From Haloplanus salinarum (GTDB lineage Archaea > Halobacteriota > Halobacteria > Halobacteriales > Haloferacaceae), in assembly GCF_024498175.1 (NCBI RefSeq), contig NZ_CP101823.1, positions 3,354,987-3,418,986 on the forward strand: DNA of 64,000 nt, written 5' to 3'. The position numbers were made by a program, and so were the translations under genes. The notes below the pieces were generated by a model. That model had not been told where the DNA came from and did not search any database. It was given only the letters and a program-made list of their open reading frames with translations. This document shows, in pieces, positions 1-64,000 of the stretch (position 1 is its first letter; each line of letters begins with the position of its first letter).

Positions 1-189
1 CTCCTCCCGACGGAGGTCGTCGAGGACGTGAAGCCCCTGGAACATGACGTTCACGTCGGAGTCCTCGGGGTCCGTCGTGGCGAGGTCGACGGCGGCGTCC
101 CTGACGGCGTCACGGCCGACCACCGGCGTCTCGACGCCGGTCTTGCGACCGAGGTCGTCGTCGAGGTCCACACAGAGCACCAGGAGCAC
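1..189 (-). CDS. DUF373 family membrane protein, N-terminal part only (runs off window)
   Basis: The visible 63 codons read out of the left edge of the window. They begin with a GTG and give an N-terminus (LLVLCVDLDDDLGRKTG, then ETPVVGRDAV and DPEDSDVN) that I recognise as the conserved start of the archaeal DUF373 family, a multi-spanning membrane protein of unknown function. The GTG at 189 is chosen because family members start with a methionine directly before LLVLCVDLDDD. An ATG at 206 lies in another frame, separated from the GTG by a run of seven G (191-197 on the complementary strand). An IS6 element sits about 40 bp upstream. The nearby DUF2070 gene is another archaeal membrane family of unknown role. 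The C-terminal membrane part lies outside the window. Confidence 0.75.
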   Translation of the reverse strand, partial: MLLVLCVDLDDDLGRKTGVETPVVGRDAVRDAAVDLATTDPEDSDVNVMFQGLHVLDDLRREE

Positions 190-219
190 GCCCCCCCGTA
201 GGCCATCCGGATATTTGCC

Positions 220-229
220 TCTTCGGGAC
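220..229. repeat. Left flanking direct repeat of the IS6 element
   Basis: The ten bases TCTTCGGGAC occur here and again at 925-934, exactly bracketing the insertion sequence. IS6 elements usually duplicate 8 bp, so part of the repeat is probably the target duplication and one or two bases may match by chance or belong to the ends. Confidence 0.7.
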
Positions 230-924
230 GGTCGTGTTCAGATAAGGATTGAAAGGTGAGGCGTAGCGTTTTTTGAGTGCCTATGTCAGAAAACGCTAGC
301 CTCAGCGGTTGTATCGGCCGAATTGAGTTAGGTTTTGTGGAACGAGAGGCAACACCGCGGCTGTTGATGAAGCTCAGTATTCAGCTCCATCTTGCTGGAC
401 TATCACTTTCGAATACTGTCTCTATTCTTGAGATATTTGGTGTTGAACGCGCACGATCCACCGTTCATAACTGGGTTCACAAGGCCGATCTACAGCCCGA
501 AGAGGGTCGACGTCCGGATCACGTTGCGGTTGACGAAACGGTGATCCGACTCAACGACGAGCAGTATTGGCTGTACGCCGCGGTCGATCCGGAGACGAAC
601 GAATTACTCCATACAAAGCTCGAACCGACGAGAACGAACGTTATCGCTTACTCGTTCTTTCGCGAATTACGCGAGAAACACGACGTTGACGACGCGGTGT
701 TTCTCGTCGACGGTGCGAAACCCCTGAACGACGCGTGCCGTCGCCACGGCCTCGATTTCAGATATGAACGCCACGGAAATCGGAACAGCGTCGAACGTGT
801 TTTTCGTGAGGTAAAATGCAGAACTACCAGTTTCTCGAACTGTTTTAGCAACGCCGAAGCAGAAACTGCAAACGAGTGGCTCAGATCGTTCGCCTTCGCA
901 TGGAATCAACTAATCTGAACACCG
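230..924 (+). mobile_element. IS6-family insertion sequence (haloarchaeal type)
   Basis: A 695-bp element holding one transposase gene. Its ends carry an imperfect inverted repeat: GTGTTCAGAT at 234-243 on the left matches GGTGTTCAGAT read inward from 923 on the right. The flanks are the direct repeats at 220-229 and 925-934. Base composition inside (about half AT, with codons such as AAT, TTA and TCT) differs sharply from the GC-rich neighbours, as expected for a mobile element. It has inserted between the divergent DUF373 gene and the small zinc-finger gene, about 40 bp before the DUF373 start, so it may have replaced or separated that gene's promoter. Confidence 0.85.
283..918 (+). CDS. 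IS6-family DDE transposase
   Basis: A 211-residue transposase that catalyses cut-and-join of the element's ends through cointegrates, as known for IS6. An N-terminal helical part (FGVERARSTVHNWV, a helix-turn-helix-like segment near 53-66) is followed by an RNase H-like domain. The three acidic catalytic residues can be placed at Asp84 (HVAVDETV), Asp143 (FLVDGA) and Glu171 (RNSVERVFREVK). The C-terminus (WLRSFAFAWNQL) is complete. The ATG at 283 is preferred over a GTG six bases earlier because homologues begin MSENA/MPENA. The gene looks intact, so the element may still be active or may have moved recently. Confidence 0.92.
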   Translation: MSENASLSGCIGRIELGFVEREATPRLLMKLSIQLHLAGLSLSNTVSILEIFGVERARSTVHNWVHKADLQPEEGRRPDHVAVDETVIRLNDEQYWLYAAVDPETNELLHTKLEPTRTNVIAYSFFRELREKHDVDDAVFLVDGAKPLNDACRRHGLDFRYERHGNRNSVERVFREVKCRTTSFSNCFSNAEAETANEWLRSFAFAWNQLI

Positions 925-934
925 TCTTCGGGAC
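925..934. repeat. Right flanking direct repeat of the IS6 element
   Basis: Second copy of TCTTCGGGAC, identical to 220-229. The pair supports insertion at this site with a short target duplication. Confidence 0.7.
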
Positions 935-975
935 GATCCAAAGAGTTAACACGTCACTGAGATAACTGGTAACGT

Positions 976-1176
976 ATGTCAATGACGAACCGGTCCGGGT
1001 CGACCCCGTTCGGGCGGCTCCGGGCGCACTTCGAGGCGTCACGGGCGGCGTGCCCGGCCTGTGGGTACGAGGACCCCGAGGTCGAGTGGCGGGTGACCAC
1101 CACGGGTTGCCGCGTCGCGTACCGGCACCGCTGTCCGAGCTGCGACGCCGTCGAGGAACACGAGTTCAGCCTGTAA
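976..1176 (+). CDS. Small CPxCG-type zinc-finger protein (HVO_0649-like)
   Basis: A 66-residue protein with two zinc knuckles, CPACG at 26-30 and CPSCD at 53-57, separated by a short beta-rich stretch (EVEWRVTTTGCRVAYRH). This layout matches a haloarchaeal family of tiny zinc-finger proteins; I recall HVO_0649 of Haloferax as the type, from memory only. Its role is unknown, and such proteins usually bind nucleic acid or partner proteins. It starts with ATG at 976; a second ATG two codons on is also possible. Its 3' end overlaps the convergent DUF2070 gene by 11 bases. The IS6 element lies directly upstream. Confidence 0.7.
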   Translation: MSMTNRSGSTPFGRLRAHFEASRAACPACGYEDPEVEWRVTTTGCRVAYRHRCPSCDAVEEHEFSL

Positions 1177-3076
1177 GGAAGAAGATCAGGACGCTGACCG
1201 CCATCGCGACGATGATGATGATGGCGGCGAGCGCTCCGCCCATCGAGACGAGGGCGTTGGCGTGACTGGCGAGGGTCTCCGTGCGGTCGTTGCCGAACAC
1301 CGTCACCGAAGCCCGTTCGGTCGCCATCCCCGCCGACACCGGTTCGAGGTCGGCGACGGCCTCGTCGAGCAACCGTTCGATCAGCGCGACGAACTCGCCG
1401 TGATCGATGGCCGACCCAACCTGGTTGTCCGCCTCGACGCTGTTGACGATGTGCGTGTCGGTCGTCATCACCTCCACGGCGTCGATCGGTTCGCGGGCGG
1501 TCACCGCGTCGACGACCCGTCCCCGCAGTCCGGGCACCATGTTGTTGCCGTCGACGAGGACGTAGGCCGTGTGTTGCCCCTCGACTTCGGCGACCGCCAC
1601 CCGGATCCCGAGCGGGCCGATGCCGTCGAGCGGGGTCCACGGCGTCCGGTCCCAGGCGACGCCGAGGTGGAGCGCCCCGCGTGGCGCCTCGCTCAGTTGC
1701 CGTCCGGCTTGCCTGGCCGCCGTGATCATGTCGAAGGCGCGCTCGCTGCCGGGCGTGACGTGGCCCAGGTCCTCGCCCTGGAGGCCGTTGTTGGAGTTGT
1801 GCGCGTCGACCAGGAGGACGTCGTCGAGGCCGACGGTGCGGGCCTCGGCGGCCGTCGCGAGGCCGACGCCGTACTCCACGTCATCGGCGAAGCCCGGGGC
1901 GAAGGTGGCCACCAGGAGGGCGTCGTCGCCGAAGGCCTGGCCGAGCATCGACGCCTCGCCCGACCCCGTGCGGACGCTCCGTGTCGCCTCCTCGGCGTAC
2001 GCGATCCGGTCGCCCGCGGCGTCGATGGCGTCGAGGATGGCGTCCACCTCGCGCTCGGTCACGAGGTTGAAGTCGTGGCCGGCGGTGGCGTGGGGCGGAA
2101 AGACCAGCCCCTCCGTGTGTTCGGCGACCCGGACGGGGAAGTTGCCGCCACCGATCTCACCCATCGGCCCGGGGTGGATCATCGGCAGGACGAACCGCGC
2201 CTTCTGGGTGCCGTCGGGCCGCTGGAAGGACAGCACCGTCACAGGGACGACCGCCTCCTCGCCCAGTTTCTCGAAGAAGTCCTCCAGCTCGCGGGATCCC
2301 TCGGCGACGTGGCCGACGAACCCGCGGATGAAATCGAGGACCGACACGCCGAGGCTCCGCTGCCACGGGCGGTCGATCACCCGGATGAAGGTGTAGACCG
2401 CCCCGGCGTAGATCACGCAGGTGACCGCGAGCAGTTGGAAGTGAGCGGCGTCGATGATCCACAGCTCCGGTGGCGCCTCCGAGGCCCGCGAGAGGTAGGG
2501 CATCAGGTAGGCGTCGACGAGCGGGCCGCCGAGTTCCAGAAACCGGACGGTGCCGCTGTAGACGAACAGGAACACCGCCGAGACGACCGTCTGGAGGCTC
2601 GCGGGCACCGCGGCGATCAGGAGCGAGGACTGCGAGACGGCCATGACGACCAGCAGGCGGAAGGCGAAGATGGAGGCCAGCGCGATCACCAGGGCGTCGT
2701 AGACGAACGTCTGGCCCAGCGGCGTCACCTGCGAGACGATGCCCGCGACGGTGACGATGGCCACGAGGATGACCTCGCAGATCAGCGCCAGCAGCGACGA
2801 CCGGTTCGGGGTGAGTTTGCCGCCGACGAAGCGGTCGACCCCGGTCGTCCCCAGCGACGCGATGACCGTCGGCAGTCCGATGAAGAAGATGCCCTGCCAG
2901 GCGTCGCGGCCGAGGATGAGCAGGTTCCGCCACGTCGGCGACGTGGTCCCCGAGTCGAAGGCCGCGATGCCGGCCATCGCGGCGAGCACGAGCGCGAACC
3001 CGAGGCTGGCGTACCAGCTGGGCGCGGTGAAGATATACCGCGACAGGTCCGCGAGGTCGGACTGGGTCGCCGTCAT
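1166..3076 (-). CDS. DUF2070 family membrane protein
   Basis: A 636-residue protein. The first ~250 residues hold about seven hydrophobic spans (for example 25-40, 60-78, 95-115, 125-147, 150-175, 210-230). They are followed by a large soluble domain with the family's conserved patches HPGPMGEIGGGNFP (near 315-330) and DAHNS (near 425). One more membrane span sits at the extreme C-terminus (about 610-634). This domain order fits the archaeal DUF2070 family, whose function is not established. The HPG and DAHN patches suggest a metal or phosphate site facing the cytoplasm (inference). The neighbouring guaAA gene runs in the same direction 40 bp upstream, so the two may share a transcript. Confidence 0.85.
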   Translation of the reverse strand: MTATQSDLADLSRYIFTAPSWYASLGFALVLAAMAGIAAFDSGTTSPTWRNLLILGRDAWQGIFFIGLPTVIASLGTTGVDRFVGGKLTPNRSSLLALICEVILVAIVTVAGIVSQVTPLGQTFVYDALVIALASIFAFRLLVVMAVSQSSLLIAAVPASLQTVVSAVFLFVYSGTVRFLELGGPLVDAYLMPYLSRASEAPPELWIIDAAHFQLLAVTCVIYAGAVYTFIRVIDRPWQRSLGVSVLDFIRGFVGHVAEGSRELEDFFEKLGEEAVVPVTVLSFQRPDGTQKARFVLPMIHPGPMGEIGGGNFPVRVAEHTEGLVFPPHATAGHDFNLVTEREVDAILDAIDAAGDRIAYAEEATRSVRTGSGEASMLGQAFGDDALLVATFAPGFADDVEYGVGLATAAEARTVGLDDVLLVDAHNSNNGLQGEDLGHVTPGSERAFDMITAARQAGRQLSEAPRGALHLGVAWDRTPWTPLDGIGPLGIRVAVAEVEGQHTAYVLVDGNNMVPGLRGRVVDAVTAREPIDAVEVMTTDTHIVNSVEADNQVGSAIDHGEFVALIERLLDEAVADLEPVSAGMATERASVTVFGNDRTETLASHANALVSMGGALAAIIIIVAMAVSVLIFFLTG

Positions 3077-3116
3077 CGGTCGCTCGGTGGACGCGGGACG
3101 TGGTAAATCCCCACCT

Positions 3117-3665
3117 TCAGTCGCAGCGGGCGATGAAGTTCGCGAACACCTCGTCGCCCTCGGCGGTGTGGGCGACTTCGGGATGCCACTGGACGCCGTA
3201 CAGCTCCCGGTCCGGATCGCTCATCGCCTCGATCTCGCAGACGTCGCTTTCCGCCGTGTGGGTAAAGCCCGTCGGGAGGGCGGTCACCTCGTCGGCGTGG
3301 CTCGCCCACACGCGCGTCTCGGGGGCGAGCGACCCGACCAGCGGATCGTCGTCGTCGACGATCCGGACGTCCACGTCCGCGTAGCCGCCGTAGTCGCCGG
3401 CACCGACCTCGCCGTCGAGCTCCGTGGCCATGATCTGCATCCCCAGGCAGATCCCGAGGACCGGGATGTCCATGTCGAGATACTCCGCACAGCGGCCGAT
3501 GCGATCCATGTCGGGCCCCCCCGAGAGGACGAGGCCGTCCGCGTCGAGGTCCTCCGGCGGGGTGTCGTTGTCGACGATTTCGGTGTCCACGCCCGCGTCG
3601 CGGAGCGCCCGACGTTCCAGGTGCATGAACTGCCCGTGGTTGTCGACGACGAGAATCCGAGTCAT
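3117..3665 (-). CDS. guaAA: GMP synthase, glutamine amidotransferase subunit A
   Basis: A 182-residue class I glutamine amidotransferase. It frees ammonia from glutamine and passes it to the separate ATP-pyrophosphatase subunit (GuaAB), which turns XMP into GMP; split subunits are the archaeal form. The nucleophile is Cys73 in GICLGMQ, and the His161/Glu163 pair lies in QWHPE. The SGGPDMDR segment forms the oxyanion side of the pocket. Length and motifs match archaeal GuaAA exactly. The partner subunit is not in this window. It lies upstream of DUF2070 on the same strand, with about 60 bp of AT-richer sequence before its start. Confidence 0.95.
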   Translation of the reverse strand: MTRILVVDNHGQFMHLERRALRDAGVDTEIVDNDTPPEDLDADGLVLSGGPDMDRIGRCAEYLDMDIPVLGICLGMQIMATELDGEVGAGDYGGYADVDVRIVDDDDPLVGSLAPETRVWASHADEVTALPTGFTHTAESDVCEIEAMSDPDRELYGVQWHPEVAHTAEGDEVFANFIARCD

Positions 3666-3725
3666 TACGACCGGATAGGCCGGTAACGCCTAAAAGATGA
3701 CCGGAACCGGCTCACTGCCCGTCGT

Positions 3726-4250
3726 TCACCGCCGGTCGTCCCGCTCTGCGGCCGTCCGGAAGCCGAACTCGGCTTGCTCCTCGCTCCGTCGTTCCTCGCG
3801 GGCGGCGAGTGCCTCGGCGTCCGGATTCACGTCGTCGTCGATCCGCGCCCACCCGGCGTGGACCTTCGCGTGACACCAGCGACACAGCGCCACCGTGATC
3901 TCGTGGGCGGGATCGTCCCCGGACGCCTCGGCCGACCCGTAGGAGAGGTGGTGTTCCTCCAGCAGCGGCCGGACGTCGTCGTGGGCCATCCGTACCTCCC
4001 CGAGGCCGCAGCGACGACACTCCCGGCCGTCGGTCGTCGAGCGGTAGTGGGGACAGTCGCGCCAGCCGTCGTCGCCGGCGACGACGCAGGCGTGGCCGTC
4101 GGCGCGTCGTTCGGCCGCGAACGCGGGATCCTGCCCGGCGTGTTCCAGCGCGAACCGACAGCGCCCGTCGGAGGTCAGGTGATCGCACCGTCCGGCGTGG
4201 GCGTAGGGGTCGTCCACCCCGACCGACGTGCCCGTCGGCGTCCGCTCCAT
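3726..4250 (-). CDS. Cys/His-rich HNH-like protein, uncharacterised haloarchaeal family
   Basis: A 174-residue acidic protein. The N-terminal half holds scattered cysteines (RCDHLTSDGRCRF, HACVVAGD, WRDCPHY) and a CRRCG knuckle near 78-82. The second half carries EEHHLSYG followed by LCRWCHAKVHAGW (about 122-134). That is the His/Cys spacing of an HNH nuclease or HNH-like zinc fold (inference from the pattern, not a proven family match). The ATG at 4250 is chosen because coding-like, family-like sequence starts there; the open frame further upstream only shadows the oxidase gene. The C-terminal ~30 residues are charged and probably disordered. Function is unknown. Confidence 0.7.
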   Translation of the reverse strand: MERTPTGTSVGVDDPYAHAGRCDHLTSDGRCRFALEHAGQDPAFAAERRADGHACVVAGDDGWRDCPHYRSTTDGRECRRCGLGEVRMAHDDVRPLLEEHHLSYGSAEASGDDPAHEITVALCRWCHAKVHAGWARIDDDVNPDAEALAAREERRSEEQAEFGFRTAAERDDRR

Positions 4251-4285
4251 GGGCGCCGGTCGGGCGCCCACGGGCAAGAACCTGT

Positions 4286-5437
4286 CTACCCCTCGTAGCC
4301 CGCGTACTCCATCAACTGGGCGAAGATGTCGGAGTCCATCGCCGACTCGTAGACGATGCCGCCGACCATCCCGCCGGGGTAGGCGTTGCCGTTCATCGCG
4401 TGGCTCACCTTGTGGCAGTGCATGAGGTAGATGCCGGGGTCGGCGTCGGCCTCGAACTCGATGGTCTTGCGCTCCGCGGGCGCCAGGTCGAGGATGTCCT
4501 CCTCGTACTGGGCGGCCTCCGGAATCCGTGACCCGTCCTTCTCGACCACCCGGAACCGGTGGTTGTGCGTGTGGATCGGGTGGTTCATGTAGCCGTTGTT
4601 GGCGTAGTGGATGCGGACGGTGTCGCCCTCGCTCACCAGCACCGGCGAGCCGTCCTCGGGGTGGAGCGTCCGCGGTGCCGACCGCCCGTTGATCGTGAAC
4701 ACGTCCGGCTGGCGGTTCCGCGGGCTGTAGCTCACGTCCTCGCCGGCCATCTGCCGGTTGAGCCGGGAGTCCCAGTCTTTGACCGTCATGAACAGCTCCT
4801 GATCGGCCGGCTCGTACCCCTCCGGATCGACGCGGAAGATGCCGTACATCCCCATGTCGATGTGCCGGTGGGTCTGGTAGTGGCAGTGATAGAGGTGGGT
4901 CCCCGGGACGTTCGCCGGGATCCGGTAGGTGTGTTTCTCGCCCGGCTGGACCGTGATCCCCGTCGTCGTCGGGACGCCGTCGTTCTCCCACGTCTTGCGG
5001 ACGCCGTGGAAGTGGACGGTGTGGGGCATGTCCGCGTCCGTGTTGTCGAGGGTCACCTCCATGTCCTCGCCCTCCGTCGTCCGGATGATGGGACCCGGAA
5101 CGCTCGGCTCGCGGTCGTCGGCCTGCCAGGCCCAGACCCGCGGCAGTTCGACGGGGCCACCCATCGCGTCGCCGGGATGGACCGGGAGCCGCGAGGTGAC
5201 CGACCGGAGCGTCACCTGGTTGTTCTGCTCGGTCACGTCGACGACCTGTGGCTTGCCCGCGCCCGGCAGGCTCCCGCCGCTTTGCTGTGCCGCCGTCCCC
5301 GTCGCTCCCCGGGGCTCTCCCTCGCGGTTCATCGGTGCCGTACAGCCGGCGAGGCCGAGGACACCGGCCGTGCCGGTCGCCTTCATGAACTGCCGACGCG
5401 AGAGGTTCGTTCCGGGTGCTCCGACGTTGTCCGTCAT
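4286..5437 (-). CDS. Two-domain multicopper oxidase, Tat-exported lipoprotein
   Basis: A 383-residue secreted copper enzyme. The start carries a twin-arginine signal (SRRQFM) followed by a lipobox (LGLAGC), so it is probably exported folded and lipid-anchored outside the cell. Two cupredoxin domains follow. Domain 1 has HTVHFHG and HCHYQTHRHIDMGMYG. Domain 2 has HPIHTHNHRF and HCHKVSHAM, the last with the Cys, His and Met of a type 1 copper site. Length fits two-domain laccases and copper nitrite reductases. The retained HCH motif in domain 1 and type 1 ligands in domain 2 argue for an oxidase of the two-domain laccase type over NirK. The substrate is unknown. Confidence 0.82.
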   Translation of the reverse strand: MTDNVGAPGTNLSRRQFMKATGTAGVLGLAGCTAPMNREGEPRGATGTAAQQSGGSLPGAGKPQVVDVTEQNNQVTLRSVTSRLPVHPGDAMGGPVELPRVWAWQADDREPSVPGPIIRTTEGEDMEVTLDNTDADMPHTVHFHGVRKTWENDGVPTTTGITVQPGEKHTYRIPANVPGTHLYHCHYQTHRHIDMGMYGIFRVDPEGYEPADQELFMTVKDWDSRLNRQMAGEDVSYSPRNRQPDVFTINGRSAPRTLHPEDGSPVLVSEGDTVRIHYANNGYMNHPIHTHNHRFRVVEKDGSRIPEAAQYEEDILDLAPAERKTIEFEADADPGIYLMHCHKVSHAMNGNAYPGGMVGGIVYESAMDSDIFAQLMEYAGYEG

Positions 5438-5552
5438 ACGAGTACACGTTACCGGGATAGCTACAAGTCGGGCTCGCCGGTTCCCGTCCGGCGGCAATCC
5501 CGTCGGAGATTCCCGAATATGTTCGGCTTCGAAGCGGGGAGTGTGGTGTGGC

Positions 5553-5720
5553 TCACCGCCGGTCGCGCTCGTTCACGTCGCGGCGGGCGGCCCGCTCGGC
5601 GGCCTCACGGTCCATCACCTCCCGGTCGTCGTGTTCGGCCCGGACGAGCCAGTACAGGACCAGCGGCGCCGCCAGGCCGAAGAGGAGGACGACGGCGAGG
5701 ACGACGGTTCCGCCGGGCAT
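5553..5720 (-). CDS. Small single-span membrane protein
   Basis: A 55-residue protein with one hydrophobic segment (about residues 5-25, VVLAVVLLFGLAAPLVLYWLV) followed by a highly charged cytoplasmic-type tail rich in Arg, Glu and Asp. Its ATG comes immediately after the stop codon of the zinc-ribbon gene with no gap, so the two are almost certainly co-translated. Codon use is normal for the window. Function is unknown. The tail could bind a partner, and the zinc-ribbon protein is the obvious candidate (inference). Confidence 0.7.
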   Translation of the reverse strand: MPGGTVVLAVVLLFGLAAPLVLYWLVRAEHDDREVMDREAAERAARRDVNERDRR

Positions 5721-5930
5721 TCAGCCCAGGAACACGTCGACGATGTCGCTCCCCGCCGAGCCGGTGTCGCGGTACAGCTCCGAGTAGCCGCAGTTGGCAC
5801 AGGAGACCACCCGGAATGAGTTGGTCTGGATGTCGAACATCTTACTGAGACCCCCGCCCGTGGTGGAGATCTTTCCCACGTCGGTCTCGGTGTGGCCACA
5901 TTTCGGACAGCCGCGGTCGTCCGTCTCCAT
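5721..5930 (-). CDS. Zinc-ribbon protein
   Basis: A 69-residue protein with two knuckles, CPKCGHTETDVG near the start and CANCGYSELY near residue 45, joined by a GGGLSKMFDIQTN loop. This is the arrangement of a small zinc-ribbon family seen across haloarchaea and bacteria, often annotated as nucleic-acid-binding without proof. The ATG at 5930 is used; an upstream ATG would add nine residues unlike the family. It is the first gene of a two-gene unit with the small membrane protein that follows without a gap. Confidence 0.78.
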   Translation of the reverse strand: METDDRGCPKCGHTETDVGKISTTGGGLSKMFDIQTNSFRVVSCANCGYSELYRDTGSAGSDIVDVFLG

Positions 5931-6000
5931 GCCTTCGGCTTGCGCTCGTCGGGACAAAGAACCTCCGTTGACTCAAAGACGCGTTTGAGACACCGCCGCC

Positions 6001-6957
6001 TCAGCTGTACTGCTCGTAGATGCTGTCGGCGTCGTCCGCGTTCCGCGAGGCGAGATACCGCAGGTCCTCGGCGACGGTCTCGAAGGCGCCGGCGCGCTCC
6101 GGGAAGTCGTCGAGAAGGTCGTCGAGGCGGTCCTCGGCGTCGTTCAACGTGTCGTAGGCGCGCTCGGCCGTGTCGGCGGCCCGGTCGGTCCGGTCGTCGT
6201 CGATCTCGTCGCGTGCCCGGGACAGCAGGGTGACGCCGTTCCGGATGTCCTCGGCGTCGTCGGCGAGGGTGGTGAGCACCTCCGATTCGTCGGTCAACTG
6301 GGCCACCTTCGCGTCGTGTTCGTCCGCGTCGATGGCGTCGACGGCCGACGCCGGCGATCCTTCGCTCCCCGTGCCGATGGCCTCGATCGGCTCCGAGACC
6401 TGATCGGCGGCGGTCTTCACCCGCTCGACGTCGTCCTCCGCGTCGCCCAGGTCGCTGTCGTCCATGTGGGAGTACGCCTCGGTGAGCGCGTCGTGTCCCT
6501 CGATGAGCCACGACTGGGCGTCGGTGGCGTGCGTGAGGAACTGCTGCATGGCGTCGATGGCCTCGATGGTCTCCCGCTGGTCCTCGGTCGTCGCCTCTGC
6601 CTCCGCCTCGACGAGCGTCCGCTGGATGCCGTCGAGCTGGAGGAGCACCTCGCGGGCCCTGAACGACTCCGTCTCGGCGGTCACCGACAGGAGGTCCCCG
6701 GTGACGCCGTCGGTGTAGACGTAGATGGCCTCGGCGAGCTGTCCCTGTGCGGTGCTTATCAGCTCCGCCGCCGCCTCGGACGCCTCCGGCTCCGGCGTGG
6801 CCGTGGCCGTCGGCGTCGCGGTCGGTTCGGGCGTCTCGGTGGCCGTCGGTTCGGCTGTCTCCGTCGGGGTCGCCGTAGCGTCCGATCCGCTCGGCTCTCC
6901 GCCGAAGCAACCGGCCGCGAGGGGGGTCAGGGCGACGAGGAAGGCACGTCGATCCAT
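6001..6957 (-). CDS. Secreted lipoprotein with Thr/Pro-rich linker and helical domain
   Basis: A 318-residue lipoprotein. The signal peptide starts MDRRAFLVALTPLAAGC, with a lipobox cysteine at 17. A low-complexity Thr/Pro/Glu linker follows (about 20-60, repeating PTATETPEP-like units), typical of halophilic surface proteins and a likely glycosylation region. The remaining ~250 residues are acidic and predicted helical (many Ala, Glu, Asp and Leu heptad-like patterns), with no catalytic motif. The function is unknown; a surface or adhesion-type role is only inference. It is divergent from the membrane-protein gene at 7127, and the shared intergenic region contains two operator-like sites. 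Confidence 0.75.
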   Translation of the reverse strand: MDRRAFLVALTPLAAGCFGGEPSGSDATATPTETAEPTATETPEPTATPTATATPEPEASEAAAELISTAQGQLAEAIYVYTDGVTGDLLSVTAETESFRAREVLLQLDGIQRTLVEAEAEATTEDQRETIEAIDAMQQFLTHATDAQSWLIEGHDALTEAYSHMDDSDLGDAEDDVERVKTAADQVSEPIEAIGTGSEGSPASAVDAIDADEHDAKVAQLTDESEVLTTLADDAEDIRNGVTLLSRARDEIDDDRTDRAADTAERAYDTLNDAEDRLDDLLDDFPERAGAFETVAEDLRYLASRNADDADSIYEQYS

Positions 6958-7000
6958 ACCCGCTTCTGGGGTTTCACATCAGTAAAACGTATCGATGCTG

Positions 7001-7080
7001 TCAGACGCGTGTGAGACGTGAACGGAGCGATTTCGAGCGTACGAACCGTCCTGTGCGACGTGCGTCAGACACGTATCAGA
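7001..7080. promoter_or_regulatory. Pair of operator-like 16-bp sites between divergent genes
   Basis: Two copies of a near-palindromic motif, TCAGACGCGTGTGAGA at 7001-7016 and TCAGACACGTATCAGA at 7065-7080, agree at 13 of 16 positions. They start 64 bp apart, close to six DNA turns. The second lies just before the TATA-like CATATA (7093-7098) of the gene at 7127. They look like binding sites for a dimeric regulator, but none is identified. Confidence 0.4.
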
Positions 7081-7126
7081 TTTGGATAAAAACATATAGG
7101 TCGACGTCGCCGCACAGCAACGAACG

Positions 7127-7864
7127 ATGACCCTCCAGGACTCGTCCACGGGACGCGACGGCGTGGGTGCCCGGGCCGCTGCCGTCGTCGTCGCGCTCCT
7201 CGCCGTCGACGCCGGGTGGAACCTCTCGCTCAATACGCTGCTCGTCCGCTCCGGGGCGGCCGAGACGCTCGGAACCACGTTCCCGGTCACCGTCCCGCTC
7301 ACCACGCTGGGTGCGGTCGGTGGGCTCGTCCTCTCCTCCGTCGCGGGCATCGTCCTGCTGGCGACGCTGGCGCGGGTGTTCGCCGCCGACACGGACGCCC
7401 TCGGGGCCGGCGAGACGCCCGCCGAGATGCTCGCGGCGTACGCCCGGGCCGTCGTCGTGACCGTCGTCGGCGTCGTCGCCGCCGGCATCGGCCTCGCCGC
7501 CCTCGTCGTCCCCGGACTGGTCGTACTCGTCCACCTGCCGCTGGTGTTCGTCGCCGTCGCCGCCGACGGCGAACCCATCGGGCGCGCGGTCGACCGCACC
7601 TGGACGCGCGCCGGCGGCAACCGCGCCCGGATCGCGGCCGTCGGCCTCGCCGTCGTCGCCGTCCCACTCGCGCTGGCCGTCGTCGCCACCCTCACCGCCA
7701 TACTCCCGCCGCTCGTGGAACTCGCCCTCGGCGTCCTCGTCACCGGCGTCGCGGCCGCGGCGGGCGTCGCCGCCTTCACGGGAATCGCCGACTCGATCGA
7801 CGGGTCCGCGACCGGCTCGGCCCGGACCGACCGGGTGAACCCCACCGCCTCCGGACGGCTCTAG
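7127..7864 (+). CDS. Multi-spanning membrane protein, haloarchaeal uncharacterised
   Basis: A 245-residue integral membrane protein with about five to six hydrophobic spans (roughly 16-38, 58-82, 108-140, 145-160, 175-200 and 205-228). It resembles haloarchaeal proteins that share a glycerophosphodiester-phosphodiesterase-type membrane domain layout (ALVVPGLVVLVHLPLVF, then VAADGEPIGRAVDRTW), but no catalytic motif is seen. A TATA-like element about 30 nt upstream supports a near-leaderless start. The stop codon overlaps the GTG start of the DUF192 gene by one base, so the two are co-expressed. Confidence 0.65.
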   Translation: MTLQDSSTGRDGVGARAAAVVVALLAVDAGWNLSLNTLLVRSGAAETLGTTFPVTVPLTTLGAVGGLVLSSVAGIVLLATLARVFAADTDALGAGETPAEMLAAYARAVVVTVVGVVAAGIGLAALVVPGLVVLVHLPLVFVAVAADGEPIGRAVDRTWTRAGGNRARIAAVGLAVVAVPLALAVVATLTAILPPLVELALGVLVTGVAAAAGVAAFTGIADSIDGSATGSARTDRVNPTASGRL

Positions 7865-8217
7865 TGGCCCGGGTCGTCCACCGTCCCGCCGACGGCGACG
7901 ACCGGGTTCTCGCCGCCGACGCCGCCGTCGCCGACTCCCTCCTCGCGAAGGCCCGCGGTCTCATGTTCCGCCGCTCGTTCCCCGGCGACGCCCTCGTCTT
8001 TCCCTTCGACGGCGTCGGGGACCGCACGCTCCACATGGTCGCCGTCCCTTTCGACATCGACGCCGTCTGGCTCCGCGACGGACGGGTCGAACGCGTCGCC
8101 CGCCTCTCGGCCTGGACGGGCCTCGGCCGGGCCCCCGCCGACGCCGTGATCGAACTCCCCGCGGGCGTCGCCGACGGGGTGAGCGCGGGCGACGAGATGC
8201 TGATCGAGGGTCGCTGA
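7864..8217 (+). CDS. DUF192 family protein
   Basis: A 117-residue protein with the DUF192 core: AKARGLMFRRSF, FPFDGVGDRTLHMVAVPFDIDAVWLRDG, then a short C-terminal beta part ending in the typical ELPAGVADGVSAGD. The family adopts a small beta barrel and is of unknown function; many bacterial members are secreted, but this one has no signal peptide. The GTG at 7864 overlaps the preceding stop by one base (TAGTG), and an ATG only occurs within the core, so GTG is the start. Confidence 0.88.
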   Translation: MARVVHRPADGDDRVLAADAAVADSLLAKARGLMFRRSFPGDALVFPFDGVGDRTLHMVAVPFDIDAVWLRDGRVERVARLSAWTGLGRAPADAVIELPAGVADGVSAGDEMLIEGR

Positions 8218-8255
8218 CGCCGGGGCGGAGATTTAAGCCCGCCGGGGTTCCCCGG

Positions 8256-8600
8256 ATGTGTATGGAGATCCGATCCAGCGACGACGCGGAGACGACCGAA
8301 GCGGTCGCGGACGTCCACCTCTCCCAGTTGGCGTCGGGCGAGGAGATGAGCCTCCAGGGGTACACCATCGACGTCGGCGCGACGGTGCCCGAGCACAGCC
8401 ACCCACACGAACAGGCCGGCCTCGCCACCCGCGGGGAGGTCGTGTTCATCGTCGACGGCGAGGAACGGGTCGTCGGCGCCGGCGACACCTACGTCGTCCC
8501 CGGCGGCGAACCTCACGCCGTCGAGAACCGGGGCGACGAACCGTTCGAGGGCGTCGACGTCTTCAGCCCGCCGCGGACCGACCCCGACTGGCAGGACTAG
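8256..8600 (+). CDS. Cupin-domain protein
   Basis: A 114-residue single-domain cupin. The metal-binding first motif is GATVPEHSHPHEQAG (His51 and His53 region, with Glu55), and the second motif (GDTYVVPGGEPHAVEN) supplies the last histidine. Together they would bind one divalent metal in a small beta barrel. Such stand-alone cupins act as dioxygenases, isomerases or ligand sensors, and the substrate cannot be told here. Start ATG is at 8256, with an alternative ATG two codons on. Its end overlaps lysS, on the other strand, by four bases. Confidence 0.85.
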   Translation: MCMEIRSSDDAETTEAVADVHLSQLASGEEMSLQGYTIDVGATVPEHSHPHEQAGLATRGEVVFIVDGEERVVGAGDTYVVPGGEPHAVENRGDEPFEGVDVFSPPRTDPDWQD

Positions 8601-10201
8601 GCCTCGCGCCGGAGTCGTTTCACCACGAACGACTCGTCGAGTTCGCCGAGGAACTCCCCGAGGCGCGGACCCTCGGTGTCGTCGAAGAAGAGCCGATAGC
8701 CCGCGGCGAAGAAGTCGCCCACCTCGACCCCGTGTTCGCGGGCCGTCTCGTACATCTGCCCCTGGATGGCCTCGCCGTCGTGACCCTCGGCCACGAAGTC
8801 CGCGAGGTCCGCCAGCGCGGCGACGACGTCGGCGTCGAAGTCCGTCTCCGGCAGGTCCGCCTGCAGGCGGTAGTTGTACGCGTTGTCCATCCGCTCGGCC
8901 CACGTCCGTGCCCGCTCGACCCGGTCCAGAGCCTCCTCGATCGCCCACTCCGGCGTATCGTCGTCGAAGAAGCCTTGGTTGCGGGCCATCCGCACCCGGA
9001 GGTCGCGGTCGTCGGTCATCCCGAGGACGGCGGCGAAGGTGTACGGCAGGCGCACCCGCTCCGGGCGGACCTCGTCGACGACGAGCGGGTAGGCGCGATC
9101 CGCGAGCGGCTTCAAGTCCTCGTCGGTCTCCTCGTCGAAGTAGACCCGTTCGAACCGGTCGAACTCGTCGACTAGCAGGTCGATCCGCTCGGTGTCGAAG
9201 TCCTTCGCCCGCTTGGGGTTGCGGACGAAGAAATAGCGGAGGACCTCGGGTTCGAGGAGCGCGAGCACCTCCTCGACCGTGACGACGTTGCCAGCCGAGG
9301 AGGAGAGCGGTTCGCCGTCGAGCGTGAACCACTCGTAGGTCATGGGGACCGGCGGCTCGGTCTCCAGGATTTTTCGGGCGATCTCCTGGCCGCTCGGCCA
9401 CGAGCCCTCGGCGTGGTCCTTCCCGAACGGCTCGAAGTCGACGTCGAGGACCTTCCACTGCGCGGGCCACTCGAAGCGCCAGGGGAGTTTGCCCTCCCGG
9501 AGCGTGCCCGTCCCCTCGTGGCCACAGCCCTCGATGTGGTCGCCGCCGGCGTCCAGCCCCGAACAGACGTACGACACCTCGCCGGCGTCGAGATCGACGC
9601 CGCGTACGTCCTGCGTGAGTCGACCGCACTCCGAACACTGCGGCATGAAGGGGACGTAGTCCTCGTCGACGCCGTCCTGGTACGCGGCGAGCACTTCGCG
9701 GGCGCGGTCGGCCTTCGCGAGCACTTCGCGGGTGACGGCCTCGAACTCGCCGGACTCGTAGAGGGCGGTGTTCGACACCATCTCGACGGGGACGCCGACG
9801 GCCTCCGCGCTCCGGGCCAGGAGGTCGGTGAAGTGAGCGCCGTACGAGTCGCTCTCGCCGAAGGGGTCCGGGATGTCCGTGTACGGTTTGCCGAGGTTGC
9901 GGCCCAGCGCCCCGGCGTCCACCTCGCCCAGGCCGACGAGGTTCCAGTCCGCGTCCGCGAGCCGTCGGGGGACGCCCCGCAGGGCGTCGCGGTCGTCGCT
10001 GGTGAACACCTGTCGTACCTCGTGACCCCGCTCCCGGAGGACAGCGGCGACGAAGTAGCCGCGCATGATCTCGTTGAAGTGGCCGAGGTGGGGGACACCC
10101 GAGGGCGAGACGCCGCCCTTGACGACGACGGGATCGTCGGGATCGCGGGCCTCGATTTCGTCGGCGACGTCGTCGGCCCAGAAAGCGTTGTGGTCGCTCA
10201 T
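8597..10201 (-). CDS. lysS: Lysyl-tRNA synthetase, class I
   Basis: A 534-residue class I lysyl-tRNA synthetase, the form found in most Archaea. It charges tRNA-Lys with lysine using ATP. The ATP-binding signature is HLGH at 38-41 (in SGVPHLGHFNEIM), and the second signature is the LSSSAGN loop near 300. Between them is a zinc-binding insert with CSECG (near 183) and later cysteines. The C-terminal part is the helical anticodon-binding domain. It starts with ATG at 10201, overlapping the stop of pyrH by four bases (ATGA), so the two genes are translationally coupled. Confidence 0.96.
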   Translation of the reverse strand: MSDHNAFWADDVADEIEARDPDDPVVVKGGVSPSGVPHLGHFNEIMRGYFVAAVLRERGHEVRQVFTSDDRDALRGVPRRLADADWNLVGLGEVDAGALGRNLGKPYTDIPDPFGESDSYGAHFTDLLARSAEAVGVPVEMVSNTALYESGEFEAVTREVLAKADRAREVLAAYQDGVDEDYVPFMPQCSECGRLTQDVRGVDLDAGEVSYVCSGLDAGGDHIEGCGHEGTGTLREGKLPWRFEWPAQWKVLDVDFEPFGKDHAEGSWPSGQEIARKILETEPPVPMTYEWFTLDGEPLSSSAGNVVTVEEVLALLEPEVLRYFFVRNPKRAKDFDTERIDLLVDEFDRFERVYFDEETDEDLKPLADRAYPLVVDEVRPERVRLPYTFAAVLGMTDDRDLRVRMARNQGFFDDDTPEWAIEEALDRVERARTWAERMDNAYNYRLQADLPETDFDADVVAALADLADFVAEGHDGEAIQGQMYETAREHGVEVGDFFAAGYRLFFDDTEGPRLGEFLGELDESFVVKRLRREA

Positions 10202-10914
10202 CGGCTCCAGCCGTCGGGGTTCTCGGTACAGCCCTCGGGGACCACGTCCGTCCCGGTGTGTTCCCCCCGGAGGACGGCCGCCTCGATCCGTTCGGGGTCG
10301 GTCCCGTCGAGGACGATCGTCCGCATCTTCGAGCGCTCGATGAGTTTCGCCGCCAGCAGGTCGACGGGCGCCGAGGCGCCGGCACCGCGGCTCATGGGGG
10401 CGATCAGGTCGACGAGTTCCGCCCCCGTGAGCCGCCCGTGGCGCTCGGCCTCGGGATCGGTGTCGGGGTCGGCGTTGAACACGCCGTCGACGCTCGTGGC
10501 GTAGACGAGCAGGTCGGCGTCGACGTACTCCGCGAGCGCCGCGGCCACCGCGTCGGTGGTCTGCCCGGGCATGACCCCACCCATGACGGGCACGTCGCCC
10601 CGGCGCAGCGCCTCCCCGGCTTCCTCGTAGTCGTGGGCCGGCGAGGGCGCCGAGAGCCCGTCGAGAGCCGCGATCAGCAGGCGGGCGTTGATCCGCGTCA
10701 CGTCGATGCCGAACTGATCCAACTGTACCTCGTTGGCGCCGAGTCGGCGCGCCGTCCCGATGTACTCGCGGGCGACGCCGCCACCCCCGACGACCGCGCC
10801 GACTTCGCAGCCCGCCTCGACGAGCGCCTCGACCGCCGCCCCGTGGCCCGCGACGCGGTCGGCGTCGAGGTCCGGCGCGAGGACGCTCCCGCCGATAGAG
10901 ATCACGACTCGCAT
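10198..10914 (-). CDS. pyrH: Uridylate (UMP) kinase
   Basis: A 238-residue amino-acid-kinase-fold enzyme that phosphorylates UMP to UDP. The glycine-rich phosphate loop is SIGGSVLAP near the start, followed by GGGGVAREYIG (the UMP side). Conserved ATP-site segments are YATSVDGVFNADPD and the LAAKLIERSKMRT helix. The length suits the archaeal form. The start at 10914 (MRVVISIGG) matches the family; an upstream ATG adds only six residues. It lies first in an operon with lysS, overlapping by four bases. Confidence 0.93.
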   Translation of the reverse strand: MRVVISIGGSVLAPDLDADRVAGHGAAVEALVEAGCEVGAVVGGGGVAREYIGTARRLGANEVQLDQFGIDVTRINARLLIAALDGLSAPSPAHDYEEAGEALRRGDVPVMGGVMPGQTTDAVAAALAEYVDADLLVYATSVDGVFNADPDTDPEAERHGRLTGAELVDLIAPMSRGAGASAPVDLLAAKLIERSKMRTIVLDGTDPERIEAAVLRGEHTGTDVVPEGCTENPDGWSR

Positions 10915-11040
10915 TATCCGTCCGGTAACCACGAGGCCGGCTTAAGGGTTGTCAAGCCGCCGAGCGTGCGTGAACCGTCCGCGTGACCCCGACTCGCACC
11001 GTCGAGTCACAGTTAAGGGTCCGCGTCCGCTTCTCGACGT

Positions 11041-11823
11041 ATGAAGACGCTCAACATCGTCGGCCCGGGCGCCGTGGACCTGGCCGACCGACTCGTCCCC
11101 CGACTCGACGGCCGCGTCGCCACCGTGGAGACCCTCCCCGAGACCGCCGCCCGCGACACCGACGCCGGCGCGGCCTACGGCCTCTCGACCGACGGTTCGT
11201 GGATCGGTGCCGGTGACGGCGAGACCCTGTCGGACCTCCTCGACTCGCTGGTTCCCGACTACGACGCCGCCCTGACCGTCGGCTTCGCGGACGCTCGCCT
11301 CCCGACGGTCGCCGTCGCCGACGCCGAGGCGGCCGGCGAGGTCCGACACACCGTCCCCGAGGCCGCCGACGCCGACCTCGATCCGGTCCTCGACGTCGTC
11401 GCCGACCTCGAACCGCGGATCACGCTCGAATCCCTCGTCGACCGGGCGAAAGCGTCCCCCAAGGCCGAGCGCGCCGGCGCCATCGCCACCTTCACCGGAC
11501 GCGTCCGGGTCAAGGATGCCGAGGACGACACCCCGACCACGCACCTGGAGTTCGAGAAGTACGAGGGCGTCGCCGCAGACCGGATGCGGACCATCCGCGC
11601 GGAACTCGAGGCCCGCGACGGCGTGTTCGAGGTGCTGATGCACCACCGGACCGGCGTCATCGGCGAGGGCGAGGACATCGTGTTCGTCGTCGTGCTCGCT
11701 GGACACCGCGAGGAGGCCTTCGACACCGTCGAGGACGGCATCAACCGCCTCAAGGACGAAGTTCCCATCTTCAAGAAGGAGTCGACAGCCGAGGAGGAGT
11801 TCTGGATCCACGAGAAGGCCTGA
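11041..11823 (+). CDS. moaE: Molybdopterin synthase catalytic subunit with N-terminal MobB-like domain
   Basis: A 260-residue protein in two parts. Residues ~1-100 (MKTLNIVGPGAVDLADRLV, PDYDAALTVGF) look like a shortened MobB-type domain without a clear Walker A. Residues ~115-260 are MoaE: GAIATFTGRVR, LEFEKYEGVA, the HHRTG patch and the active-site lysines of FKKEST. MoaE, with sulfur carried by MoaD, puts the dithiolene sulfurs into precursor Z to make molybdopterin. The fused arrangement recurs in haloarchaea. yqeC and mobA, also molybdenum-cofactor genes, lie ~6 kb away. Confidence 0.9.
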   Translation: MKTLNIVGPGAVDLADRLVPRLDGRVATVETLPETAARDTDAGAAYGLSTDGSWIGAGDGETLSDLLDSLVPDYDAALTVGFADARLPTVAVADAEAAGEVRHTVPEAADADLDPVLDVVADLEPRITLESLVDRAKASPKAERAGAIATFTGRVRVKDAEDDTPTTHLEFEKYEGVAADRMRTIRAELEARDGVFEVLMHHRTGVIGEGEDIVFVVVLAGHREEAFDTVEDGINRLKDEVPIFKKESTAEEEFWIHEKA

Positions 11824-11992
11824 CCCGTCAGATACCCGATCGAAACGGCGATATAATTTTGCACCAATATTAAACGAAAGAAATTATTAGATGAGGTGGT
11901 AAAATGTCTCGAGGCTTCGTAAAACGTCCTGAATGATTTTCCGACTCGGATAAATCGGTAAAACCGCCCGAACTGCTCCGAACGTTCCTCCC

Positions 11993-11998
11993 TTTATA
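11993..11998 (+). promoter_or_regulatory. TATA box for the gene at 12038
   Basis: TTTATA in an AT-rich 214-bp intergenic stretch, 40-45 nt before the ATG. Transcription would start about 15 nt before the start codon, leaving a short leader with a weak GAGG. The remaining upstream sequence has several TAAA-rich words but no gene. Confidence 0.55.
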
Positions 11999-12037
11999 AC
12001 ACCCTCCGGGCTGTACGAACGGTCGAGGCGAAATCAA

Positions 12038-12292
12038 ATGAGCGCAACCGCAGACCCCTCCACCGACTCCGACGACAGTGCCTCCAAAGAGGAGCGGCTC
12101 AAGCAGTACCTGCTCTCGAAGGCGCAGGACGGCGAGCACTACTTCAAGAGCAAGTTCATCGCCGACGAAGTCGACCTCTCGCCCAAGGAGATCGGCGCCC
12201 TGATGGTCAAGCTTCGTGACTCCGCCTCCGACCTCACCGTCGAGAAGTGGTCGTACACGAGCGCCACCACGTGGCGAATCGAGGCCGCCTGA
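12038..12292 (+). CDS. DUF7123-type small winged-helix-like protein
   Basis: An 84-residue haloarchaeal protein. After a short acidic, Ser/Asp-rich start, the core (KQYLLSKAQDGEHYFKSKFIADEV, then SPKEIGALMVKL) reads like a winged-helix DNA-binding domain, ending with VEKWSYTSATTWRIE. I recognise it as the small conserved family recently named DUF7123. No target is known; regulation or chromatin binding is inference. It has its own promoter and is flanked by longer than usual intergenic DNA, consistent with a highly expressed stand-alone gene. Confidence 0.78.
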   Translation: MSATADPSTDSDDSASKEERLKQYLLSKAQDGEHYFKSKFIADEVDLSPKEIGALMVKLRDSASDLTVEKWSYTSATTWRIEAA

Positions 12293-12396
12293 TCGGTCGT
12301 TCCCCCGTCCCCGCTGCGCCATCGCCACCCCGCCGTTCGCCGCCGGTTCGACCGCTGTCACGGGTTTTATACCGCTGAACGCACTACCCTGCACCG

Positions 12397-13524
12397 ATGG
12401 ACGGAGCCGACGGGCCGCCGTCAGAGCCCCTCGAAGCGGTGTTTTACGTCCGCGAAACCGACCGCGACGGCGACAGCGTTCGTTACTACGGCGAGCCCTT
12501 GGTGCCGAAGGGGTCGCTGGCCGACGAACTCCAGGAGCCGTTCCGTCGGGCCGGCTACCGCCTGGACCTCGAGGCCGGGCGCGAGCCCTGGGAGACGGTC
12601 GTCGTCGCCACGCCCGCGGACGGCCGGATCGACGGGGTCCCGTGGACCAACCTCGTGCTCTTCGTCGCCACGGTCGTCTCGACGCTCCTCGTCGGCGCCG
12701 TGGCCTGGTACTACGTTCCCCCCTCCGACCTCGCGGCCAACCCCCTGCTCGCCCTGCGGGCGTGGCCCTTCACCGCCGCGGTCCTCGGCGTCCTGACGAC
12801 CCACGAACTCGGTCACTACCTCGTCGGTCGGTACCACGGCGTCGACGTCTCCTTGCCCTACCTCATCCCCTTCGTCGTCCCCTTCGGGACGCTCGGAGCG
12901 ATCATCCGGATGCGTGGGCGGATGCCCGACCGGAAGACGCTGTTCGACATCGGCGTCGGCGGCCCGCTGGCCGGCCTCGTCGCCACCGTCGTCGTGACGG
13001 CAGTCGGGCTCTCGCTCGATCCGATGACCGTCCCCCAGCGGGTGATCGACGCCCCCGGACGGATCATCGTGTTCAACAACCCGCCCCTGCTCGACCTGAT
13101 CGCGGCGGTACTCGGACAGCCGACGAGTTACGCCGACCCGACCCGCACGGTCCATCCCGTCATCATCGGCGGCTGGGTCGGGATGTTCTTCACCGTGCTC
13201 AACCTGCTCCCGGTCGGTCAACTCGACGGCGGACACATGGTCCGGGCGATGCTCGGTCACCGACAGGAGACGGTCGCCTCGCTCGTGCCCCTCGCCCTCT
13301 TCTCGCTGGCCGCGTACCTCTACTACGTCCGCGGCCTCGGGTTCAACGAGTCCGTCGGCCTGTGGGCCGTCTGGGGGCTGTTCGCGACGTTCATCGCGTA
13401 CAACGGCCCCGCCGAGCCGGCCGACGAGACGCCGCTCGGCTGGAAGCGGCAGGTCCTCGGACTCGTCACCTTCGCCCTCGGTGCGCTCTGTTTCCTCCTG
13501 GTCCCGATCCAGCTGCTCGGTTAG
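12397..13524 (+). CDS. Site-2 protease-type membrane metalloprotease (M50)
   Basis: A 375-residue zinc protease that would cut substrates within the membrane. A soluble N-terminal part (~80 residues) precedes about seven hydrophobic spans. The catalytic zinc motif HELGH is at 136-140, and the third zinc ligand is Asp277 in QLDGGH, as in all site-2 proteases; the NLLPVG segment before it is also typical. No PDZ domain is present, so this is the short haloarchaeal form. Its stop codon overlaps that of the convergent thiL gene. The substrate is unknown. Confidence 0.92.
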   Translation: MDGADGPPSEPLEAVFYVRETDRDGDSVRYYGEPLVPKGSLADELQEPFRRAGYRLDLEAGREPWETVVVATPADGRIDGVPWTNLVLFVATVVSTLLVGAVAWYYVPPSDLAANPLLALRAWPFTAAVLGVLTTHELGHYLVGRYHGVDVSLPYLIPFVVPFGTLGAIIRMRGRMPDRKTLFDIGVGGPLAGLVATVVVTAVGLSLDPMTVPQRVIDAPGRIIVFNNPPLLDLIAAVLGQPTSYADPTRTVHPVIIGGWVGMFFTVLNLLPVGQLDGGHMVRAMLGHRQETVASLVPLALFSLAAYLYYVRGLGFNESVGLWAVWGLFATFIAYNGPAEPADETPLGWKRQVLGLVTFALGALCFLLVPIQLLG

Positions 13525-14390
13525 TGGGTGTACCCCCGATCCGGAAGCGGTTCGCCGTCGGCGACGACGCCCCCGTCGGTCACGCGTCCGATCCGGGTCA
13601 CCGGCACCGGAAGCTCCGCTCGCACGTCGTCCAGCCGCGCCGCCGGCGCGGTGAACACGAGTTCGAAATCCTCCCCGAAGAAGGCCGAAAGCTCCCGCCG
13701 GTCGGCGTCGTCCGCGGCGACGGCGTCGACGCTCGGATCGACCGGGAGCCGGTCCCACGTGATGTGCACTCCACAGCCGCTGGCGGCGGCGAGCTGGTGG
13801 AGCGAGCGCGCCAGCCCGTCCGAAGAGTCCATCATGGCGGTGGCGACCGGCGCGAGCGCCCGTCCCGCCTCGACCCGCGGATCGAACCGGAAGAGCTCGT
13901 TTCCGCGGTCCGCGTTTCCGGCCTCGAACTCGCGGATGGCCGCGGCGCTCCGGCCGAGCGTCCCCGTCACGAAGACGCCATCGTCGGGGGCCGCCCCGCT
14001 CCGGTAGACCGGCTCCTCGACCCGCCCCACGACCGCCCCGGCGACGGTGAACTCGTCGTGGTCGTCGAGGTCGCCGCCGACGTACCGGGCGTCGACCGTC
14101 CCGCAGACGTCGGCCGCGCCGTCGACGAACGCGGCCACCTCCTCGGGATCGAACTCGGGGGCGCCGTAGGCCGCGACCGCCGCCGTCGCCGCCCCGCCCA
14201 TCGCGGCCACGTCGGAGAGCGACGCCCCGATGGTCCGCCAGCCGGCCGTATATCGGGTCACCCCCGCCGGGAAGTCCGTCCGCTCGTGGAGCATGTCCGT
14301 CGTCAACACCAGCCCGTCGATCACCGCCGCGTCGTCGCCCGCCTCGCCGACGCGGTCGGCGAGGGCCGCCAGCGCGCTCCGTTCGTCCAT
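13521..14390 (-). CDS. thiL: Thiamine-monophosphate kinase
   Basis: A 289-residue enzyme that phosphorylates thiamine monophosphate to the active cofactor thiamine pyrophosphate. It has the PurM-like fold: DDAAVIDG and TTDMLHERTDFP (metal-binding Asp), then GASLSDVAAMGG, MMDSSDGLARSLHQLA and the C-terminal GEDFELVFT, all characteristic of ThiL. The ATG at 14390 (MDERSALAALADRVG) matches the family start; the much longer open frame upstream is non-coding. It is convergent and overlapping with the protease gene, and divergent from the UPF0104-type gene. Confidence 0.93.
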   Translation of the reverse strand: MDERSALAALADRVGEAGDDAAVIDGLVLTTDMLHERTDFPAGVTRYTAGWRTIGASLSDVAAMGGAATAAVAAYGAPEFDPEEVAAFVDGAADVCGTVDARYVGGDLDDHDEFTVAGAVVGRVEEPVYRSGAAPDDGVFVTGTLGRSAAAIREFEAGNADRGNELFRFDPRVEAGRALAPVATAMMDSSDGLARSLHQLAAASGCGVHITWDRLPVDPSVDAVAADDADRRELSAFFGEDFELVFTAPAARLDDVRAELPVPVTRIGRVTDGGVVADGEPLPDRGYTH

Positions 14391-14481
14391 GGCCGGCGTT
14401 GGGGGTGCCGGGTCAAAAACCCCCGACGCCCGCCGGCGTCGATCCGGTGGGTTAATGCGTCGGCTCCCCCTCCGAACGGAC

Positions 14482-15516
14482 ATGGCCGGCGGACGCACTC
14501 GGGCGACCGTCCTCGGGTTCGCCGGCGCCATCGCCGTCTTCGCCGTCCTCTTCTGGCTCGCCGGCGTCGACGACCTGCTCGTGCAACTCGCGGGTGCCGA
14601 CCGCCGTCTCGTCGGCCTGGTCCTCCTGGCGACCCTCGGCTGGCTCGCGGCGTGGGGGCTCGCGCTCCGGGTCGTCCTCTCCGTCCTCGGCATCCAGCTG
14701 TCGGTGCCGCGGGCCCTCTTCGTGTTCACCGGAGCCATGTTCGCCAACAACGTCACGCCCTTCGGCCAGGCGGGCGGCGAACCGATCACCGCCCTCCTGA
14801 TCTCGCGGGTGGCCGACACCGAGTACGAGACGGGGCTGGCCGCCATCGCGAGCGTCGACACGCTCAACTTCGTCCCTTCCATCACCATCGCGCTCATCGG
14901 CGTCGGCTACTTCGTCACCGAGGCGACCCTCGGCACCAGCCGGCGGCTCGAACTCGCCCTCGTCGCGGTAGTCGTCCTCGCCGTCGGCGTTCCGACCCTC
15001 GTCTACCTCGGCTGGCAGCGCCGCTACCGGCTCGAAGCGCGGATCGTCGGCGTCCTCACGCCGCTCGTCCGCCGGGTGGCGAGCCACGTCCCGCGCGTCC
15101 CCGAGCCGACGGTCGAGGGCGTCGAACGTCGGATCAACGGGTTCTTTCGGGCCATCGAGCGCGTGGCAGCCAACCCCCGCGGACTCGCGCTCGCGCTCGC
15201 GCTGTCCTCGCTCGGCTGGCTCTGTCAGATGCTCGGCCTCTGGCTCGCCTTCCGGGCCGTCGGCACGCCTATCCCCCTCTCGGTCGCGCTGTTCGTCGTC
15301 CCCATCGGCGCCATCGCGGGCGTGACGCCGCTCCCCGGCGGCGCCGGCGGCATCGAGAGCGTCCTCGTCGTCCTGTTGGTCGCCGCCCCGCTCGCGGGGG
15401 TCACCGAAGCCGTCGCGCTGGCGGCCGTCGTCGTCTTCCGGGGGATGGTCTACTGGACCCCGACGGTGCTCGGCGGGGTCGCGACCGGCGCCGTGGGCCT
15501 CCGTTCGCGGGCCTAA
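14482..15516 (+). CDS. YbhN/UPF0104-type membrane protein (lysylphosphatidylglycerol synthase-like TM region)
   Basis: A 344-residue protein with eight or more membrane spans and the family patches AMFANNVTPFGQAGGEP (about 88-104) and TPLPGGAGGIE near 275. These are the signature of the flippase-like membrane domain of UPF0104/AglD-type proteins, which in Archaea and bacteria take part in lipid-linked export. There is no cytoplasmic glycosyltransferase domain, so this is a stand-alone membrane part. The ATG at 14482 lies 27-30 nt after a TTAA element, which suits a leaderless start; an upstream ATG at 14455 would add nine residues. Confidence 0.82.
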   Translation: MAGGRTRATVLGFAGAIAVFAVLFWLAGVDDLLVQLAGADRRLVGLVLLATLGWLAAWGLALRVVLSVLGIQLSVPRALFVFTGAMFANNVTPFGQAGGEPITALLISRVADTEYETGLAAIASVDTLNFVPSITIALIGVGYFVTEATLGTSRRLELALVAVVVLAVGVPTLVYLGWQRRYRLEARIVGVLTPLVRRVASHVPRVPEPTVEGVERRINGFFRAIERVAANPRGLALALALSSLGWLCQMLGLWLAFRAVGTPIPLSVALFVVPIGAIAGVTPLPGGAGGIESVLVVLLVAAPLAGVTEAVALAAVVVFRGMVYWTPTVLGGVATGAVGLRSRA

Positions 15517-15556
15517 TACGATGGGTTTAAACGCCGTCCGCCGGAAGCCTGCGCCA

Positions 15557-16012
15557 ATGGTAACCCTCTACGACGTGCCGGCGGACGCGCTCATCGACGA
15601 GCTCGCCGACCGGCTCGCCGACCGTATCGAGGAGCCCGCGTGGGTGAACTACGCCAAGACCGGCTCGAGCAAGGAACTCCCGCCCCAGCAGGACGACTTC
15701 TGGGCCGTCCGCGCCGCGAGCCTCCTGCGGAAGGTGGCCGTCGACGGGCCCGTCGGCGTCGACCGGCTGTCGACCGCCTACGGCGACCGCAAGCAGGGCT
15801 CGACCCGCTACCGCGTCGCCGCCAAGCACACCGAGGCCGGCAGCAAGAAGATCATCCGGACCATCCTCCAGCAACTCGAGGACGAGGACCTGGTCTCGAC
15901 CGCCCAGGGCGAGGGCCGCGTCGCCACGTCCGAGGGACAGAGCCTCCTCGACGAGGTGGCCGCCGACGTCCTCGATGACCTCGACCGGCCGGAACTCGAG
16001 AAGTACGCCTAA
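15557..16012 (+). CDS. rps19e: Small-subunit ribosomal protein eS19
   Basis: A 151-residue ribosomal protein found in Archaea and eukaryotes. Conserved stretches are YDVPADALIDELA, WVNYAKTGSSKELPPQ, AASLLRKVAVDGPVGVDRL, and the basic GSRKR-like loop here as YGDRKQGSTRYRV. It helps mature the small subunit. The ATG at 15557 (MVTLYDV) fits the family, and an upstream ATG at 15521 is out of keeping with it. The PDCD5-like gene follows 42 bp downstream in the same direction; this pairing is common in Archaea and implies co-transcription. Confidence 0.95.
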   Translation: MVTLYDVPADALIDELADRLADRIEEPAWVNYAKTGSSKELPPQQDDFWAVRAASLLRKVAVDGPVGVDRLSTAYGDRKQGSTRYRVAAKHTEAGSKKIIRTILQQLEDEDLVSTAQGEGRVATSEGQSLLDEVAADVLDDLDRPELEKYA

Positions 16013-16054
16013 CCCTCCGAAATCGTTTTCACTGTTTCGCCGGAATTCGTACCC

Positions 16055-16414
16055 ATGAGTGGCAACCCCGACGACGAACGAATCGAGGAACTCCGCCAGC
16101 AGAAGATGCAGGAACTCAAAGAGCAGGCCCAGCAGGGCGGTGCCGACGGCGAGCGGGCCGAATCCCAGCAGGCCGCCCAGCAGGAGGCCGAAGCCCAGAA
16201 ACAGGCGCTCCTGAAACAGCACCTCACCGACGGCGCGCGCCAGCGGCTCAACGCCGTCCAGATGTCGAAACCGGAGGTCGCCGACAAGGTCGAACAGCAG
16301 GTCGTCGCCCTCGCCCAGAGCGGGCGCATCCAGGACCGCATCGACGAGGACCAGATGCGGAAACTGCTGAAGGAGCTCACCCCGGACAAGAGCTTCGACA
16401 TCCGCCGCCGGTAA
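16055..16414 (+). CDS. PDCD5-family DNA-binding protein
   Basis: A 119-residue protein of the archaeal/eukaryotic PDCD5 (TFAR19) family. A long charged N-terminal helix ([19 protein letters not shown], with a Gln/Ala-rich stretch to ~50) leads into a three-helix core, [20 protein letters not shown] and [15 protein letters not shown], ending [12 protein letters not shown]. Archaeal members bind double-stranded DNA without strong sequence preference. It lies directly after rps19e and four bases before the PP-loop gene, so it belongs to that transcript. Confidence 0.93.
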
Positions 16415-16418
16415 GGCG

Positions 16419-17036
16419 ATGGACGCCGCCGTCCTGTTCAGCGGCGGAAAGGACTCGGCGCTCGCGGCGCTCTCGCTCGACCGGTTCTACGACGTGACGC
16501 TGGTCACCGGCACCTTCGGGATCACCGACGACTGGCGGCACGCCCGCCGGGCGGCCGACCGCCTCGACTACCCCTTCCGCACCGTCGACCTGGACCCTGC
16601 CGTCGCCGACGACGCCGTCGACCGGATGCGCGCGGACGGCTACCCCCGAAACGGCATCCAGCGCGTCCACGAACACGCCCTCGAACGCGTCGCCGGCCTC
16701 GACGTGACTGCCGTCGCCGACGGCACTCGCCGCGACGACCGCGTCCCGACGGTCGATCGGTCGACGGCACGGAGCCTCGAGGACCGCCGCGGGGTCGACT
16801 ACCTCGCGCCGCTCGCCGGGGTCGGCCGGGGCGCCGTCGACCGACTCGTCGATGCCCACCTGACGGTGCGGGCCGGGCCGAGCGAGGCACTGCCCCGGGC
16901 CGACTACGAGGCCGAACTCCGCGCCCACCTCGCCGACCGCGCCGGTCCCGACGCCGTCGCGTCGGTGTTCCCCGCCCACGAACAGACGGTCGTCCGCGGG
17001 CGACATCCCGCCACGGACGGCGATACGCCGAAGTGA
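16419..17036 (+). CDS. PP-loop ATP-pyrophosphatase domain protein
   Basis: A 205-residue protein with an N-terminal PP-loop, SGGKDS at 8-13, that binds ATP and activates substrates by adenylation. The rest (TGTFGITDDWRHARRAADRL, GIQRVHEHALERVAG, ADGTRRDDRVP) is typical of the small haloarchaeal N-type ATP pyrophosphatases, related in fold to asparagine synthetase, QueC and tRNA thiolases. No cysteine pair or tRNA-binding domain is visible, so the substrate is open. It starts four bases after the PDCD5-like gene, and its stop touches a GTG just before yqeC. A link to molybdenum cofactor chemistry is inferred from that position. Confidence 0.75.
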   Translation: MDAAVLFSGGKDSALAALSLDRFYDVTLVTGTFGITDDWRHARRAADRLDYPFRTVDLDPAVADDAVDRMRADGYPRNGIQRVHEHALERVAGLDVTAVADGTRRDDRVPTVDRSTARSLEDRRGVDYLAPLAGVGRGAVDRLVDAHLTVRAGPSEALPRADYEAELRAHLADRAGPDAVASVFPAHEQTVVRGRHPATDGDTPK

Positions 17037-17056
17037 CTGGACGCGAAAGCGTGGCC

Positions 17057-17782
17057 ATGGATCTCATCGAGGCGCTGTCGGCCGACGCGGACCTCGTCTG
17101 TGTCGTCGGCGCCGGCGGCAAGAAGACGACCCTGTACGCCCTGGCCGCCCGGCTGGAGCGGGCCGTCGTGACCGCGACGGTTCGCATCCCCATCTTCGAC
17201 GACAACGTCGCGGCGGTGCGTGTCACCCGCGACCCGATCGGGACACTCCGCGACGCCGACGCGACGACTTGGCCGCTCGGACTCGTCCCCGAACGCGAGC
17301 GTGACGACCGCTACCTCGGCTACGACCGCGAGACGGTCACGGCGATCCGCGCGGCACACGACGGGACGGTCCTCGCGAAGGCCGACGGGGCGCGCACGCG
17401 GCTGCTGAAGGCACCCGACGACCGCGAACCCCAGGTGCCGGCGACCGCCGACACGGTGATCCCCGTCGCGAGCGCCCGCGTCGTCGGGAAGCCACTCACC
17501 GACGACCACGTCCACCGACCCGAGCGGGTGGCCGAACTCACGGGCCTCGCCCTCGGCGATCCGATCGGTCCCGAGGACGTGGCGACCGTCCTCGCCAGTC
17601 GAGCGGGCGGGCGGAAACGCGTCCCACCGACGGCGACGGTCGTCCCGCTCGTGAATATGGTCGACGACGACGACCTCGCGGCGACCGGTCGGAAGATCGC
17701 CGCGGCCGTCCACGACCGGGCCGACGTCCCCCGGGTCGTCCTCGCACGGATGGCCGACCCCTCGGTCGTCGACGTGATCTAA
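17057..17782 (+). CDS. yqeC: YqeC-type accessory protein for molybdenum hydroxylase cofactor
   Basis: A 241-residue P-loop-like protein. The nucleotide motif is VVGAGGKKTT near 16-24, followed by TATVRIPIF, GYDRETV, KADGARTRLLKAP (a very characteristic YqeC patch), PLTDDHVHRPERV and later GRKRVPP. In bacteria YqeC accompanies selenium-dependent molybdenum hydroxylases; here it is next to mobA, so a role in finishing a molybdenum-hydroxylase cofactor is likely. The ATG at 17057 is preferred over a GTG at 17033 that overlaps the preceding stop. It is convergent with mobA, with overlapping stops. No xdhC or hydroxylase subunit is in the window. Confidence 0.83.
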   Translation: MDLIEALSADADLVCVVGAGGKKTTLYALAARLERAVVTATVRIPIFDDNVAAVRVTRDPIGTLRDADATTWPLGLVPERERDDRYLGYDRETVTAIRAAHDGTVLAKADGARTRLLKAPDDREPQVPATADTVIPVASARVVGKPLTDDHVHRPERVAELTGLALGDPIGPEDVATVLASRAGGRKRVPPTATVVPLVNMVDDDDLAATGRKIAAAVHDRADVPRVVLARMADPSVVDVI

Positions 17783-18396
17783 TCGCGCAGGCGCCGTTCG
17801 GCGTCGGCGAAGTCCTCCCGCGTGTTGCAGTTCTCGAAGGTACGCCGGTGGCCGTGTTCCCGCACCGCCTCGGCGTCGACGACGACGAAATCCAGTTCGA
17901 ACAGCGGCGCGACGATCCGCTCTTCCCCGGCGTCCAGGGCCGCCTCGCAGGCCTCGGCCATCGCCGCCGCCCGGTAGACCGCGTGGGTCGTCTCGAACCA
18001 CTGCTCCGGCCTGGGGACAACGGCCTCGTGGCCCGGGGCCCGCTCGAACAGGTAGTCGACGAACTCGGGGTCGACGAAGGGCATGTCGCAGGCGACGACG
18101 AAGGCGTACTCGCCCGCGACGGCGCGAAGGCCCGTCGCCATCCCCGCCATCGGCCCCTCGTCGGGGGATTCGTCCTCCGCGAACGTGACGGGGAGGCCCA
18201 CCCCGTCGAGCGCCTCACGGATCGCCGGCGTCTGTTCGGCGCGGCAGTTGATCACGACCGCGTCGACGACGGGGGCGACCCGGTCGACCACCCGCCGGAT
18301 CATGGGCGTCCCCGCGAGGTCGGCGACCGCCTTGTCCTCGTCGCCGAACCGCGTCGACCGACCGCCGGCGAGTACGACGGCAGTGCGCTCGGACAT
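17779..18396 (-). CDS. mobA: Molybdenum cofactor guanylyltransferase-like protein
   Basis: A 205-residue nucleotidyltransferase. The opening VVLAGGRSTRFGDEDKA (about 7-23) is the GTP-binding loop of MobA-type enzymes, FAEDESPDEGPMAGMATG follows, and ACDMPFVDPEFV holds the metal-binding Asp. The enzyme would add GMP (or CMP in the MocA branch) to molybdopterin. The ATG at 18396 lies 24-29 nt from a TATA-like TAAAAA, fitting a leaderless start. That promoter stretch is duplicated upstream. The tail (RRTFENCNTREDFADAE) matches the usual MobA end. Confidence 0.87.
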   Translation of the reverse strand: MSERTAVVLAGGRSTRFGDEDKAVADLAGTPMIRRVVDRVAPVVDAVVINCRAEQTPAIREALDGVGLPVTFAEDESPDEGPMAGMATGLRAVAGEYAFVVACDMPFVDPEFVDYLFERAPGHEAVVPRPEQWFETTHAVYRAAAMAEACEAALDAGEERIVAPLFELDFVVVDAEAVREHGHRRTFENCNTREDFADAERRLRD

Positions 18397-18413
18397 GTCG
18401 GTGGCTACGCGGG

Positions 18414-18463
18414 CCCACCTTTTTACGTCGTCGGGTGACGCCCACCTTTTTACGTCGTCGGGT
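18414..18463 (-). promoter_or_regulatory. Duplicated promoter segment of mobA
   Basis: A 23-bp sequence containing ACGTAAAAAGGTGGG (read on the minus strand) occurs at 18414-18436 and again at 18441-18463, period 27 bp. The nearer TAAAAA is 24-29 nt before the mobA ATG, the usual TATA position, so the second copy is a promoter duplicate or a repeated regulator site. Confidence 0.55.
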
Positions 18464-18645
18464 CGCGCTCCGCGCGACCGCTCCTCGCAAAAAGCTGGAG
18501 CAAAAACGGCCGCGACTCGCCGCGGGATCGGAGATCCCTCGCTCGTCGCGGTCACTCGTGCTGGACCGCCCCGCCCCGCCCAGCACCGCCCCGCCCAGCA
18601 CCGCCCCGCTCAGCACCGCCCCGCCCAGCACCGCCATCCACACCC
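18464..18645. other. Non-coding GC-rich intergenic stretch
   Basis: The 249 bp between mobA and truA (18397-18645) hold the promoter duplication, then sequence rich in CGCG words and inverted CTCGTCGCG-type runs, then a 15-bp tandem repeat. No open frame here resembles a protein. It has the look of haloarchaeal intergenic DNA that is repeated elsewhere in such genomes, but this cannot be confirmed from one window. Confidence 0.4.
18565..18635. repeat. 15-bp tandem repeat, unit CACCGCCCCGCCCAG
   Basis: Three full units stand at 18584-18598, 18599-18613 (one C-to-T change) and 18614-18628, with partial units on both sides. Read on the minus strand it would give a repeated LGGAV-like peptide, but there is no credible gene around it. 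It ends 11 bp past the truA stop codon, so it may affect the truA transcript end. Confidence 0.85.
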
Positions 18646-19443
18646 TCACTCGATGCCGTCACACAGGTCGCCGACGACCCGCGCGGCCGTCCGCGCCTCG
18701 ACGCGCCGCTCCGCGAAGACGCCGAGTGCGCTCTCGACGGCGTCGGGGTCCGGCGCGAAGGTGACGCCCGGATACGTCACGTCCGCGAGGACGAGCGGCG
18801 TCGCCGGTGCGGTGGGAACCCCCGCGGGGCCGTCGAGGGGGTCGGGCCCGAGGACGCGGCCCACCCGCTCGGGGTCGCTCTCGCCGGCACCGACCGCCCG
18901 CACCAGCGACGCGATCCGACGGACCATGTGCCGGGCGAACCCGCCGGCCGCGAGCGTCAACACGAGGAAGTCGCCGTCCCGCTCCCCGCTCGCGTCGAGG
19001 CGGCGGACGGTCCCCGCGTCGTCGGTCGTGAGGTTGTGAAAGTCGTGCTCGCCGGTCAGGCGGTCCAGCGCCTCGCCGGCCCGGTCGTCGTCGAGCGTCG
19101 GCGCGTACAGGTGGTATCGGTAGCTCCGGCGGCGGGCATCGTGGGTGGCGTGAAAGTCCGGGCTGACGTCCGCGCTCGCCCACGCCCGGACCGTCGCGGG
19201 GAGCGTCCCGTTCAGCGCGGCGGGCGAGAGCCAGTCGGGCGCCTCGAAGGCGACGGTCTGGGCGAGCGCCGAGACGCCCGCGTCGGTCCGCCCTGCGGCG
19301 GCGTAGCCCGCCGGCGGCGCCGCCAGGTCGAGGTCACGGAGCGCGTCGAACAGCGCGTCCTCGACGGTCGGCCGGTCGGGCTGTCGCTGGAACCCCGAGT
19401 ACGGCCGGCCGTCGTAGGCGATCCGGAAGGCGCGTCGCGGCAT
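18646..19443 (-). CDS. truA: tRNA pseudouridine synthase A
   Basis: A 265-residue enzyme that makes pseudouridine at positions 38-40 of the tRNA anticodon arm. The catalytic aspartate is Asp54 in GRTDAGVSAL. Other TruA landmarks are RIAYDGRPYSGFQRQP at the start, FHATHDARRRSYRYHLY and the FARHMVRRIASLV patch. Length fits archaeal TruA. It lies 32 bp downstream of hisS in the same direction, so the two probably share a transcript. The tandem repeat begins just past its stop. Confidence 0.95.
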   Translation of the reverse strand: MPRRAFRIAYDGRPYSGFQRQPDRPTVEDALFDALRDLDLAAPPAGYAAAGRTDAGVSALAQTVAFEAPDWLSPAALNGTLPATVRAWASADVSPDFHATHDARRRSYRYHLYAPTLDDDRAGEALDRLTGEHDFHNLTTDDAGTVRRLDASGERDGDFLVLTLAAGGFARHMVRRIASLVRAVGAGESDPERVGRVLGPDPLDGPAGVPTAPATPLVLADVTYPGVTFAPDPDAVESALGVFAERRVEARTAARVVGDLCDGIE

Positions 19444-19475
19444 CGACGGGGGTCGGGCGCCCCGGCAGTTAACCC

Positions 19476-20774
19476 CTACGCGAAGTCGTCGTAGGTCGGC
19501 CGGTCGTGGTCGCCCGGGAAGGCGTCGACGGGTGCGGTCGTCTGGTCGCCGCTCTCCATCTCCTTGACCGTCACCTCGCCGTTCTCCAGGTCGCGCTCGC
19601 CGACGATGACGACCGTCTCGGCGTTGACGCCGTCGGCGTAGGACATCTGCGCGCCGAAGCTCCGGTCCGCGAGGTCCGACTCGACGACGTGGCCCCGCTC
19701 CCGGAGGTCACGGGCCACCCGCGCGGCCGTCTCCCGGGTGTCACCCACCGAGAGGACGTAGTAGTCCGTCGCGAGCGCCTCGTCGGGCCAGACGCCCGCC
19801 CGCTGGAGGAGCAAGGAGAGCGTGGCGTGGCCGGGTGCGACGCCAACGGCCGGCGTCGGCTGCCCGCCGTAGCTCTCGATCAGGTCGTCGTACCGCCCGC
19901 CGCCGAACACCGCCCGGGACACCTCGCCCTGCGTGTCGAAACACTCGAAGACGGTGCCGGTGTAGTAATCCAGTCCCCGGGCCGTCTCCAGGGAGACGCT
20001 GCAGTACTCCCGGACGCCGAAGTCCGCGGCGGCGTCGAGGACGTTCCGCAGGTTCCCCACCGCCGCCGCGACGTCGTCGGTGCCGGCGAAGGCCGTGAGG
20101 TCGTCGAGGTCGTCGGTCGCCAGCAGTTCGTCGAACCGCTCGGCCTGGTCGTAGGAGAGGCCGGCCTCGTGGAGCAGGTCGTAATACTGAGCCGGCTCGA
20201 TCTTCTCGGATTTGTCGACCGCACGAACCGCCTCTCGAACCCGTACGTCGGCGTCGAACGCCCGGAGGAGGCCGCCGAGGATGTCGCGGTGGGAGACCCG
20301 GAACTCGAAGTCGTCGCCGGAGAGGCCGAGCGCGGTCAGGGCGTCGGCCGCGTACGCCAGAATCTCCGCGTCGGCCGTCGGCTCCGCCGACCCGAAGACG
20401 TCGACGTTCGTCTGGTAGAACTCGCGGAACCGCCCCTGCTGGACCTGCTCGTACCGCCAGAAGGGCCGCGTCGACATCCACTTGATCGGCTTCTGGAGCT
20501 CCTGGCCCTTCGCGACGACCATCCGCGCCACCGTCGGCGTCAACTCCGGCGTCATGGCGACGTGGCGGCCGCCCTTGTCCTCGAAGGCGTACAGTTCCTC
20601 GACGATCTCCTCGCCGCTCTTGTCGGTGTAGAGATCGACGGCCTCCAGCGCCGGGGTGCCGATCTCCCGGAACCCGTACCGCCGGGCGGTCTCCTCCAGC
20701 GTGTCCGCCACCGCCCGCCTGGCGGCCATCTCCTCGGGGTAGAAGTCACGGAACCCCTTCAGTCGGTCGTACAT
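19476..20774 (-). CDS. hisS: Histidyl-tRNA synthetase
   Basis: A 432-residue class II synthetase that charges tRNA-His. It begins MYDRLKGFRDFYPEE, the standard start of the archaeal form. Class II motif 2 is RPFWRYEQVQQGRFREFYQ (near 113-131), the histidine pocket is GLDYYTGTVFE, and motif 3 lies in GVAPGHATLSLLL. The ~90-residue C-terminal alpha/beta domain (TDYYVLSVGDTR onwards) binds the anticodon. The ATG at 20774 is used because upstream frame continuation does not resemble the family. Confidence 0.96.
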   Translation of the reverse strand: MYDRLKGFRDFYPEEMAARRAVADTLEETARRYGFREIGTPALEAVDLYTDKSGEEIVEELYAFEDKGGRHVAMTPELTPTVARMVVAKGQELQKPIKWMSTRPFWRYEQVQQGRFREFYQTNVDVFGSAEPTADAEILAYAADALTALGLSGDDFEFRVSHRDILGGLLRAFDADVRVREAVRAVDKSEKIEPAQYYDLLHEAGLSYDQAERFDELLATDDLDDLTAFAGTDDVAAAVGNLRNVLDAAADFGVREYCSVSLETARGLDYYTGTVFECFDTQGEVSRAVFGGGRYDDLIESYGGQPTPAVGVAPGHATLSLLLQRAGVWPDEALATDYYVLSVGDTRETAARVARDLRERGHVVESDLADRSFGAQMSYADGVNAETVVIVGERDLENGEVTVKEMESGDQTTAPVDAFPGDHDRPTYDDFA

Positions 20775-20877
20775 ACCGCGTCGTCGTCGCCCGCCGCGCT
20801 TGAAACCTGCCCTTTGGGAAGCGGAAGCCCTTGCTCCCACACGGAGGCTAAGGCCCCCCGCCGGCGACGCCCGGCCT

Positions 20878-21834
20878 ATGTCGCTCGTCTCCGCGTTCAC
20901 CTCGGCCGTCCTCCCCATCGTGGCGGTCATGGCCCTGGGGTATACGCTCGCGGCCGCCCTCGACGTCGAGGTCGACTCGCTCAACGACGTCGCCCTCTAT
21001 CTCTTTCTCCCCGCGCTCATCTTCCACAGCATCGTCACGACGACGCTCTCCGGCGACACCGTCGCGCTCATCTTCGCCGGGGTCGGCCTCTTCGTGATCG
21101 TCACGATGGGGCTGGTCGAACTCCTCGACCGCCTGCTCGGCGTCCCCGAACCCTACCGGAGCGCGGACGTCCTCGCGGGGGCGCTCCCCAACGCCGGCTT
21201 CTACGGCATCCCGCTCGCGGAGTTCGCCTTCGGCGACGTGGGCCGGACCACGGCCGTCATCTACATCACCGCCCAGGCGTTCCTGATGTACACCCTCGGC
21301 GTCTACGTCGCCTCCCGGGGCGGCGGCGAGGCCGGCATCGGCGCGGTCAAGGAGATATTCCGCCTGCCGCTCGTCTACGCCATCGCCGTCGCCGGCACCG
21401 TCCGCCTCCTCGGGATCGCCCCGCCGACCGACGGGACGTTCATGTCCACCGTCAGCCTCGTCGGCGACGCCTCAATCCCCCTGATGCTCGTCATCGTCGG
21501 GGTCCAACTCTACGGCTTGGAGTACGGCAACGTCCGCCGGGTGATCCGCCCCTCGATCGTCAAACTCGTCGTCGCCCCGCTGACGGGCCTCGCCGTCGCG
21601 CTCGCCCTCGGGAAGTTCGGCGACGTCGCCGTCGCCCGGGTGTTCGTCCTGCTCTGTGCGACGCCCGTCGCGCTCATCCCCCTCGCGCTCACCCTCTCGT
21701 ACAGCGACGTGGACGACCGCGACGGCCTCTCGGCCTCCGAGTATCTCACCATGACCATCTTCGTCACGACCGTCGCCAGCGTCCCGGTGTTGACCGTGCT
21801 GATCACGCTCCTGCAGGACGGCGTCGTGCTGTGA
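20878..21834 (+). CDS. AEC-family (auxin efflux carrier-type) transporter
   Basis: A 318-residue membrane protein with about ten spans arranged as two repeats of five, as in AEC carriers. Landmarks are LPIVAVMALGYTLA near the start, LYLFLPALIFHSIV, ALPNAGFYGIPL and, in the second half, DASIPLMLVIVGVQL and CATPVALIPLALTL. Prokaryotic members move malonate, malate or other carboxylates, often driven by ions; the substrate here is unknown. It is divergent from hisS across ~100 bp and followed closely by another membrane gene. Confidence 0.88.
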   Translation: MSLVSAFTSAVLPIVAVMALGYTLAAALDVEVDSLNDVALYLFLPALIFHSIVTTTLSGDTVALIFAGVGLFVIVTMGLVELLDRLLGVPEPYRSADVLAGALPNAGFYGIPLAEFAFGDVGRTTAVIYITAQAFLMYTLGVYVASRGGGEAGIGAVKEIFRLPLVYAIAVAGTVRLLGIAPPTDGTFMSTVSLVGDASIPLMLVIVGVQLYGLEYGNVRRVIRPSIVKLVVAPLTGLAVALALGKFGDVAVARVFVLLCATPVALIPLALTLSYSDVDDRDGLSASEYLTMTIFVTTVASVPVLTVLITLLQDGVVL

Positions 21835-21876
21835 CCGCCTGAACGCTTTTGCCCGCCCGGACGCTTGCCACGGACG

Positions 21877-22635
21877 ATGTCAACGTCGCGAGCGACCGTC
21901 CGCGGTGCGATCAGGGGCATGGGTCAGCGAGCCAATCCCGCCTTCGCCGCCGGCGCCGTCGCCGTCCCCGTCGGCGCCCTCGCCTACGCCCTCCTCGCCG
22001 CCCCCGTCGTCCACCACATCTACGTCCACGTGATGGCCGGCGTGCTGTGGACGGGCATCGACCTCTTCATGGCGCTCGTCCTCGGTCCCGTCCTCGGTGG
22101 CCTGTCCGTCGAGGAGCGTGCCAGCGTCTTCCGGCGATTCACGCCGAAGATGGCCTTCCTCATGCCGTCGCTCGCCCTGGTCACCATCGTCGGCGGGGTC
22201 ACCCTCGCCGAGCGGCTGGGCGTCTTCCCCCACGCCCAGCCGTGGATCGCCCTCCTGACGCTCGCGACCACCGTCCCCGCGCTCCTCCTCGTCGGCTGGC
22301 AGTTCGACGCCCTCGACGACCCCCGGTGGCTGGTCGCCTTCGCCGTCGCGCTCCTCGGCGGCGGCGCCTACCTCGCCGTCACCGCCGACGCCTTCGGGCT
22401 GACCTCCCCGATCATCCTGCTCACGCTCGCCATCGTCACCGTCCTCTCGGTCCTCGGGTTCGGCGTCCTCCTCCCCGGCGAGATGCGTATCTACCGCCAG
22501 TTGGCGTCGGGCGACCCCGACCCCGAAGTCGTCAGCCGGATCGGGATGCGAAACGCCCGCCTGAGCGGCGTCCAGGGCCTGTTTCAACTCGCCATCGTCG
22601 TCGTGATGGTCTACCTGCGGTGGCCGGCGGCCTAA
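21877..22635 (+). CDS. Seven-span membrane protein, CopD/DUF2269-like
   Basis: A 252-residue integral membrane protein with about seven hydrophobic spans. The pattern HHIYVHVMAGVLWTGIDLFMALVLGP (about 46-71), with histidines in the first spans and a GxLWxGxD core, is typical of small heme- or copper-related membrane proteins and of DUF2269-like families. A heme or copper role is inference only. The ATG at 21877 is chosen over one 12 bases earlier on length grounds. Its last four bases overlap the convergent DUF3592 gene. Confidence 0.65.
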   Translation: MSTSRATVRGAIRGMGQRANPAFAAGAVAVPVGALAYALLAAPVVHHIYVHVMAGVLWTGIDLFMALVLGPVLGGLSVEERASVFRRFTPKMAFLMPSLALVTIVGGVTLAERLGVFPHAQPWIALLTLATTVPALLLVGWQFDALDDPRWLVAFAVALLGGGAYLAVTADAFGLTSPIILLTLAIVTVLSVLGFGVLLPGEMRIYRQLASGDPDPEVVSRIGMRNARLSGVQGLFQLAIVVVMVYLRWPAA

Positions 22636-23090
22636 CCCATCGCCGACCGCCCCGCCCCCAGGAGGAACAGCGCGCCGACGCCGACCAGGAGAAGCGGCTT
22701 GTTGCTTCGCTCCGGCTCGAGGTACCCCTCCCCCGGCGCGTCGGTCGGGACGTACACCGTCGCCGTCTCTCCCGGTTCGTCCCCGTCGAGTTCGGCTCTG
22801 GCCGCGCTCTCGGTGTCGAAATCCCGGACGAGCGTTCCGGGGTAGACGTTCGAGGCGGTGTAGTTCTCCCCCTCGTAGGTGTACTCGAAGGTCGCCCGCG
22901 GGACGTACGAGGTGCCCTTGGTCGAGCGCTCCTCGACGGACGTCGACGTGATCGTCCCCTGGACCGTCTCGGCGGAGCCGAGCGCCGACGACTGCGTGCT
23001 GTAACTGTACGCGCCGAATCCGATCGACGCGAGACCGATCACCAGCGTGAGGGCGATACCGACTCGCCCGGAGGGCCCGCTGATTCGCAT
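22632..23090 (-). CDS. DUF3592 domain membrane protein
   Basis: A 152-residue protein with a membrane span at each end (about 10-28 and 131-147). The loop between is extracellular-type and beta-rich: TVQGTITSTSVEERSTKG, ATFEYTYEGENYTASNVYPG, then PGETATVYVPTDAPGEGYLE. This layout and the last two patches match DUF3592, a family of unknown function thought to form a small beta barrel. The start at 23090 is well separated from the long non-coding frame upstream. It is divergent from pgi, with about 90 bp between starts. Confidence 0.8.
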   Translation of the reverse strand: MRISGPSGRVGIALTLVIGLASIGFGAYSYSTQSSALGSAETVQGTITSTSVEERSTKGTSYVPRATFEYTYEGENYTASNVYPGTLVRDFDTESAARAELDGDEPGETATVYVPTDAPGEGYLEPERSNKPLLLVGVGALFLLGAGRSAMG

Positions 23091-23180
23091 ATCGGCTCCC
23101 AGAACCGAGGGGATGGTAAAAGGTACGCTCGGCTCGCCGAACTGGAAACGGTTTTGCCGGAGCGGGTCCCCGCTTGGGCC

Positions 23181-24467
23181 ATGTACGTCGACCTCGGCAA
23201 CGCACTCGACGCCGAACCGCGACTCACGCGCGAGGCCTTGGAGCGGCTCGACGAGCGCGTCGCCGACGCCCACGACCGCATCGAGCGCGGCCGGGCCGAG
23301 GCGGCCCACGGCTACGCGTCGCTGAACCTCCCCGAGACGGTCGACCCGGCGGCCGTCCGCCGGGCGGTGGATCGCTTCGACGACCCCGCGGCCGTCCTCT
23401 CCGTCGGCATCGGCGGGAGCGCCCTCGGCGCCGCGACGCTCGCCGAGGCCCTCGGAACCGACCTCGACGCATACGTCCTCGACAACGTCGACCCCGCACG
23501 TGTCGCCGGTCTCCTCGAGACCCTCCCGCTTTCCGACACCGTCGTCCACGTGGTCTCCCGGTCGGGCACCACCGCCGAGACCCTCTCGAACTTCCTGATC
23601 GTCCGCGAGGCGATGGCCGACGCCGGCGTCGACTGGACCGAGCGCACCCTGGTCACCACGGGTCCGTCGGGGAACCTCCGGAATCTGGCCGACCGCCACG
23701 ACCTGCCCGTTCTCGACGTCCCCGCGGGCGTCCCCGGGCGCTTCTCGGTGCTCTCGACGGTCGCGCTCCCCGTCGCCGCCCTCGCCGGCCACGACGTCGA
23801 GGCCATCGTCGACGGGGCGCGGGCCGAGGCCGACCGGCTCGCGGGGTCGCTGTTCGAATCGCCCGCCTACGCCTACGGCGCGACCTGTCATGCCCTCGAA
23901 CGCCGCGGCGCGGGCGTCAACGCGATGATGCCCTACGCCGAGTCGCTGGAGTCATTCGCGGAGTGGTTCGCCCAGTTGTGGGCCGAGAGCCTCGGCAAGG
24001 ACGCCGTCGGCCAGACGCCCGCCCGGGCGCTCGGAGCGACGGACCAGCACTCCCAGCTCCAGCTCTACCGCGCCGGCCCGCGGGACAAACTCGTGACGCT
24101 CGTCCGGCCCCGGGAGCGTCCCGACGTCGCCATCCCCGAGACGGACCTCGACGGCCTCGCCTACCTCGGCGGCGGGAGCCTCGCCGACCTGCTCGACGCC
24201 GAGTTCCGGGCGACCGAGGCGAGCCTCGCGGCCTCGAACTGCCCGAACGTCCGCATCGAGGTCGACCGCGTCGACGAGCGGGGCGTCGGCGAACTCCTCT
24301 ACGGCATGGAGGCGGCCTGTATCATGTACGGCGAGCTCGCGGGCGTCGAGACGTTCACCCAGCCCGCGGTCGAGTGGGGCAAGCGCGCCGCCCGCGGCCT
24401 CCTCGGCGGCGGCGACGTCGACGCGGACGACGCGGTGCCCGAGAAGCGCCGTCTCGTCATCGACTGA
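23181..24467 (+). CDS. pgi: Glucose-6-phosphate isomerase
   Basis: A 428-residue isomerase that interconverts glucose-6-phosphate and fructose-6-phosphate. It belongs to the classical PGI superfamily with sugar-isomerase folds. Phosphate-binding patches are GIGGSALG (near 75-82) and SRSGTTAETL, with the catalytic glutamate region in QLWAESLGKD and GATDQHSQLQL supplying the active-site His. Length is short for the bacterial family but normal in haloarchaea, which use it mainly for gluconeogenesis and sugar interconversion. The ATG at 23181 matches the GC-rich coding start. The CPBP gene follows 29 bp on. Confidence 0.94.
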   Translation: MYVDLGNALDAEPRLTREALERLDERVADAHDRIERGRAEAAHGYASLNLPETVDPAAVRRAVDRFDDPAAVLSVGIGGSALGAATLAEALGTDLDAYVLDNVDPARVAGLLETLPLSDTVVHVVSRSGTTAETLSNFLIVREAMADAGVDWTERTLVTTGPSGNLRNLADRHDLPVLDVPAGVPGRFSVLSTVALPVAALAGHDVEAIVDGARAEADRLAGSLFESPAYAYGATCHALERRGAGVNAMMPYAESLESFAEWFAQLWAESLGKDAVGQTPARALGATDQHSQLQLYRAGPRDKLVTLVRPRERPDVAIPETDLDGLAYLGGGSLADLLDAEFRATEASLAASNCPNVRIEVDRVDERGVGELLYGMEAACIMYGELAGVETFTQPAVEWGKRAARGLLGGGDVDADDAVPEKRRLVID

Positions 24468-24496
24468 TACTTACTCCCGGGCCGACAGGGGCCGGT

Positions 24497-25435
24497 ATGG
24501 TCAACGAACTCCTCGTGGTCGGGGCGATGTTGCACCTGCTCGGCGGGCTGGTGCTCGGGACGCTCGTCCACCAGGACGCGTCGCTCCGGGGGAGCGACCG
24601 CGCGACCGAACTCGGGGCCGCGACCCTCGCCCTCGGACTGGTCTTCGCCGTCGGCTACTACCTCCGCCGCGAGCGGGTCGGGGACCTGCCGCCCGACGCC
24701 GAACGGCACCGCGCCCCGTTCGCCGACCGCGGGTGGGACCTCCTCCGGAGCCTCCTCCTGATCGTCGCCGCCTTCCTCGCGGCCACGGCCGTCGTCGGGC
24801 TCGGGATGAGTGCCCTGATCGGGGCCGGTATCCTCGCCCGCGAGACCCTCGAATACCGCGTCGTCGCCTCCGTCTTCCAGTTCGTCGGCTTCGGCCTCGC
24901 CGTCGCCGGCTACCTCGCCATCACCGGCGAGTGGGACCTCCTGCAGGTGAAACGCCCCTCCCTCCGGGGGATCGGTCTGATCGCCGTCGGCGTCCTCGTC
25001 CTCGTCGGCGCCCAACTCGTCATCGCTCGCCTGCTGACGGCGTTCAGCGTCGAGGTGGCCCAGAACCAGGTCGTCGTCACCGGCCAGCGCGACCCCCGCT
25101 ATTTCCTCTATATGATCCCCGTCGCCATCCTGCTCGTCGGCCCGTTCGAGGAACTCGTCTTCCGGGGCGGCGTCCAGGGCATCCTGCGGCGGACCTGGGG
25201 TCCCTCGGTCGCCATCGCCCTCTCCAGTGTCCTCTTCGGGGTCGTCCACTGGGTCGCCCTCACCGGCGGTGGCGGCTCCCGGGTACCCTACGTCACCGTC
25301 GCCGCCGTCCTCGGTCTCGTCCTCGGCTACCTCTACGAGCGGACCCGCAACCTCGTCGTCCCGGCGGTCGTTCACGGCCTCTACAACACGGTGCTGTTCG
25401 GCGCGCAGTACCTCTCCGCGACGGGGATGGGGTAG
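24497..25435 (+). CDS. CPBP intramembrane protease-like protein
   Basis: A 312-residue membrane protein with about eight spans. The CPBP (Abi) signature residues are present: PFEELVFRGG near 217-226, FGVVHW near 250, and HGLYNTV near the C-terminus, supplying the Glu, Arg and His residues of the proposed glutamate protease site. Such proteins process prenylated or peptide substrates, and in Archaea their substrates are unknown. It lies directly after pgi; its stop abuts that of the convergent coiled-coil gene with no spacer. Confidence 0.88.
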   Translation: MVNELLVVGAMLHLLGGLVLGTLVHQDASLRGSDRATELGAATLALGLVFAVGYYLRRERVGDLPPDAERHRAPFADRGWDLLRSLLLIVAAFLAATAVVGLGMSALIGAGILARETLEYRVVASVFQFVGFGLAVAGYLAITGEWDLLQVKRPSLRGIGLIAVGVLVLVGAQLVIARLLTAFSVEVAQNQVVVTGQRDPRYFLYMIPVAILLVGPFEELVFRGGVQGILRRTWGPSVAIALSSVLFGVVHWVALTGGGGSRVPYVTVAAVLGLVLGYLYERTRNLVVPAVVHGLYNTVLFGAQYLSATGMG

Positions 25436-26413
25436 CTACCGCACCTCGATCGACAGCTCGTCGAACTGCTCGTCCACCAGCGACTCCACCGCGGCCCAGT
25501 CGACGGGCGGATCGAGCGATTCGAGGGTCGACTCGAACGACTCGACGGACGCGGTCACCTCGTTCCAGGACTCCTCGAACCCGTCGATGGCCTCGGCCGT
25601 CGCGTCGAGACGCCTCGAACACGTCGCGTGGCGCTCGGAAAGCCCCGTGACGCGGTCGCGGAGCGACGACAGTTCGTCGTCGTACGCCCCCTCCCGCCGG
25701 CCGAGCCACGCCTCGAGTTCGTCGACGTCCGCCCGGAGTTCGTCGAGGATGACGCCCATGACCCGCTGGAGGTGGTAGGCGGCCAGCCACCGGTCGAACG
25801 CCCGGTCGTCGTCGCCGTCGCCCGCCTCGATCCGGTCGAGGAGCCCGGCGGTGTTGTCGAGATACCGTTCGAACCCGCCGAGTTCCTCCCGGAACGCGTC
25901 GAACCGCGCCTCGGGGTCGTGGAGCCACGACTCGAACTCGTCGAGCCCCCCCTCGACGTGATGGAGGCCGTGTGCGACTTCGTGGACGGCCCGCTCGCAC
26001 GCGACCAGCCGTTCGGCACCCGTATAGAGGTCGACGGCCGATCCCGGCTCCCGCGACGTCGCGTCGAGTCGGTCCGCCGCCGTCGATAGCTCCGCCCGAA
26101 ACGCCTCGAACTGCGACTCGTACTCGTCGATCCGCGCCCGGACCTGGTTGTGTTCGCGGTCCGCGGGGTCGACCCCCGCCAGCAGGTCGCGAAAGCGCGT
26201 CGCCGCGGCCTCGACGTCCTCGGCCGTCGAGCGTCGCTCCCGTCGGCACTCCCGGTACCACGACGCGAACGCCTCGGTCGCGTCCGCGCCGTCGGCCTCG
26301 TCGACACGCGTCGCGAGGCGGTCGAGTACGTCGTCGGACGCGTCGACGTCCGCCTCGTCGACGCGCTCGCGAACGGTCGCCACGTCGAGGTCACGCTCTC
26401 GGTCGTCGGTCAT
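25436..26413 (-). CDS. Long acidic coiled-coil protein, uncharacterised
   Basis: A 325-residue, strongly acidic, helical protein. Repeated heptad-like patterns run through almost its entire length (for example DEYESQFEAFRAELSTAADRL and LSSLRDRVTGLSERHATC), with a middle His/Arg patch near 147-155 (HEVAHGLHHVEGG). No catalytic or membrane segment is seen. The ATG at 26413 is supported by a TATA-like CTAAAT about 27 nt upstream. It could be a scaffold or SMC-like accessory protein, but that is only inference from shape. It is divergent from the idi-like gene. Confidence 0.65.
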   Translation of the reverse strand: MTDDRERDLDVATVRERVDEADVDASDDVLDRLATRVDEADGADATEAFASWYRECRRERRSTAEDVEAAATRFRDLLAGVDPADREHNQVRARIDEYESQFEAFRAELSTAADRLDATSREPGSAVDLYTGAERLVACERAVHEVAHGLHHVEGGLDEFESWLHDPEARFDAFREELGGFERYLDNTAGLLDRIEAGDGDDDRAFDRWLAAYHLQRVMGVILDELRADVDELEAWLGRREGAYDDELSSLRDRVTGLSERHATCSRRLDATAEAIDGFEESWNEVTASVESFESTLESLDPPVDWAAVESLVDEQFDELSIEVR

Positions 26414-26436
26414 CGACGGCCCTTCGAGGGGTTCGC

Positions 26437-26498
26437 ATTTAGGTGATTCGAGGCGTCCCGCGGCGACGCGGTCGGGATGCATCGAAGACGCCATTATC
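26437..26498. promoter_or_regulatory. Divergent leaderless promoters
   Basis: CTAAAT (minus strand, 26437-26442) serves the coiled-coil gene and CATTATC (26492-26498) the idi-like gene; each is 24-28 nt before its ATG. No other signal is seen in the 106-bp gap. Confidence 0.5.
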
Positions 26499-26519
26499 CT
26501 CGCTCCCGGAACGTAGACC

Positions 26520-27095
26520 ATGAGCGCGAACGAGGGCGGCGACGCCGGGGCGTCGGAGCGACACCCCAACGCCGAACAGGCGGTCATCGCCGTCGACGGG
26601 GACGATCAGGAGCAAGGGACGGTCAACCGCCTCGATGCACACACCGGCGACGGCGTCCGTCACCGCGCCTTCACCGCCCTCGTCTTCGACGGCGAGGGCC
26701 GGGTGTTGCTCGCACAGCGCGCGCCGGGCAAGCGCCTCTGGGACACCCACTGGGACGGCACCGTCGCCTCCCACCCGCGACCGGGCCAGACCCAGAAGGA
26801 GGCTACCCGCCAGCGACTCGTCGACGAACTCGGCGTCACGCCGGATCAGTACGACGACCTCCGGGTGACCGACAAGTTCGAGTACAAACGCTACTACGAG
26901 AACGCGGGCCTGGAGTGGGAGGTCTGTTCAGTCCTGCAGTGTACCCTCGACGACGTCGCCCTGGACCCCGACGAGACGGAGGTCGCCGGCCGCCTGTGGG
27001 TCGACTACGACCACCTCCACGAACATCCCGAGTGGTACCGTCAGCTCCGACTCTGCCCGTGGTTCGAGATCGCGATGCGCCGCGACTTCGACTGA
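26520..27095 (+). CDS. idi: Isopentenyl-diphosphate isomerase-like Nudix protein (type I), lacking the usual catalytic Cys
   Basis: A 191-residue Nudix-fold protein. The array HRAFTALVFDGEGRVLLAQRA, WDTHWDGTVASHPRPGQ, ATRQRLVDELGV and LEWEVCSVL aligns along its length with type I IPP isomerase, which makes DMAPP for isoprenoid lipids. By my alignment with E. coli Idi from memory, the catalytic Cys67 (in NSVCGHP) is replaced by Ala83 (TVASHP). The conserved His85 and Glu134 (in WEVC) remain, and Ser84 sits beside the lost cysteine. Either it uses another acid, or it is a related Nudix enzyme. It has its own leaderless promoter. Confidence 0.75.
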   Translation: MSANEGGDAGASERHPNAEQAVIAVDGDDQEQGTVNRLDAHTGDGVRHRAFTALVFDGEGRVLLAQRAPGKRLWDTHWDGTVASHPRPGQTQKEATRQRLVDELGVTPDQYDDLRVTDKFEYKRYYENAGLEWEVCSVLQCTLDDVALDPDETEVAGRLWVDYDHLHEHPEWYRQLRLCPWFEIAMRRDFD

Positions 27096-27123
27096 TTCGG
27101 AGTATCGTAACCGTTCACCGGGT

Positions 27124-27147
27124 GGTCGCCGGGACGGTCCGGCGACC
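27124..27147 (+). terminator. Hairpin between convergent genes (possible terminator)
   Basis: A perfect 9-bp stem, GGTCGCCGG (27124-27132) and CCGGCGACC (27139-27147), closes the loop GACGGT. It stands between the ends of the idi-like gene and the convergent AIR-synthase gene, where a two-way terminator would be expected. A related hairpin with the same loop occurs at 36689-36714. Confidence 0.45.
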
Positions 27148-27233
27148 CACCGGGACCGACCTGCGATAAACAGCACGAGGTGCTCGTCCCGCCCCGCGGC
27201 CGCCGACCGCGAGCGTCGCCGACGGCGCCCCGA

Positions 27234-28238
27234 TCAGGTCGAGAGCCGCGCGTAGGCGGCCCACGAGGCGTCGACCGACGGCGCCGCGATCCGGTCGCCG
27301 TCGACGTAGGCTCCCTCGCCCTCGACGACCCGACCGATCCGGGCGGCGGTAGTCCCCCGATCGGCGAGCGCCGACAGCACCGCGTCCGTGCCCTCGGGGT
27401 CGACGGCGACGACCAGCGTCCCCGACGTCGTGGCGGTCCAGGGGTCGATATCGAGGGCGGCACACGTCTCGGCGACGCCCGGCCGGACGGGAATCCGGTC
27501 GCGCTCGATTTCGAACCGGACGCCGGCGCCCGTCGCCATCTCGGCGAACGCGCCGTGGAGGCCGCCCTCGGTGGCGTCGTGCATCGCGGTCACCGGCCCT
27601 GCGGCCGCGGCGGTCAGGGCGTCGCGGACGCAACTCGCCTCCTCGAGCCGGTCCTGGGCCGTCGCCAGCGTCGCCGGCGGGAGGTCGACCCGCTCGGGGA
27701 ACAGCGTCGTCAACAGCCCCGTCGTCTCGACGGCCGGCCCGCCGGTCACCAGGAGGTCGTCACCCGGCCGCGCCCCGTCCGGGCGAACCACGTCCGCGGC
27801 GTCGCCGACGGCCAGCGCCGTCGCCCCACCGACCCAGGGGAACGAACACCCATCGTACCGGGCGGTGTGACCGGTGACGACGCTCACGCCCAGGTCCGTC
27901 GCCTCGGCGTGGAGGCCCTCCCACACGGCCGCGAACGCCTCGTCGCTCATCCCCGGCGGCAGGGAGAAGGAGACGGCGAGATGCGAGGGCGGGAGGCCGC
28001 TGACCGCCACGTCCGCGAGGACGACGTCGAGCGCGAAGCGGCCGGCCCGCTCGTAGCCGAGCGCGGGGAGGACGGAGACGGGATCGGTGGCGATGGCGAC
28101 GGTCCGGTCGCCGATCGACAGGAGGCCGAAGTCGACGCCGGGCGTCGGGCCGAGGCACACGTCGTCGCGCTCGGCGCCGAGGCGGGGGCGGACGTGGGTC
28201 TCGAAGAACTCGCGGTCGATCTTTCCGAGGTCCGGCAT
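27234..28238 (-). CDS. AIR synthase-related protein (HypE/ThiL/SelD superfamily)
   Basis: A 334-residue PurM-fold protein. N-terminal ATP-binding region: LGAERDDVCLGPTPGVDFG and ATDPVSVLPALGYERAGRFALDVVLADVAVSG. C-terminal region: GPVTAMHDATEGGLHGAFAEMA and the closing VVAVDPEGTD. These resemble HypE and the haloarchaeal AIR-synthase-family protein more than SelD or PurM. It lacks the C-terminal cysteine of HypE, and no other hydrogenase maturation gene is nearby, so the substrate is open. The ATG at 28238 fits. The MFS gene lies 47 bp upstream on the same strand. Confidence 0.75.
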   Translation of the reverse strand: MPDLGKIDREFFETHVRPRLGAERDDVCLGPTPGVDFGLLSIGDRTVAIATDPVSVLPALGYERAGRFALDVVLADVAVSGLPPSHLAVSFSLPPGMSDEAFAAVWEGLHAEATDLGVSVVTGHTARYDGCSFPWVGGATALAVGDAADVVRPDGARPGDDLLVTGGPAVETTGLLTTLFPERVDLPPATLATAQDRLEEASCVRDALTAAAAGPVTAMHDATEGGLHGAFAEMATGAGVRFEIERDRIPVRPGVAETCAALDIDPWTATTSGTLVVAVDPEGTDAVLSALADRGTTAARIGRVVEGEGAYVDGDRIAAPSVDASWAAYARLST

Positions 28239-28285
28239 ACCGTCGCTCGCCGCGCCGGGAGTAAAGGCGTGCCGCTCGCGGTCGA

Positions 28286-29503
28286 TCACGCCATCGCCCG
28301 GTCGGCGAACAGCACGCACGCCGTCCCGACGACGAGGCTCCCGACGACGACGGCGAGGAGCGTCCCGCGGACGGCGACGGCGAGGCCGTAGCGAGGCGTG
28401 GCGAACGCGACGGCCCCGCCCATCACGACCGGCGCGACGGTGCTCCCGATCCGGCCGGCGGACTCGCCGAGGCTGACGAGCGACCCCCGGAGCGCCGCGG
28501 GCGCAACCGTCGAGACGGTGCTGCGATAGAGCGTGAGCACGACGCCGAAGCCCGCGCCGACGACGAGCGATCCGGCGCCGGCGACGGGCAGCGAGGGGGC
28601 GAGCGCGACGGCCGCGAGGCCCAGTCCGGCGGCCGCCGTCCCGACGAGCAAGGGGGCGCGCCGGCTGTCGAAGGCGGCGGTGAGCCGCCCCACCTGGGAG
28701 CCGCCGACCGAACTCGCGACGCTGGCGACGGCGACCAGCGCCCCCGCCACGCCGGGCGTCCCGTCGAGCAGGCGGACCACCACGATGGAGTTGTAGGTCA
28801 GGAAGCCGAACCAGAGGAAGGAGGGGACGGCCCGGCCGAGCAACACCAGCGCGATCCGCGGCGTCCGGACGAGCGCGAGCAGTCGCGTCACGTCGAGCCC
28901 CTCGGCGTCGGGGTCGGCGGCCGGCTCCTCGAACCGCCGGTGGACGACGGCCGCCGCCGGCAGGCCGAGCGCGAACAGATAGAAGGGATACTGCCACGCG
29001 ACGGCGACGAGCAGCCCCGCGAGAAACGGGAAGACGGCGAGGGAGCCCCCGACGGTGGTAAAGCGGAGGCCCTGGGCGGTCGCCTCGCGCTCGCCGGTGA
29101 AGAGGTCGCCCGTGGCCGCGATGAGGACGGGCGCGATGCCGGTGAAGCCGACGCCCTGGACGAGACGCAGGGCGACGGCGACCCGGAAGTCGGTCGTGAA
29201 CGCCAGCCCAAGTCCGGCGGCGCCGAACAGGGCCAGCCCGGCCGTGAGCACCGGCTTTCGTCCCACCCGATCCGACACCATACCGACCAGCGGGATGGCG
29301 AGGACCCCCGGGGCGGTGAACGCCGCCATGAGCAGGCCGATCCGTGCGCCGGGGATGCCGTAGACGCCGGTCAGCGAGTCGAGCAGCGGCGAGACGAGCG
29401 AGGCGCCCATCGGGGAGACGACGCTCCCGAGGAGGATCACCCTGAACCGCGGATCGGCCACCACGTCCGCCTCGTCGCCGGCGAACCGCGTTGCGAGTCC
29501 CAC
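28286..29503 (-). CDS. MFS transporter
   Basis: A 405-residue carrier with twelve membrane spans in two halves. The loop between spans 2 and 3 carries MVSDRVGRKPV, the classic MFS motif A (G-x-x-x-D-R-x-G-R-K). The short central loop (RRFEEPAADPDAEG) separates the halves. Composition and length suit a drug/metabolite efflux-type member, but the substrate cannot be predicted. It ends 47 bp before the AIR-synthase gene on the same strand, and the hydrolase gene lies about 60 bp upstream. Confidence 0.88.
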   Translation of the reverse strand: MGLATRFAGDEADVVADPRFRVILLGSVVSPMGASLVSPLLDSLTGVYGIPGARIGLLMAAFTAPGVLAIPLVGMVSDRVGRKPVLTAGLALFGAAGLGLAFTTDFRVAVALRLVQGVGFTGIAPVLIAATGDLFTGEREATAQGLRFTTVGGSLAVFPFLAGLLVAVAWQYPFYLFALGLPAAAVVHRRFEEPAADPDAEGLDVTRLLALVRTPRIALVLLGRAVPSFLWFGFLTYNSIVVVRLLDGTPGVAGALVAVASVASSVGGSQVGRLTAAFDSRRAPLLVGTAAAGLGLAAVALAPSLPVAGAGSLVVGAGFGVVLTLYRSTVSTVAPAALRGSLVSLGESAGRIGSTVAPVVMGGAVAFATPRYGLAVAVRGTLLAVVVGSLVVGTACVLFADRAMA

Positions 29504-29561
29504 GCCGATGGCTGTGTGCCGTCGGGTTTGAGCCTTCCCGTTTCGGCCGTCGGTTCCGGTT

Positions 29562-30449
29562 TCACTCGGCCGCGTCGAAGCCCGCCCGCAGGTGGTCGGC
29601 CACCCGGTCGGGGAACTCGCGGTGGAGCCAGTGGGTCGCGTCGTCGAGCAGGACGGCCTCGCCGTCCCGGCAGTAGGCGACGCTCTCCTTGGCCATCGAC
29701 GCCCGGAGGAAGCGGTCGCGGACCCCCCAGATCACGCGCGTCGGCGGCTCGACCGGGTCGGTCCGCTCGGGCGGCGGATACCGCGCCACCGCGCGGTACC
29801 AGTTCACCATCGCGGTGAGGGCATCGGGCTGGCGCCACGCCGCCCGGTAGCGCTCGAAGTCGGCGTCGTCGAACGTCCCCGGGCGACTGGACTCGCGCAT
29901 CGACCGCTCGAAGAGGCGGTAGTTTCCCGCCCGCGAGACGAGTTCCGGGAGGCGGGGAAGCTGGAAGGCGGCGAAATACCAGCTCCGGCGGCGCTGGTCC
30001 CACGACCGGGCGAGGGTCCGTCGCATCACCGTCGGGTGGGGGACGTTCAGCGCCGCGAGCGTCCGGACCCGGTCGGGGTGGTCGAGCCCCAGCCACCAGG
30101 CCACGGCGGCCCCCCAGTCGTGGCCGACGACGTGGGCCGACGTGGCGCCGACGGCGTCCAGCACCCCCGCGGCGTCGGCCGCGAGCGTCGGCAGGCGGTA
30201 GGCGCCGACCCCCGACGGCTTCTCGCTCGCGTTGTAGCCGCGCTGATCGGGGACGAGGACCCGATGGCCCGCCTCGGCGAGGCGGCGCGCCACCGGCTCC
30301 CAGCCGTACCAGCACTCGGGGAAGCCGTGCAACAGGAGCACCGGCGGCCCGTCGGCGGGGCCGGCACGCACGACGTGGAGGCGGACGCCGTTCGCCTCGA
30401 CGACGGTCGACTCGCCCTCCGACGGCCGGGGACGGACTGGGTCGGTCAC
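29562..30449 (-). CDS. Alpha/beta hydrolase, epoxide hydrolase-like
   Basis: A 295-residue alpha/beta-fold hydrolase. The oxyanion segment HGFPE (41-45) is typical of epoxide and haloalkane hydrolases. The nucleophile is Asp111 in GHDWGAAVAWW. The catalytic His is in DATHWLHREFP (about residue 273), with an acid in the GVRDRFL loop. A helical cap domain spans about 140-225. Aspartate as nucleophile argues for an epoxide hydrolase or dehalogenase and against an esterase. The substrate is unknown. It is the first gene of a minus-strand run toward the MFS gene. Confidence 0.86.
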   Translation of the reverse strand: MTDPVRPRPSEGESTVVEANGVRLHVVRAGPADGPPVLLLHGFPECWYGWEPVARRLAEAGHRVLVPDQRGYNASEKPSGVGAYRLPTLAADAAGVLDAVGATSAHVVGHDWGAAVAWWLGLDHPDRVRTLAALNVPHPTVMRRTLARSWDQRRRSWYFAAFQLPRLPELVSRAGNYRLFERSMRESSRPGTFDDADFERYRAAWRQPDALTAMVNWYRAVARYPPPERTDPVEPPTRVIWGVRDRFLRASMAKESVAYCRDGEAVLLDDATHWLHREFPDRVADHLRAGFDAAE

Positions 30450-30471
30450 GTCCGGTGGATACCGCTACAGC

Positions 30472-30495
30472 GACAAAAGGGCGCCCCCCGGGGCG
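30472..30495 (-). terminator. Possible terminator of psiE
   Basis: Downstream of the psiE stop (minus strand) a 14-bp palindrome, CGCCCCCCGGGGCG (30482-30495), is followed by CCTTTTG. A GC stem before a short T run suits an intrinsic terminator. Confidence 0.4.
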
Positions 30496-30521
30496 TCGGA
30501 CGCCGTCCCCGACGGTCCGTC

Positions 30522-31076
30522 TCAGTCCATGAGCTGCCGGCTCTCCCCTCGCTCGACGAGGAGGAGTCCGACCAGGCCGAGGATGAGCACGGCGTAGGCG
30601 GTGGCGGCGAGGAGGGCGTCGGTCGACGTCGCGTACTCGCCCGTGCGGAAGATGATCGTCTTTCGAACCATCGCGATGACCCCGGTGTAGATGACCAACC
30701 GGACGATTCGACGGGTCTCGCTCTCCTCGGTGTAGGCGATGACCGTCTCGTACACCTCGACGATGATGAGGAGGAGGAGGCCGGTGTCGATGAAGCCGAT
30801 GACGACCAGCGGATCGGTGATCCGGCCGGCCTGTGTCGCCTGCACGATCTGGATCATGAGGTCGACGACGCCGATGGCAAAGAGCAGCGCGAAGACGGCG
30901 GCCGCGACGAGTTCGACCATGTGGACGAACCGGTTGGTGACCGCCGCGAACCGGCTCGACGCGAGCGGCGTCGCCCGGCCCCGCGACTCGAGCACATCGG
31001 ACGAGAGGTCTCCGCTGGTCGACTCGTCCTCGGCCGTCGCTTCACCCTCGTCCGTCTCCTCGGTATCCCGTGCCAC
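30522..31076 (-). CDS. psiE: PsiE-like phosphate-starvation-inducible membrane protein
   Basis: A 184-residue protein. After an acidic, Thr/Ser/Glu-rich tail of ~45 residues, four membrane spans follow (about 60-80, 95-115, 128-145 and 155-175), with the PsiE-like patches FIDTGLLLLIIVEVYETVIAY and IAMVRKTIIF. PsiE proteins are induced by phosphate limitation in bacteria, but their action is unknown. The GTG at 31076 is chosen: a clear TATA box (TTTTTAT, 31102-31108) sits 26-32 nt upstream, as for leaderless genes, and an upstream ATG would place the start inside that box. Confidence 0.82.
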   Translation of the reverse strand: MARDTEETDEGEATAEDESTSGDLSSDVLESRGRATPLASSRFAAVTNRFVHMVELVAAAVFALLFAIGVVDLMIQIVQATQAGRITDPLVVIGFIDTGLLLLIIVEVYETVIAYTEESETRRIVRLVIYTGVIAMVRKTIIFRTGEYATSTDALLAATAYAVLILGLVGLLLVERGESRQLMD

Positions 31077-31101
31077 TGGGGAACCGTACGCGAGCCGGCA
31101 C

Positions 31102-31108
31102 ATAAAAA
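31102..31108 (-). promoter_or_regulatory. TATA box of psiE
   Basis: TTTTTAT on the minus strand, 26-32 nt before the GTG at 31076, in a GC-rich surrounding. It supports the GTG start and a leaderless transcript. Confidence 0.6.
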
Positions 31109-31137
31109 CCGGCGGGGCCGGGGGGCGAGCCCCCGGC

Positions 31138-31482
31138 TCAGTCGCGGTCGGTCCAGAAGTCGAACGAGCGGCCCGGGGCGAACACGTCGAGGCCGACGGC
31201 ACGCTCCTCGCCCGTGTTCTCGACGCGGTGGGCCTCGTTCGATTCGAGCCACACCGAGTCGTTCGGGCCGAGGGTGACCGCGTCGTCCGCGGTGGTCACG
31301 GTGAGCTCGCCCGACAGACAGAGACACACCTGTTCGTTCTCGTGGTCGTGCATCGGCGAGCTGTGCCCCGGCGGTTTCTCGAACCACTCGAAGGAGAAGC
31401 GGTCGCTGCCGGCGAGCGCGACACGCCGCCACCCCTCCTCGGGTTCGTAGGTTTCCGCCTCGTCGAAGGCGACTGGCTTCAT
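31138..31482 (-). CDS. Cupin-domain protein
   Basis: A 114-residue single cupin. First motif: HSSPMHDHENEQVCLCLSGE (His about 45-47, Glu about 51). Second motif: GPNDSVWLESNEAHRVEN, with the last metal-binding His. The C-terminus DVFAPGRSFDFW resembles the other cupin in the window (8256), where VDVFSPPR follows the same motif, so the two are probably distant paralogues. The ATG at 31482 is chosen by family length. It is divergent from the MoxR gene; the gap holds a 6-bp inverted repeat (GGGTGT/ACACCC, 31592-31612). Confidence 0.84.
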   Translation of the reverse strand: MKPVAFDEAETYEPEEGWRRVALAGSDRFSFEWFEKPPGHSSPMHDHENEQVCLCLSGELTVTTADDAVTLGPNDSVWLESNEAHRVENTGEERAVGLDVFAPGRSFDFWTDRD

Positions 31483-31671
31483 CGGGGCACCTCCGCCGGA
31501 CCGTCGGTGATCGGAACCATGTGGCTCGGTACCGCGGGCGACGGGCAAAACCCTTTCCTCGGCGCGGGCGGCCGAAGGTATAGGTGGGTCTGGGTGTTAC
31601 ACGTTCACACCCGCCGCCGGTCGGTTGCCGACCCCGGACGTGGGTACGGCCGTCGACTCGCTCTATCACCC

Positions 31672-32634
31672 ATGACGGACGCAAGTCTCCCGGAATCGGA
31701 TCACCCGGAACAGGTTCCGCCGCTGTCGGTGGCCGACGCCACGACGCTCACCGACCGCATCGTCGACAACGTCGAGGAGGTCATCGTCGGGCAACACGAC
31801 GCAATCGAACACATCCTGGTCGCGACCCTCGCCCGCGGCCACCTCCTCCTCGAGGACGTCCCGGGGGTCGGCAAGACGGTCCTCGGGCGGGCCGTCGCCA
31901 CCTCCGTCGACTGCTCGTTCAATCGCGTCCAGTTCACGCCCGACCTCCTCCCCTCGGACGTGACCGGCGTCAACGTGTTCAACCAGAAGACTCGAGAGTT
32001 CGAGTTTCGCCCCGGCCCCGTGTTCGCGAACGTCGTCCTGGGCGACGAGATCAACCGCGCGCCGCCGAAGACCCAGGCCGCCCTGCTGGAGGCGATGGCC
32101 GAGGAACAGGTGACCGTCGACGGCGAGACCCGCCGGCTCCCCGATCCCTTCACCGTCATCGCGACGCAGAACGACGTCGAGCCCGGCCGGACGTACGACC
32201 TGCCGATGGCCGAAGTCGACCGCTTCATGAAGAAACTCCGCCTCGGCTATCCCGACGAGGACGCCGAGACGCGACTGCTGGAGCGGGTCGCGGGCGATCA
32301 CCCCATCGAGTCGCTCACACCCGTCGCGACCCTCGACGACCTGCGGGGTGCCCGTCGGACCGTCGCGAACGTCACGCTCAGCGAACCCGTTCGGCGGTAC
32401 GTCTCGCGGCTGGCGTCCTACACCCGCGACGAGGCGTCCCTGGGTGTGAGTCCCCGGGGCGCCATCGCCCTCACCCGCGCCGCGCAGGCGCGGGCCGTCC
32501 TGAACGGCCGCGAGTACGTCGTCCCCGACGACGTCCAGACCGAGGCGCCGACCGTCTGGAGCCACCGCATCGACGCCGACCGACCGGGGCGCGACGTCGT
32601 CGACGCCGCGCTGACCGCCGTTTCGGTCGAGTGA
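31672..32634 (+). CDS. MoxR-family AAA+ ATPase
   Basis: A 320-residue AAA+ chaperone-like ATPase. Walker A is EDVPGVGKT (about 62-70), Walker B is VVLGDEINRAPPKTQAALLEAM, sensor 1 is VIATQND, and the lid domain begins SRLASYTRDE. MoxR proteins remodel or activate partners; with DUF58 and a transglutaminase-like membrane protein downstream they form a conserved operon thought to mature cell-envelope or metal-containing proteins. The start is the ATG at 31672. It ends one base before the DUF58 gene. Confidence 0.93.
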   Translation: MTDASLPESDHPEQVPPLSVADATTLTDRIVDNVEEVIVGQHDAIEHILVATLARGHLLLEDVPGVGKTVLGRAVATSVDCSFNRVQFTPDLLPSDVTGVNVFNQKTREFEFRPGPVFANVVLGDEINRAPPKTQAALLEAMAEEQVTVDGETRRLPDPFTVIATQNDVEPGRTYDLPMAEVDRFMKKLRLGYPDEDAETRLLERVAGDHPIESLTPVATLDDLRGARRTVANVTLSEPVRRYVSRLASYTRDEASLGVSPRGAIALTRAAQARAVLNGREYVVPDDVQTEAPTVWSHRIDADRPGRDVVDAALTAVSVE

Positions 32635-32635
32635 G

Positions 32636-33670
32636 ATGTCCCGACGCCTCCTCCCGACCCGCCGTGGGGTCACCGTCGCCGCCGCCGCCGTCGCCGCCGT
32701 CGCCGCGGGCGCGGCGTTCGGCCCGCGGTCGCTCGACGCCGTCGTCGTCCCCGCGGGCGTCGCGCTCCTCGCCGCGGGCGTCCAACTCCACCGCCTCGAT
32801 CCACCGACCGTCGAGCGGACGCCGCCGCCGCCCGCCGATCCGGGGACGACGGCGACCGTCCGGCTGGCGTTCGACACCGACACGCCCGTCACCGCCGTCG
32901 TGCGCGACCGTCTCCCCCCGGGCGTCGACGGCGACGCCGAGGCGACGACCCTGGTCGGGGGCGACCCCCTCGTCTACGAAGTGACCTACCGCGAGCGCGG
33001 CGAACACGCCCTCGGCCCCGCCACCGTCGACGCCCGGGACGTGCTCGGCCTCGCGCGGCGCACCTTCGTCCCCGAGGGACGGGCTTCGGTGCTGGTGTAT
33101 CCGCGGGTGTTCCACCCGTCGCCGGCCGTCGCCGAGCGGCTCCGGGGCCTCGCAGCCCTCGACGCGGGCGCCGAGCGCGGCGCGTTCGATCACCTCCGGG
33201 AGTACGTCAACGGCGACTCCCTGCGTGACGTCCACTGGAAGTCGAGTGCCAAGCGCGAGGACCTCGTCGTCCAGGAGTTCGCCGACGACGGCGACCGCCG
33301 GACGGTGACGGTGGCGGCGAGCGCCGCGCCCGGGCGGGCGGACGCGATGGCGGAGGCGGCCGCCACCGTCGCCGTTTCCCTCCTCGACGAGGGCGTGTCG
33401 GTGTCGCTCGCGACGCCCGACGGCCGGGTTCGGACGGCGCCGGACGACGCCGACCGGGTGCTCACCCACCTCGCCCGCGCCGGTGCCGGCGACCCTGGCG
33501 ACGCCGACGCCGACGCCGACGTCGCGGTTCGTGCGTCCGAGGACGGGGTGACCGTCCGCGTCGACGGCGCGTCACACCCCTTCGATCCCGGCCCCCGACG
33601 CCGGCTCGACGACCGGGGGGACCGACCCACGGAGGACGGCTCCCCGTCCGCACCGGAGGTGCGAGCGTGA
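32636..33670 (+). CDS. DUF58 domain protein
   Basis: A 344-residue protein. Two hydrophobic segments near the start (about 10-28 and 33-50) anchor it in the membrane. A beta-rich middle follows, and then the DUF58 hallmark REYVNGDSLRDVHWKSSAKREDLVVQEF (near 185-212) leads a von Willebrand A-like domain. Members partner with MoxR ATPases in envelope maturation. A short acidic repeat of Asp-Ala (DADADADVAV) near 290 is low complexity. The gene overlaps the transglutaminase gene by four bases (GTGA), so the three are translated together. Confidence 0.9.
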   Translation: MSRRLLPTRRGVTVAAAAVAAVAAGAAFGPRSLDAVVVPAGVALLAAGVQLHRLDPPTVERTPPPPADPGTTATVRLAFDTDTPVTAVVRDRLPPGVDGDAEATTLVGGDPLVYEVTYRERGEHALGPATVDARDVLGLARRTFVPEGRASVLVYPRVFHPSPAVAERLRGLAALDAGAERGAFDHLREYVNGDSLRDVHWKSSAKREDLVVQEFADDGDRRTVTVAASAAPGRADAMAEAAATVAVSLLDEGVSVSLATPDGRVRTAPDDADRVLTHLARAGAGDPGDADADADVAVRASEDGVTVRVDGASHPFDPGPRRRLDDRGDRPTEDGSPSAPEVRA

Positions 33671-35856
33671 GCGTCGAGGCCGCCGACCGGTCCGGGCTCC
33701 TCCCGTGGTCGATCGGTCCCGACTTTCGGCTCGCCGCCCTCTGCTCGCTGGTCGTGCTCACCGCCGCCTACGGGAGCGTCCTCTATCGCGTGACGGACGT
33801 GGTCGGCGGCTCGCGACTCATGCTCGCCACGCTCGTGGGGGCGGCGACGCTGGCCGTGGCGACGGGCCGCGTCCTCCGGGTCCGGACCGCGCTCCTCCTT
33901 GCGGCGCTCTCCCTCGTCGCCGGCTTCGCCGTGTACTTCCTCTCCGTGCCCGCGAGCCAGCGGGCGCTCATCTCCCCCGAGCGCCTGCTCTCCGACACCG
34001 TCGCCCTGCTCACCGGGCTGTCGGTCCTGCGACTGACGCAGGCAAACGTCTGGGCGCTGTCGGTCGCGCCGACGCCCGTCTTCCTCTCGTGGTACCTGGC
34101 CGTCCGCCGCCGGTACGTCTCGAGCGTCGTCGTGGGCGGGACGGTGCTCGCCATGCTCGTATTGACGGGCGACGCGGGGACGCTCACGACCCTCGCGGGC
34201 GTCGTCGGCGCGGCGGCCGTCGTCGGCTTCGGGACGCTGGATCGCTACGGCGGGACGGGCACGCAGGTCGACACGCTGGTGATCCTGCTCGCGGTCATGG
34301 TGGTCGCCGCGGCGTCGCTGTCGGTGGTGCCGGCGACGCGGACGGCCCCCGTCCTCCCCGACCGCGGTTCGCCCGCGGGCGTGACCAGCCTCGTCGACAC
34401 GCAGGACCGCGTGGAGGTGGTGGGGACGATCAGGCTCTCGCCGCAGGTGCAGTTCTCCGTCGAGAGCCGGGCCGAATCCTACTGGACGACGGCCACGTAC
34501 GACCGCTACACCGGCACGGGGTGGGTTCGGTCCGGCGACACGAGCCCCTACGGGGGGCGACTGGACGGGCCGCCCGGCGACGGGCCCGAGGTGAGACAGA
34601 CGGTCACCGCCGAGACGGAACTGGGGGCGATGCCGGCGGCGTGGCGGCCGACCGCGGTCACGGACATCCCCGCCTCCCGGGTCCGGGTGACGCCACAGGG
34701 GACCCTTCGCCCGGCGACGACGCTCGATCCCGGCGAGCGCTACACCGTCACCAGCCGACTGAACCGACCCTCTTCCGACGAACTTCGGGCGGCCGGCACC
34801 GACTACCCCGACGGGATCCGCGAGCGCTACACGCAACTCCCGGCGTCGACGCCGGATCGGGTGCGGGAGCGCGCCGCGACGGTGGCCGACGAGGCCGGCG
34901 CCGAGACGCCGTACGGGACGGCGGTCGCCATCGAATCGTATCTGGAGGCGAACAAGCGCTACTCGCTGACGGTCGAACGTCCCGAGGGGAGCGTCGCCGA
35001 CGCCTTCCTGTTCGAGATGGACGCGGGCTACTGCACCTACTACGCGACGACGATGGTGACGATGCTGCGGGCGGAGGGGGTGCCCGCGCGGTTCGTCACG
35101 GGCTACACGCCGGGCGAGCGCGTCGCGGAGGACGAGTGGGTCGTCCGCGGCCTCGACTCCCACGCGTGGGTGCAGGTGTACGTCCCCGACGAGGGCTGGG
35201 TACGGTTCGATCCGACGCCGGCCGCCCCCCGCGAGTCCGCCGAGCAGGCCCGGCTGAACGACGCCCGCCGCTCCGACGAGGCGGGCGTCGACACGGCGGA
35301 GACCCGCAACACGACCCCCGTCTCGACGGCCGCGGACCCCGCCTCGGTGCCGAACACTACGTCGACGGTGGCTCCCGCCGGCGGCGACATGCCGGACACC
35401 CAACCCGACGCGGTCGGCGACGCCGACCCGGTCGCGGCCAGCGACGCCGACCGCGGCCCGACTCTGCCCTCGCGGGAGACGCTCGCGCTGTGGGGCGTGG
35501 TGCTCGTCGGCATCGGGGCGGCGGCCAGACGCACGGGCGCGGGCGCTCGAGCGGTCCGCGCGGTGTGGCTCCGGCGCCGCGGCCCGCGTCGCGACCCCGA
35601 TACCGACGCGATACGGGCGTTCGAGCGCCTGCAGTACCTGCTCGAACGACAGGAACGCCCCCGCCGTCCGGGCGAGACGCCCCGGACGTACGTCGAGCGC
35701 GTGACGACCGACGACCGCGCTCGGCTGGTCCTGCGGACCTACGAGCGCGCTCGGTACGGCGACGGGGTGGATCGCGAGGCGGCCGACGCGGTGACCGACG
35801 CAGTCGGCGAACTGGTCCGCGAGCGGACGCTCCCGACCCGGCCGTTCGCCCGCTGA
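33667..35856 (+). CDS. Membrane transglutaminase-like protein (TgpA type)
   Basis: A 729-residue protein with about six membrane spans in the first 220 residues, a large outside domain, and a last span near 610. The transglutaminase core is complete: Cys456 in DAGYCTYYATTMV, His499 in DSHAWVQVYV and Asp515 in VRFDPTPAA. It would act outside the cell as a protease or cross-linking enzyme. A Ser/Thr/Pro-rich stretch (about 540-600) precedes the last span, and the cytoplasmic tail carries a DUF4129-like segment (YLLERQERPRRPGETPRTYVERV). GTG start at 33667 overlaps DUF58. Confidence 0.9.
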   Translation: MSVEAADRSGLLPWSIGPDFRLAALCSLVVLTAAYGSVLYRVTDVVGGSRLMLATLVGAATLAVATGRVLRVRTALLLAALSLVAGFAVYFLSVPASQRALISPERLLSDTVALLTGLSVLRLTQANVWALSVAPTPVFLSWYLAVRRRYVSSVVVGGTVLAMLVLTGDAGTLTTLAGVVGAAAVVGFGTLDRYGGTGTQVDTLVILLAVMVVAAASLSVVPATRTAPVLPDRGSPAGVTSLVDTQDRVEVVGTIRLSPQVQFSVESRAESYWTTATYDRYTGTGWVRSGDTSPYGGRLDGPPGDGPEVRQTVTAETELGAMPAAWRPTAVTDIPASRVRVTPQGTLRPATTLDPGERYTVTSRLNRPSSDELRAAGTDYPDGIRERYTQLPASTPDRVRERAATVADEAGAETPYGTAVAIESYLEANKRYSLTVERPEGSVADAFLFEMDAGYCTYYATTMVTMLRAEGVPARFVTGYTPGERVAEDEWVVRGLDSHAWVQVYVPDEGWVRFDPTPAAPRESAEQARLNDARRSDEAGVDTAETRNTTPVSTAADPASVPNTTSTVAPAGGDMPDTQPDAVGDADPVAASDADRGPTLPSRETLALWGVVLVGIGAAARRTGAGARAVRAVWLRRRGPRRDPDTDAIRAFERLQYLLERQERPRRPGETPRTYVERVTTDDRARLVLRTYERARYGDGVDREAADAVTDAVGELVRERTLPTRPFAR

Positions 35857-35896
35857 TGGACCGCTCGGCCGGCCGCCGTGACCGGTCCCGACACTG

Positions 35897-35903
35897 TTTA
35901 ATA
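35897..35903 (+). promoter_or_regulatory. TATA box of the SUI1 gene
   Basis: TTTAATA lies 27-33 nt before the ATG at 35930 within a short AT-rich island, giving a leaderless transcript. Confidence 0.6.
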
Positions 35904-35917
35904 GTCCCATCCAGTAG

Positions 35918-36223
<306 letters not shown>

Positions 36224-36268
36224 TCGGCGGCTAGTCCGTTCGTCGAGCGCACTCCTTTTCCGCCCCGA

Positions 36269-36625
36269 TCAGAACGGCGAGTCCGGCGTCTCGCCGTCGG
36301 TCTCCCGGTCGTCCGTCTCCAGTGGTCCCTCCCACGCCTCGAGGCCGCCGGCCATGCTCTCGACGCGTGCGTCCGCCGTTCCCTCGTAGGACGCGATGAG
36401 GCGTGCGGCTTGGACGCTCGCCTTCCCGTGGGGACAGACGGTGACGATGCGGTCGGCGTCGGCGAACTCCTCGATTCGGTCCGGCAGTTCCCCGAACGGG
36501 ACGTTCTCGCTGTCCGGGATGTGCCCGCGCGCGAACTGCCCCGGCGAACGGATGTCGATCACTCGCGGCCGCTCGTCGCTCTCGAGCAGCGACTCGACGT
36601 CCTCGGGCCTGATCTCGTCGTCCAT
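36269..36625 (-). CDS. Single-domain rhodanese-like protein
   Basis: A 118-residue rhodanese domain. The fold markers are RVIDIRSPGQFARGHIPDSENVPFGEL and the C-terminal GGLEAWEGPL. The active-site cysteine is Cys64 in VTVCPHGKAS, which forms the six-residue loop that carries a persulfide. It can pass sulfur in thiolation or sulfide metabolism; no partner gene is adjacent. The acidic tail (ETDDRETDGETPDSP) is disordered. Confidence 0.9.
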   Translation of the reverse strand: MDDEIRPEDVESLLESDERPRVIDIRSPGQFARGHIPDSENVPFGELPDRIEEFADADRIVTVCPHGKASVQAARLIASYEGTADARVESMAGGLEAWEGPLETDDRETDGETPDSPF

Positions 36626-36688
36626 ACTCGCTCAAGGGATGTCGAGCCGAATAAGCCACCGGTTCGGACCGTTTGGGTCGTTACCGGT

Positions 36689-36714
36689 GGTTCGCCGGGA
36701 CGGTCCAGCGAGCC
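36689..36714. terminator. Hairpin with GACGGT loop after the 391-residue gene
   Basis: An imperfect 10-bp stem (GGTTCGCCGG with CCAGCGAGCC, one mismatch and one G-T pair) closes the same GACGGT loop seen at 27124-27147. It stands 27 bp past the stop of the minus-strand gene at 36741 and could end its transcript. Confidence 0.35.
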
Positions 36715-36740
36715 CCGGGAAACGGGAACGATACTCCGTC

Positions 36741-37916
36741 TCAGTCGGTGTGCAACACCGCCGTCGGGAACCGCTCGCGGCGCGCGGCCGGATCGTCGGG
36801 GAGCTCCCGCCGTTCGTCGAGGGCGGCGTCGGGGGCCGTCCACAGGAGCGTCGTCCCCTCGCGGTCCGCGTACTCCGCGGCCGTCAGTGTCGTCACCGCC
36901 CCGACGGCGAGCGTGCGGTCGTCGAGGACCAACCGGTCCAGATCCGGGAAGGGGTCGTCGACCACCCCGACGGCCAGCAGCCCCGCGCCGGCTCCCACCG
37001 GTTCGTCCTCGACGGCGAGGGCCGTCACGCCCGCCGTCCGCGCCCGCTCGACGAGTTCCGGTAGCGTCGCCTCGACCCGCTCCAGTGCCCGCCGGAGTCG
37101 GTCGACGCCCGCCACGGGTGCGACCGACTCGTCGTCGGCCGCGAACAGGGTGAGCAACGAGTCGGTCCCGGCGTCGGCCGGGCGACGTTCGATCCCGAAC
37201 GGGTACGGCGTGTCGTCGACGCGGACCGCCGTCGCCTCGACGTCGAGGTCCATCGACTCCGGGCCGTGGACCGATATCGGTAGCTCGCGGTCCCACCCCG
37301 GATTGACGGTCCGGACGCCGACGTGGGTCGCGCCGGCCGTCCGGAGCCGTTCGAGCAGGGACTCCAGTGGGACGGCGTCGACCGTCTCGTCGAGGAGCCG
37401 TTCGAGCGCGTCGCTGTACCCCTCGTCCGGGCCGAGCCGGCGCGCGAGGCGCTCGGCCACCTCGCCTTCCACCCACAGCATCGTCGGCTCCGCGTAGAGG
37501 TCGTCGGGGTACGGCGGCGGTTCGGCCCGCTTGATCGTCGCCTCGGCGGCGTCGATCTTCTCGACGGCCCGCTCGTGATACCCGTCGACGATGGTCCGCG
37601 AGAGCGGGTCGCCCTCGGCCGAGCGACCGATCGCCCAGATGTAGAGGCCGATGGCCTCGAACGAGAGGCGGTCGGCGCCCTCGTAGACGAGGTTCCGCAA
37701 CACCCACGTCTGGGCTTCCCGGCGGGAGAGCGTCGTCTCCGCGACCAGTTCGTCCACGTAGGAGCCGTACAGCTGTTCGAGCGTGTAGCAGTACTCCTCG
37801 ACCTGGTCGCGGGTGACGTTCTCGGGGAGCGGATCGACGCTCGTGAAATCCAGCGCCGCACCGATGGCGTTCAGCTTCGTCGAGGGGTGCCATCGCGTCT
37901 CGATCTCCACGTTCAC
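36741..37916 (-). CDS. Uncharacterised haloarchaeal protein, 391 residues
   Basis: I do not recognise the family. The first ~110 residues are helical and conserved-looking (MNVEIETRWHPSTKLNAIGAAL, QVEEYCYTLEQLYGSYV, REAQTWVLRNLVYEG). They read like a helix-turn-helix or protein-binding domain. The next part (EKIDAAEATIKRAEPPPYP, then the acidic VEGEVAERLARRLGP) is mixed, and residues ~185-390 form a beta/alpha domain with no catalytic motif (GATHVGVRTVNPGWDRELP, VAVDDTPYPFGIER). There is no signal peptide or membrane span, so it is cytoplasmic. It is monocistronic, ending near a hairpin. Confidence 0.6.
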   Translation of the reverse strand: MNVEIETRWHPSTKLNAIGAALDFTSVDPLPENVTRDQVEEYCYTLEQLYGSYVDELVAETTLSRREAQTWVLRNLVYEGADRLSFEAIGLYIWAIGRSAEGDPLSRTIVDGYHERAVEKIDAAEATIKRAEPPPYPDDLYAEPTMLWVEGEVAERLARRLGPDEGYSDALERLLDETVDAVPLESLLERLRTAGATHVGVRTVNPGWDRELPISVHGPESMDLDVEATAVRVDDTPYPFGIERRPADAGTDSLLTLFAADDESVAPVAGVDRLRRALERVEATLPELVERARTAGVTALAVEDEPVGAGAGLLAVGVVDDPFPDLDRLVLDDRTLAVGAVTTLTAAEYADREGTTLLWTAPDAALDERRELPDDPAARRERFPTAVLHTD

Positions 37917-37980
37917 GTCCCGGGGTAGTGGCGTCGGCCCGTTAAGTGCGCCGGGCGGCCGGGGCCTACGTCCGGTCGGC

Positions 37981-39333
37981 TCAGATCCGACCCTCGAAGT
38001 ACGACAGCGGCACCTCCTCGACCACCTCGGCCTCGCCGCTCTGGACCTGCAGGATGCGGTAGGGGACGACCGGTTCGAGGTTCTCGTTCAGGTCGACCGA
38101 GCCGGAGGCGCCGTTGTAGTCGATGGCCTCGTCGTTCCCCAGCGCGTCCTTCCCGGCCCCGAACTCCGCGACCGAGACGGTGGTGTCGCCGTCGTTGGGG
38201 CGGGAGACGGCCCGGATGTTCTCGGCGATGCCCGTGCCGCTGGCCTCGCCCGCGGCCTCCAGCGCGAAGCCCATGAGGTACGTCGCGTCGTAGGCGTGGG
38301 GGGCGAACTGCGTGATGTTCCCCTCGCCACCCATGTTCTCCTGGAACGTCTCGCTGTTCGCGGTCTGGGGCGAGGTGATGTACATCCCCTCGACGATCTC
38401 CGAGAGATCGGAGAGGAGTTCGGGCGACAGGATCGCCTCGGCACCGACCCACTCGCCGCCGTAGCCGCCCTGGTTCCACTGCTGGAGGATCGTCCGCCCG
38501 CCGCCGGGGTACATGACCGCGCCGACCGCGTCAGGGTCGCCGTCGAACACCGAGTCCAGGGTGGACGTGTAGTCGCTGGTCTGCTGGGAGTAGCCGACCA
38601 TGTTCAGCGTCTCGCCCTCGAAGTTCTCGCTCGCGGCCTCCGCCAACCCCTGTCCGTAGGGGTTGTCGACGTAGAGGAAGGAGGCCGTCTCGGCTTCGAT
38701 GGACTGGTTCAGCACCCGCGCCATCACGAGCGCCTGCTGGACGTCGTTTGGCGAGGTCCGGCCGTAGTATTTGACGCCGTTGCTCTCGTTGACGCCCGCG
38801 GTCGCCAGGGCGGGTGAGGTGTTGCCGTTGGAGACCTCCATCACCTGGTTGTCACGGGCGATGGGAGCCAGCGTCGTCCCGATCCCGCTGGAGTACGGTC
38901 CCACGAGACCGACGATGCCCTCCTGGTTGATCATCGTCCGGAACTTCTGGGCCGCGCGCGACGGGCTCCCCTCGGTGTCGCGGTTGACCGGCGTGATCTC
39001 CCGGCCACCGAGGACGCCGCCGGAGCCGTTGATCTCCTCGACCGCGAGGTTGAACGCCTGCTGGTGGCCGCCGCCGTAGGCGCTGTTCGTCCCCGTGATC
39101 GGGAAGATGGAGCCGAGGGCGATGGGTTCGCCGCCGCCACCGCCGGACTCCGACTCGGTCTCCGTCTCCTCCATCCCGCCGTCGTCGCCGTCCATGCCCC
39201 CCTCGGTCTCCGTCGGCGTCGCCGTGCTCCCGCCGTCGCCGTCCTGCTGTGAACACCCAGCGAGCGAGACGATGCCGACCGTCCCGGTCGCACCGAGCCC
39301 CCTGAGGACGTCACGTCGACTGTGGTCTGACAT
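37981..39333 (-). CDS. livJ: Branched-chain amino-acid-type ABC transporter, substrate-binding lipoprotein
   Basis: A 450-residue periplasmic-type binding protein, exported by a Tat signal (SRRDVLRGLGATGTVGIVSLAGC, shown by its ends: RR motif and lipobox Cys) and anchored by lipid. A Thr/Glu/Gly-rich linker (about 30-65) precedes the two-lobe type I binding fold: IALGSIFPITGTNSAYGGG, LVGPYSSGIGTTLAPI, YYGRTSPNDVQQALVM and FAPHAYDATYLMGFAL. These are characteristic of amino-acid or amide binding proteins. It is divergent from livHMGF, the matching membrane and ATPase genes, across 310 bp. Confidence 0.9.
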   Translation of the reverse strand: MSDHSRRDVLRGLGATGTVGIVSLAGCSQQDGDGGSTATPTETEGGMDGDDGGMEETETESESGGGGGEPIALGSIFPITGTNSAYGGGHQQAFNLAVEEINGSGGVLGGREITPVNRDTEGSPSRAAQKFRTMINQEGIVGLVGPYSSGIGTTLAPIARDNQVMEVSNGNTSPALATAGVNESNGVKYYGRTSPNDVQQALVMARVLNQSIEAETASFLYVDNPYGQGLAEAASENFEGETLNMVGYSQQTSDYTSTLDSVFDGDPDAVGAVMYPGGGRTILQQWNQGGYGGEWVGAEAILSPELLSDLSEIVEGMYITSPQTANSETFQENMGGEGNITQFAPHAYDATYLMGFALEAAGEASGTGIAENIRAVSRPNDGDTTVSVAEFGAGKDALGNDEAIDYNGASGSVDLNENLEPVVPYRILQVQSGEAEVVEEVPLSYFEGRI

Positions 39334-39576
39334 TGCGTGCGCCGTGTTATTACTTTACATAAATTAATCTATTGCTCGTTTGTACACAAATGTATGGGAC
39401 AGTGGGCGAAAAATATGTACGTACGGCCGTCTATTCCGTCCACCGTGTCCGTCTATCCCACCGGTGATCCGATATGTTAGACGTATCGTCATGTCCCCGA
39501 CAAAAGATTGTGGGAATCCGTAACAGGATCGAACGCCTCGGGAGCGCGGTGTCGGGGCGGGCGGCCGATCCGGAGC

Positions 39577-39595
39577 CGGCGGCCCCAGGCCGCCG
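39577..39595 (+). promoter_or_regulatory. Perfect 8-bp hairpin before the livH promoter
   Basis: CGGCGGCC and GGCCGCCG flank a three-base loop (CCA) 20 bp before the livH TATA box. It could be an operator or the end signal of an upstream transcript. Confidence 0.35.
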
Positions 39596-39614
39596 CGCCA
39601 GTGACACCCAAACG

Positions 39615-39620
39615 ATATTA
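39615..39620 (+). promoter_or_regulatory. TATA box of livH
   Basis: ATATTA is 24-29 nt before the ATG at 39644, which favours that ATG over the one at 39629. Confidence 0.55.
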
Positions 39621-39643
39621 ACCGTGCTATGTCATTCCGACGT

Positions 39644-41068
39644 ATGGCCGCCGAGACGGGACTGCTGAACGCCATCGTAACGGGCGTCGTCACCGGCAGC
39701 ATCGTCGCCCTCGGCGCGACCGGACTCGCGCTCGTGTACGACATCGCCGAGGTCCCCAACTTCGCACACGGGGACCTGTTGACGCTCGGTGCGTACGCTG
39801 CACTGTTGGTCAACAAACCGGATACGGTTCCGCTGTTCGACCTGCTGGCGACCGGCTCCCAGCAGGTCGGCGTCGCCGGCGCCGCGGTCCTGTTCGTCCT
39901 GTCGGCCGCCGGCGTCCTCGGCACCGTCTATCACCTCGGCGGCGTCCGGGCGCTGAAGGGGAGTTGGTGGGGCGTCGACGTCCCCGACGGCGTCGCGCTC
40001 GCGGTCCACGGGGGCATCGCGGCCGCCGTCGGCGCGGCCGTGGTGCTCGGCGCACCCGCCTTCGAGGCCGCACTGCTCTTCTCCTTCGTCCTGCTCGGTG
40101 CCGTCGTTCCGCTGCTCGAATCGCTGATCTTCCGTAAGTTCCGCGAGAAGGACGTCGAACTCGCCTTGATGCTCATCGTCTCGCTCGCCGTCGCCTTCGT
40201 CGTCCGGTTCGGCATCCAGACGATCTTCGGCGGCGAGATCCGGTTTTACACCGTCGAGACGACCGTCCCCTTCCTCGGCGGCCCGCTCGATTTCACCCTC
40301 GCGAAGTTCTTCGACTTCTTCCTCGTGGACGGCGGGCTCACCCTCGCGATCATGGAGAGCCGCGGCGACGCCGTCGAACCCCTGCTCGTGTTGAGCTACT
40401 CGTGGCTCGAACTGGCGGTCGTCGGCCTCGCGACGGCGGGAGTCGCCTACGCCGCCCACCGCCGGCGCCGGGGCACCGCCGGCGTCGTCGGGCCGCGCCT
40501 CGCCGCCGCGCTCTCGGGGCTCGCCGTCCTCGCCCTCGGCGGCGCGGCCCTCTGGGGCGGCGGGACCGCGGTCCCGGAGACGTCCATCGCCGCCACCCGC
40601 GTCCGCACCTCGCCCCTGCGGCTCGGCATCGTCGTCCTCGCCTTGCTCATGATGTCCGCCCTCCACTACCTCCTGCAGGCGACGACGCTCGGCAAGGCCA
40701 TGCGGGCGACGAGCGACAACCGCACGCTCGCGATGGTCCGCGGGATCAACACCCGACAGGTGATGATGTCCGTCTGGATCATCTCGGGACTGTTCGCGGC
40801 CATCGGCGGGGTCATGCTCGGCTTCCTGTTCAGCTCCATCACGATCAACCTCGGGTTCAACCTCCTGCTCGCGATGTTCGCCGGCGTGATCCTCGGCGGC
40901 ATCAGCGTCTACGGCGCCATCCTCGGGAGCTACGTCGTCGGCCTCGCGATGGAGGTGGGCATCTTCGCCATCCCGGGGCTCAGCGCCACCTACCGCATCC
41001 CCGTCGCGTTCGTCGTCCTGTTGCTCGTGTTGCTCGTCAAACCCGAAGGCATCGTGGGGGGGAGCTGA
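39644..41068 (+). CDS. livH: Branched-chain amino-acid-type ABC transporter permease, enlarged
   Basis: A 474-residue permease. The LivH core is clear: TGSIVALGATGLALVYDIAEVPNFAHGDLLTLGAY at the start, MRATSDNRTLAMVRGINTRQVM (the EAA-like ATPase contact loop, about 353-374) and a C-terminal AGVILGGISVYGAILGSYVVG. LivH is usually near 300 residues. The excess lies in two extra blocks, about 65-150 and 205-335, both hydrophobic with probable extra spans and a basic loop (AAHRRRRG). The start is the ATG at 39644, supported by the TATA box. livM follows one base later. Confidence 0.88.
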   Translation: MAAETGLLNAIVTGVVTGSIVALGATGLALVYDIAEVPNFAHGDLLTLGAYAALLVNKPDTVPLFDLLATGSQQVGVAGAAVLFVLSAAGVLGTVYHLGGVRALKGSWWGVDVPDGVALAVHGGIAAAVGAAVVLGAPAFEAALLFSFVLLGAVVPLLESLIFRKFREKDVELALMLIVSLAVAFVVRFGIQTIFGGEIRFYTVETTVPFLGGPLDFTLAKFFDFFLVDGGLTLAIMESRGDAVEPLLVLSYSWLELAVVGLATAGVAYAAHRRRRGTAGVVGPRLAAALSGLAVLALGGAALWGGGTAVPETSIAATRVRTSPLRLGIVVLALLMMSALHYLLQATTLGKAMRATSDNRTLAMVRGINTRQVMMSVWIISGLFAAIGGVMLGFLFSSITINLGFNLLLAMFAGVILGGISVYGAILGSYVVGLAMEVGIFAIPGLSATYRIPVAFVVLLLVLLVKPEGIVGGS

Positions 41069-41069
41069 G

Positions 41070-42755
41070 ATGGCGGCCTCCGACGTCGTCATCTCCTTTA
41101 TGCTCCTGGTGTCCATCTACGGCATCCTCTCGCTCGGCCTGAACGTCAAGTACGGCCACACCGGCCTGCTCGATTTCGGCCACGTCGGCTTCTACCTCGT
41201 CGGCGCGTACACCGCGGCGCTGTTCGTCCTCGGACCGGACGACCCCACCGACTTCACCGCGTACGTCATCGGCCTCGGCGAGGTGCCCGTGGTCGGCACC
41301 TGGCCGGTCGCCATCGCCGCGGCGACGCTCCTGGCCGGGGTGATCGGCGGCCTGGTCGCCCTGCCGACGATCCGGCTACGCGAGGACTACCTCGCCATCA
41401 CGGTGCTCGGCGTCTCGGTCATCTTCCAGCGGATCATCCAGTCCGAGACGTGGCTGGCGAACGGGCCCGACGCCCTCCGCGGCTACAGCCCGCCGCTCCA
41501 GGACCTCTTCCCGCTGGCGATGGAGACGCTGATCGGCCCCGCGATGTTCGGCCTCGTCGTCGCCATCGTCTGGGGAGTCGCCACGGGCGCGCTCGGGCGC
41601 CTCCGCGAGACGGACTCGCGGCTCCCCCTCGACGGCGTCTACGCCGTGACGACGTTCGGACTGACGCGGCTCCGCCGCCGGACCGACGCGCTCGGCTCGG
41701 CCACGACGGTCAGCGCCACGGCCGGTGCCGTCGCGGGCCTGCTCACGTTCGCCCTGCTGGTGGCGGTCGACCCGCTCTTGAGCCTCGGGGCGGTCGTCTC
41801 GCTGTACACGTGGTTCGTGGCGCTGGTGGCCGTTTCCCACTACTACGGCGACCTGGCCCGCCGCGAGTGGGCGGTCGGTATCGCGCTCGGGACCGGCCTG
41901 CTGGTCGCGCTCCTCCCGCTCCCCATCGTCGACGCCGTCGGGCTCAAGAGTGCCCTGACGCTCGCCTTACTCGGCGCGCTCGTGGCCGCGTACTACCTCG
42001 GCGTGACCCGGGTCGACTGGCTCGCCGACGTGAAACTGACCGTCGTCGGCGTCGGGTCGCTCTGGTTCGTCTCGCTGTGGTACTTCCTGCTGCCGATCCT
42101 GGGCCCGCTCGGCGACGGCGACGTCGGCGGCGCCCTCAACACGCTGGTCCAAAACGTCGTCTGGCTCCTCGGCTTCGGCGGCGACACGGGTATCGGCTAC
42201 GCGGTGGTCTTCGTCGGCGAGCTGACCGTCAACGTCGACTACGCGCGCTTCCAACTCGCCGCGTTCGTCCTCTTTCTCGCCGGCCTGTACTACGTCCTGG
42301 AACTCGCCGTCAGGTCGCCGTTCGGCCGCGTCCTGCGGGCGGTCCGCAACGACGAGACGGTCGTGAAGTCCCTCGGCAAGGACCCGTTCGTCTACAAGGT
42401 CCAGACGATGGTCCTGGGGTCGGCGCTCGGCGGGTTCGCGGGCGCCCTCTGGGCCATGTACGCCCAGGGGCTGACCTTCACCACCTTCGCGCCCCGGATC
42501 ACGTTCATCACCCTGCTGATCATGTTCCTGGGCGGCGCCGGCAACAACAAGGGGATGATCCTCGGGGCGGCCATCTTCTGGGCGTTCCAGCAGGCGACGA
42601 CACAGCTCGCCTCCTTCTTCCCGCCCGCCGTCCGCGTCAACATCCAGGCGTTCCGGCTGGTGGTCGTCGGCGTCCTCTTCCTGCTCGTCCTCTACTACGT
42701 TCCGGAGGGTCTGCTCGGGCGCGAGGAGGGGACCACCTCGGAGGTGGACGGATGA
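41070..42755 (+). CDS. livM: Branched-chain amino-acid-type ABC transporter permease, enlarged
   Basis: A 561-residue permease. The LivM core is NVKYGHTGLLDFGHVGFYLVGAY near 25-47, TIRLREDYLAITVLG, the ATPase contact loop RAVRNDETVVKSLGKDPFVYKV (about 425-446) and the closing ALGGFAGALWAMY and FLGGAGNNKGM. LivM is normally 320-420 residues. The extra ~200 residues (about 165-390) form a hydrophobic block with several added spans and charged loops (RRRTDALG, RREWAVG). It overlaps livG by four bases (ATGA). Confidence 0.88.
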   Translation: MAASDVVISFMLLVSIYGILSLGLNVKYGHTGLLDFGHVGFYLVGAYTAALFVLGPDDPTDFTAYVIGLGEVPVVGTWPVAIAAATLLAGVIGGLVALPTIRLREDYLAITVLGVSVIFQRIIQSETWLANGPDALRGYSPPLQDLFPLAMETLIGPAMFGLVVAIVWGVATGALGRLRETDSRLPLDGVYAVTTFGLTRLRRRTDALGSATTVSATAGAVAGLLTFALLVAVDPLLSLGAVVSLYTWFVALVAVSHYYGDLARREWAVGIALGTGLLVALLPLPIVDAVGLKSALTLALLGALVAAYYLGVTRVDWLADVKLTVVGVGSLWFVSLWYFLLPILGPLGDGDVGGALNTLVQNVVWLLGFGGDTGIGYAVVFVGELTVNVDYARFQLAAFVLFLAGLYYVLELAVRSPFGRVLRAVRNDETVVKSLGKDPFVYKVQTMVLGSALGGFAGALWAMYAQGLTFTTFAPRITFITLLIMFLGGAGNNKGMILGAAIFWAFQQATTQLASFFPPAVRVNIQAFRLVVVGVLFLLVLYYVPEGLLGREEGTTSEVDG

Positions 42756-43723
42756 GCGACGCCATCGTCGAGGTCGAGGACCTGCGCAAGACCTTCGGCG
42801 GCATCGTCGCCGTCGACGGCGCCACCTTCGACATCGCCGAGGGGTCGATAACGGGACTCATCGGGCCGAACGGCGCGGGCAAGACGACCACGTTCAACCT
42901 CGTCAGCGGGTTCTACGAGCCCGACGGCGGCACGGTCCGGTACGACGGCCGCGACCTGCAGACGATCATGCGCCCCCACCGGGACGAGACGGTCATCTGG
43001 GGCGGTGCCAGCGGGCTCACGATCGGCGCCCTCGGCGGCGTCGTCGGCCTCGGCCCCCTCGGGCTGAGCGCCGTCCCGGCCGCCGGGGCGACCGTCGCCG
43101 GCGCGGCGCTCGGCGCGGGTGGTTACCTCGCCAAACAGCGGGCCACCCAGCGCCGCCCCGGCCACACCAACAGCCGCCCGTACATGCTGGCCCGCGAGGG
43201 GTTGGTCCGCACCTTCCAGCTCACCCGCGAACTCGGCGAGATGACCGCACTGGAGAACCTGATGCTGGCGCCCCAGGGGCAGGCCGGCGAGAACCTCGCC
43301 AACGCCTGGTTCCGGCGCGGGGCCGTCGCCGAGGAGGAGGCGACGGTCCGGGAACGGGCCGAGGAGACGCTCGAACTGCTGGAGATCGACCACCTCCGGG
43401 ACGAACCGGCGGGCAACCTCTCGGGCGGCCAGCGCAAACTGCTGGAGCTCGGGCGGGTGTTGATGCTCGAACCGCGGGTGATCCTGCTCGACGAACCCGT
43501 CGCGGGCGTCAACCCTGCACTCACCGAGAAGCTGATGGCCCGCATCGAGTCGCTCCGCGAGGACGGCTACACGTTCTGTATCGTCGAACACGACATGGAA
43601 GTGATCATGGAACTCTCCGATACGATCATCGTGATGAACGAGGGGAAGAAACTCGTCGAGGGGGAGCCCGAGGCGATCCGAAACGACGAGGCAGTCATCG
43701 ACGCCTACCTCGGGGTGGGATGA
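42752..43723 (+). CDS. livG: Branched-chain amino-acid-type ABC transporter ATPase with hydrophobic insert
   Basis: A 323-residue ATPase. The motor parts are complete: Walker A GPNGAGKTT (38-46), Q-loop Gln156 in VRTFQLT, signature LSGGQ, Walker B VILLDEPVAG and the switch HDMEVIM. LivG is usually ~255 residues. The extra ~75 (about 72-147) come between the second beta strand region and the Q-loop. They hold a 45-residue Gly/Ala-rich hydrophobic stretch (84-128: GGASGLTIGALGG ... GAALGAGGYLA) flanked by Arg-rich ends. It could be a membrane-touching hairpin. It overlaps livF by four bases. Confidence 0.9.
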   Translation: MSDAIVEVEDLRKTFGGIVAVDGATFDIAEGSITGLIGPNGAGKTTTFNLVSGFYEPDGGTVRYDGRDLQTIMRPHRDETVIWGGASGLTIGALGGVVGLGPLGLSAVPAAGATVAGAALGAGGYLAKQRATQRRPGHTNSRPYMLAREGLVRTFQLTRELGEMTALENLMLAPQGQAGENLANAWFRRGAVAEEEATVRERAEETLELLEIDHLRDEPAGNLSGGQRKLLELGRVLMLEPRVILLDEPVAGVNPALTEKLMARIESLREDGYTFCIVEHDMEVIMELSDTIIVMNEGKKLVEGEPEAIRNDEAVIDAYLGVG

Positions 43724-44433
43724 CGATGGCGCTGCTCGAAGCCCGCGGCGTGGTGTCGGGGTACGGCGACGCGGAGATCCTCCACGGCGTCGACCTCGAC
43801 GTCGAGGACCGCGAGATCGTCACCATCATCGGGCCGAACGGCGCGGGCAAGTCGACGATGATGAAAGCCACCTACGGCCTCATCGACTGCTGGGCGGGGA
43901 CGGTCACCTTCGACGGCGAGGACATCACCGACCTCCGGGCCGATCAGGTCACCGAGCGCGGCATGTGTTACGTCCCGCAGCGGGAGAACATCTTCCCGAC
44001 GCTGACGGTGCGCGAGAACCTCGAGATGGGCGCGTACATCGACGACCCCGACCCCGCGGACTTCGAGGAAGTCTGGGAGCGGTTCCCGTTCCTCGAGGAG
44101 CGGGAGAACATGCGGGCGAGCGCCATGTCCGGCGGCCAACAGCAGATGCTCGCGCTCTCCTCGGCGCTGATGATCGATCCCGACCTCCTGCTCGTGGACG
44201 AACCCTCCGCCGGCCTCGCGCCGGACCTCGTCGACGACATGTTCGAGCGCCTGGTGCAGATCCGCGACGAGACCGACACGGCCATCCTGATGGTCGAACA
44301 GAACGCCCGGAAGGCGCTGGCCGTCTCGGACCGGGGGTACGTCCTCGACATGGGCGAAAACCGGTTCGAGGGATCCGGCGAGGAGCTTCTCGAAAGCGAC
44401 GAGGTGGCGGACCTCTACCTCGGGGGCGCGTGA
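43720..44433 (+). CDS. livF: Branched-chain amino-acid-type ABC transporter ATPase
   Basis: A 237-residue ATPase of normal LivF size. Walker A is GPNGAGKST (about 33-41), Q-loop PQRENIFPTLTV, signature MSGGQQQM, Walker B LLLVDEPSAGLAP and the switch VEQNARKAL. It pairs with LivG as the second nucleotide-binding subunit. The ATG at 43720 overlaps the livG stop; a second ATG two codons on is possible. It is the last gene of the operon, 10 bp before the end of the convergent glycine-zipper gene. Confidence 0.92.
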   Translation: MTMALLEARGVVSGYGDAEILHGVDLDVEDREIVTIIGPNGAGKSTMMKATYGLIDCWAGTVTFDGEDITDLRADQVTERGMCYVPQRENIFPTLTVRENLEMGAYIDDPDPADFEEVWERFPFLEERENMRASAMSGGQQQMLALSSALMIDPDLLLVDEPSAGLAPDLVDDMFERLVQIRDETDTAILMVEQNARKALAVSDRGYVLDMGENRFEGSGEELLESDEVADLYLGGA

Positions 44434-44443
44434 CCGTTCCCGC

Positions 44444-44626
44444 CTACTTCGAGCAGGGACAACACGATTCCACGCGGTCCCGGACCGTCCCGGCGAGGTA
44501 GCCACCCGCCCCGCCGAAGCCCGCGCCGATACCGGCCCCGACCGGGCCGAGCGGGCTGCCCATCACCGCGCCGACGGCCGCGCCCATTGATGCACTCTTC
44601 CGTGCGCGTTTGTCGTCGTCTCGCAT
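44444..44626 (-). CDS. Small glycine-zipper membrane peptide
   Basis: A 60-residue peptide. A basic/acidic start (MRDDDKRARKSAS) leads to a 35-residue Gly/Ala-rich hydrophobic segment (about 14-47) with repeated GxxxG/GxxG spacing: GAAVGAVMG, GPVGAGIGAGFGGAGGYLAG. It ends in a CCPC cysteine cluster. Such glycine zippers pack in membranes or form oligomers. The segment resembles, in composition and in the shared GAGGYLA word, the insert in LivG, 1.3 kb away on the other strand. Function unknown; codon use is normal. Convergent with livF. Confidence 0.65.
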   Translation of the reverse strand: MRDDDKRARKSASMGAAVGAVMGSPLGPVGAGIGAGFGGAGGYLAGTVRDRVESCCPCSK

Positions 44627-44736
44627 CGTCGGCCCTTCGACTCGACCGAGAAAAGCCTGTCCACGGGGTCGACGACGGCCGGCAAATTTCCAGCTGTGAG
44701 ACCCCGAATCCCGTTTGACCGACGCGGCTGGGCTTC

Positions 44737-44752
44737 CAATTCTTACGAATTG
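44737..44752. promoter_or_regulatory. Perfect palindrome upstream of the transducer gene
   Basis: CAATTC-TTAC-GAATTG is a 6-bp perfect inverted repeat, inside a wider CCAATT/AATTGG pair (44736-44760). It lies about 50 nt before the transducer ATG, just upstream of the expected TATA/BRE site, and suits a dimeric regulator. Confidence 0.4.
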
Positions 44753-44798
44753 ATAATTGGCGCCGTGGATTCATGTATCAGGCATGTAGTCCCCGAAT

Positions 44799-46658
44799 AT
44801 GCTCATGGACCAGTATCGACGAGCGCTGTGGGGGACGATGGACGTCCTCGGGATCACCGAGTCCATCGAGCGCAAGATCGTCGCCGCGGTGACGATCCAG
44901 TTCGGTGTCGCGATCGTTCTCGCCGTCCTCCCCTTCGTCCTGTCAGGCGTCGTTCGGACGGCGCTGACGGTCGCCCTCCTCACTGGCGCCGCCGTCGCGT
45001 TCGTGAACACGCTGCTCATCGCTCGTCGCGACTTCGTCGCCCCGGTGCGGATGCTCGAGGACGCGGCGACGACGATCGCCGCCGGCGAGATCGACGACGC
45101 CACTATCGAGAGCCACGATCAGGACGACGAGATCGGGAGCCTCGTCGACGCGTTCGACGACATGCGCGCGTCGCTCGTGACGATCTCCGCGCAGGCCGAC
45201 GCCCTCGCCGAGCAGGAGTTCGACGCGCCGGTCCTCGCGGAGTCGGTCCCCGGGTCGTTCGGCGACTCCCTCGACCGGATGGCGGACAACCTCCGGCGGA
45301 ACACCCGCGAGCTGGAGGCCCTGACGGACCACCTCGAACGGACGGCCGACCGGTACGGAGACGTGATGGCGGAGGCCGCCGACAAGGACCTCTCGGTTCG
45401 GATCGATCCCGACGAGGAAAGCGAGGCCATGGCCGCCATCGCGCGCTCGTTCAACCGGATGCTCGACGACATCGAGGGGACCGTCGGAGAGGTGTCCGCG
45501 TTCGCCGACACCGTCTCCAAGCGGACCGTCGACACCTCGACCGAACTCGACGAAGTGGCGCGGGCGAGCGAGCGGATCAGCGACGCCACCGACGAGATCT
45601 CCGACGATGCCGAGGAACAGCGGGATCAGCTCCAGCGGATCGTCTCGGAGATGAGCGACCTCTCCGCGACGGTCGAGGAGATCGCGGCCTCCGCCGACAG
45701 CGTCGCCGAGGTGGCTACCCGCACCGCGGAGATGGGCGACGACGGACAGGAGGCGGCCGTCGAGGCCCTCGACCGGATGGACGCCATCGAGGCCCGGGCG
45801 ACCGACACGATGGACCAACTCCGCGAACTCGACGACCGCATGGCGCGGATGGGCGACATCGTCGCCACCATCTCCGACATCGCCGAGCGCACGAACCTCC
45901 TCGCGCTCAACGCGTCCATCGAGGCCGCCCACTCGGGCGACGGCGCCGAGGGCTTCGCCGTCGTCGCCGACGAGGTGAAGTCGCTGGCCGAGGAGGCCCA
46001 GGCCGAGGCGACGGACGTCCAGGAGATCATCGACGGCGTCCAGACACAGACCACTGCCACCGTCGAGGGAATGCGCGAAACCACCGAGGAGGTCGCCGAC
46101 GCCGTCGAAACCGTCGAGGACGCCATCGACTCGCTCGACCGCATCGCCGAACTCGCCCACGAGACCGACGAGGGTATGCGGGAGATATCGGACGCCACCG
46201 ACCAGCAGGCCGCCTCGACCGAGGAGACCGTCGCCATGGTCGAACAGATCGAGACCACGAGCCAGGAGACCGCCACCGGCGCCACCGACGTCGCCGGGGC
46301 CGCCCGGGAGCAGTCCGCCTCCCTCGACGACGTCTCCGGCCGCGTCGACGACCTGGCCGACCAGGCCGACGCCCTCCGGGAACTGCTGGAGACGTTCGAA
46401 CTGTCGACGGAGACAGTCGACGGAGCGACCGAGACGGCCGACGCGATGGACGACGTGGTGGTAGCGACGGACGACGTCGCACTCGACGACCCCGACGAAG
46501 CGGGCATACGGACGGACGGCGAGGCGGACGCGCGGGCGGACGGTGAGGCGGTCGACGGGGCCGACGACACGACTGACGCGGCGCTCGACGCCGGCGACGG
46601 CGACGGCGCCACACCCCCCGAGGTCGAAGCCGACGGCGGCCTCACGTCGGATCGCTGA
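44799..46658 (+). CDS. Methyl-accepting transducer (Htr-type), membrane-anchored, no outside sensor domain
   Basis: A 619-residue chemotaxis/phototaxis-type transducer. Two membrane spans (about 28-47 and 50-70) are joined by only a few residues, so there is no outside ligand domain. Two HAMP-like segments follow (about 72-125 and 168-220), then a long coiled coil. The signalling tip is ERTNLLALNASIEAAHSGDG ... DEVKSLAE (about 363-395). The C-terminal ~70 residues are acidic and repetitive. Signal input must come from a partner membrane protein or the cytoplasm. Start ATG 44799; a second ATG two codons on is possible. Confidence 0.92.
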   Translation: MLMDQYRRALWGTMDVLGITESIERKIVAAVTIQFGVAIVLAVLPFVLSGVVRTALTVALLTGAAVAFVNTLLIARRDFVAPVRMLEDAATTIAAGEIDDATIESHDQDDEIGSLVDAFDDMRASLVTISAQADALAEQEFDAPVLAESVPGSFGDSLDRMADNLRRNTRELEALTDHLERTADRYGDVMAEAADKDLSVRIDPDEESEAMAAIARSFNRMLDDIEGTVGEVSAFADTVSKRTVDTSTELDEVARASERISDATDEISDDAEEQRDQLQRIVSEMSDLSATVEEIAASADSVAEVATRTAEMGDDGQEAAVEALDRMDAIEARATDTMDQLRELDDRMARMGDIVATISDIAERTNLLALNASIEAAHSGDGAEGFAVVADEVKSLAEEAQAEATDVQEIIDGVQTQTTATVEGMRETTEEVADAVETVEDAIDSLDRIAELAHETDEGMREISDATDQQAASTEETVAMVEQIETTSQETATGATDVAGAAREQSASLDDVSGRVDDLADQADALRELLETFELSTETVDGATETADAMDDVVVATDDVALDDPDEAGIRTDGEADARADGEAVDGADDTTDAALDAGDGDGATPPEVEADGGLTSDR

Positions 46659-46742
46659 TGGAACGCCCCTCGGTCGGCGTCGCGCCCCCCTCTCCCGATA
46701 GACACACGAACGTTCGGTATAAATCCCACATCTCGGCGGATA

Positions 46743-46779
46743 TACAAGCATATTTTGCATATGTGGTCGCTTTCTTGTA
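46743..46779. promoter_or_regulatory. AT-rich region with inverted repeats before the symporter gene
   Basis: TACAAG (46743-46748) mirrors CTTGTA (46774-46779), and CATAT/ATATG (46749-46763) lies between. A TATAAAT stands at 46719-46725. Together they form the promoter and possible operator of the symporter gene. Confidence 0.35.
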
Positions 46780-46804
46780 CGTCGGCCGGAACCCACCGAC
46801 GTAA

Positions 46805-48226
46805 ATGGCGACATTCACGCTCACGGTCGGCGTCATGGTACTCACGCTCGCGTCTTTTCTGGTGGTCGGGGTCTACTACGGACGGCGGAACCTCGACGGC
46901 GTCGAGGACTTCCTCGCGGCCCGCGGGTCGACGGGCGTCTCGCTGGGTCTCGCGACGTTCATCGCCTACGCCGCCGGATCGGGGCTGCTGTTCAGTCCCC
47001 CCGAATCCGGCGCCCGGCTCGGTATCGCGGCGGTGATCGGCTACGGCGTCGCCATCGCGACGCCGTTCTTCCTCTATCTGACCGTCGCGCCGAAGATCCG
47101 CGAACGGATGCCGCAGGGACACACCGTCGTCGAGTACGCCCGGGCGCGCTACGGGCGGCCGATGTACTTCCTCACGCTGTTCGTCGCGCTGTTTTACATG
47201 TTCATCCTGATGACGGCGAACCTCACGGGCGTCGCGCTGGCCATCCAGGCCATCGCCGGCGTCCCGTTGCTCGTGACGCTCACCCTCGTCGGCGGCGTCG
47301 TGATGCTCTATACGGTGCAGGGTGGCCTCCTGTCCAGCATCTTCACCGACCTCGTCCAGACCCTCCTGCTCGTCCCGCTGCTCGTCGGGACGGCGGTCGT
47401 CGCCGTGTTCCAACTGGGGGGGCCGGCGGAACTCCTCACGCGGATGCAGGCGACGAACCCGACGGCCGTCAGCCTGACGAACCCCGCCGGCGTCCGGTTT
47501 GCCGTCTACATCGTCATCGCGCTCGTCGGCGCGGAGATGCTCAACCAGTCGCTCTGGCAGCGTGCCCACGCGGCCCGCGACACCCGGTCGTTGCGCCTCT
47601 CGTTGATCGGTGCGACCGTCGCCGTCGTGCCCATGACGATCCTCGCCGGCCTGTACGGCGTCATCGCCAGCGGTCTCGGGATGGATTTCGCGTCGCCGTC
47701 CGCCGCGCTGCCGACGGTCGTGCAGGCCACCTTCGGGACGGGCCTGCAGTTGGTGTTCGTCGTGCTCGTCCTGCTGGTGATCGCCAGCACGCTCGACAAC
47801 GCCCTGTCGGCCATCGTGAGCATCCTCGCCGTGGACGTCGTGCCGCTGTTCGACGCCGACCGGAGCGGCCCCGAACTCCTGCGGGTCGCGCGGATCCTCA
47901 CGGTCGTCATCGCCGTCGTCGGCGTCGCCATCGCCGCCACGGGGCCGAGCGTCCTCTTCCTGTTGCTCCGTGCGGACCTGCTCGCGTCCGCGACGGTCGG
48001 CCCGATCCTCATCGGCCTGTACACCTCCCGGCTCGGCGGGACGGCGGCCTTTACCGCGGCCGTCCTCGGTATCGTCGCCGGCGTCCCGTGGTTCCTCGCC
48101 ACCAACTACCTCTACTCGTTCGCGGGCGCCCTGCTCGTGAGCAACGCCGTCGCCGTCGGCTGGATGCTCGCACGCCCCGCGGACTTCTCGTTCGACGAAC
48201 TGACGGACCTGGAGAGCCTCGAATGA
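46805..48226 (+). CDS. Sodium:solute symporter family protein
   Basis: A 473-residue carrier with about thirteen membrane spans and the sodium:solute symporter (SSS) layout. Landmarks are DFLAARGSTGVSLGLATFIAYAAGSGLLF (the unwound first core span with the sodium site), GHTVVEYARARYG and the LVGAEMLNQSLWQRAHAARD patch. SSS proteins take up sugars, amino acids, carboxylates or ions with sodium, which suits a salt-loving cell; the substrate is unknown. It is followed by a tiny membrane protein and a folate-type enzyme. Confidence 0.9.
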   Translation: MATFTLTVGVMVLTLASFLVVGVYYGRRNLDGVEDFLAARGSTGVSLGLATFIAYAAGSGLLFSPPESGARLGIAAVIGYGVAIATPFFLYLTVAPKIRERMPQGHTVVEYARARYGRPMYFLTLFVALFYMFILMTANLTGVALAIQAIAGVPLLVTLTLVGGVVMLYTVQGGLLSSIFTDLVQTLLLVPLLVGTAVVAVFQLGGPAELLTRMQATNPTAVSLTNPAGVRFAVYIVIALVGAEMLNQSLWQRAHAARDTRSLRLSLIGATVAVVPMTILAGLYGVIASGLGMDFASPSAALPTVVQATFGTGLQLVFVVLVLLVIASTLDNALSAIVSILAVDVVPLFDADRSGPELLRVARILTVVIAVVGVAIAATGPSVLFLLLRADLLASATVGPILIGLYTSRLGGTAAFTAAVLGIVAGVPWFLATNYLYSFAGALLVSNAVAVGWMLARPADFSFDELTDLESLE

Positions 48227-48335
48227 GACCGACCCACACAGACCCCGACACGCACCACAGCATGATCCGTACGTGCCCGCCGCGACGTCACACGAGTACC
48301 GCTCGACCGACCGCCGACGCGACGGGGGGACGCCG

Positions 48336-48449
48336 ATGACGCCGACGACGTTCACGCTCCTGTTCGGGGCCTGCGTCGTCGTCTCGACGCTCGCCTGGCT
48401 CTACCTCGTCGGCGTCACGATCCGCGAGTTCGGAGCGTCCCGCACATGA
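48336..48449 (+). CDS. Tiny single-span membrane protein
   Basis: A 37-residue protein, MTPTTFTLLFGACVVVSTLAWLYLV plus a short charged tail (key parts only), with one membrane span. Its stop overlaps the start of the next gene by four bases (ATGA) and it follows the symporter by 109 bp. Small accessory subunits (DUF485- or DUF3311-like) are known to accompany some SSS carriers, so a link to the symporter is possible, though this one comes after it. Codon use is normal. Confidence 0.55.
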   Translation: MTPTTFTLLFGACVVVSTLAWLYLVGVTIREFGASRT

Positions 48450-49225
48450 TCGACGAGCCGTCGATCCGGAACGAAGTCCGCGAACGGGTCTGGTCGCAGC
48501 TCCGCGAGGTGGCACGCCCCGACTCGCGGTTCGCCTGGGACTTCGGCGAGTTTATCGCCGACTACGTGGGGAGCGAGACGGGCGCCGACCGGCTCCTCGA
48601 ACTCGCCGACGACCACGACTGCGGGACGTGGCTCGTGACGCCGGACAACAACCTCGACCCGCTCCGGGAACGCCTGATCGAGCGGTCGATACCCTTCCTC
48701 ATGCCCACCTACGGCATCCGGCGTGGCTTCCTCTCGCTCGATCCGGCCGACGTCCCGGACGGGCAGGCCGCCTTCGCGGCCACGCTCGACGGGATGACCC
48801 GCTTCGCCGATCGGGTCCCGCTCGAAACGCTCGAAGCCGACCACCCGTCGCTCGACATCATGGTCACCGGGGCGAGTTTCGTGACCCCGGACGGACTCCG
48901 GATGGGCAAGGGCCACGGCTTCTTCGACCTGGAGTGGGCGATGCTGCGACGGGTGGGTCTCGCGACGGCGGACACCCTCGTCGTCGCCGCCGTCCACGAC
49001 GTCCAGTTGCTCCCCGAGGCGGACGCCCCGTCGGGGATGGTCGCCGACCACGACACCGTCGTCGATCACGTGGTCACGCCGACCCGTACCCACCGGGTCG
49101 AGGGTGAACGACAGAAACCGTCGGGCATCCGCTGGCCGTTGCTCACCGAGGCCGAGATCCGGTCGATCCCCCCGCTGGAGACGCTCTGGCACCGGGACGG
49201 TCGGCCGACGACGGACGACGCCTGA
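48446..49225 (+). CDS. 5-formyltetrahydrofolate cyclo-ligase family protein
   Basis: A 259-residue protein of the 5-FCL family. It opens IRNEVRERVWSQLREV, and the nucleotide/folate patch is LVTGASFVTPDGLRMGKGHGFFDLEWAML (key word GKGHGFFD near 152-159), the family's strongest signature. Known members make methenyl-THF from 5-formyl-THF with ATP. Haloarchaeal and plant-like members (MTHFSD-like) may act on something else, and the first basic patch is weaker than in true cycloligases, so the exact reaction is open. ATG at 48446 overlaps the tiny membrane gene. Confidence 0.82.
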   Translation: MIDEPSIRNEVRERVWSQLREVARPDSRFAWDFGEFIADYVGSETGADRLLELADDHDCGTWLVTPDNNLDPLRERLIERSIPFLMPTYGIRRGFLSLDPADVPDGQAAFAATLDGMTRFADRVPLETLEADHPSLDIMVTGASFVTPDGLRMGKGHGFFDLEWAMLRRVGLATADTLVVAAVHDVQLLPEADAPSGMVADHDTVVDHVVTPTRTHRVEGERQKPSGIRWPLLTEAEIRSIPPLETLWHRDGRPTTDDA

Positions 49226-49270
49226 ACCCGGTCGCCGTGTCGGCGCCTCCCTCCGACGGGCGCCCCGAGT

Positions 49271-49321
49271 ATTATACGTGATACCGAGGCACCAACGGCT
49301 ATGTCGCTCCCGTCGGAGGTG
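49271..49321 (+). promoter_or_regulatory. TATA box, leader ORF start and Shine-Dalgarno of the secretion ATPase
   Basis: ATTATA (49271-49276) is 25-30 nt before an ATG at 49301. That ATG opens an 11-codon frame (49301-49336) which overlaps the ATPase start. A full Shine-Dalgarno, GGAGGTG (49315-49321), lies inside it, 7 nt before the ATPase ATG at 49329. Confidence 0.5.
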
Positions 49322-49328
49322 TGGCGTG

Positions 49329-51542
49329 ATGAGTGACGGACCGACGCTCTCGATCGGGGGCGCGGACGACGGCGCGGTCCCCGCGCCGCGACCCCCCGAC
49401 GACGCCGAGGCGTGGTACGCGTCGGACGTGGTCGACCAGTACGAGGTCTCCCCGGGCGTCGTGGCGACGGTCCGGGAAACCGACGACGAGTTCGCCTACG
49501 CGGTCCGCGAACCCGGCCTCGGCCCCGAGGATCGGGCCGCGATGGAGCGCATCCGCGAGCACTTCACGGTCGTCAACCGTCGCCGGCCGTTGACCCGCGA
49601 GGGGGCCGCCGAGCGGGCCGCTGCGGGGTTCGAGCCGAAGTACCGCCGGGCGCTCGACCGCCTGATCGACGCCTCGCCCGCCGCGTGGCGCCGGCTCACC
49701 TACCACGCGCTCTGTGAACTCCGCCTGCTCGGGGCGTCGACGCCGCTCGCGCTCGACGACCGGATCGAGGTGGTCGACGTCGGGCGGGCGGACGACCGGG
49801 TGGTGGTCCACACCGAGGACTACGCCCCCGCTCACACCGACTTCGATGCCGACGCGCGCTTCGTCGACCGGGTCGCCGGCGAGCGCCTCCGGCGGTACAC
49901 CGTCGACTTCGCCGGCTTCGACGTCGACGTGGTGATCTACCGCGAACACCTGCTCGGGAGCGACCAGGTCTCGACGAAGTACGCCGTCCTCGAACCCGAC
50001 CTGCTCCCCGGCGACGAACAACTCATCGAGGAGTGCAAGGAACGGATCTGGGAGGCGAACGTCGAGGACGTGGTCGAGGACCGCCACGCCTTCGTCCGGG
50101 AGCGTGCCCGCGAGTTCCTCTCCCGGCGGCTCACCGCCCGGAACACCCGCGCTTGGGTCGCGGCGACGAAATACCGGCTGACGACCGCCCTCGCGGAGTA
50201 CGGCCTCGCCGTCCCGCCGGTCGACAGTCGCTACGCCACCGACCGCCTCGACGACCTGGTCTACTACGTCCTCCGGGACTACGTCGGCCACGGCGTGCTC
50301 ACCGTCCCCATCCGCGACCCGTCGCTGGAGGACGTGGAGGCCAACCGCGTCGACGAACGGGTGAAGGTGATCCCCCGGGCCGACGAACTCCCCGTCGGCC
50401 GCGTCCCCACGAACCTCGCTTTCGACGACGAGACGGCCTTCGTCAACGTCGTCACCCAGTTGGCGGCGAGCGACGGGACGGAACTCAGTGCGAGTCGCCC
50501 GAGCGCGAAGGTGAACCTCGAACCGCCGGGCGTCGAGGAGACGATCCGGTGTGCGGTCGCCCTGCCGGTCATCTCGGAGGACGGCCCGCACGTCTCCATC
50601 CGCAAGCAGGCCGGCGACCCCATGACGCCCGTCGACCTGATCGAGCGCGACGCCATCTCCACGGAACTGGTCACCCTCCTCTGGATGCTCTACGAGAGCC
50701 ACGGCGTCGTCCTCTTCTCCGGGCCGACCGGCGTCGGCAAGACGACGCTCATGAACGCCCACATGCCCTTCGTCCCCTACGACGACCGACCGGTCTCCAT
50801 CGACGAGGGGAGCCGCGAGGTGCGACTCCCCCACGAGACGGGCATCTCCCTCACGACGCGGGACCACGAGAACGAGTACAAGCGGGTGTCGATGGCCCGG
50901 CTGATGACCGAGACCAACTACCTCAACCCCGACGTCGAGGTGATCGCGGAGATCAACACACCCGCCTCCTTCGAGACGTTCGGCGAGACGCTCAACACGG
51001 GCCACGGCGTCATCGGCACCACCCACGCCGAGGACGTCGAGACGCTCATCAACCGCGTCATCGAACAGGGACTCGCCCCCTATCTTCTGCGGGAAATCGA
51101 CCTCGTCGTCTTCCCCCACCACGTCGACGGCGACCGCTACGTCGCCGAGGCGGTCGAACTCCTGAGCGAACGCGAGTACGAGGCCCTCGACGCCGGCACG
51201 CTCCCCTCGGGCGCCGTCGAGAAGGGTGGCCGCACCCTCTACTGGAACGTCGTCGCGCGCCGCGACACCGACGGGCGCTTCCGCGTCGACTACGCCCACC
51301 CGCACCTCGACGACGGCCACCGGTCGCTCGGGTTCCGCCTCTTTCACCGACTGGCCGACGCGAGCGACCGCGAGGTCGAGGACGTGGAGACGGAGTTCCA
51401 CCGGAAACACCGGTACGTGCAGTATCTCGTCCGCGAGGGCGTCGCCGACTTCGAGGCCCTGTTCGGCTTCGTCTCGGACCTCCGGACCGACGAGGCGGCG
51501 ACGGTCGAACGCGCCACGAGCGAGGCGACCGGCGACGACTGA
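49329..51542 (+). CDS. Type II/IV secretion system ATPase (pilus/archaellum-type)
   Basis: A 737-residue ATPase of the PilT/VirB11-like (GspE) superfamily that drives pilus or secretion assembly at the membrane. A long N-terminal region (~420 residues, with EQLIEECKERIWEANVEDVVEDR) precedes the motor: ASRPSAKVNLEPPG, Walker A GPTGVGKTT (465-473), Asp box and Walker B in NPDVEVIAEINTPAS, and the His box GHGVIGTTHAED. The ATG at 49329 has a strong ribosome site. Its usual partner, a TadC-like membrane protein, and pilins are not beside it. Confidence 0.9.
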   Translation: MSDGPTLSIGGADDGAVPAPRPPDDAEAWYASDVVDQYEVSPGVVATVRETDDEFAYAVREPGLGPEDRAAMERIREHFTVVNRRRPLTREGAAERAAAGFEPKYRRALDRLIDASPAAWRRLTYHALCELRLLGASTPLALDDRIEVVDVGRADDRVVVHTEDYAPAHTDFDADARFVDRVAGERLRRYTVDFAGFDVDVVIYREHLLGSDQVSTKYAVLEPDLLPGDEQLIEECKERIWEANVEDVVEDRHAFVRERAREFLSRRLTARNTRAWVAATKYRLTTALAEYGLAVPPVDSRYATDRLDDLVYYVLRDYVGHGVLTVPIRDPSLEDVEANRVDERVKVIPRADELPVGRVPTNLAFDDETAFVNVVTQLAASDGTELSASRPSAKVNLEPPGVEETIRCAVALPVISEDGPHVSIRKQAGDPMTPVDLIERDAISTELVTLLWMLYESHGVVLFSGPTGVGKTTLMNAHMPFVPYDDRPVSIDEGSREVRLPHETGISLTTRDHENEYKRVSMARLMTETNYLNPDVEVIAEINTPASFETFGETLNTGHGVIGTTHAEDVETLINRVIEQGLAPYLLREIDLVVFPHHVDGDRYVAEAVELLSEREYEALDAGTLPSGAVEKGGRTLYWNVVARRDTDGRFRVDYAHPHLDDGHRSLGFRLFHRLADASDREVEDVETEFHRKHRYVQYLVREGVADFEALFGFVSDLRTDEAATVERATSEATGDD

Positions 51543-51607
51543 CCCCACGTGTCACCGCGGAATCGTTTTGTGCGTCGAACCCCGACGGTCGCGTGGGTGA
51601 CGTGACC

Positions 51608-51763
51608 ATGTGTCATCATCACGAACGAACGTCTTGGTGGACCGAAACCGAGGAGGAACGCGCGGACGCCGAGGCCGAGGCCGACGACGACTGGATGCCC
51701 GAGGAGTTCGAGGCGGAACGCGACGTCGACGTCGAGATCCTGACCGACGGCGGCGACGAGTAG
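51608..51763 (+). CDS. Small acidic protein with His-rich start
   Basis: A 51-residue protein starting MCHHHERTSWWTETEEE. One cysteine and three histidines at the start could hold a metal; the rest is strongly acidic (Asp/Glu about half) with a WMPEEFEAE patch and no membrane segment. It follows the secretion ATPase after 65 bp in the same direction. Codon use is normal. I recognise this general type of short haloarchaeal conserved protein but not a function. Confidence 0.65.
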   Translation: MCHHHERTSWWTETEEERADAEAEADDDWMPEEFEAERDVDVEILTDGGDE

Positions 51764-51786
51764 GCCTCGCGCGCCAGTCCAGCCGT

Positions 51787-51886
51787 TTATCGGAGCCCGT
51801 ACGGATCGAACGCCGGAGGGGTGTCGGCATCGAGCGGGCAGTCGTAGGTCTCCCGGAGCTGCGTCGCGAACGCCGTCGACGCCCGC
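51787..51886 (-). pseudogene. Possible gene remnant: coding-like tail without a start
   Basis: 33 codons followed by TAA (stop at 51787-51789) read like haloarchaeal coding sequence, ending TPPAFDPYGLR, with high GC at third positions. The frame continues upstream only as a shadow of the permease gene, with no ATG, GTG or TTG in the free part. It may be the left-over C-terminus of a lost gene or a short coding tail whose start has been destroyed. Confidence 0.35.
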
Positions 51887-52696
51887 TCAGTAGTCGCCGA
51901 GGACGCCGAGGCGCCGCGCCCGCCGGGTCGTATACCGGAACACGAGGTAGCCGAGGCCGAGGTACGCGACGGCGACGCCGACGAGGATCGCGAGGTCGGC
52001 CGCCGGAAACTCCAGAAGCCGGACCCCATCGACCATCGCCCGCTGGAGGAGGGCGCTCCCGTGGACCAGCGGGAGCGCTCGTGTCCACGCCAAGTCGAAC
52101 GCCGGCGCCGAGACGAGGACGATCAGGCCGAACTGCAGCAGGTTCAGCCAGTTGCCGACCCGCTTGTACAGGACGGTCACGCCCCCGGCGGCGAGGCCAC
52201 ACCCCAGCACCGAGACGACACCGAGCGTGGCGACGACGACCACCGTCGGGACGTCGACGTGGAGCGTCGTCCCGGTCAGGAGGAGCATCACCGCCAGGAC
52301 GACCGCCGAGGTGAGGAAGGTCCGGACGAGCTTCGCCACCCCCTTCAGCAGCGCCACGGGCGTGAAGCCGAACGGGGTCGTGACGTGACGTTCGAGCGTC
52401 CCCCACTGCACCTCGCTCCCGATGTCGTTCGCGATGGACGAGTAAGCGCCGACCGAGAGCGTCCAGAGGAAGTAGCCGACGACGATACCCTCGATGGAGT
52501 TCGTGAGCGCGCGGCCGGCGACCATCCGCCCGCCGTAGAACAGGACGCCGAAAAAGAAGACGGCGACGACGATGCCGCCGACGGCGTTGGCCGGATAGCG
52601 GACGAACACGAGCAGTTCCCGGTACAGCACGGCCCGCGCGAGGGCGGCGTAGCCCGCCCGGGTCGCCGCCCGTTCGTCCGACGGCGCCGTGGTCAT
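51887..52696 (-). CDS. ABC-2 type transporter permease
   Basis: A 269-residue membrane protein with six spans: a cytoplasmic start (ATRAGYAALARAVLYRELLVFVRYP), spans at about 38-58, 75-95, 122-145, 155-178, 183-200 and 230-250, and the closing YRTRRARRLGVLGDY-like tail. The pattern VFVRYPANAVGGIVVAVFFFGVLFYGG is the ABC-2 core. With the ATPase gene just upstream (overlap of four bases) it forms an exporter for a drug, lipid or polysaccharide. The ATG at 52696 fits. Confidence 0.88.
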   Translation of the reverse strand: MTTAPSDERAATRAGYAALARAVLYRELLVFVRYPANAVGGIVVAVFFFGVLFYGGRMVAGRALTNSIEGIVVGYFLWTLSVGAYSSIANDIGSEVQWGTLERHVTTPFGFTPVALLKGVAKLVRTFLTSAVVLAVMLLLTGTTLHVDVPTVVVVATLGVVSVLGCGLAAGGVTVLYKRVGNWLNLLQFGLIVLVSAPAFDLAWTRALPLVHGSALLQRAMVDGVRLLEFPAADLAILVGVAVAYLGLGYLVFRYTTRRARRLGVLGDY

Positions 52697-53688
52697 GCCC
52701 CCGACCCCCGCTCCGCTTCGTCGACGAGGTCGAGCAACACGTCGTCGAGTCCGGGGTCGACGCTTCGAACCTCGGTCAACGGCACGTCGCGTCGCCGGAG
52801 GGCGTCCATGAGCGCGTACAGTCCCTCGGTGTCCACCGTCACCTCGATCCGGCCGTCGTCGAGACGTTCGACCCGCGTCACGGCGACTCGGTCGCCGAGG
52901 GCCCTCACGGTGTCGTCGTCGAACGCCGGACTCGCCAGCCGGAGGCGGTGGTCGTCGTCGCGGAGCAACGCGCCGGGAGCGTCGTCGGCGACGATCCGCC
53001 CGTCGGCGACGACGATCACCCGGTCGCAGACGGCCTCGACGACGTCCATGTCGTGGCTGCTGAGCAGCACCGTCAGCCCCGTCTCGGCGGCCAGCCGGCG
53101 GACTTCGGCCCGGAACGTCCGGGCGCTCGCCACGTCCAGTCCGAGCGTCGGCTCGTCGAGAAAGACCACGTCCGCGCCGCCCGCGAGGACGCTCGCCAGC
53201 GACACCTTCTGTTTCATGCCCCGCGAGAGGTTTCGCACCGGTTCGTCAGCTTTGTCGGTCAGATCCAGGCGATCGAGCAGGCGGTCGTGACGGTCCGCGA
53301 CCGAGTCCGGATCCACGCCGCCGACGGTCGCGAAATAGCGGAGGTTCTCCCGCACGGTGAGCCGCCAGTAGTCGTTTCGCGCGCCCTCCAGCATCGCGTC
53401 GACGTGGGCGTACGCCGCCCGCGGCGCCTCGTGGACGTCGACGCCCATGATGCGTACCGCGCCCGTGTCCGGCAGGACCGTACCGAGGATGGACTTGATG
53501 AGCGTCGTCTTTCCCGCCCCGTTCGGCCCGAGGAGGCCGACGATCGACCCCCGTTCGACGTCGAAGGAGACCCCGTCGACGGCGGTCACCGCGTCCGGGC
53601 CGCTCCCGAACCGTTTGCGGAGGCCGTCGACGGACACGGCGGGAACGGACGGCTCCTTCCCCGTCACGCGATCACTCGGCGCACTCAC
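52693..53688 (-). CDS. ABC-2 type exporter ATPase
   Basis: A 331-residue ATPase of the DrrA/CcmA-like type. Walker A is GPNGAGKTT (about 55-63), Q-loop LTVRENLRYFATV, signature NLSRGMKQKV, Walker B VVFLDEPTLGLD and switch SSHDMD. The ~100-residue C-terminal extension (DDDHRLRLASPAFDDDTV ... SVDPGLDDVLLDLV) is typical of exporter ATPases. The GTG at 53688 overlaps the TGA of the 57-residue membrane gene by four bases (GTGA), so that start is preferred over a GTG seven codons on. Confidence 0.9.
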   Translation of the reverse strand: MSAPSDRVTGKEPSVPAVSVDGLRKRFGSGPDAVTAVDGVSFDVERGSIVGLLGPNGAGKTTLIKSILGTVLPDTGAVRIMGVDVHEAPRAAYAHVDAMLEGARNDYWRLTVRENLRYFATVGGVDPDSVADRHDRLLDRLDLTDKADEPVRNLSRGMKQKVSLASVLAGGADVVFLDEPTLGLDVASARTFRAEVRRLAAETGLTVLLSSHDMDVVEAVCDRVIVVADGRIVADDAPGALLRDDDHRLRLASPAFDDDTVRALGDRVAVTRVERLDDGRIEVTVDTEGLYALMDALRRRDVPLTEVRSVDPGLDDVLLDLVDEAERGSGA

Positions 53689-53858
53689 CGCTCGGCGAAG
53701 TAGCTCGTAACGTACCCGGAGAGAAACGCCGAGATGCCGACGGCGAGCGCAACGTCGCGCAGTCCCCACGGGGCGTCGTCGTCGTCGGCGATCACGACCG
53801 TGGCACCGACGCTGATGAGCGTCGAGATGAGCCCGTTGATGACGTGTTTCGAGGCCAT
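53685..53858 (-). CDS. Small two-span membrane protein at the head of the ABC-2 operon
   Basis: A 57-residue protein with two hydrophobic segments (about 6-24 and 36-53) separated by a short acidic turn (ADDDDAPWG). It is the first gene of the operon and is translationally coupled to the ATPase by a GTGA overlap. TATA-like GATACATATG stands about 25-32 nt before its ATG at 53858, giving a leaderless start. Role unknown; a regulator or accessory part of the exporter is inferred from coupling. Confidence 0.65.
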   Translation of the reverse strand: MASKHVINGLISTLISVGATVVIADDDDAPWGLRDVALAVGISAFLSGYVTSYFAER

Positions 53859-53900
53859 ACACCCAATATCGGCCCGATGCATATGTATCGTACGACGGCG

Positions 53901-53957
53901 GGTCCGGTGACCGGTCCGGCCCCTCGTCCGCCCCGGCCGCGTCCGTGACCGTCACGG
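53901..53957. promoter_or_regulatory. Two palindromes between the exporter operon and the next gene
   Basis: GGTCCGGTGACCGGTCC (53901-53917) is palindromic apart from the centre and one pair. CCGTGA-CCG-TCACGG (53943-53957) is perfectly symmetric in its arms. The first lies just upstream of the TATA of the minus-strand operon; the second is 56-70 nt before the gene at 54013. Confidence 0.4.
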
Positions 53958-54012
53958 CCGTGGCCGGGTCCCCCGGCGACGCCCTTGTGCCCGTCCGGTC
54001 CGTACGCCCAGC

Positions 54013-54786
54013 ATGGAGACGGACGCCGACGACCGCATCGCCGCGGGTGTCGCCGCACTGTCGGAACGGGCCGAAGAACGGGCTGGCGACGAGTTCACGC
54101 GGACAGCCTGGCTGTCCCTCGCCGATCCGCGGCCCGAATCCGGACTGAACCCCTTCGCCGCGGACGAACGGGGATGGGTCGGCGAGGGGCTCCGGTGGCT
54201 CGCCGTCTCGGCGGCCGCGTACCGCGTCGCCGGTCGCGACGCCCGCGCTTCCCGTCGCGGTGCCGAGGGCATCGCCGTCGCGCGCGACCTCCGGACCGCG
54301 CTCGACGCGCCGGCACAGCGGGCCTGCCTCGACGAGTTCGCCGCCGACTTCCGGGTCGTTGCCGGGATGGACGGCGTCGAGGACGCCTACCGCGAGGCCG
54401 AGGACGCTTACCGCGAGGCCGGTTCGGCCGTCGACGATCCACACCGGGTGGCGACGAGCCCGCTTTTTCGTGCCGCCGCCGCGCCGATCAAACAGGTCGC
54501 TCGGGGTCCCGCGAACGGCGAAATCGCGGTCGAGTGGGAGGACCTCCACGGCCCCGATCCGTCGAGTCCCGGCGAGTTCCTCGCTCGACGTGTGTCGTAC
54601 AAGCGACGGCGGTTCCCGTCGTTGCTGGCACGTACCGTCGACGCCGGCCGCCTCGCCGCCCCCCGCGGCACCACCGAGTACGACAACGACACTTTCCGCT
54701 GTCCGGACTGCGACGCGACGGACGTGAACTGGTTCGCCGGCCAGGTCCTCTGTCTACGGTGTTCGGCGCCGGTCGAGCGCCGCTGA
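54013..54786 (+). CDS. Uncharacterised protein with C-terminal zinc ribbon
   Basis: A 257-residue soluble protein. Most of it is helical and acidic: an Ala/Glu-rich start, RTAWLSLADPRPESG, and an internal tandem duplication EDAYREA/EDAYREA encoded by a 21-bp repeat at 54379-54420. The C-terminus is a clean zinc ribbon, FRCPDCDATDVNWFAGQVLCLRCSAP (two CxxC pairs about 234-253). A nucleic-acid or transcription-factor-like role is inferred from the ribbon. I do not recognise the whole family. Confidence 0.65.
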   Translation: METDADDRIAAGVAALSERAEERAGDEFTRTAWLSLADPRPESGLNPFAADERGWVGEGLRWLAVSAAAYRVAGRDARASRRGAEGIAVARDLRTALDAPAQRACLDEFAADFRVVAGMDGVEDAYREAEDAYREAGSAVDDPHRVATSPLFRAAAAPIKQVARGPANGEIAVEWEDLHGPDPSSPGEFLARRVSYKRRRFPSLLARTVDAGRLAAPRGTTEYDNDTFRCPDCDATDVNWFAGQVLCLRCSAPVERR

Positions 54787-54814
54787 CCGGAGTCGACGCG
54801 GACGTAGCCGGCGT

Positions 54815-55399
54815 TCAGCCGTCGAACCGACGGGCCGTGAGGACGAGACTGCCGACGAGCAACAGCCCCGCGACCGGCAGCAGGAACTGGAACGCGGTCA
54901 ACAGCACTCCGGACACCTGGAGGCCGAGGACGACGAGGAGGAGCGGGCCACAGCAGGCCGTCCCCGAGAGCAACGCCGGCACGCTGGCGACGACGCCCGT
55001 CGACGACCTACCCACTCCACAGGACCGTGGTCGCCGCCAGGCGACGTACGTCATCGAGAGGTTCAACCCGACCAGTCCCGCCAGCCCGAAGCCGATGACG
55101 GTGTTGAGCGAGAACAGATACGTCACCGGGCCGAGCGCGACCCGTGCGATCGGCGTGTAGGCGAACGGTCCCAGTTCCGGCTGAAAGAGCCGTTCGAGCG
55201 GTCGTTCGACGACCGACACGTCGTAGCCGCCGAGCCCGGGGGCGAGGTGGCCGATTGCCCAGAGATATCCCACCAGATACACGGCCGTGACGGCGAGAAA
55301 GACGAGTCGACCGTCGCGCCTGCGGAGCGCCCGCGCCGTCGCCGTTCGTGTCGCCGTGGCGGTAGCACCGCCCCCGACCCCGCGTCGACGATCAGGCAT
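54815..55399 (-). CDS. Membrane protein coupled to the DUF3179 lipoprotein
   Basis: A 194-residue protein. A basic, Ala/Thr-rich start (MPDRRRGVGGGATATATRTAT) precedes about four membrane spans (about 33-52, 90-115, 130-155 and 160-180). A cysteine patch, SGTACCGPLLLVVLGLQ, lies within the third span and could bind copper, zinc or take part in thiol chemistry (inference). Its ATG at 55399 overlaps the stop of the DUF3179 gene by eight bases, so the two are translated together. Function unknown. Confidence 0.7.
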   Translation of the reverse strand: MPDRRRGVGGGATATATRTATARALRRRDGRLVFLAVTAVYLVGYLWAIGHLAPGLGGYDVSVVERPLERLFQPELGPFAYTPIARVALGPVTYLFSLNTVIGFGLAGLVGLNLSMTYVAWRRPRSCGVGRSSTGVVASVPALLSGTACCGPLLLVVLGLQVSGVLLTAFQFLLPVAGLLLVGSLVLTARRFDG

Positions 55400-56519
55400 A
55401 GACGTTCGTGTCGGGGTAGTAGCCGGCCCACGCGAACCACATCGCGTCGAACGTGTGGACGCGTTCGAGCGGGAGTGCGTCCGGTGCGTGCCCCGTCCCG
55501 TCCGGCGCGACCACCGCCCCGTCGTCGTACTCGTAGGTCGTCCCCTCGGGGGTTCGGTAGACGTACGCCGTGTCGTAGCGGGGATCGTACACCGCGAGCA
55601 CGGACGCGTCGCCGACCGACCCCGGGACGAGTTTCTCGCTCCGGATCGTCTCTTTCAGGAACGCGGCCGCCCCCGTCGCGGTTCGGGTCCCCATCACGAC
55701 GGTCTTCTTGTCGAACCTGTCGTCGACGCGGAGGGGTGGAAACAGCAACCGATCGTTCTCGTAGTAGCCCCGCCGGGGATTGTAGGCGCCGTACGGGTCG
55801 CGTGCGTAGTTTTTGGCGTGTTCGTTGTCCGTCGAGAGGACCCGCGTCTCCGGGTTGTGGCGCCGCCAGCGTTCCCACGTCGTCCAGACGAGGCGGAACT
55901 CCCGGAGCGACGCGGCCGCGGGGTCCTCGTTCCACGGGCCGGGGATCGCGGTCGCGAGCATCTGTGGCCACCACGCCTCGGTCGCCCGGTCGTACATCAC
56001 GAGGTTGTCGTTGATGAGTCGTCCCGAGACGCCGAAGGTCGTCTCGCCGCGTTCGAAGCCCTGTACGGTTCCGGTGAGAGGACAGTAGGTGACGCTGACG
56101 GGCGTCCCGCCGAGTTCGTCGTTGATGATTTCGTGTTGAACGAGGATCTTCTGTGGGTACGCCTTCGTCGCCCCGTCGCGAACGACGCCGAACACCGGAT
56201 CGCCCGGGTCGAGAAAGTCGGCCTCGGCCGGCCCGACGAACGTCGGCCGGTCGATCGACGGGATGCCGTCCTTCGGCGGCCCGCCAGACATCGCGTTCTC
56301 CCGGAGCGCCGTCCTCGACATCGGGAGGACGAGCCGTTCGGCAGCCGTCGGCACCGTGTGGGACCCGTCCGTCCCGGCAGTGCGTCCGGCCGTCGCCGTC
56401 TCGGTCACCCCCGATCCCGCCGTCGCCGTCGGATCGGCGTCCGAGGCGCTCCCGGTACAGCCCGCTACCGCGGACACACCGACGAGCGCGAGGAACCGTC
56501 GTCGTGAACGGGTTGGCAT
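55392..56519 (-). CDS. DUF3179 domain lipoprotein
   Basis: A 375-residue exported protein. The signal is Tat-like (SRRRFLALVGVSAVAGC) with a lipobox, so it is anchored outside. After a Thr/Gly/Asp-rich linker (to ~60) comes the DUF3179 domain with its hallmarks: GDPVFGVVRDGATKAYPQKILVQHEIIND, VTYCPLTGTVQGFER and LSTDNEHAKNYARDPYGAY. The cysteine in YCPLTGT and the histidines may form a metal or thiol site, but no activity is established. Leaderless TATA (TTAATT, about 28 nt upstream of ATG 56519). It pairs with the membrane protein that follows. Confidence 0.85.
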   Translation of the reverse strand: MPTRSRRRFLALVGVSAVAGCTGSASDADPTATAGSGVTETATAGRTAGTDGSHTVPTAAERLVLPMSRTALRENAMSGGPPKDGIPSIDRPTFVGPAEADFLDPGDPVFGVVRDGATKAYPQKILVQHEIINDELGGTPVSVTYCPLTGTVQGFERGETTFGVSGRLINDNLVMYDRATEAWWPQMLATAIPGPWNEDPAAASLREFRLVWTTWERWRRHNPETRVLSTDNEHAKNYARDPYGAYNPRRGYYENDRLLFPPLRVDDRFDKKTVVMGTRTATGAAAFLKETIRSEKLVPGSVGDASVLAVYDPRYDTAYVYRTPEGTTYEYDDGAVVAPDGTGHAPDALPLERVHTFDAMWFAWAGYYPDTNVYA

Positions 56520-56630
56520 ACGTTACGTTGTGGTATCGGTGAATTAACCGCTACTTGCTCGTGCGACCGTCACACACAGGTGGTCGCAGTCGGTCGAATA
56601 CGGCGGTGATGTCCGCCGTCGATCCGGCCA

Positions 56631-57158
56631 TCACGTCGAATCGCGCCGATCCCCGCCGGTATCGACCGGCGTCCCGTCCCCGTCGGTGCGGCCGAGCCGC
56701 CCGGAGGCCGTCTCGTGTCGTCCCGACGCGGGGACCAACTCCCCGATTGCCCCGAGGCCGGTGGGGGGCATGTTGTTGTAGACCGCCTCGTACTCCCCCT
56801 CGCGGACGAGGAACGTCTCGTGCCAGATGCCCACGTCGCCGCCCTCGCCGACCCGCCGGTTGAACGCCTTCCACGCCGGCAGGTGTTCGGCGTCCGGATC
56901 ACGGGCGTAGGATTCGAGATGCTCGAAGGACTCCCAGTACTGTGTCAGTGTCTGCTCGCGGAGCCCGAGGCTCGCCTGCGTTTCGAGCAGGCCGCTCTCC
57001 GGGTCCGCTTCGAGCTCCCGCAACATCCGGGGCATGGACAGAAACACCGGCAACCACCGGTGGACCTTCCACAGCGAGTTGATCCGCATGCCGATCCGAA
57101 AGACGACGAACGTGCCGTCGACGCGGGCGGTCACGCGCTCCGGGATGACGTCAGTCAT
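56631..57158 (-). CDS. DUF4188 (YhhI/phenylacetaldoxime dehydratase-like) protein
   Basis: A 175-residue protein. The family patches are [50 protein letters not shown] and [26 protein letters not shown], the last holding the conserved WHE. DUF4188 belongs to the ferredoxin-like, heme-linked aldoxime dehydratase/monooxygenase group; a role in detoxifying small organics is plausible but unproved. The C-terminal 25 residues are Gly/Asp-rich and disordered. Divergent from secG, 93 bp between starts. Confidence 0.8.
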
Positions 57159-57220
57159 GTTCGTCGGTTGTCACGGTCTCGGCGCCCATACGTTGTGGGG
57201 ACTGTCGCGGAGAGCGAAAC

Positions 57221-57240
57221 GTTTAGGCACTCGACGTGCC
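57221..57240 (+). promoter_or_regulatory. TATA box and small palindrome before secG
   Basis: GTTTAG (57221-57226) is 26-31 nt before the ATG at 57252. Directly after it GGCAC-TCGAC-GTGCC (57226-57240) forms a 5-bp inverted repeat between TATA box and start. Confidence 0.4.
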
Positions 57241-57251
57241 GAGAGTCGGGT

Positions 57252-57416
57252 ATGAGTGGAAGTCAGGGCGGCGGCGGACTGATGTCGAGTGCGGGGCTCG
57301 TCCGCTACTTCGACGCGGAGGACCGCAACGCCATCCGGATCGATCCCAAGACCATCGTCGCGTTCGGCGTCCTCTTCGGCGTGCTGGTGCAGGTGCTGAA
57401 CGTCGTCTCGCTGTAA
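57252..57416 (+). CDS. secG: Preprotein translocase subunit Sec61-beta (SecG)
   Basis: A 54-residue subunit of the Sec channel. It opens with a Gly/Ser-rich stretch, continues [25 protein letters not shown] (the invariant Sec61-beta motif) and ends in one membrane span (about 37-52). It sits in the membrane with SecY and SecE, where it stabilises the channel. Leaderless promoter 26-31 nt upstream. Its stop codon TAA overlaps the start of pdxT by one base. Confidence 0.95.
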
Positions 57417-58021
57417 TGGAACGCAGGATCGGCGTCGTCGCCGTCCAGGGAAACGTGAGCGAACACGTGGCGGCGATCGAACGGGCCGCGGACGCCGTCG
57501 GGACCGCCGTCTCAGTCGTGGAGATCCGCGAAGCCGGCCACGTCCCCGACTGTGACGCCCTCGCGCTCCCCGGCGGCGAGTCGACGACCATCTCCCGCCT
57601 GCTCCGTCGGGAGGGCATCGACGCCGAAATCGTCGACCACGTCGCCGCCGGCAAGCCCGTCCTCGCGACGTGTGCGGGGTTGATCGTCGCCTCGCGGGAC
57701 GCCCGCGACGACCGCGTCGACACCCTCGATGTCGTCGACGCCACCGTCGACCGCAACGCCTTCGGCCGACAGGTCGACAGCTTCGAGGCCGGCCTCGACG
57801 TCGCCGGCCTCGACGACCCGTTCCACGCCGTCTTCATCCGTGCCCCCGTCGTGAGCGAGGTGGGCCCCGACGTGGACGTGTTGGCGACGTGGGATGACCG
57901 TCCGGTGGCGATCCGGGACGGCCCCGTCGTCGCCACTTCGTTTCACCCCGAACTCACCGACGACGACCGCATCCACCGGCTCGCACTCTTCGACCCGCTC
58001 CGGGCCTCCGCGTCGGCGTAA
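57416..58021 (+). CDS. pdxT: Pyridoxal 5'-phosphate synthase glutaminase subunit
   Basis: A 201-residue glutaminase that feeds ammonia to PdxS for vitamin B6 synthesis. It begins RIGVVAVQGNVSEHVAAIE, the hallmark of PdxT; LPGGESTTISRLL follows, the nucleophile is Cys86 in ATCAGLI, and the His/Glu pair is in SFHPELT. The partner pdxS is not in the window. It overlaps secG by one base and is followed by a 69-bp gap before hisE, which may share its transcript. Confidence 0.95.
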   Translation: MERRIGVVAVQGNVSEHVAAIERAADAVGTAVSVVEIREAGHVPDCDALALPGGESTTISRLLRREGIDAEIVDHVAAGKPVLATCAGLIVASRDARDDRVDTLDVVDATVDRNAFGRQVDSFEAGLDVAGLDDPFHAVFIRAPVVSEVGPDVDVLATWDDRPVAIRDGPVVATSFHPELTDDDRIHRLALFDPLRASASA

Positions 58022-58090
58022 CGACAGGTCCTTGGCCCCGCCGGCCGTCCGGGCGCACATGACCTACGACCACCGTCGGGTGATCGGCGC

Positions 58091-58393
58091 GTGACCGAGG
58101 CCGACGAGCCCGAGGCCGTCCTCGACGCGCTCTTCGCCACCATCGAGGACCGCCGCGACCGCCTCCCCGAGGACTCCTACACCGCCTCGCTGTTCACCCA
58201 CGAGAAAGGCGAGAACGCCACGCTGGAGAAGATCGGCGAGGAGACCACCGAGGTCGTCCTCGCGGCGAAGGACGGCGACGACCCGGAACTGCTCGCCGAG
58301 TCCGCCGATCTGGTCTATCACCTCCTCGTCCTGCTGGCGATGAAGGGGTTGACCGTCGACGACCTGCGGGACGAACTCGAAGACCGGTTCTAG
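58091..58393 (+). CDS. hisE: Phosphoribosyl-ATP pyrophosphatase
   Basis: A 100-residue enzyme of histidine synthesis, converting phosphoribosyl-ATP to phosphoribosyl-AMP. It has the MazG-type helical fold: LFATIEDRRDRLPEDSYTASLF, EKIGEETTEVVLAAK (metal-binding Glu residues) and ESADLVYHLLVLL. The start is GTG at 58091. It overlaps by four bases (GTGA) an upstream 11-codon frame (58059-58094). Convergent with npdG, overlapping at the stops. Confidence 0.94.
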   Translation: MTEADEPEAVLDALFATIEDRRDRLPEDSYTASLFTHEKGENATLEKIGEETTEVVLAAKDGDDPELLAESADLVYHLLVLLAMKGLTVDDLRDELEDRF

Positions 58394-59058
58394 TCGAAGC
58401 GGACCCCGAGGTCGTGCAGACCCTCGTTGTGCATGGCGACGTTGATGAGCAGCGGCGTCAGCGCCTCGATTTCGGGTGCGTTGGCGAGCCCCCCGGCGTC
58501 GAGCGGGCGGAGGCCGTCGATGCCGTCCGCGAGCAGGCGGACCGTCTCCTTGGCGTCGTCGTCGTCGGCCACGAGCAGCGTGTCGATCCCGAGGTCGGCG
58601 TCCAGGTCCGCGAGGCGGCCGGCCGCGAGGTTGTGGAAGGCGCCGACCACCGACACGCCCTCGGGGGCGGCGTCGACGGCCAACTGCGTCACGCTCCCGG
58701 CGCCGGGGCGGTGGTAGTGGAAGCCGTCCTCGTCGCGTTGCATGCCCGTCGCGGGCGTGACGAGCACGTCGCCCTCGTCGAGGCCGTCGGCGACCGCCTC
58801 GACCGTGTCGCTGACGTGGTACGCGGGGACCGCGAGGACGACGATCCGCGCCCGGTCGGCCGCCATCGCGTTCTCGAAGCCGTTCACCTTCCGGTCGACG
58901 CCACGGCTCGACAGCTCCGTCTCGTACTCCTCGGCCTTGGTCCGGGCCCGCTCGGGGTCGCGCGACCCGATGACGACTTCGTGATCGGTGTGGTAGGCCC
59001 ACCGGAGCGCGAGGCCCTCCCCGATTTCGCCCGTCCCGCCGAGTATCGCGATTCGCAT
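58390..59058 (-). CDS. npdG: NADPH-dependent F420 reductase
   Basis: A 222-residue Rossmann enzyme passing hydride between F420H2 and NADP. The start IAILGGTGEIGEGLALRWA is the NADP loop, VVIGSRDPERA the second site, VVLAVPAYHVSDTVE follows, and the C-terminus TPLLINVAMHNEGLHDLGVRF is typical of Npd/Fno enzymes. Deazaflavin F420 is known in haloarchaea, so a role in NADPH supply for lipid or redox reactions is expected. ATG at 59058. Confidence 0.94.
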   Translation of the reverse strand: MRIAILGGTGEIGEGLALRWAYHTDHEVVIGSRDPERARTKAEEYETELSSRGVDRKVNGFENAMAADRARIVVLAVPAYHVSDTVEAVADGLDEGDVLVTPATGMQRDEDGFHYHRPGAGSVTQLAVDAAPEGVSVVGAFHNLAAGRLADLDADLGIDTLLVADDDDAKETVRLLADGIDGLRPLDAGGLANAPEIEALTPLLINVAMHNEGLHDLGVRFD

Positions 59059-59103
59059 GGTCGGACTGCGGACGGATGCGGGGTAAGACTGTCGGGAGTG
59101 ACC

Positions 59104-59277
59104 CTACTTTCCGCCGACGCTGACGAGGTAAGCGACGAGCAAGGCGACGACGACCCCGGGGACGACCCCGCGCAGCTGCGTGTACGGGTCGGGCGGCCCG
59201 GCCGCCGCGACGACGGCCACCACGACGGCCACGAGGGCGCCGGCGACGACGCCGAACACCACGGGATCGGGTTTCAC
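59104..59277 (-). CDS. Small two-span membrane protein coupled to the HAD phosphatase
   Basis: A 57-residue protein with two hydrophobic stretches (about 6-26 and 38-54) around a [10 protein letters not shown] loop. It starts with GTG at 59277, overlapping the TGA of the phosphatase gene (GTGA), so translation is coupled. Codon use fits the window. Function unknown. Confidence 0.65.
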
Positions 59278-60137
59278 GGTCGCTCCAGCAGTTCGGGCAG
59301 GTCGTTCACCGTCTCCACCACCGCGGCGGCGCCCGCGTCCTCGAAGGCCCGCCGGCCGGCCTCGCCCGTCAACCCGCCGGTGAGGACGCCGATCCCGTGG
59401 AACGTCCGTTCGGCGTCGGCCGCGGCCGCGTTCGTCGCGGTCCGCACGTCGTCGAGGGTGTCGCCCGCGAAGGCCACCCGCTCCGCGTCCAGGCGGTCCG
59501 CGAGCGTCGTCAGCGCCCGGGGGTGCGGTTTTCCTTCGGCCCAGTCGTCCATCGTGAACCGGTGAGCGTCGGGCACCGAGAGGCCGACCCGCGAGAGGGC
59601 GATGTCGGCCTCGGCGGCCGGCCGCCCCGTCAGGACCCCGACCGCGAACCGCTCCCCGAGCGCGTCGAGGGTCGACGCCTCGACCAGCACGGGCTCGTCG
59701 TTGATGTAGCCGCGGGCCTCGAAGGGCGGGTCCCCACCCTCCAGGTCGCGGTACAGATCCGCCCCGAGGTAGAGCGCCTGGAAGGTCTCGCGCAGCCGCT
59801 CGGGATCCCAGCGGTCGAAGACCGCGTCGTCGACCGGGGCGTCCCGAACGACCGACTCGGCGGCGTCGAGTCCGCCCCCTGCGGCGGCGACGGCGTCGGT
59901 AAACGTCGCGACGTCGCCCTCGTATCCCGCCTCGCTGGCGAGGACGTAGAGCGCCGCCGCGTACGTGAGCTCCCAGTCGTTGTTGAAGCCGCCGGCGTCC
60001 TTGAACCGCTGTACTCCGGCGTCGTCGACCGTCCGTCCGTACACCCGGTCGACGGACTCGACGATGGCCCGGCGGTAGGAGTCCGCCACGTCGACGAGCA
60101 CGCCGTCGATGTCGAGGACGACCGCGTCCGCGTTCAT
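59274..60137 (-). CDS. HAD-superfamily hydrolase (TIGR01548-like)
   Basis: A 287-residue phosphatase-type HAD protein. The nucleophile pair is Asp9 and Asp11 in [12 protein letters not shown] large cap follows ([38 protein letters not shown], about 18-150), then motif 2 [11 protein letters not shown] and motif 4 [15 protein letters not shown]. This cap type matches the TIGR01548 subgroup seen in haloarchaea and cyanobacteria, with no established substrate. It is the first gene of a two-gene unit with the small membrane protein. Confidence 0.85.
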
Positions 60138-60179
60138 GTGTCGTGGCCGTCGCGTCGGGGCAAGTGCCTTTCCATCCCT

Positions 60180-60191
60180 CCCCGATCGGGG
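60180..60191. terminator. GC-rich palindrome after carbonic anhydrase
   Basis: CCCCGATCGGGG is a perfect 12-bp palindrome downstream (minus strand) of the carbonic anhydrase gene. No T run follows, so it is only a possible end signal. Confidence 0.3.
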
Positions 60192-60276
60192 GGACCGCGT
60201 CGTCGTCGGGGTCGGCCGGGGGCGCCGGTCCGCGACATCCTGGCGGTCCGACGTGTCGGGCCGAGGGATACGGCGC

Positions 60277-60897
60277 CTACTCGACGCGGGTGCTGATCTC
60301 CTCGGCGATCCGGCCGCCGGGGTAGCGAAGCTGGCCGCTCTCCACCTCGTAGACGTAGCCGTGGACCGTCGCGTCGACCAGCGGGTGTTCGTCGAGATAG
60401 CGCACCTGGGCGGCGCAGGCCTTATCGATATCGTCGGTCATGCGAACCCAGTCGGCGACGCCCGCGTCGCCGATGGAGAGTTCCGGGAGTGCGGGGTCGA
60501 GGTCGACGTCGTCGAGGTCGCCGCCGGCGGCGGCCTCCAGCCCCTCGACGACGGCGTCGTCCGGCGCGCTCATCATCCCGCAGTCGGTGTGGTTGACGAC
60601 GATGATCTCCTCGGTGTCGAAAAACTGCGTCGTCAGCGCCGCCGACCGGATCACGTCGTCGGTCACCTTGCCCCCCGCGTTGCGGTAGATCTGGGCGTCG
60701 CCGAGCTCGATGCCGAGCGCCCCCTCGACGGGGATGCGCTCGTCCATGCAGGCGACGACGAGCAACTGCTTGTCCGTCGGAATCCCCTTCCGTCGCCGCC
60801 GCGCCCAGTCGTCGTGGGCGTCGACGGCGGCGTCGACGTACTCGTGGTGGTGCCCCGATTCGTGGTCGTGGTCGTGGTCGTGTTCGTCGCCGGACAT
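60277..60897 (-). CDS. Beta-class carbonic anhydrase
   Basis: A 206-residue enzyme that hydrates CO2. The zinc ligands are Cys50 (ACMDERIP, with the Asp52-Arg54 pair), His103 and Cys106 (NHTDCGM), the standard beta-class set. The first ~30 residues are an unusual His/Asp/Glu-rich tail ([17 protein letters not shown]) that could buffer zinc. The start at 60897 (MSGDEHD) is used; an ATG ten codons upstream is weaker. Cytoplasmic, no signal peptide. Confidence 0.9.
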
Positions 60898-60953
60898 ATC
60901 CGTCCACACGGGCGCCAGCGGCTTCACCGTCGAGCCGTCGGCAACGATGCCCG

Positions 60954-61370
60954 CTATCTACGACGCGGCGTCGCGACGTACAGCGTCTCGCGGCCGACCC
61001 GCTTGCGCTCGACGGGGACCGTCGGCTCCTCGAAGCCGAGGGTGGTAAAGAGGCAGTCGGCGCCGGCGGCGTGGGCCACGTCGCGGACGGGGGTCTGGAG
61101 TTCCGCCGGGAGGTTGAGGCCGTAGACGGCGTCGACGCGGTAGGGGTCGCCCGGACCCTCGCCGTCGAGGGCGTCCCGGCGGGCGACCACGTCGTCGCGG
61201 ACGAAGTCGACGCCGTCGGGGACGGGGGCGTCGAACACGTCCGTCGCGGTCACCGCACACCCGGCGTCGACGAGGGCGGCCGCCACCGCGGGGCGCCGAC
61301 CGATCCCTACCTCGACGAGGCGGTCGTAGTCGGCGAGGCGGGCGGCGAGTTCGGCGCGCGCGGTCGTCAC
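60954..61370 (-). CDS. UPF0146 family protein
   Basis: A 138-residue archaeal protein of the UPF0146 family. The start has a Rossmann-like pattern, LVEVGIGRRPAVAAALVDAGCAVTATDVFD, followed by VDAVYGLNLPAELQTPVRDVA and TLGFEEPTVPVERKRVG. It resembles a small methyltransferase fold without the full SAM motif; no function is proved. Its start is 39 bp from that of the divergent archaemetzincin gene. Confidence 0.87.
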   Translation of the reverse strand: MTTARAELAARLADYDRLVEVGIGRRPAVAAALVDAGCAVTATDVFDAPVPDGVDFVRDDVVARRDALDGEGPGDPYRVDAVYGLNLPAELQTPVRDVAHAAGADCLFTTLGFEEPTVPVERKRVGRETLYVATPRRR

Positions 61371-61379
61371 GTCGGGATG

Positions 61380-61409
61380 TTTATAGCGGGGCCGCGCTTA
61401 ACGCCTTCC
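61380..61409. promoter_or_regulatory. Compact divergent promoters
   Basis: TTTATA (61380-61385) is 25-30 nt before the archaemetzincin ATG, and GTTAAG on the minus strand (near 61397-61402) is at the equivalent place for the UPF0146 gene. The starts are 39 bp apart, so both polymerase sites overlap. Confidence 0.45.
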
Positions 61410-61931
61410 ATGCTCGTCGACATCGTGCCGATCGGGGACGTCCCGGCACAGGTGAAACGCGAGGCCTCTGCCGGTCTGCGGGCTGTCTACGACTGCGAGG
61501 TGTCCGTTCACGACGTTCAGTCGATCCCCGACGGCGCGTTCGATCGAAGCCGGAACCAGTACCGGGCCGAGGAGTTCATCGAACTCGCCAGCCGCGTCGG
61601 CGACGGCGAGAAGAACATCGGCATCACGTCGGAGGACCTCTACTACCGCCGCCGGAACTACGTCTTCGGCCTCGCCTACCTGAACGGCAACGGGTCGGTC
61701 GTCTCCACCTACCGTCTCCAGACCTCCTCGGACGGCGGCATCACCTCCAAACCCCAGTCGGAGGTGTTCGCCGACCGCGTCCGCAAGGAGATCGTCCACG
61801 AGATCGGTCACACCGTCGGCCTGGAACACTGCGACAACGAGCGCTGCGTGATGAGCTTCTCCCCCACCGTCCGCGAGGTGGACAAGAAAGAGCAGAACCT
61901 CTGTGGCTCCTGCGACCGGACGCTGTTCTAG
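61410..61931 (+). CDS. amzA: Archaemetzincin (zinc metalloprotease)
   Basis: A 173-residue metalloprotease. The motif HEIGHTVGLEHCDNERCVM (130-148) gives the zinc histidines 130, 134 and 140, catalytic Glu131, and the paired Cys141/Cys146 of archaemetzincins. CGSC at 165-168 adds a second zinc knuckle. Length and the N-terminal IVPIGDVPAQVKREASAGL match the archaeal form. Substrates are unknown. Leaderless TATA (TTTATA) lies 25-30 nt upstream. Convergent with the PEBP gene, stops overlapping by four bases. Confidence 0.95.
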   Translation: MLVDIVPIGDVPAQVKREASAGLRAVYDCEVSVHDVQSIPDGAFDRSRNQYRAEEFIELASRVGDGEKNIGITSEDLYYRRRNYVFGLAYLNGNGSVVSTYRLQTSSDGGITSKPQSEVFADRVRKEIVHEIGHTVGLEHCDNERCVMSFSPTVREVDKKEQNLCGSCDRTLF

Positions 61932-62380
61932 GGCGCGTACGTCCCCTCGTAACTCGCCTCCTCGAGGACGTGTCCCTCCATCACTCGCTCTAGGTCGTCG
62001 AGGGTCGCCCCGGCGTCCAGATCGAGCGTCGTGTCGAGCGCGAACAGCCGGAACCGGTAGGTGTGCTCGCCGTCCGGCGGGTTCGGGCCGCCGTAGCCCA
62101 CCTCGCCGTAGTCGTTCTCGCCCTCGACGGCGGTGGCCGTCCCGGTCGCCCAGTCCTCGGGGATCCGCTTGCGCGTCGGGTTGACGTTCCACACCAGCCA
62201 GTGGCGCCACACCTTGCCCGCGGGTTCGAGGGCGTCCGGGTCGTCGACGACGAGGACGAGCGATTCGGCCGCCGCGGGCGTGTCGGCGATCTCCAGCGGC
62301 GGGTTGACGTTCGCCTCGGTGTAGCCGTACTCCGGGGGGATCGGTCCGCCGTCCCGGAAGGCGGGGCTCGACAGGTCCAT
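61928..62380 (-). CDS. YbhB/YbcL-family PEBP protein
   Basis: A 150-residue phosphatidylethanolamine-binding-like protein. The family signatures are SPAFRDGGPIPPEYG, LVVDDPDA near 47, HWLVWNVNP near 60 and GYGGPNPPDGEHTYRFRLFAL. The pocket residues Asp, His and the GPNPP loop are present, so it can probably bind a small phosphate or carboxylate ligand. Members are thought to modulate kinases or bind lipids; here the role is unknown. No signal peptide. Confidence 0.93.
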   Translation of the reverse strand: MDLSSPAFRDGGPIPPEYGYTEANVNPPLEIADTPAAAESLVLVVDDPDALEPAGKVWRHWLVWNVNPTRKRIPEDWATGTATAVEGENDYGEVGYGGPNPPDGEHTYRFRLFALDTTLDLDAGATLDDLERVMEGHVLEEASYEGTYAP

Positions 62381-62460
62381 ACGGACCCCTGGGTGCCGCG
62401 GGGAGTTATCTCTGTGGGCGACCGGTAACGCTTAGGCGCGTGCGGCGTCACGACTGGGGC

Positions 62461-63696
62461 ATGACCGACGACTCGAACGCGCCCGACGCGGACGCGGACG
62501 CCCTCGTCCGCCGGGTCCGTGACGGCGACCTGCGGGTTCACGAACTCGAAGCGCACGCCGACGCCGACGTCGCGGCGACCGCGCGACGCCGTCTCGTCGA
62601 AGCCGAGGCGGGCGTCGACCTCGACGCCGTCGGCGCGTACGGCTTCCCGGCCGAGCGCGCCGACGCCAACGTCGAGAACATGATCGGCGCGGCGCGGATC
62701 CCGCTGGGCGTCGCCGGGCCCGTCGCCGTCGACGGCGGCGCCACCGAGGGCGAGCGCTACCTCCCGATGGCGACGACGGAGGGGGCCCTGATCGCCAGCG
62801 TCAACCGCGGCTGTTCGGTCCTCGACGCCGCGGGCGGCGCCACCGCCCGCGTCACCAAGTCGGGGATGACCCGCGCGCCCGTCTTCCGGGTGCGGGACGT
62901 CGCCGAGGCCGAAGCGCTCGTGGAGTGGGTACGGGACAACGAGGGTCGCCTCCGCGAGGCCGCCGAGGCGACGACGAACCACGGCGAACTCCGGGACGTG
63001 ACCCCCTACGTCGTCGGCGACTCGGTGTTCCTGCGCTTCCGTTACGACACCAAGGACGCGATGGGAATGAACATGGCCACCATCGCCACCCGGGCGGCCG
63101 CCGAGGTGATCGAAGACGGGACGGCGGCGTCGCTGGTCGCGCTCTCGGGCAACCTCTGTACCGACAAGAAGCCCGCGGCGATCAACGCCGTCGAGGGGCG
63201 GGGCCGCAGCGTCACCGCCGACGTGACGCTCCCCCGCGACGTGGTCGAGGAGCGTCTCCACACCACGCCCGAGGCGGTCGCCGAGGTGAACACCCGGAAG
63301 AACCTCGTCGGGAGCGCGAAGGCCGGCGGTCTGGGCTTCAACGCTCACGTCGCCAACGTCGTCGCCGCCGTCTTCCTCGCCACCGGACAGGACGCCGCCC
63401 AGGTGGTCGAGGGGGCCAACGCCATCACGACCGCCGAGGTCCGCGAGGACGGCCTCTACGTCAGCGTCTCGCTGGCGAGCCTGGAGGTGGGAACCGTCGG
63501 CGGCGGGACGACCCTCCCGACCCAGCGCGAGGCGCTGGAACTGCTCGGCGTCGCCGGCGGCGGCGACCCCGCGGGATCGAACGCCGACGCCCTCGCGGAG
63601 TCCATCGCCGTCGGCGCGCTGGCCGGCGAACTCTCCCTGCTCGCCGCCCTCGGCTCCCGGCACCTCTCCTCGGCCCACGAGTCCCTCGGCCGGTAG
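62461..63696 (+). CDS. hmgA: HMG-CoA reductase (NADPH), class I
   Basis: A 411-residue enzyme making mevalonate for the archaeal isoprenoid lipids. Catalytic Glu107 is in MATTEGAL, the Lys is in CTDKKPAAINAVEGRG, the Asp in TGQDAAQVVEG, and the closing His in SSAHES near the C-terminus. ENMIGAARIPLGVAGPV and the DAMGMNMAT NADPH loop are standard class I features. Soluble, with no membrane part, as in haloarchaea (the statin target). The ATG at 62461 is used; a GTG at 62440 would add seven residues. Confidence 0.95.
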   Translation: MTDDSNAPDADADALVRRVRDGDLRVHELEAHADADVAATARRRLVEAEAGVDLDAVGAYGFPAERADANVENMIGAARIPLGVAGPVAVDGGATEGERYLPMATTEGALIASVNRGCSVLDAAGGATARVTKSGMTRAPVFRVRDVAEAEALVEWVRDNEGRLREAAEATTNHGELRDVTPYVVGDSVFLRFRYDTKDAMGMNMATIATRAAAEVIEDGTAASLVALSGNLCTDKKPAAINAVEGRGRSVTADVTLPRDVVEERLHTTPEAVAEVNTRKNLVGSAKAGGLGFNAHVANVVAAVFLATGQDAAQVVEGANAITTAEVREDGLYVSVSLASLEVGTVGGGTTLPTQREALELLGVAGGGDPAGSNADALAESIAVGALAGELSLLAALGSRHLSSAHESLGR

Positions 63697-63698
63697 GC

Positions 63699-64000
63699 CT
63701 ACAACAGCCGGTAGGTGCCGCCCGACTCGCTGGCCTCGCCCCGGCGTACCAGCCGGTCCAGCAGATCGGACGCAGCGTCGGCGGGCACGCCGCGGTCGGC
63801 CGCGTACGCCACCACGTCGCCCTCGTCGGGGGTATCGAGGGTGCGGACGGCCTCGCGGACGATTTCCGGGCGACTCCGACTTCCGGTGTCGCCAGCGCCG
63901 GCCCGCTCGCCCGCCGCCTCGACGGCCTCGGGGTCGACCCCCGCGGCGTCCAGGTACTCCCGGTCGTCGACGACGCTCCCCGGGTCCTCGCCCGCGGCGG
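63699..64000 (-). CDS. Winged-helix-like C-terminal part of a protein cut by the window edge
   Basis: 100 codons at the 3' end of a minus-strand gene whose start lies beyond 64000. The visible part is acidic and Gly/Glu-rich (DDREYLDAAGVDPEAVEAAGERAG). It ends in a winged-helix-like domain: IVREAVRTLDTPDEGDVVAYAADRGVPADAASDLLDRLVRRGEA, shown by its key words IVREAV and DLLDRLVRRG. Such tails occur on archaeal replication and repair proteins (RPA- or MCM-like), but I cannot assign it. Convergent with hmgA, two bases after its stop. Confidence 0.6.
   Translation of the reverse strand, partial: AAGEDPGSVVDDREYLDAAGVDPEAVEAAGERAGAGDTGSRSRPEIVREAVRTLDTPDEGDVVAYAADRGVPADAASDLLDRLVRRGEASESGGTYRLL

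Follow-up and report, generated by a model that had tools for sequence, protein, structure and literature searches.

The ATPases of ABC importers are the textbook soluble part of these transporters, attached to the permease solely through coupling helices that dock near the Q-loop, the Q-loop itself being the route by which ABC ATPases sense their permease. In the LptB2FGC system, the separate protein LptC places an added membrane helix among the permease helices and modulates the ATPase. The regulatory insertion of CFTR, located in the ABC ATPase domain NBD1, precedes Walker A and is disordered and polar. PMC3776845 mentions this insert. Nearest to the protein described here in a fold search is the LivG/BraF-type ATPase MJ1267 (PDB 1g6h, 1gaj, 1g9x).

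We analyzed a LivG protein encoded within 64,000 nucleotides of the Haloplanus salinarum genome, hereafter the window, following up an earlier note that had pointed at a hydrophobic insert in this ATPase. With the LivG/BraF-type ATPases the protein shares the ABC fold and motifs, the C-terminal BCA_ABC_TP_C segment, the H-M-G-F gene order and a Peripla_BP_6 partner. Unlike MJ1267 and ordinary haloarchaeal LivG proteins, which have zero residues at the site, it carries a hairpin there. Like the CFTR insertion, this insert is lineage-specific and lies in one ABC ATPase domain, yet it is hydrophobic, helical in prediction and located just before the Q-loop; in contrast to LptC, it would belong to the ATPase itself. 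The features of the locus are as follows.

37981-39333, minus strand: substrate-binding protein gene (Peripla_BP_6), divergent from livH, likely partner of the transporter
39629-41068, plus strand: livH, permease of 479 aa with inserts at about residues 70-133 and 219-323, about four extra membrane-length helices
41070-42755, plus strand: livM, permease, 561 aa, one central insert at about residues 150-388, six extra membrane-length helices
42752-43723, plus strand: livG, ABC ATPase subunit with hairpin insert, 323 aa, ATG at 42752 (translation, Pfam, NCBIfam, fold search)
42959-43165, plus strand: net insertion of 69 residues in LivG, about residues 70-138 (Walker A to Q-loop lengths; alignment with ordinary LivG and MJ1267)
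42989-43132, plus strand: charge-free, Gly/Ala-rich core T80-A127, 48 residues, predicted helix-turn-helix with W83 at its start and Y125 at its end
43133-43174, plus strand: basic exit stalk (KQRATQRRPGHTNS) running up to the conserved RP motif and Q-loop strand (charge count)
43720-44433, plus strand: livF, second ATPase, 237 aa, without insert, lineage signature C57-W58 following the Walker A helix

Pfam assigns window LivG to ABC_tran above cut-off, with the match split around the insert, and detects BCA_ABC_TP_C (PF12399) at 34.1 bits against a cut-off of 25.5. The best NCBIfam model, LivG (NF008449), reaches 231 bits against a cut-off of 362, its match likewise split by the insert. LivH, LivM, LivF and a type-1 periplasmic binding protein surround the gene, as is usual for the family. 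Window LivG belongs to the wider LivG-type ABC ATPase family and lies outside the curated NF008449 equivalog. The ATPase is otherwise complete, as previously suggested: Walker A, the Q-loop, LSGGQ, Walker B (LLLDEP) and the H-loop are all intact, and these motifs are invariant in 18 homologues.

The earlier note had placed about 75 added residues between the Walker A half and the Q-loop (42965-43192, residues 72-147). The insertion is real, with 113 residues separating Walker A from the Q-loop strand in window LivG versus 44 in 19 of 19 ordinary haloarchaeal LivG proteins, and its size is corrected to 69 residues at about 42959-43165. An alignment with ordinary LivG and MJ1267 locates the extra residues after the "(D/N)(L/I)" that closes the Walker A half and before the single short helix that leads into the Q-loop strand. 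At the same site, a haloarchaeal LivG paralogue (L100:5563-6630) harbors an unrelated polar, low-complexity insert of ~47 residues.

The hydrophobic stretch is present and slightly longer than the 45 residues first noted, as T80-A127 comprises 48 residues without D, E, K or R. An uncharged run of this length arose in 1 of 20,000 shuffles of the same protein, a conservative test because shuffled LivG retains the insert's own residues. Among 38 hairpin LivG proteins the longest uncharged run averages 45 residues (range 22-50), compared with at most 23 (20-23) outside the hairpin and in ordinary LivG or LivF. Of the two basic flanks originally described, the C-terminal one holds, the exit segment (KQRATQRRPGH) bearing a net charge of +5 in a protein of net -19, whereas the N-terminal flank of the core is neutral. 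In 36 homologues the exit stalk has a mean net charge of +2.1, with a whole-protein mean of -19.4. Hairpins of the lineage share one layout, with an entry stalk of ~11 residues, ~44 uncharged Gly/Ala-rich residues and a basic exit stalk of ~18 residues. W83 and Y125 are invariant in 18 LivG proteins; in a more diverse set the tryptophan is near-invariant and the tyrosine invariant. The turn between the helices is hydrophobic in window LivG, and in some lineages the core contains charge. GxxxG motifs number 161 across homologues versus 124 ± 8 in shuffles, the rows being related to one another, and generic small-xxx-small patterns are not enriched in the uncharged run of window LivG itself.

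No Pfam family covers the hydrophobic insert of the window protein, and 12 homologous inserts yielded only isolated weak Pfam matches to unrelated families, one of them at E 0.0014 to DUF6861. Glycine-zipper domains and subunit c of F-type ATP synthases resemble the insert in make-up and helix-turn-helix plan. Glycine-zipper families gave no match at E up to 1 with the window insert and the 12 homologous ones, and subunit c matched weakly over the second insert helix only (E 2.4). No known hairpin family in Pfam matched significantly, and the likeness is one of physical type only. A search of PDB profiles returned no convincing relative of the insert. Its best matches (E 0.006) all belong to one family, 3-oxoacyl-ACP synthase II, and align the Gly/Ala stretch plus "SRPF"; we take them as chance, and as a reminder that Gly/Ala stretches can also form a buried soluble core. 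No description of such a LivG insert was found in the literature covered, which lacked most subscription journals.

AlphaFold modeling of LivG with 18 homologues recovered a normal ATPase fold with insert helices at residues 77-96 and 113-133 around a loop, at a very low pLDDT within the insert (24-35). On a membrane insertion scale, the two insert helices have mean energies of +1.2 and +2.7 kcal/mol. The best segment of ordinary LivG stands at +4.4 kcal/mol, and most helices of the window permeases at about -0.2 to -2.7 kcal/mol. By this measure the insert helices are marginal, since they differ clearly from soluble LivG and are less hydrophobic than most membrane helices. The membrane-touching hairpin that had been proposed within a soluble motor domain is partly supported: an unusual hydrophobic hairpin is backed by its conservation, by a hydrophobicity well beyond that of any ordinary LivG and by a low-confidence helix-turn-helix prediction, and membrane contact is plausible, with helices that are only marginal.

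A search for the insert in other LivG proteins, as the earlier note had advised, identified hairpin LivG in 41 of 392 genomes of the order Halobacteriales (17 of 95 genera), with a narrow range of insert lengths among carriers; the suspicion that most haloarchaeal genomes are without it was correct. Of 11 genomes searched within the genus, 7 encode a full-length homologue with the insert; such homologues also occur in three other genera of this family, and a separate collection contributed 17 loci with the hairpin, in Haloplanus, Halopenitus, Haloquadratum, Halocatena, Natrinema and others. In a draw of 375 genomes of the phylum, all matches came from the same family, and none lay beyond Halobacteriales. 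Within the same genome no further convincing hairpin copies were detected, and plasmid relatives match only the part after the hydrophobic core. When the insert columns are omitted from the LivG tree, a single change of state accounts for the hairpin proteins; they form one clade, with support 100/99, once the long-branch paralogues (L099, L100) and the outgroup MJ1267 are excluded. Because the carriers form one clade, a single gain follows, and loss of the hairpin was not seen among the sampled clade members.

We consider it roughly an even bet that the insert forms a Gly/Ala helical hairpin, borne on hydrophilic stalks, by which LivG is docked to the membrane or the permease near the Q-loop. 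One haloarchaeal LivG lineage has gained this predicted helix-turn-helix finger. Its two helices probably pack together via small residues. The finger may be embedded in the cytoplasmic side of the membrane, rest against that side, or occupy a permease groove that faces the membrane; the tryptophan and tyrosine at the ends of the helices, together with the basic stalk, would anchor it. Exposed haloarchaeal surfaces are expected to be acidic and the core is uncharged, so that the finger is probably enclosed by lipid or by protein. Segments at a membrane interface typically have aromatic W/Y ends and a basic stalk, and the presence of both here would favor such an interface. The LivG side of the ATPase dimer would thereby be docked to the membrane domain beside the Q-loop. 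As the insert leads via one short helix into the Q-loop strand, the finger could influence coupling; likely effects would be a stronger or more specific assembly, or altered coupling. Counting against this reading are the low pLDDT, the marginal helices, the hydrophobic turn of window LivG, the charge within the core of some lineages, the small-xxx-small patterns that are not enriched in the run of window LivG, and the polar insert of L100. A bolder version appears unlikely to us, namely that the ATPase subunit counts in part as a membrane protein, its Gly-rich hairpin by the Q-loop penetrating the bilayer and sensing or governing the permease's state, in most species beside permeases with about ten extra helices, which would make it a new importer class.

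The main rival, and a serious one, is a hairpin acting as a protein-protein docking element on LivF or on the cytoplasmic face of the permease, touching no lipid; we hold this to be possible, if doubtful. The marginal hydrophobicity of the helices suits such docking, and LivF offers candidate partner residues. Window LivF is LivF/UrtE-like and scores below the NCBIfam cut-offs. Throughout the hairpin lineage W58 of LivF is invariant and C57 near-invariant, whereas ordinary LivF mostly has His-Met or Tyr-Met at these positions, and this LivF accompanies hairpin LivG even beside different permeases. However, the signature is confounded by common descent, which explains C57 and W58 equally well, and the W/Y ends and basic exit stalk are typical of segments at a membrane interface.

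In the operon, LivH and LivM both contain BPD_transp_2 and are enlarged, an observation absent from the earlier note. By comparison, the ordinary partners elsewhere in the same genome (L099) measure 287 aa for LivH and ~313 aa for LivM, and ordinary LivM proteins span about 313-331 aa. All the LivH and LivM inserts are hydrophobic and conserved. For LivM, AlphaFold places insert helices at residues 155-181, 211-232, 239-259, 264-281, 290-314 and 322-348 with low-to-moderate confidence, the insert being the best-predicted part of an otherwise poor model (pTM 0.35). The window substrate-binding protein scores under the cut-off for branched-chain amino acids and also under that for urea. At three other loci (L105, L108 and L109) the substrate-binding protein gene sits between livG and livF; in a metagenome-assembled genome (L047:2703-4081) LivH is split over two frames, by a frameshift or a sequencing error; and in the window a methyl-accepting chemotaxis protein gene (HAMP plus MCPsignal, 44799-46658) lies 3' of the operon on the same strand.

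These enlarged permeases raise the idea that the hairpin exists to pack on the extra LivH and LivM helices, as one three-subunit adaptation. The LivM insert profile and that of the first LivH insert each matched 39 genomes, the same 39 and at loci shared with the LivG insert, and no genome in the sample of 392 matched either permease profile while lacking the hairpin in LivG. Such co-occurrence in one descending operon is, however, non-independent evidence, and two operons weaken the idea: L101 and L102 (genomes G282 and G397) combine hairpin LivG with a small LivH of 298 aa and a LivM of 321-331 aa. In trees, their permeases fall outside the enlarged clade, whereas both of their ATPases cluster with the hairpin lineage. 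Conversely, at L082:1944-6263 permeases that are sister to the enlarged clade accompany ordinary LivG and LivF; this operon is partly enlarged, LivH having the second insert only and LivM being partly enlarged too. From these exceptions it follows that the ATPase pair and the permease pair behave as exchangeable modules and that the hairpin follows the LivG/LivF pair, as judged from few exceptional operons and from permease trees that include long branches. Whether the small permeases are replacements or ancestral is not distinguished by the AU test (p 0.325). The hairpin is thus shown to be independent of the permease inserts, and we regard the three-subunit adaptation as improbable. In most species the added permease helices belong with this system, and the finger does not depend on them.

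Slimmer still are the chances that the insert is close to neutral, an extension tolerated because the site is permissive. Most haloarchaeal LivG proteins do without it, and the polar insert of other composition in L100 indicates that this site tolerates inserts without membrane contact. In Haloplanus, the insert evolves faster than the remainder of the protein, with a dN/dS of 0.14-0.34 versus 0.07-0.17 for the rest of LivG. Both ranges nevertheless lie well below 1, and the insert is under purifying selection in this genus, constrained less tightly than the ATPase core; the narrow length range, the invariant positions and a single gain with no loss among sampled clade members likewise speak against neutrality. 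An assembly or sequencing artefact, which the earlier note had named as a possible undoing of its claim, is rejected, as the window derives from a single-contig genome and the insert is in frame in the 41 independent genomes and the 17 loci of the separate collection.

Hairpin LivG is a variant within the known LivG-type ATPases, and it is the structural idea that is unusual. A conserved hydrophobic finger at the coupling site constitutes a natural experiment on the coupling of ATPase and permease, for which halophilic archaea offer ordinary, hairpin-only, partly enlarged and fully enlarged operons for comparison.
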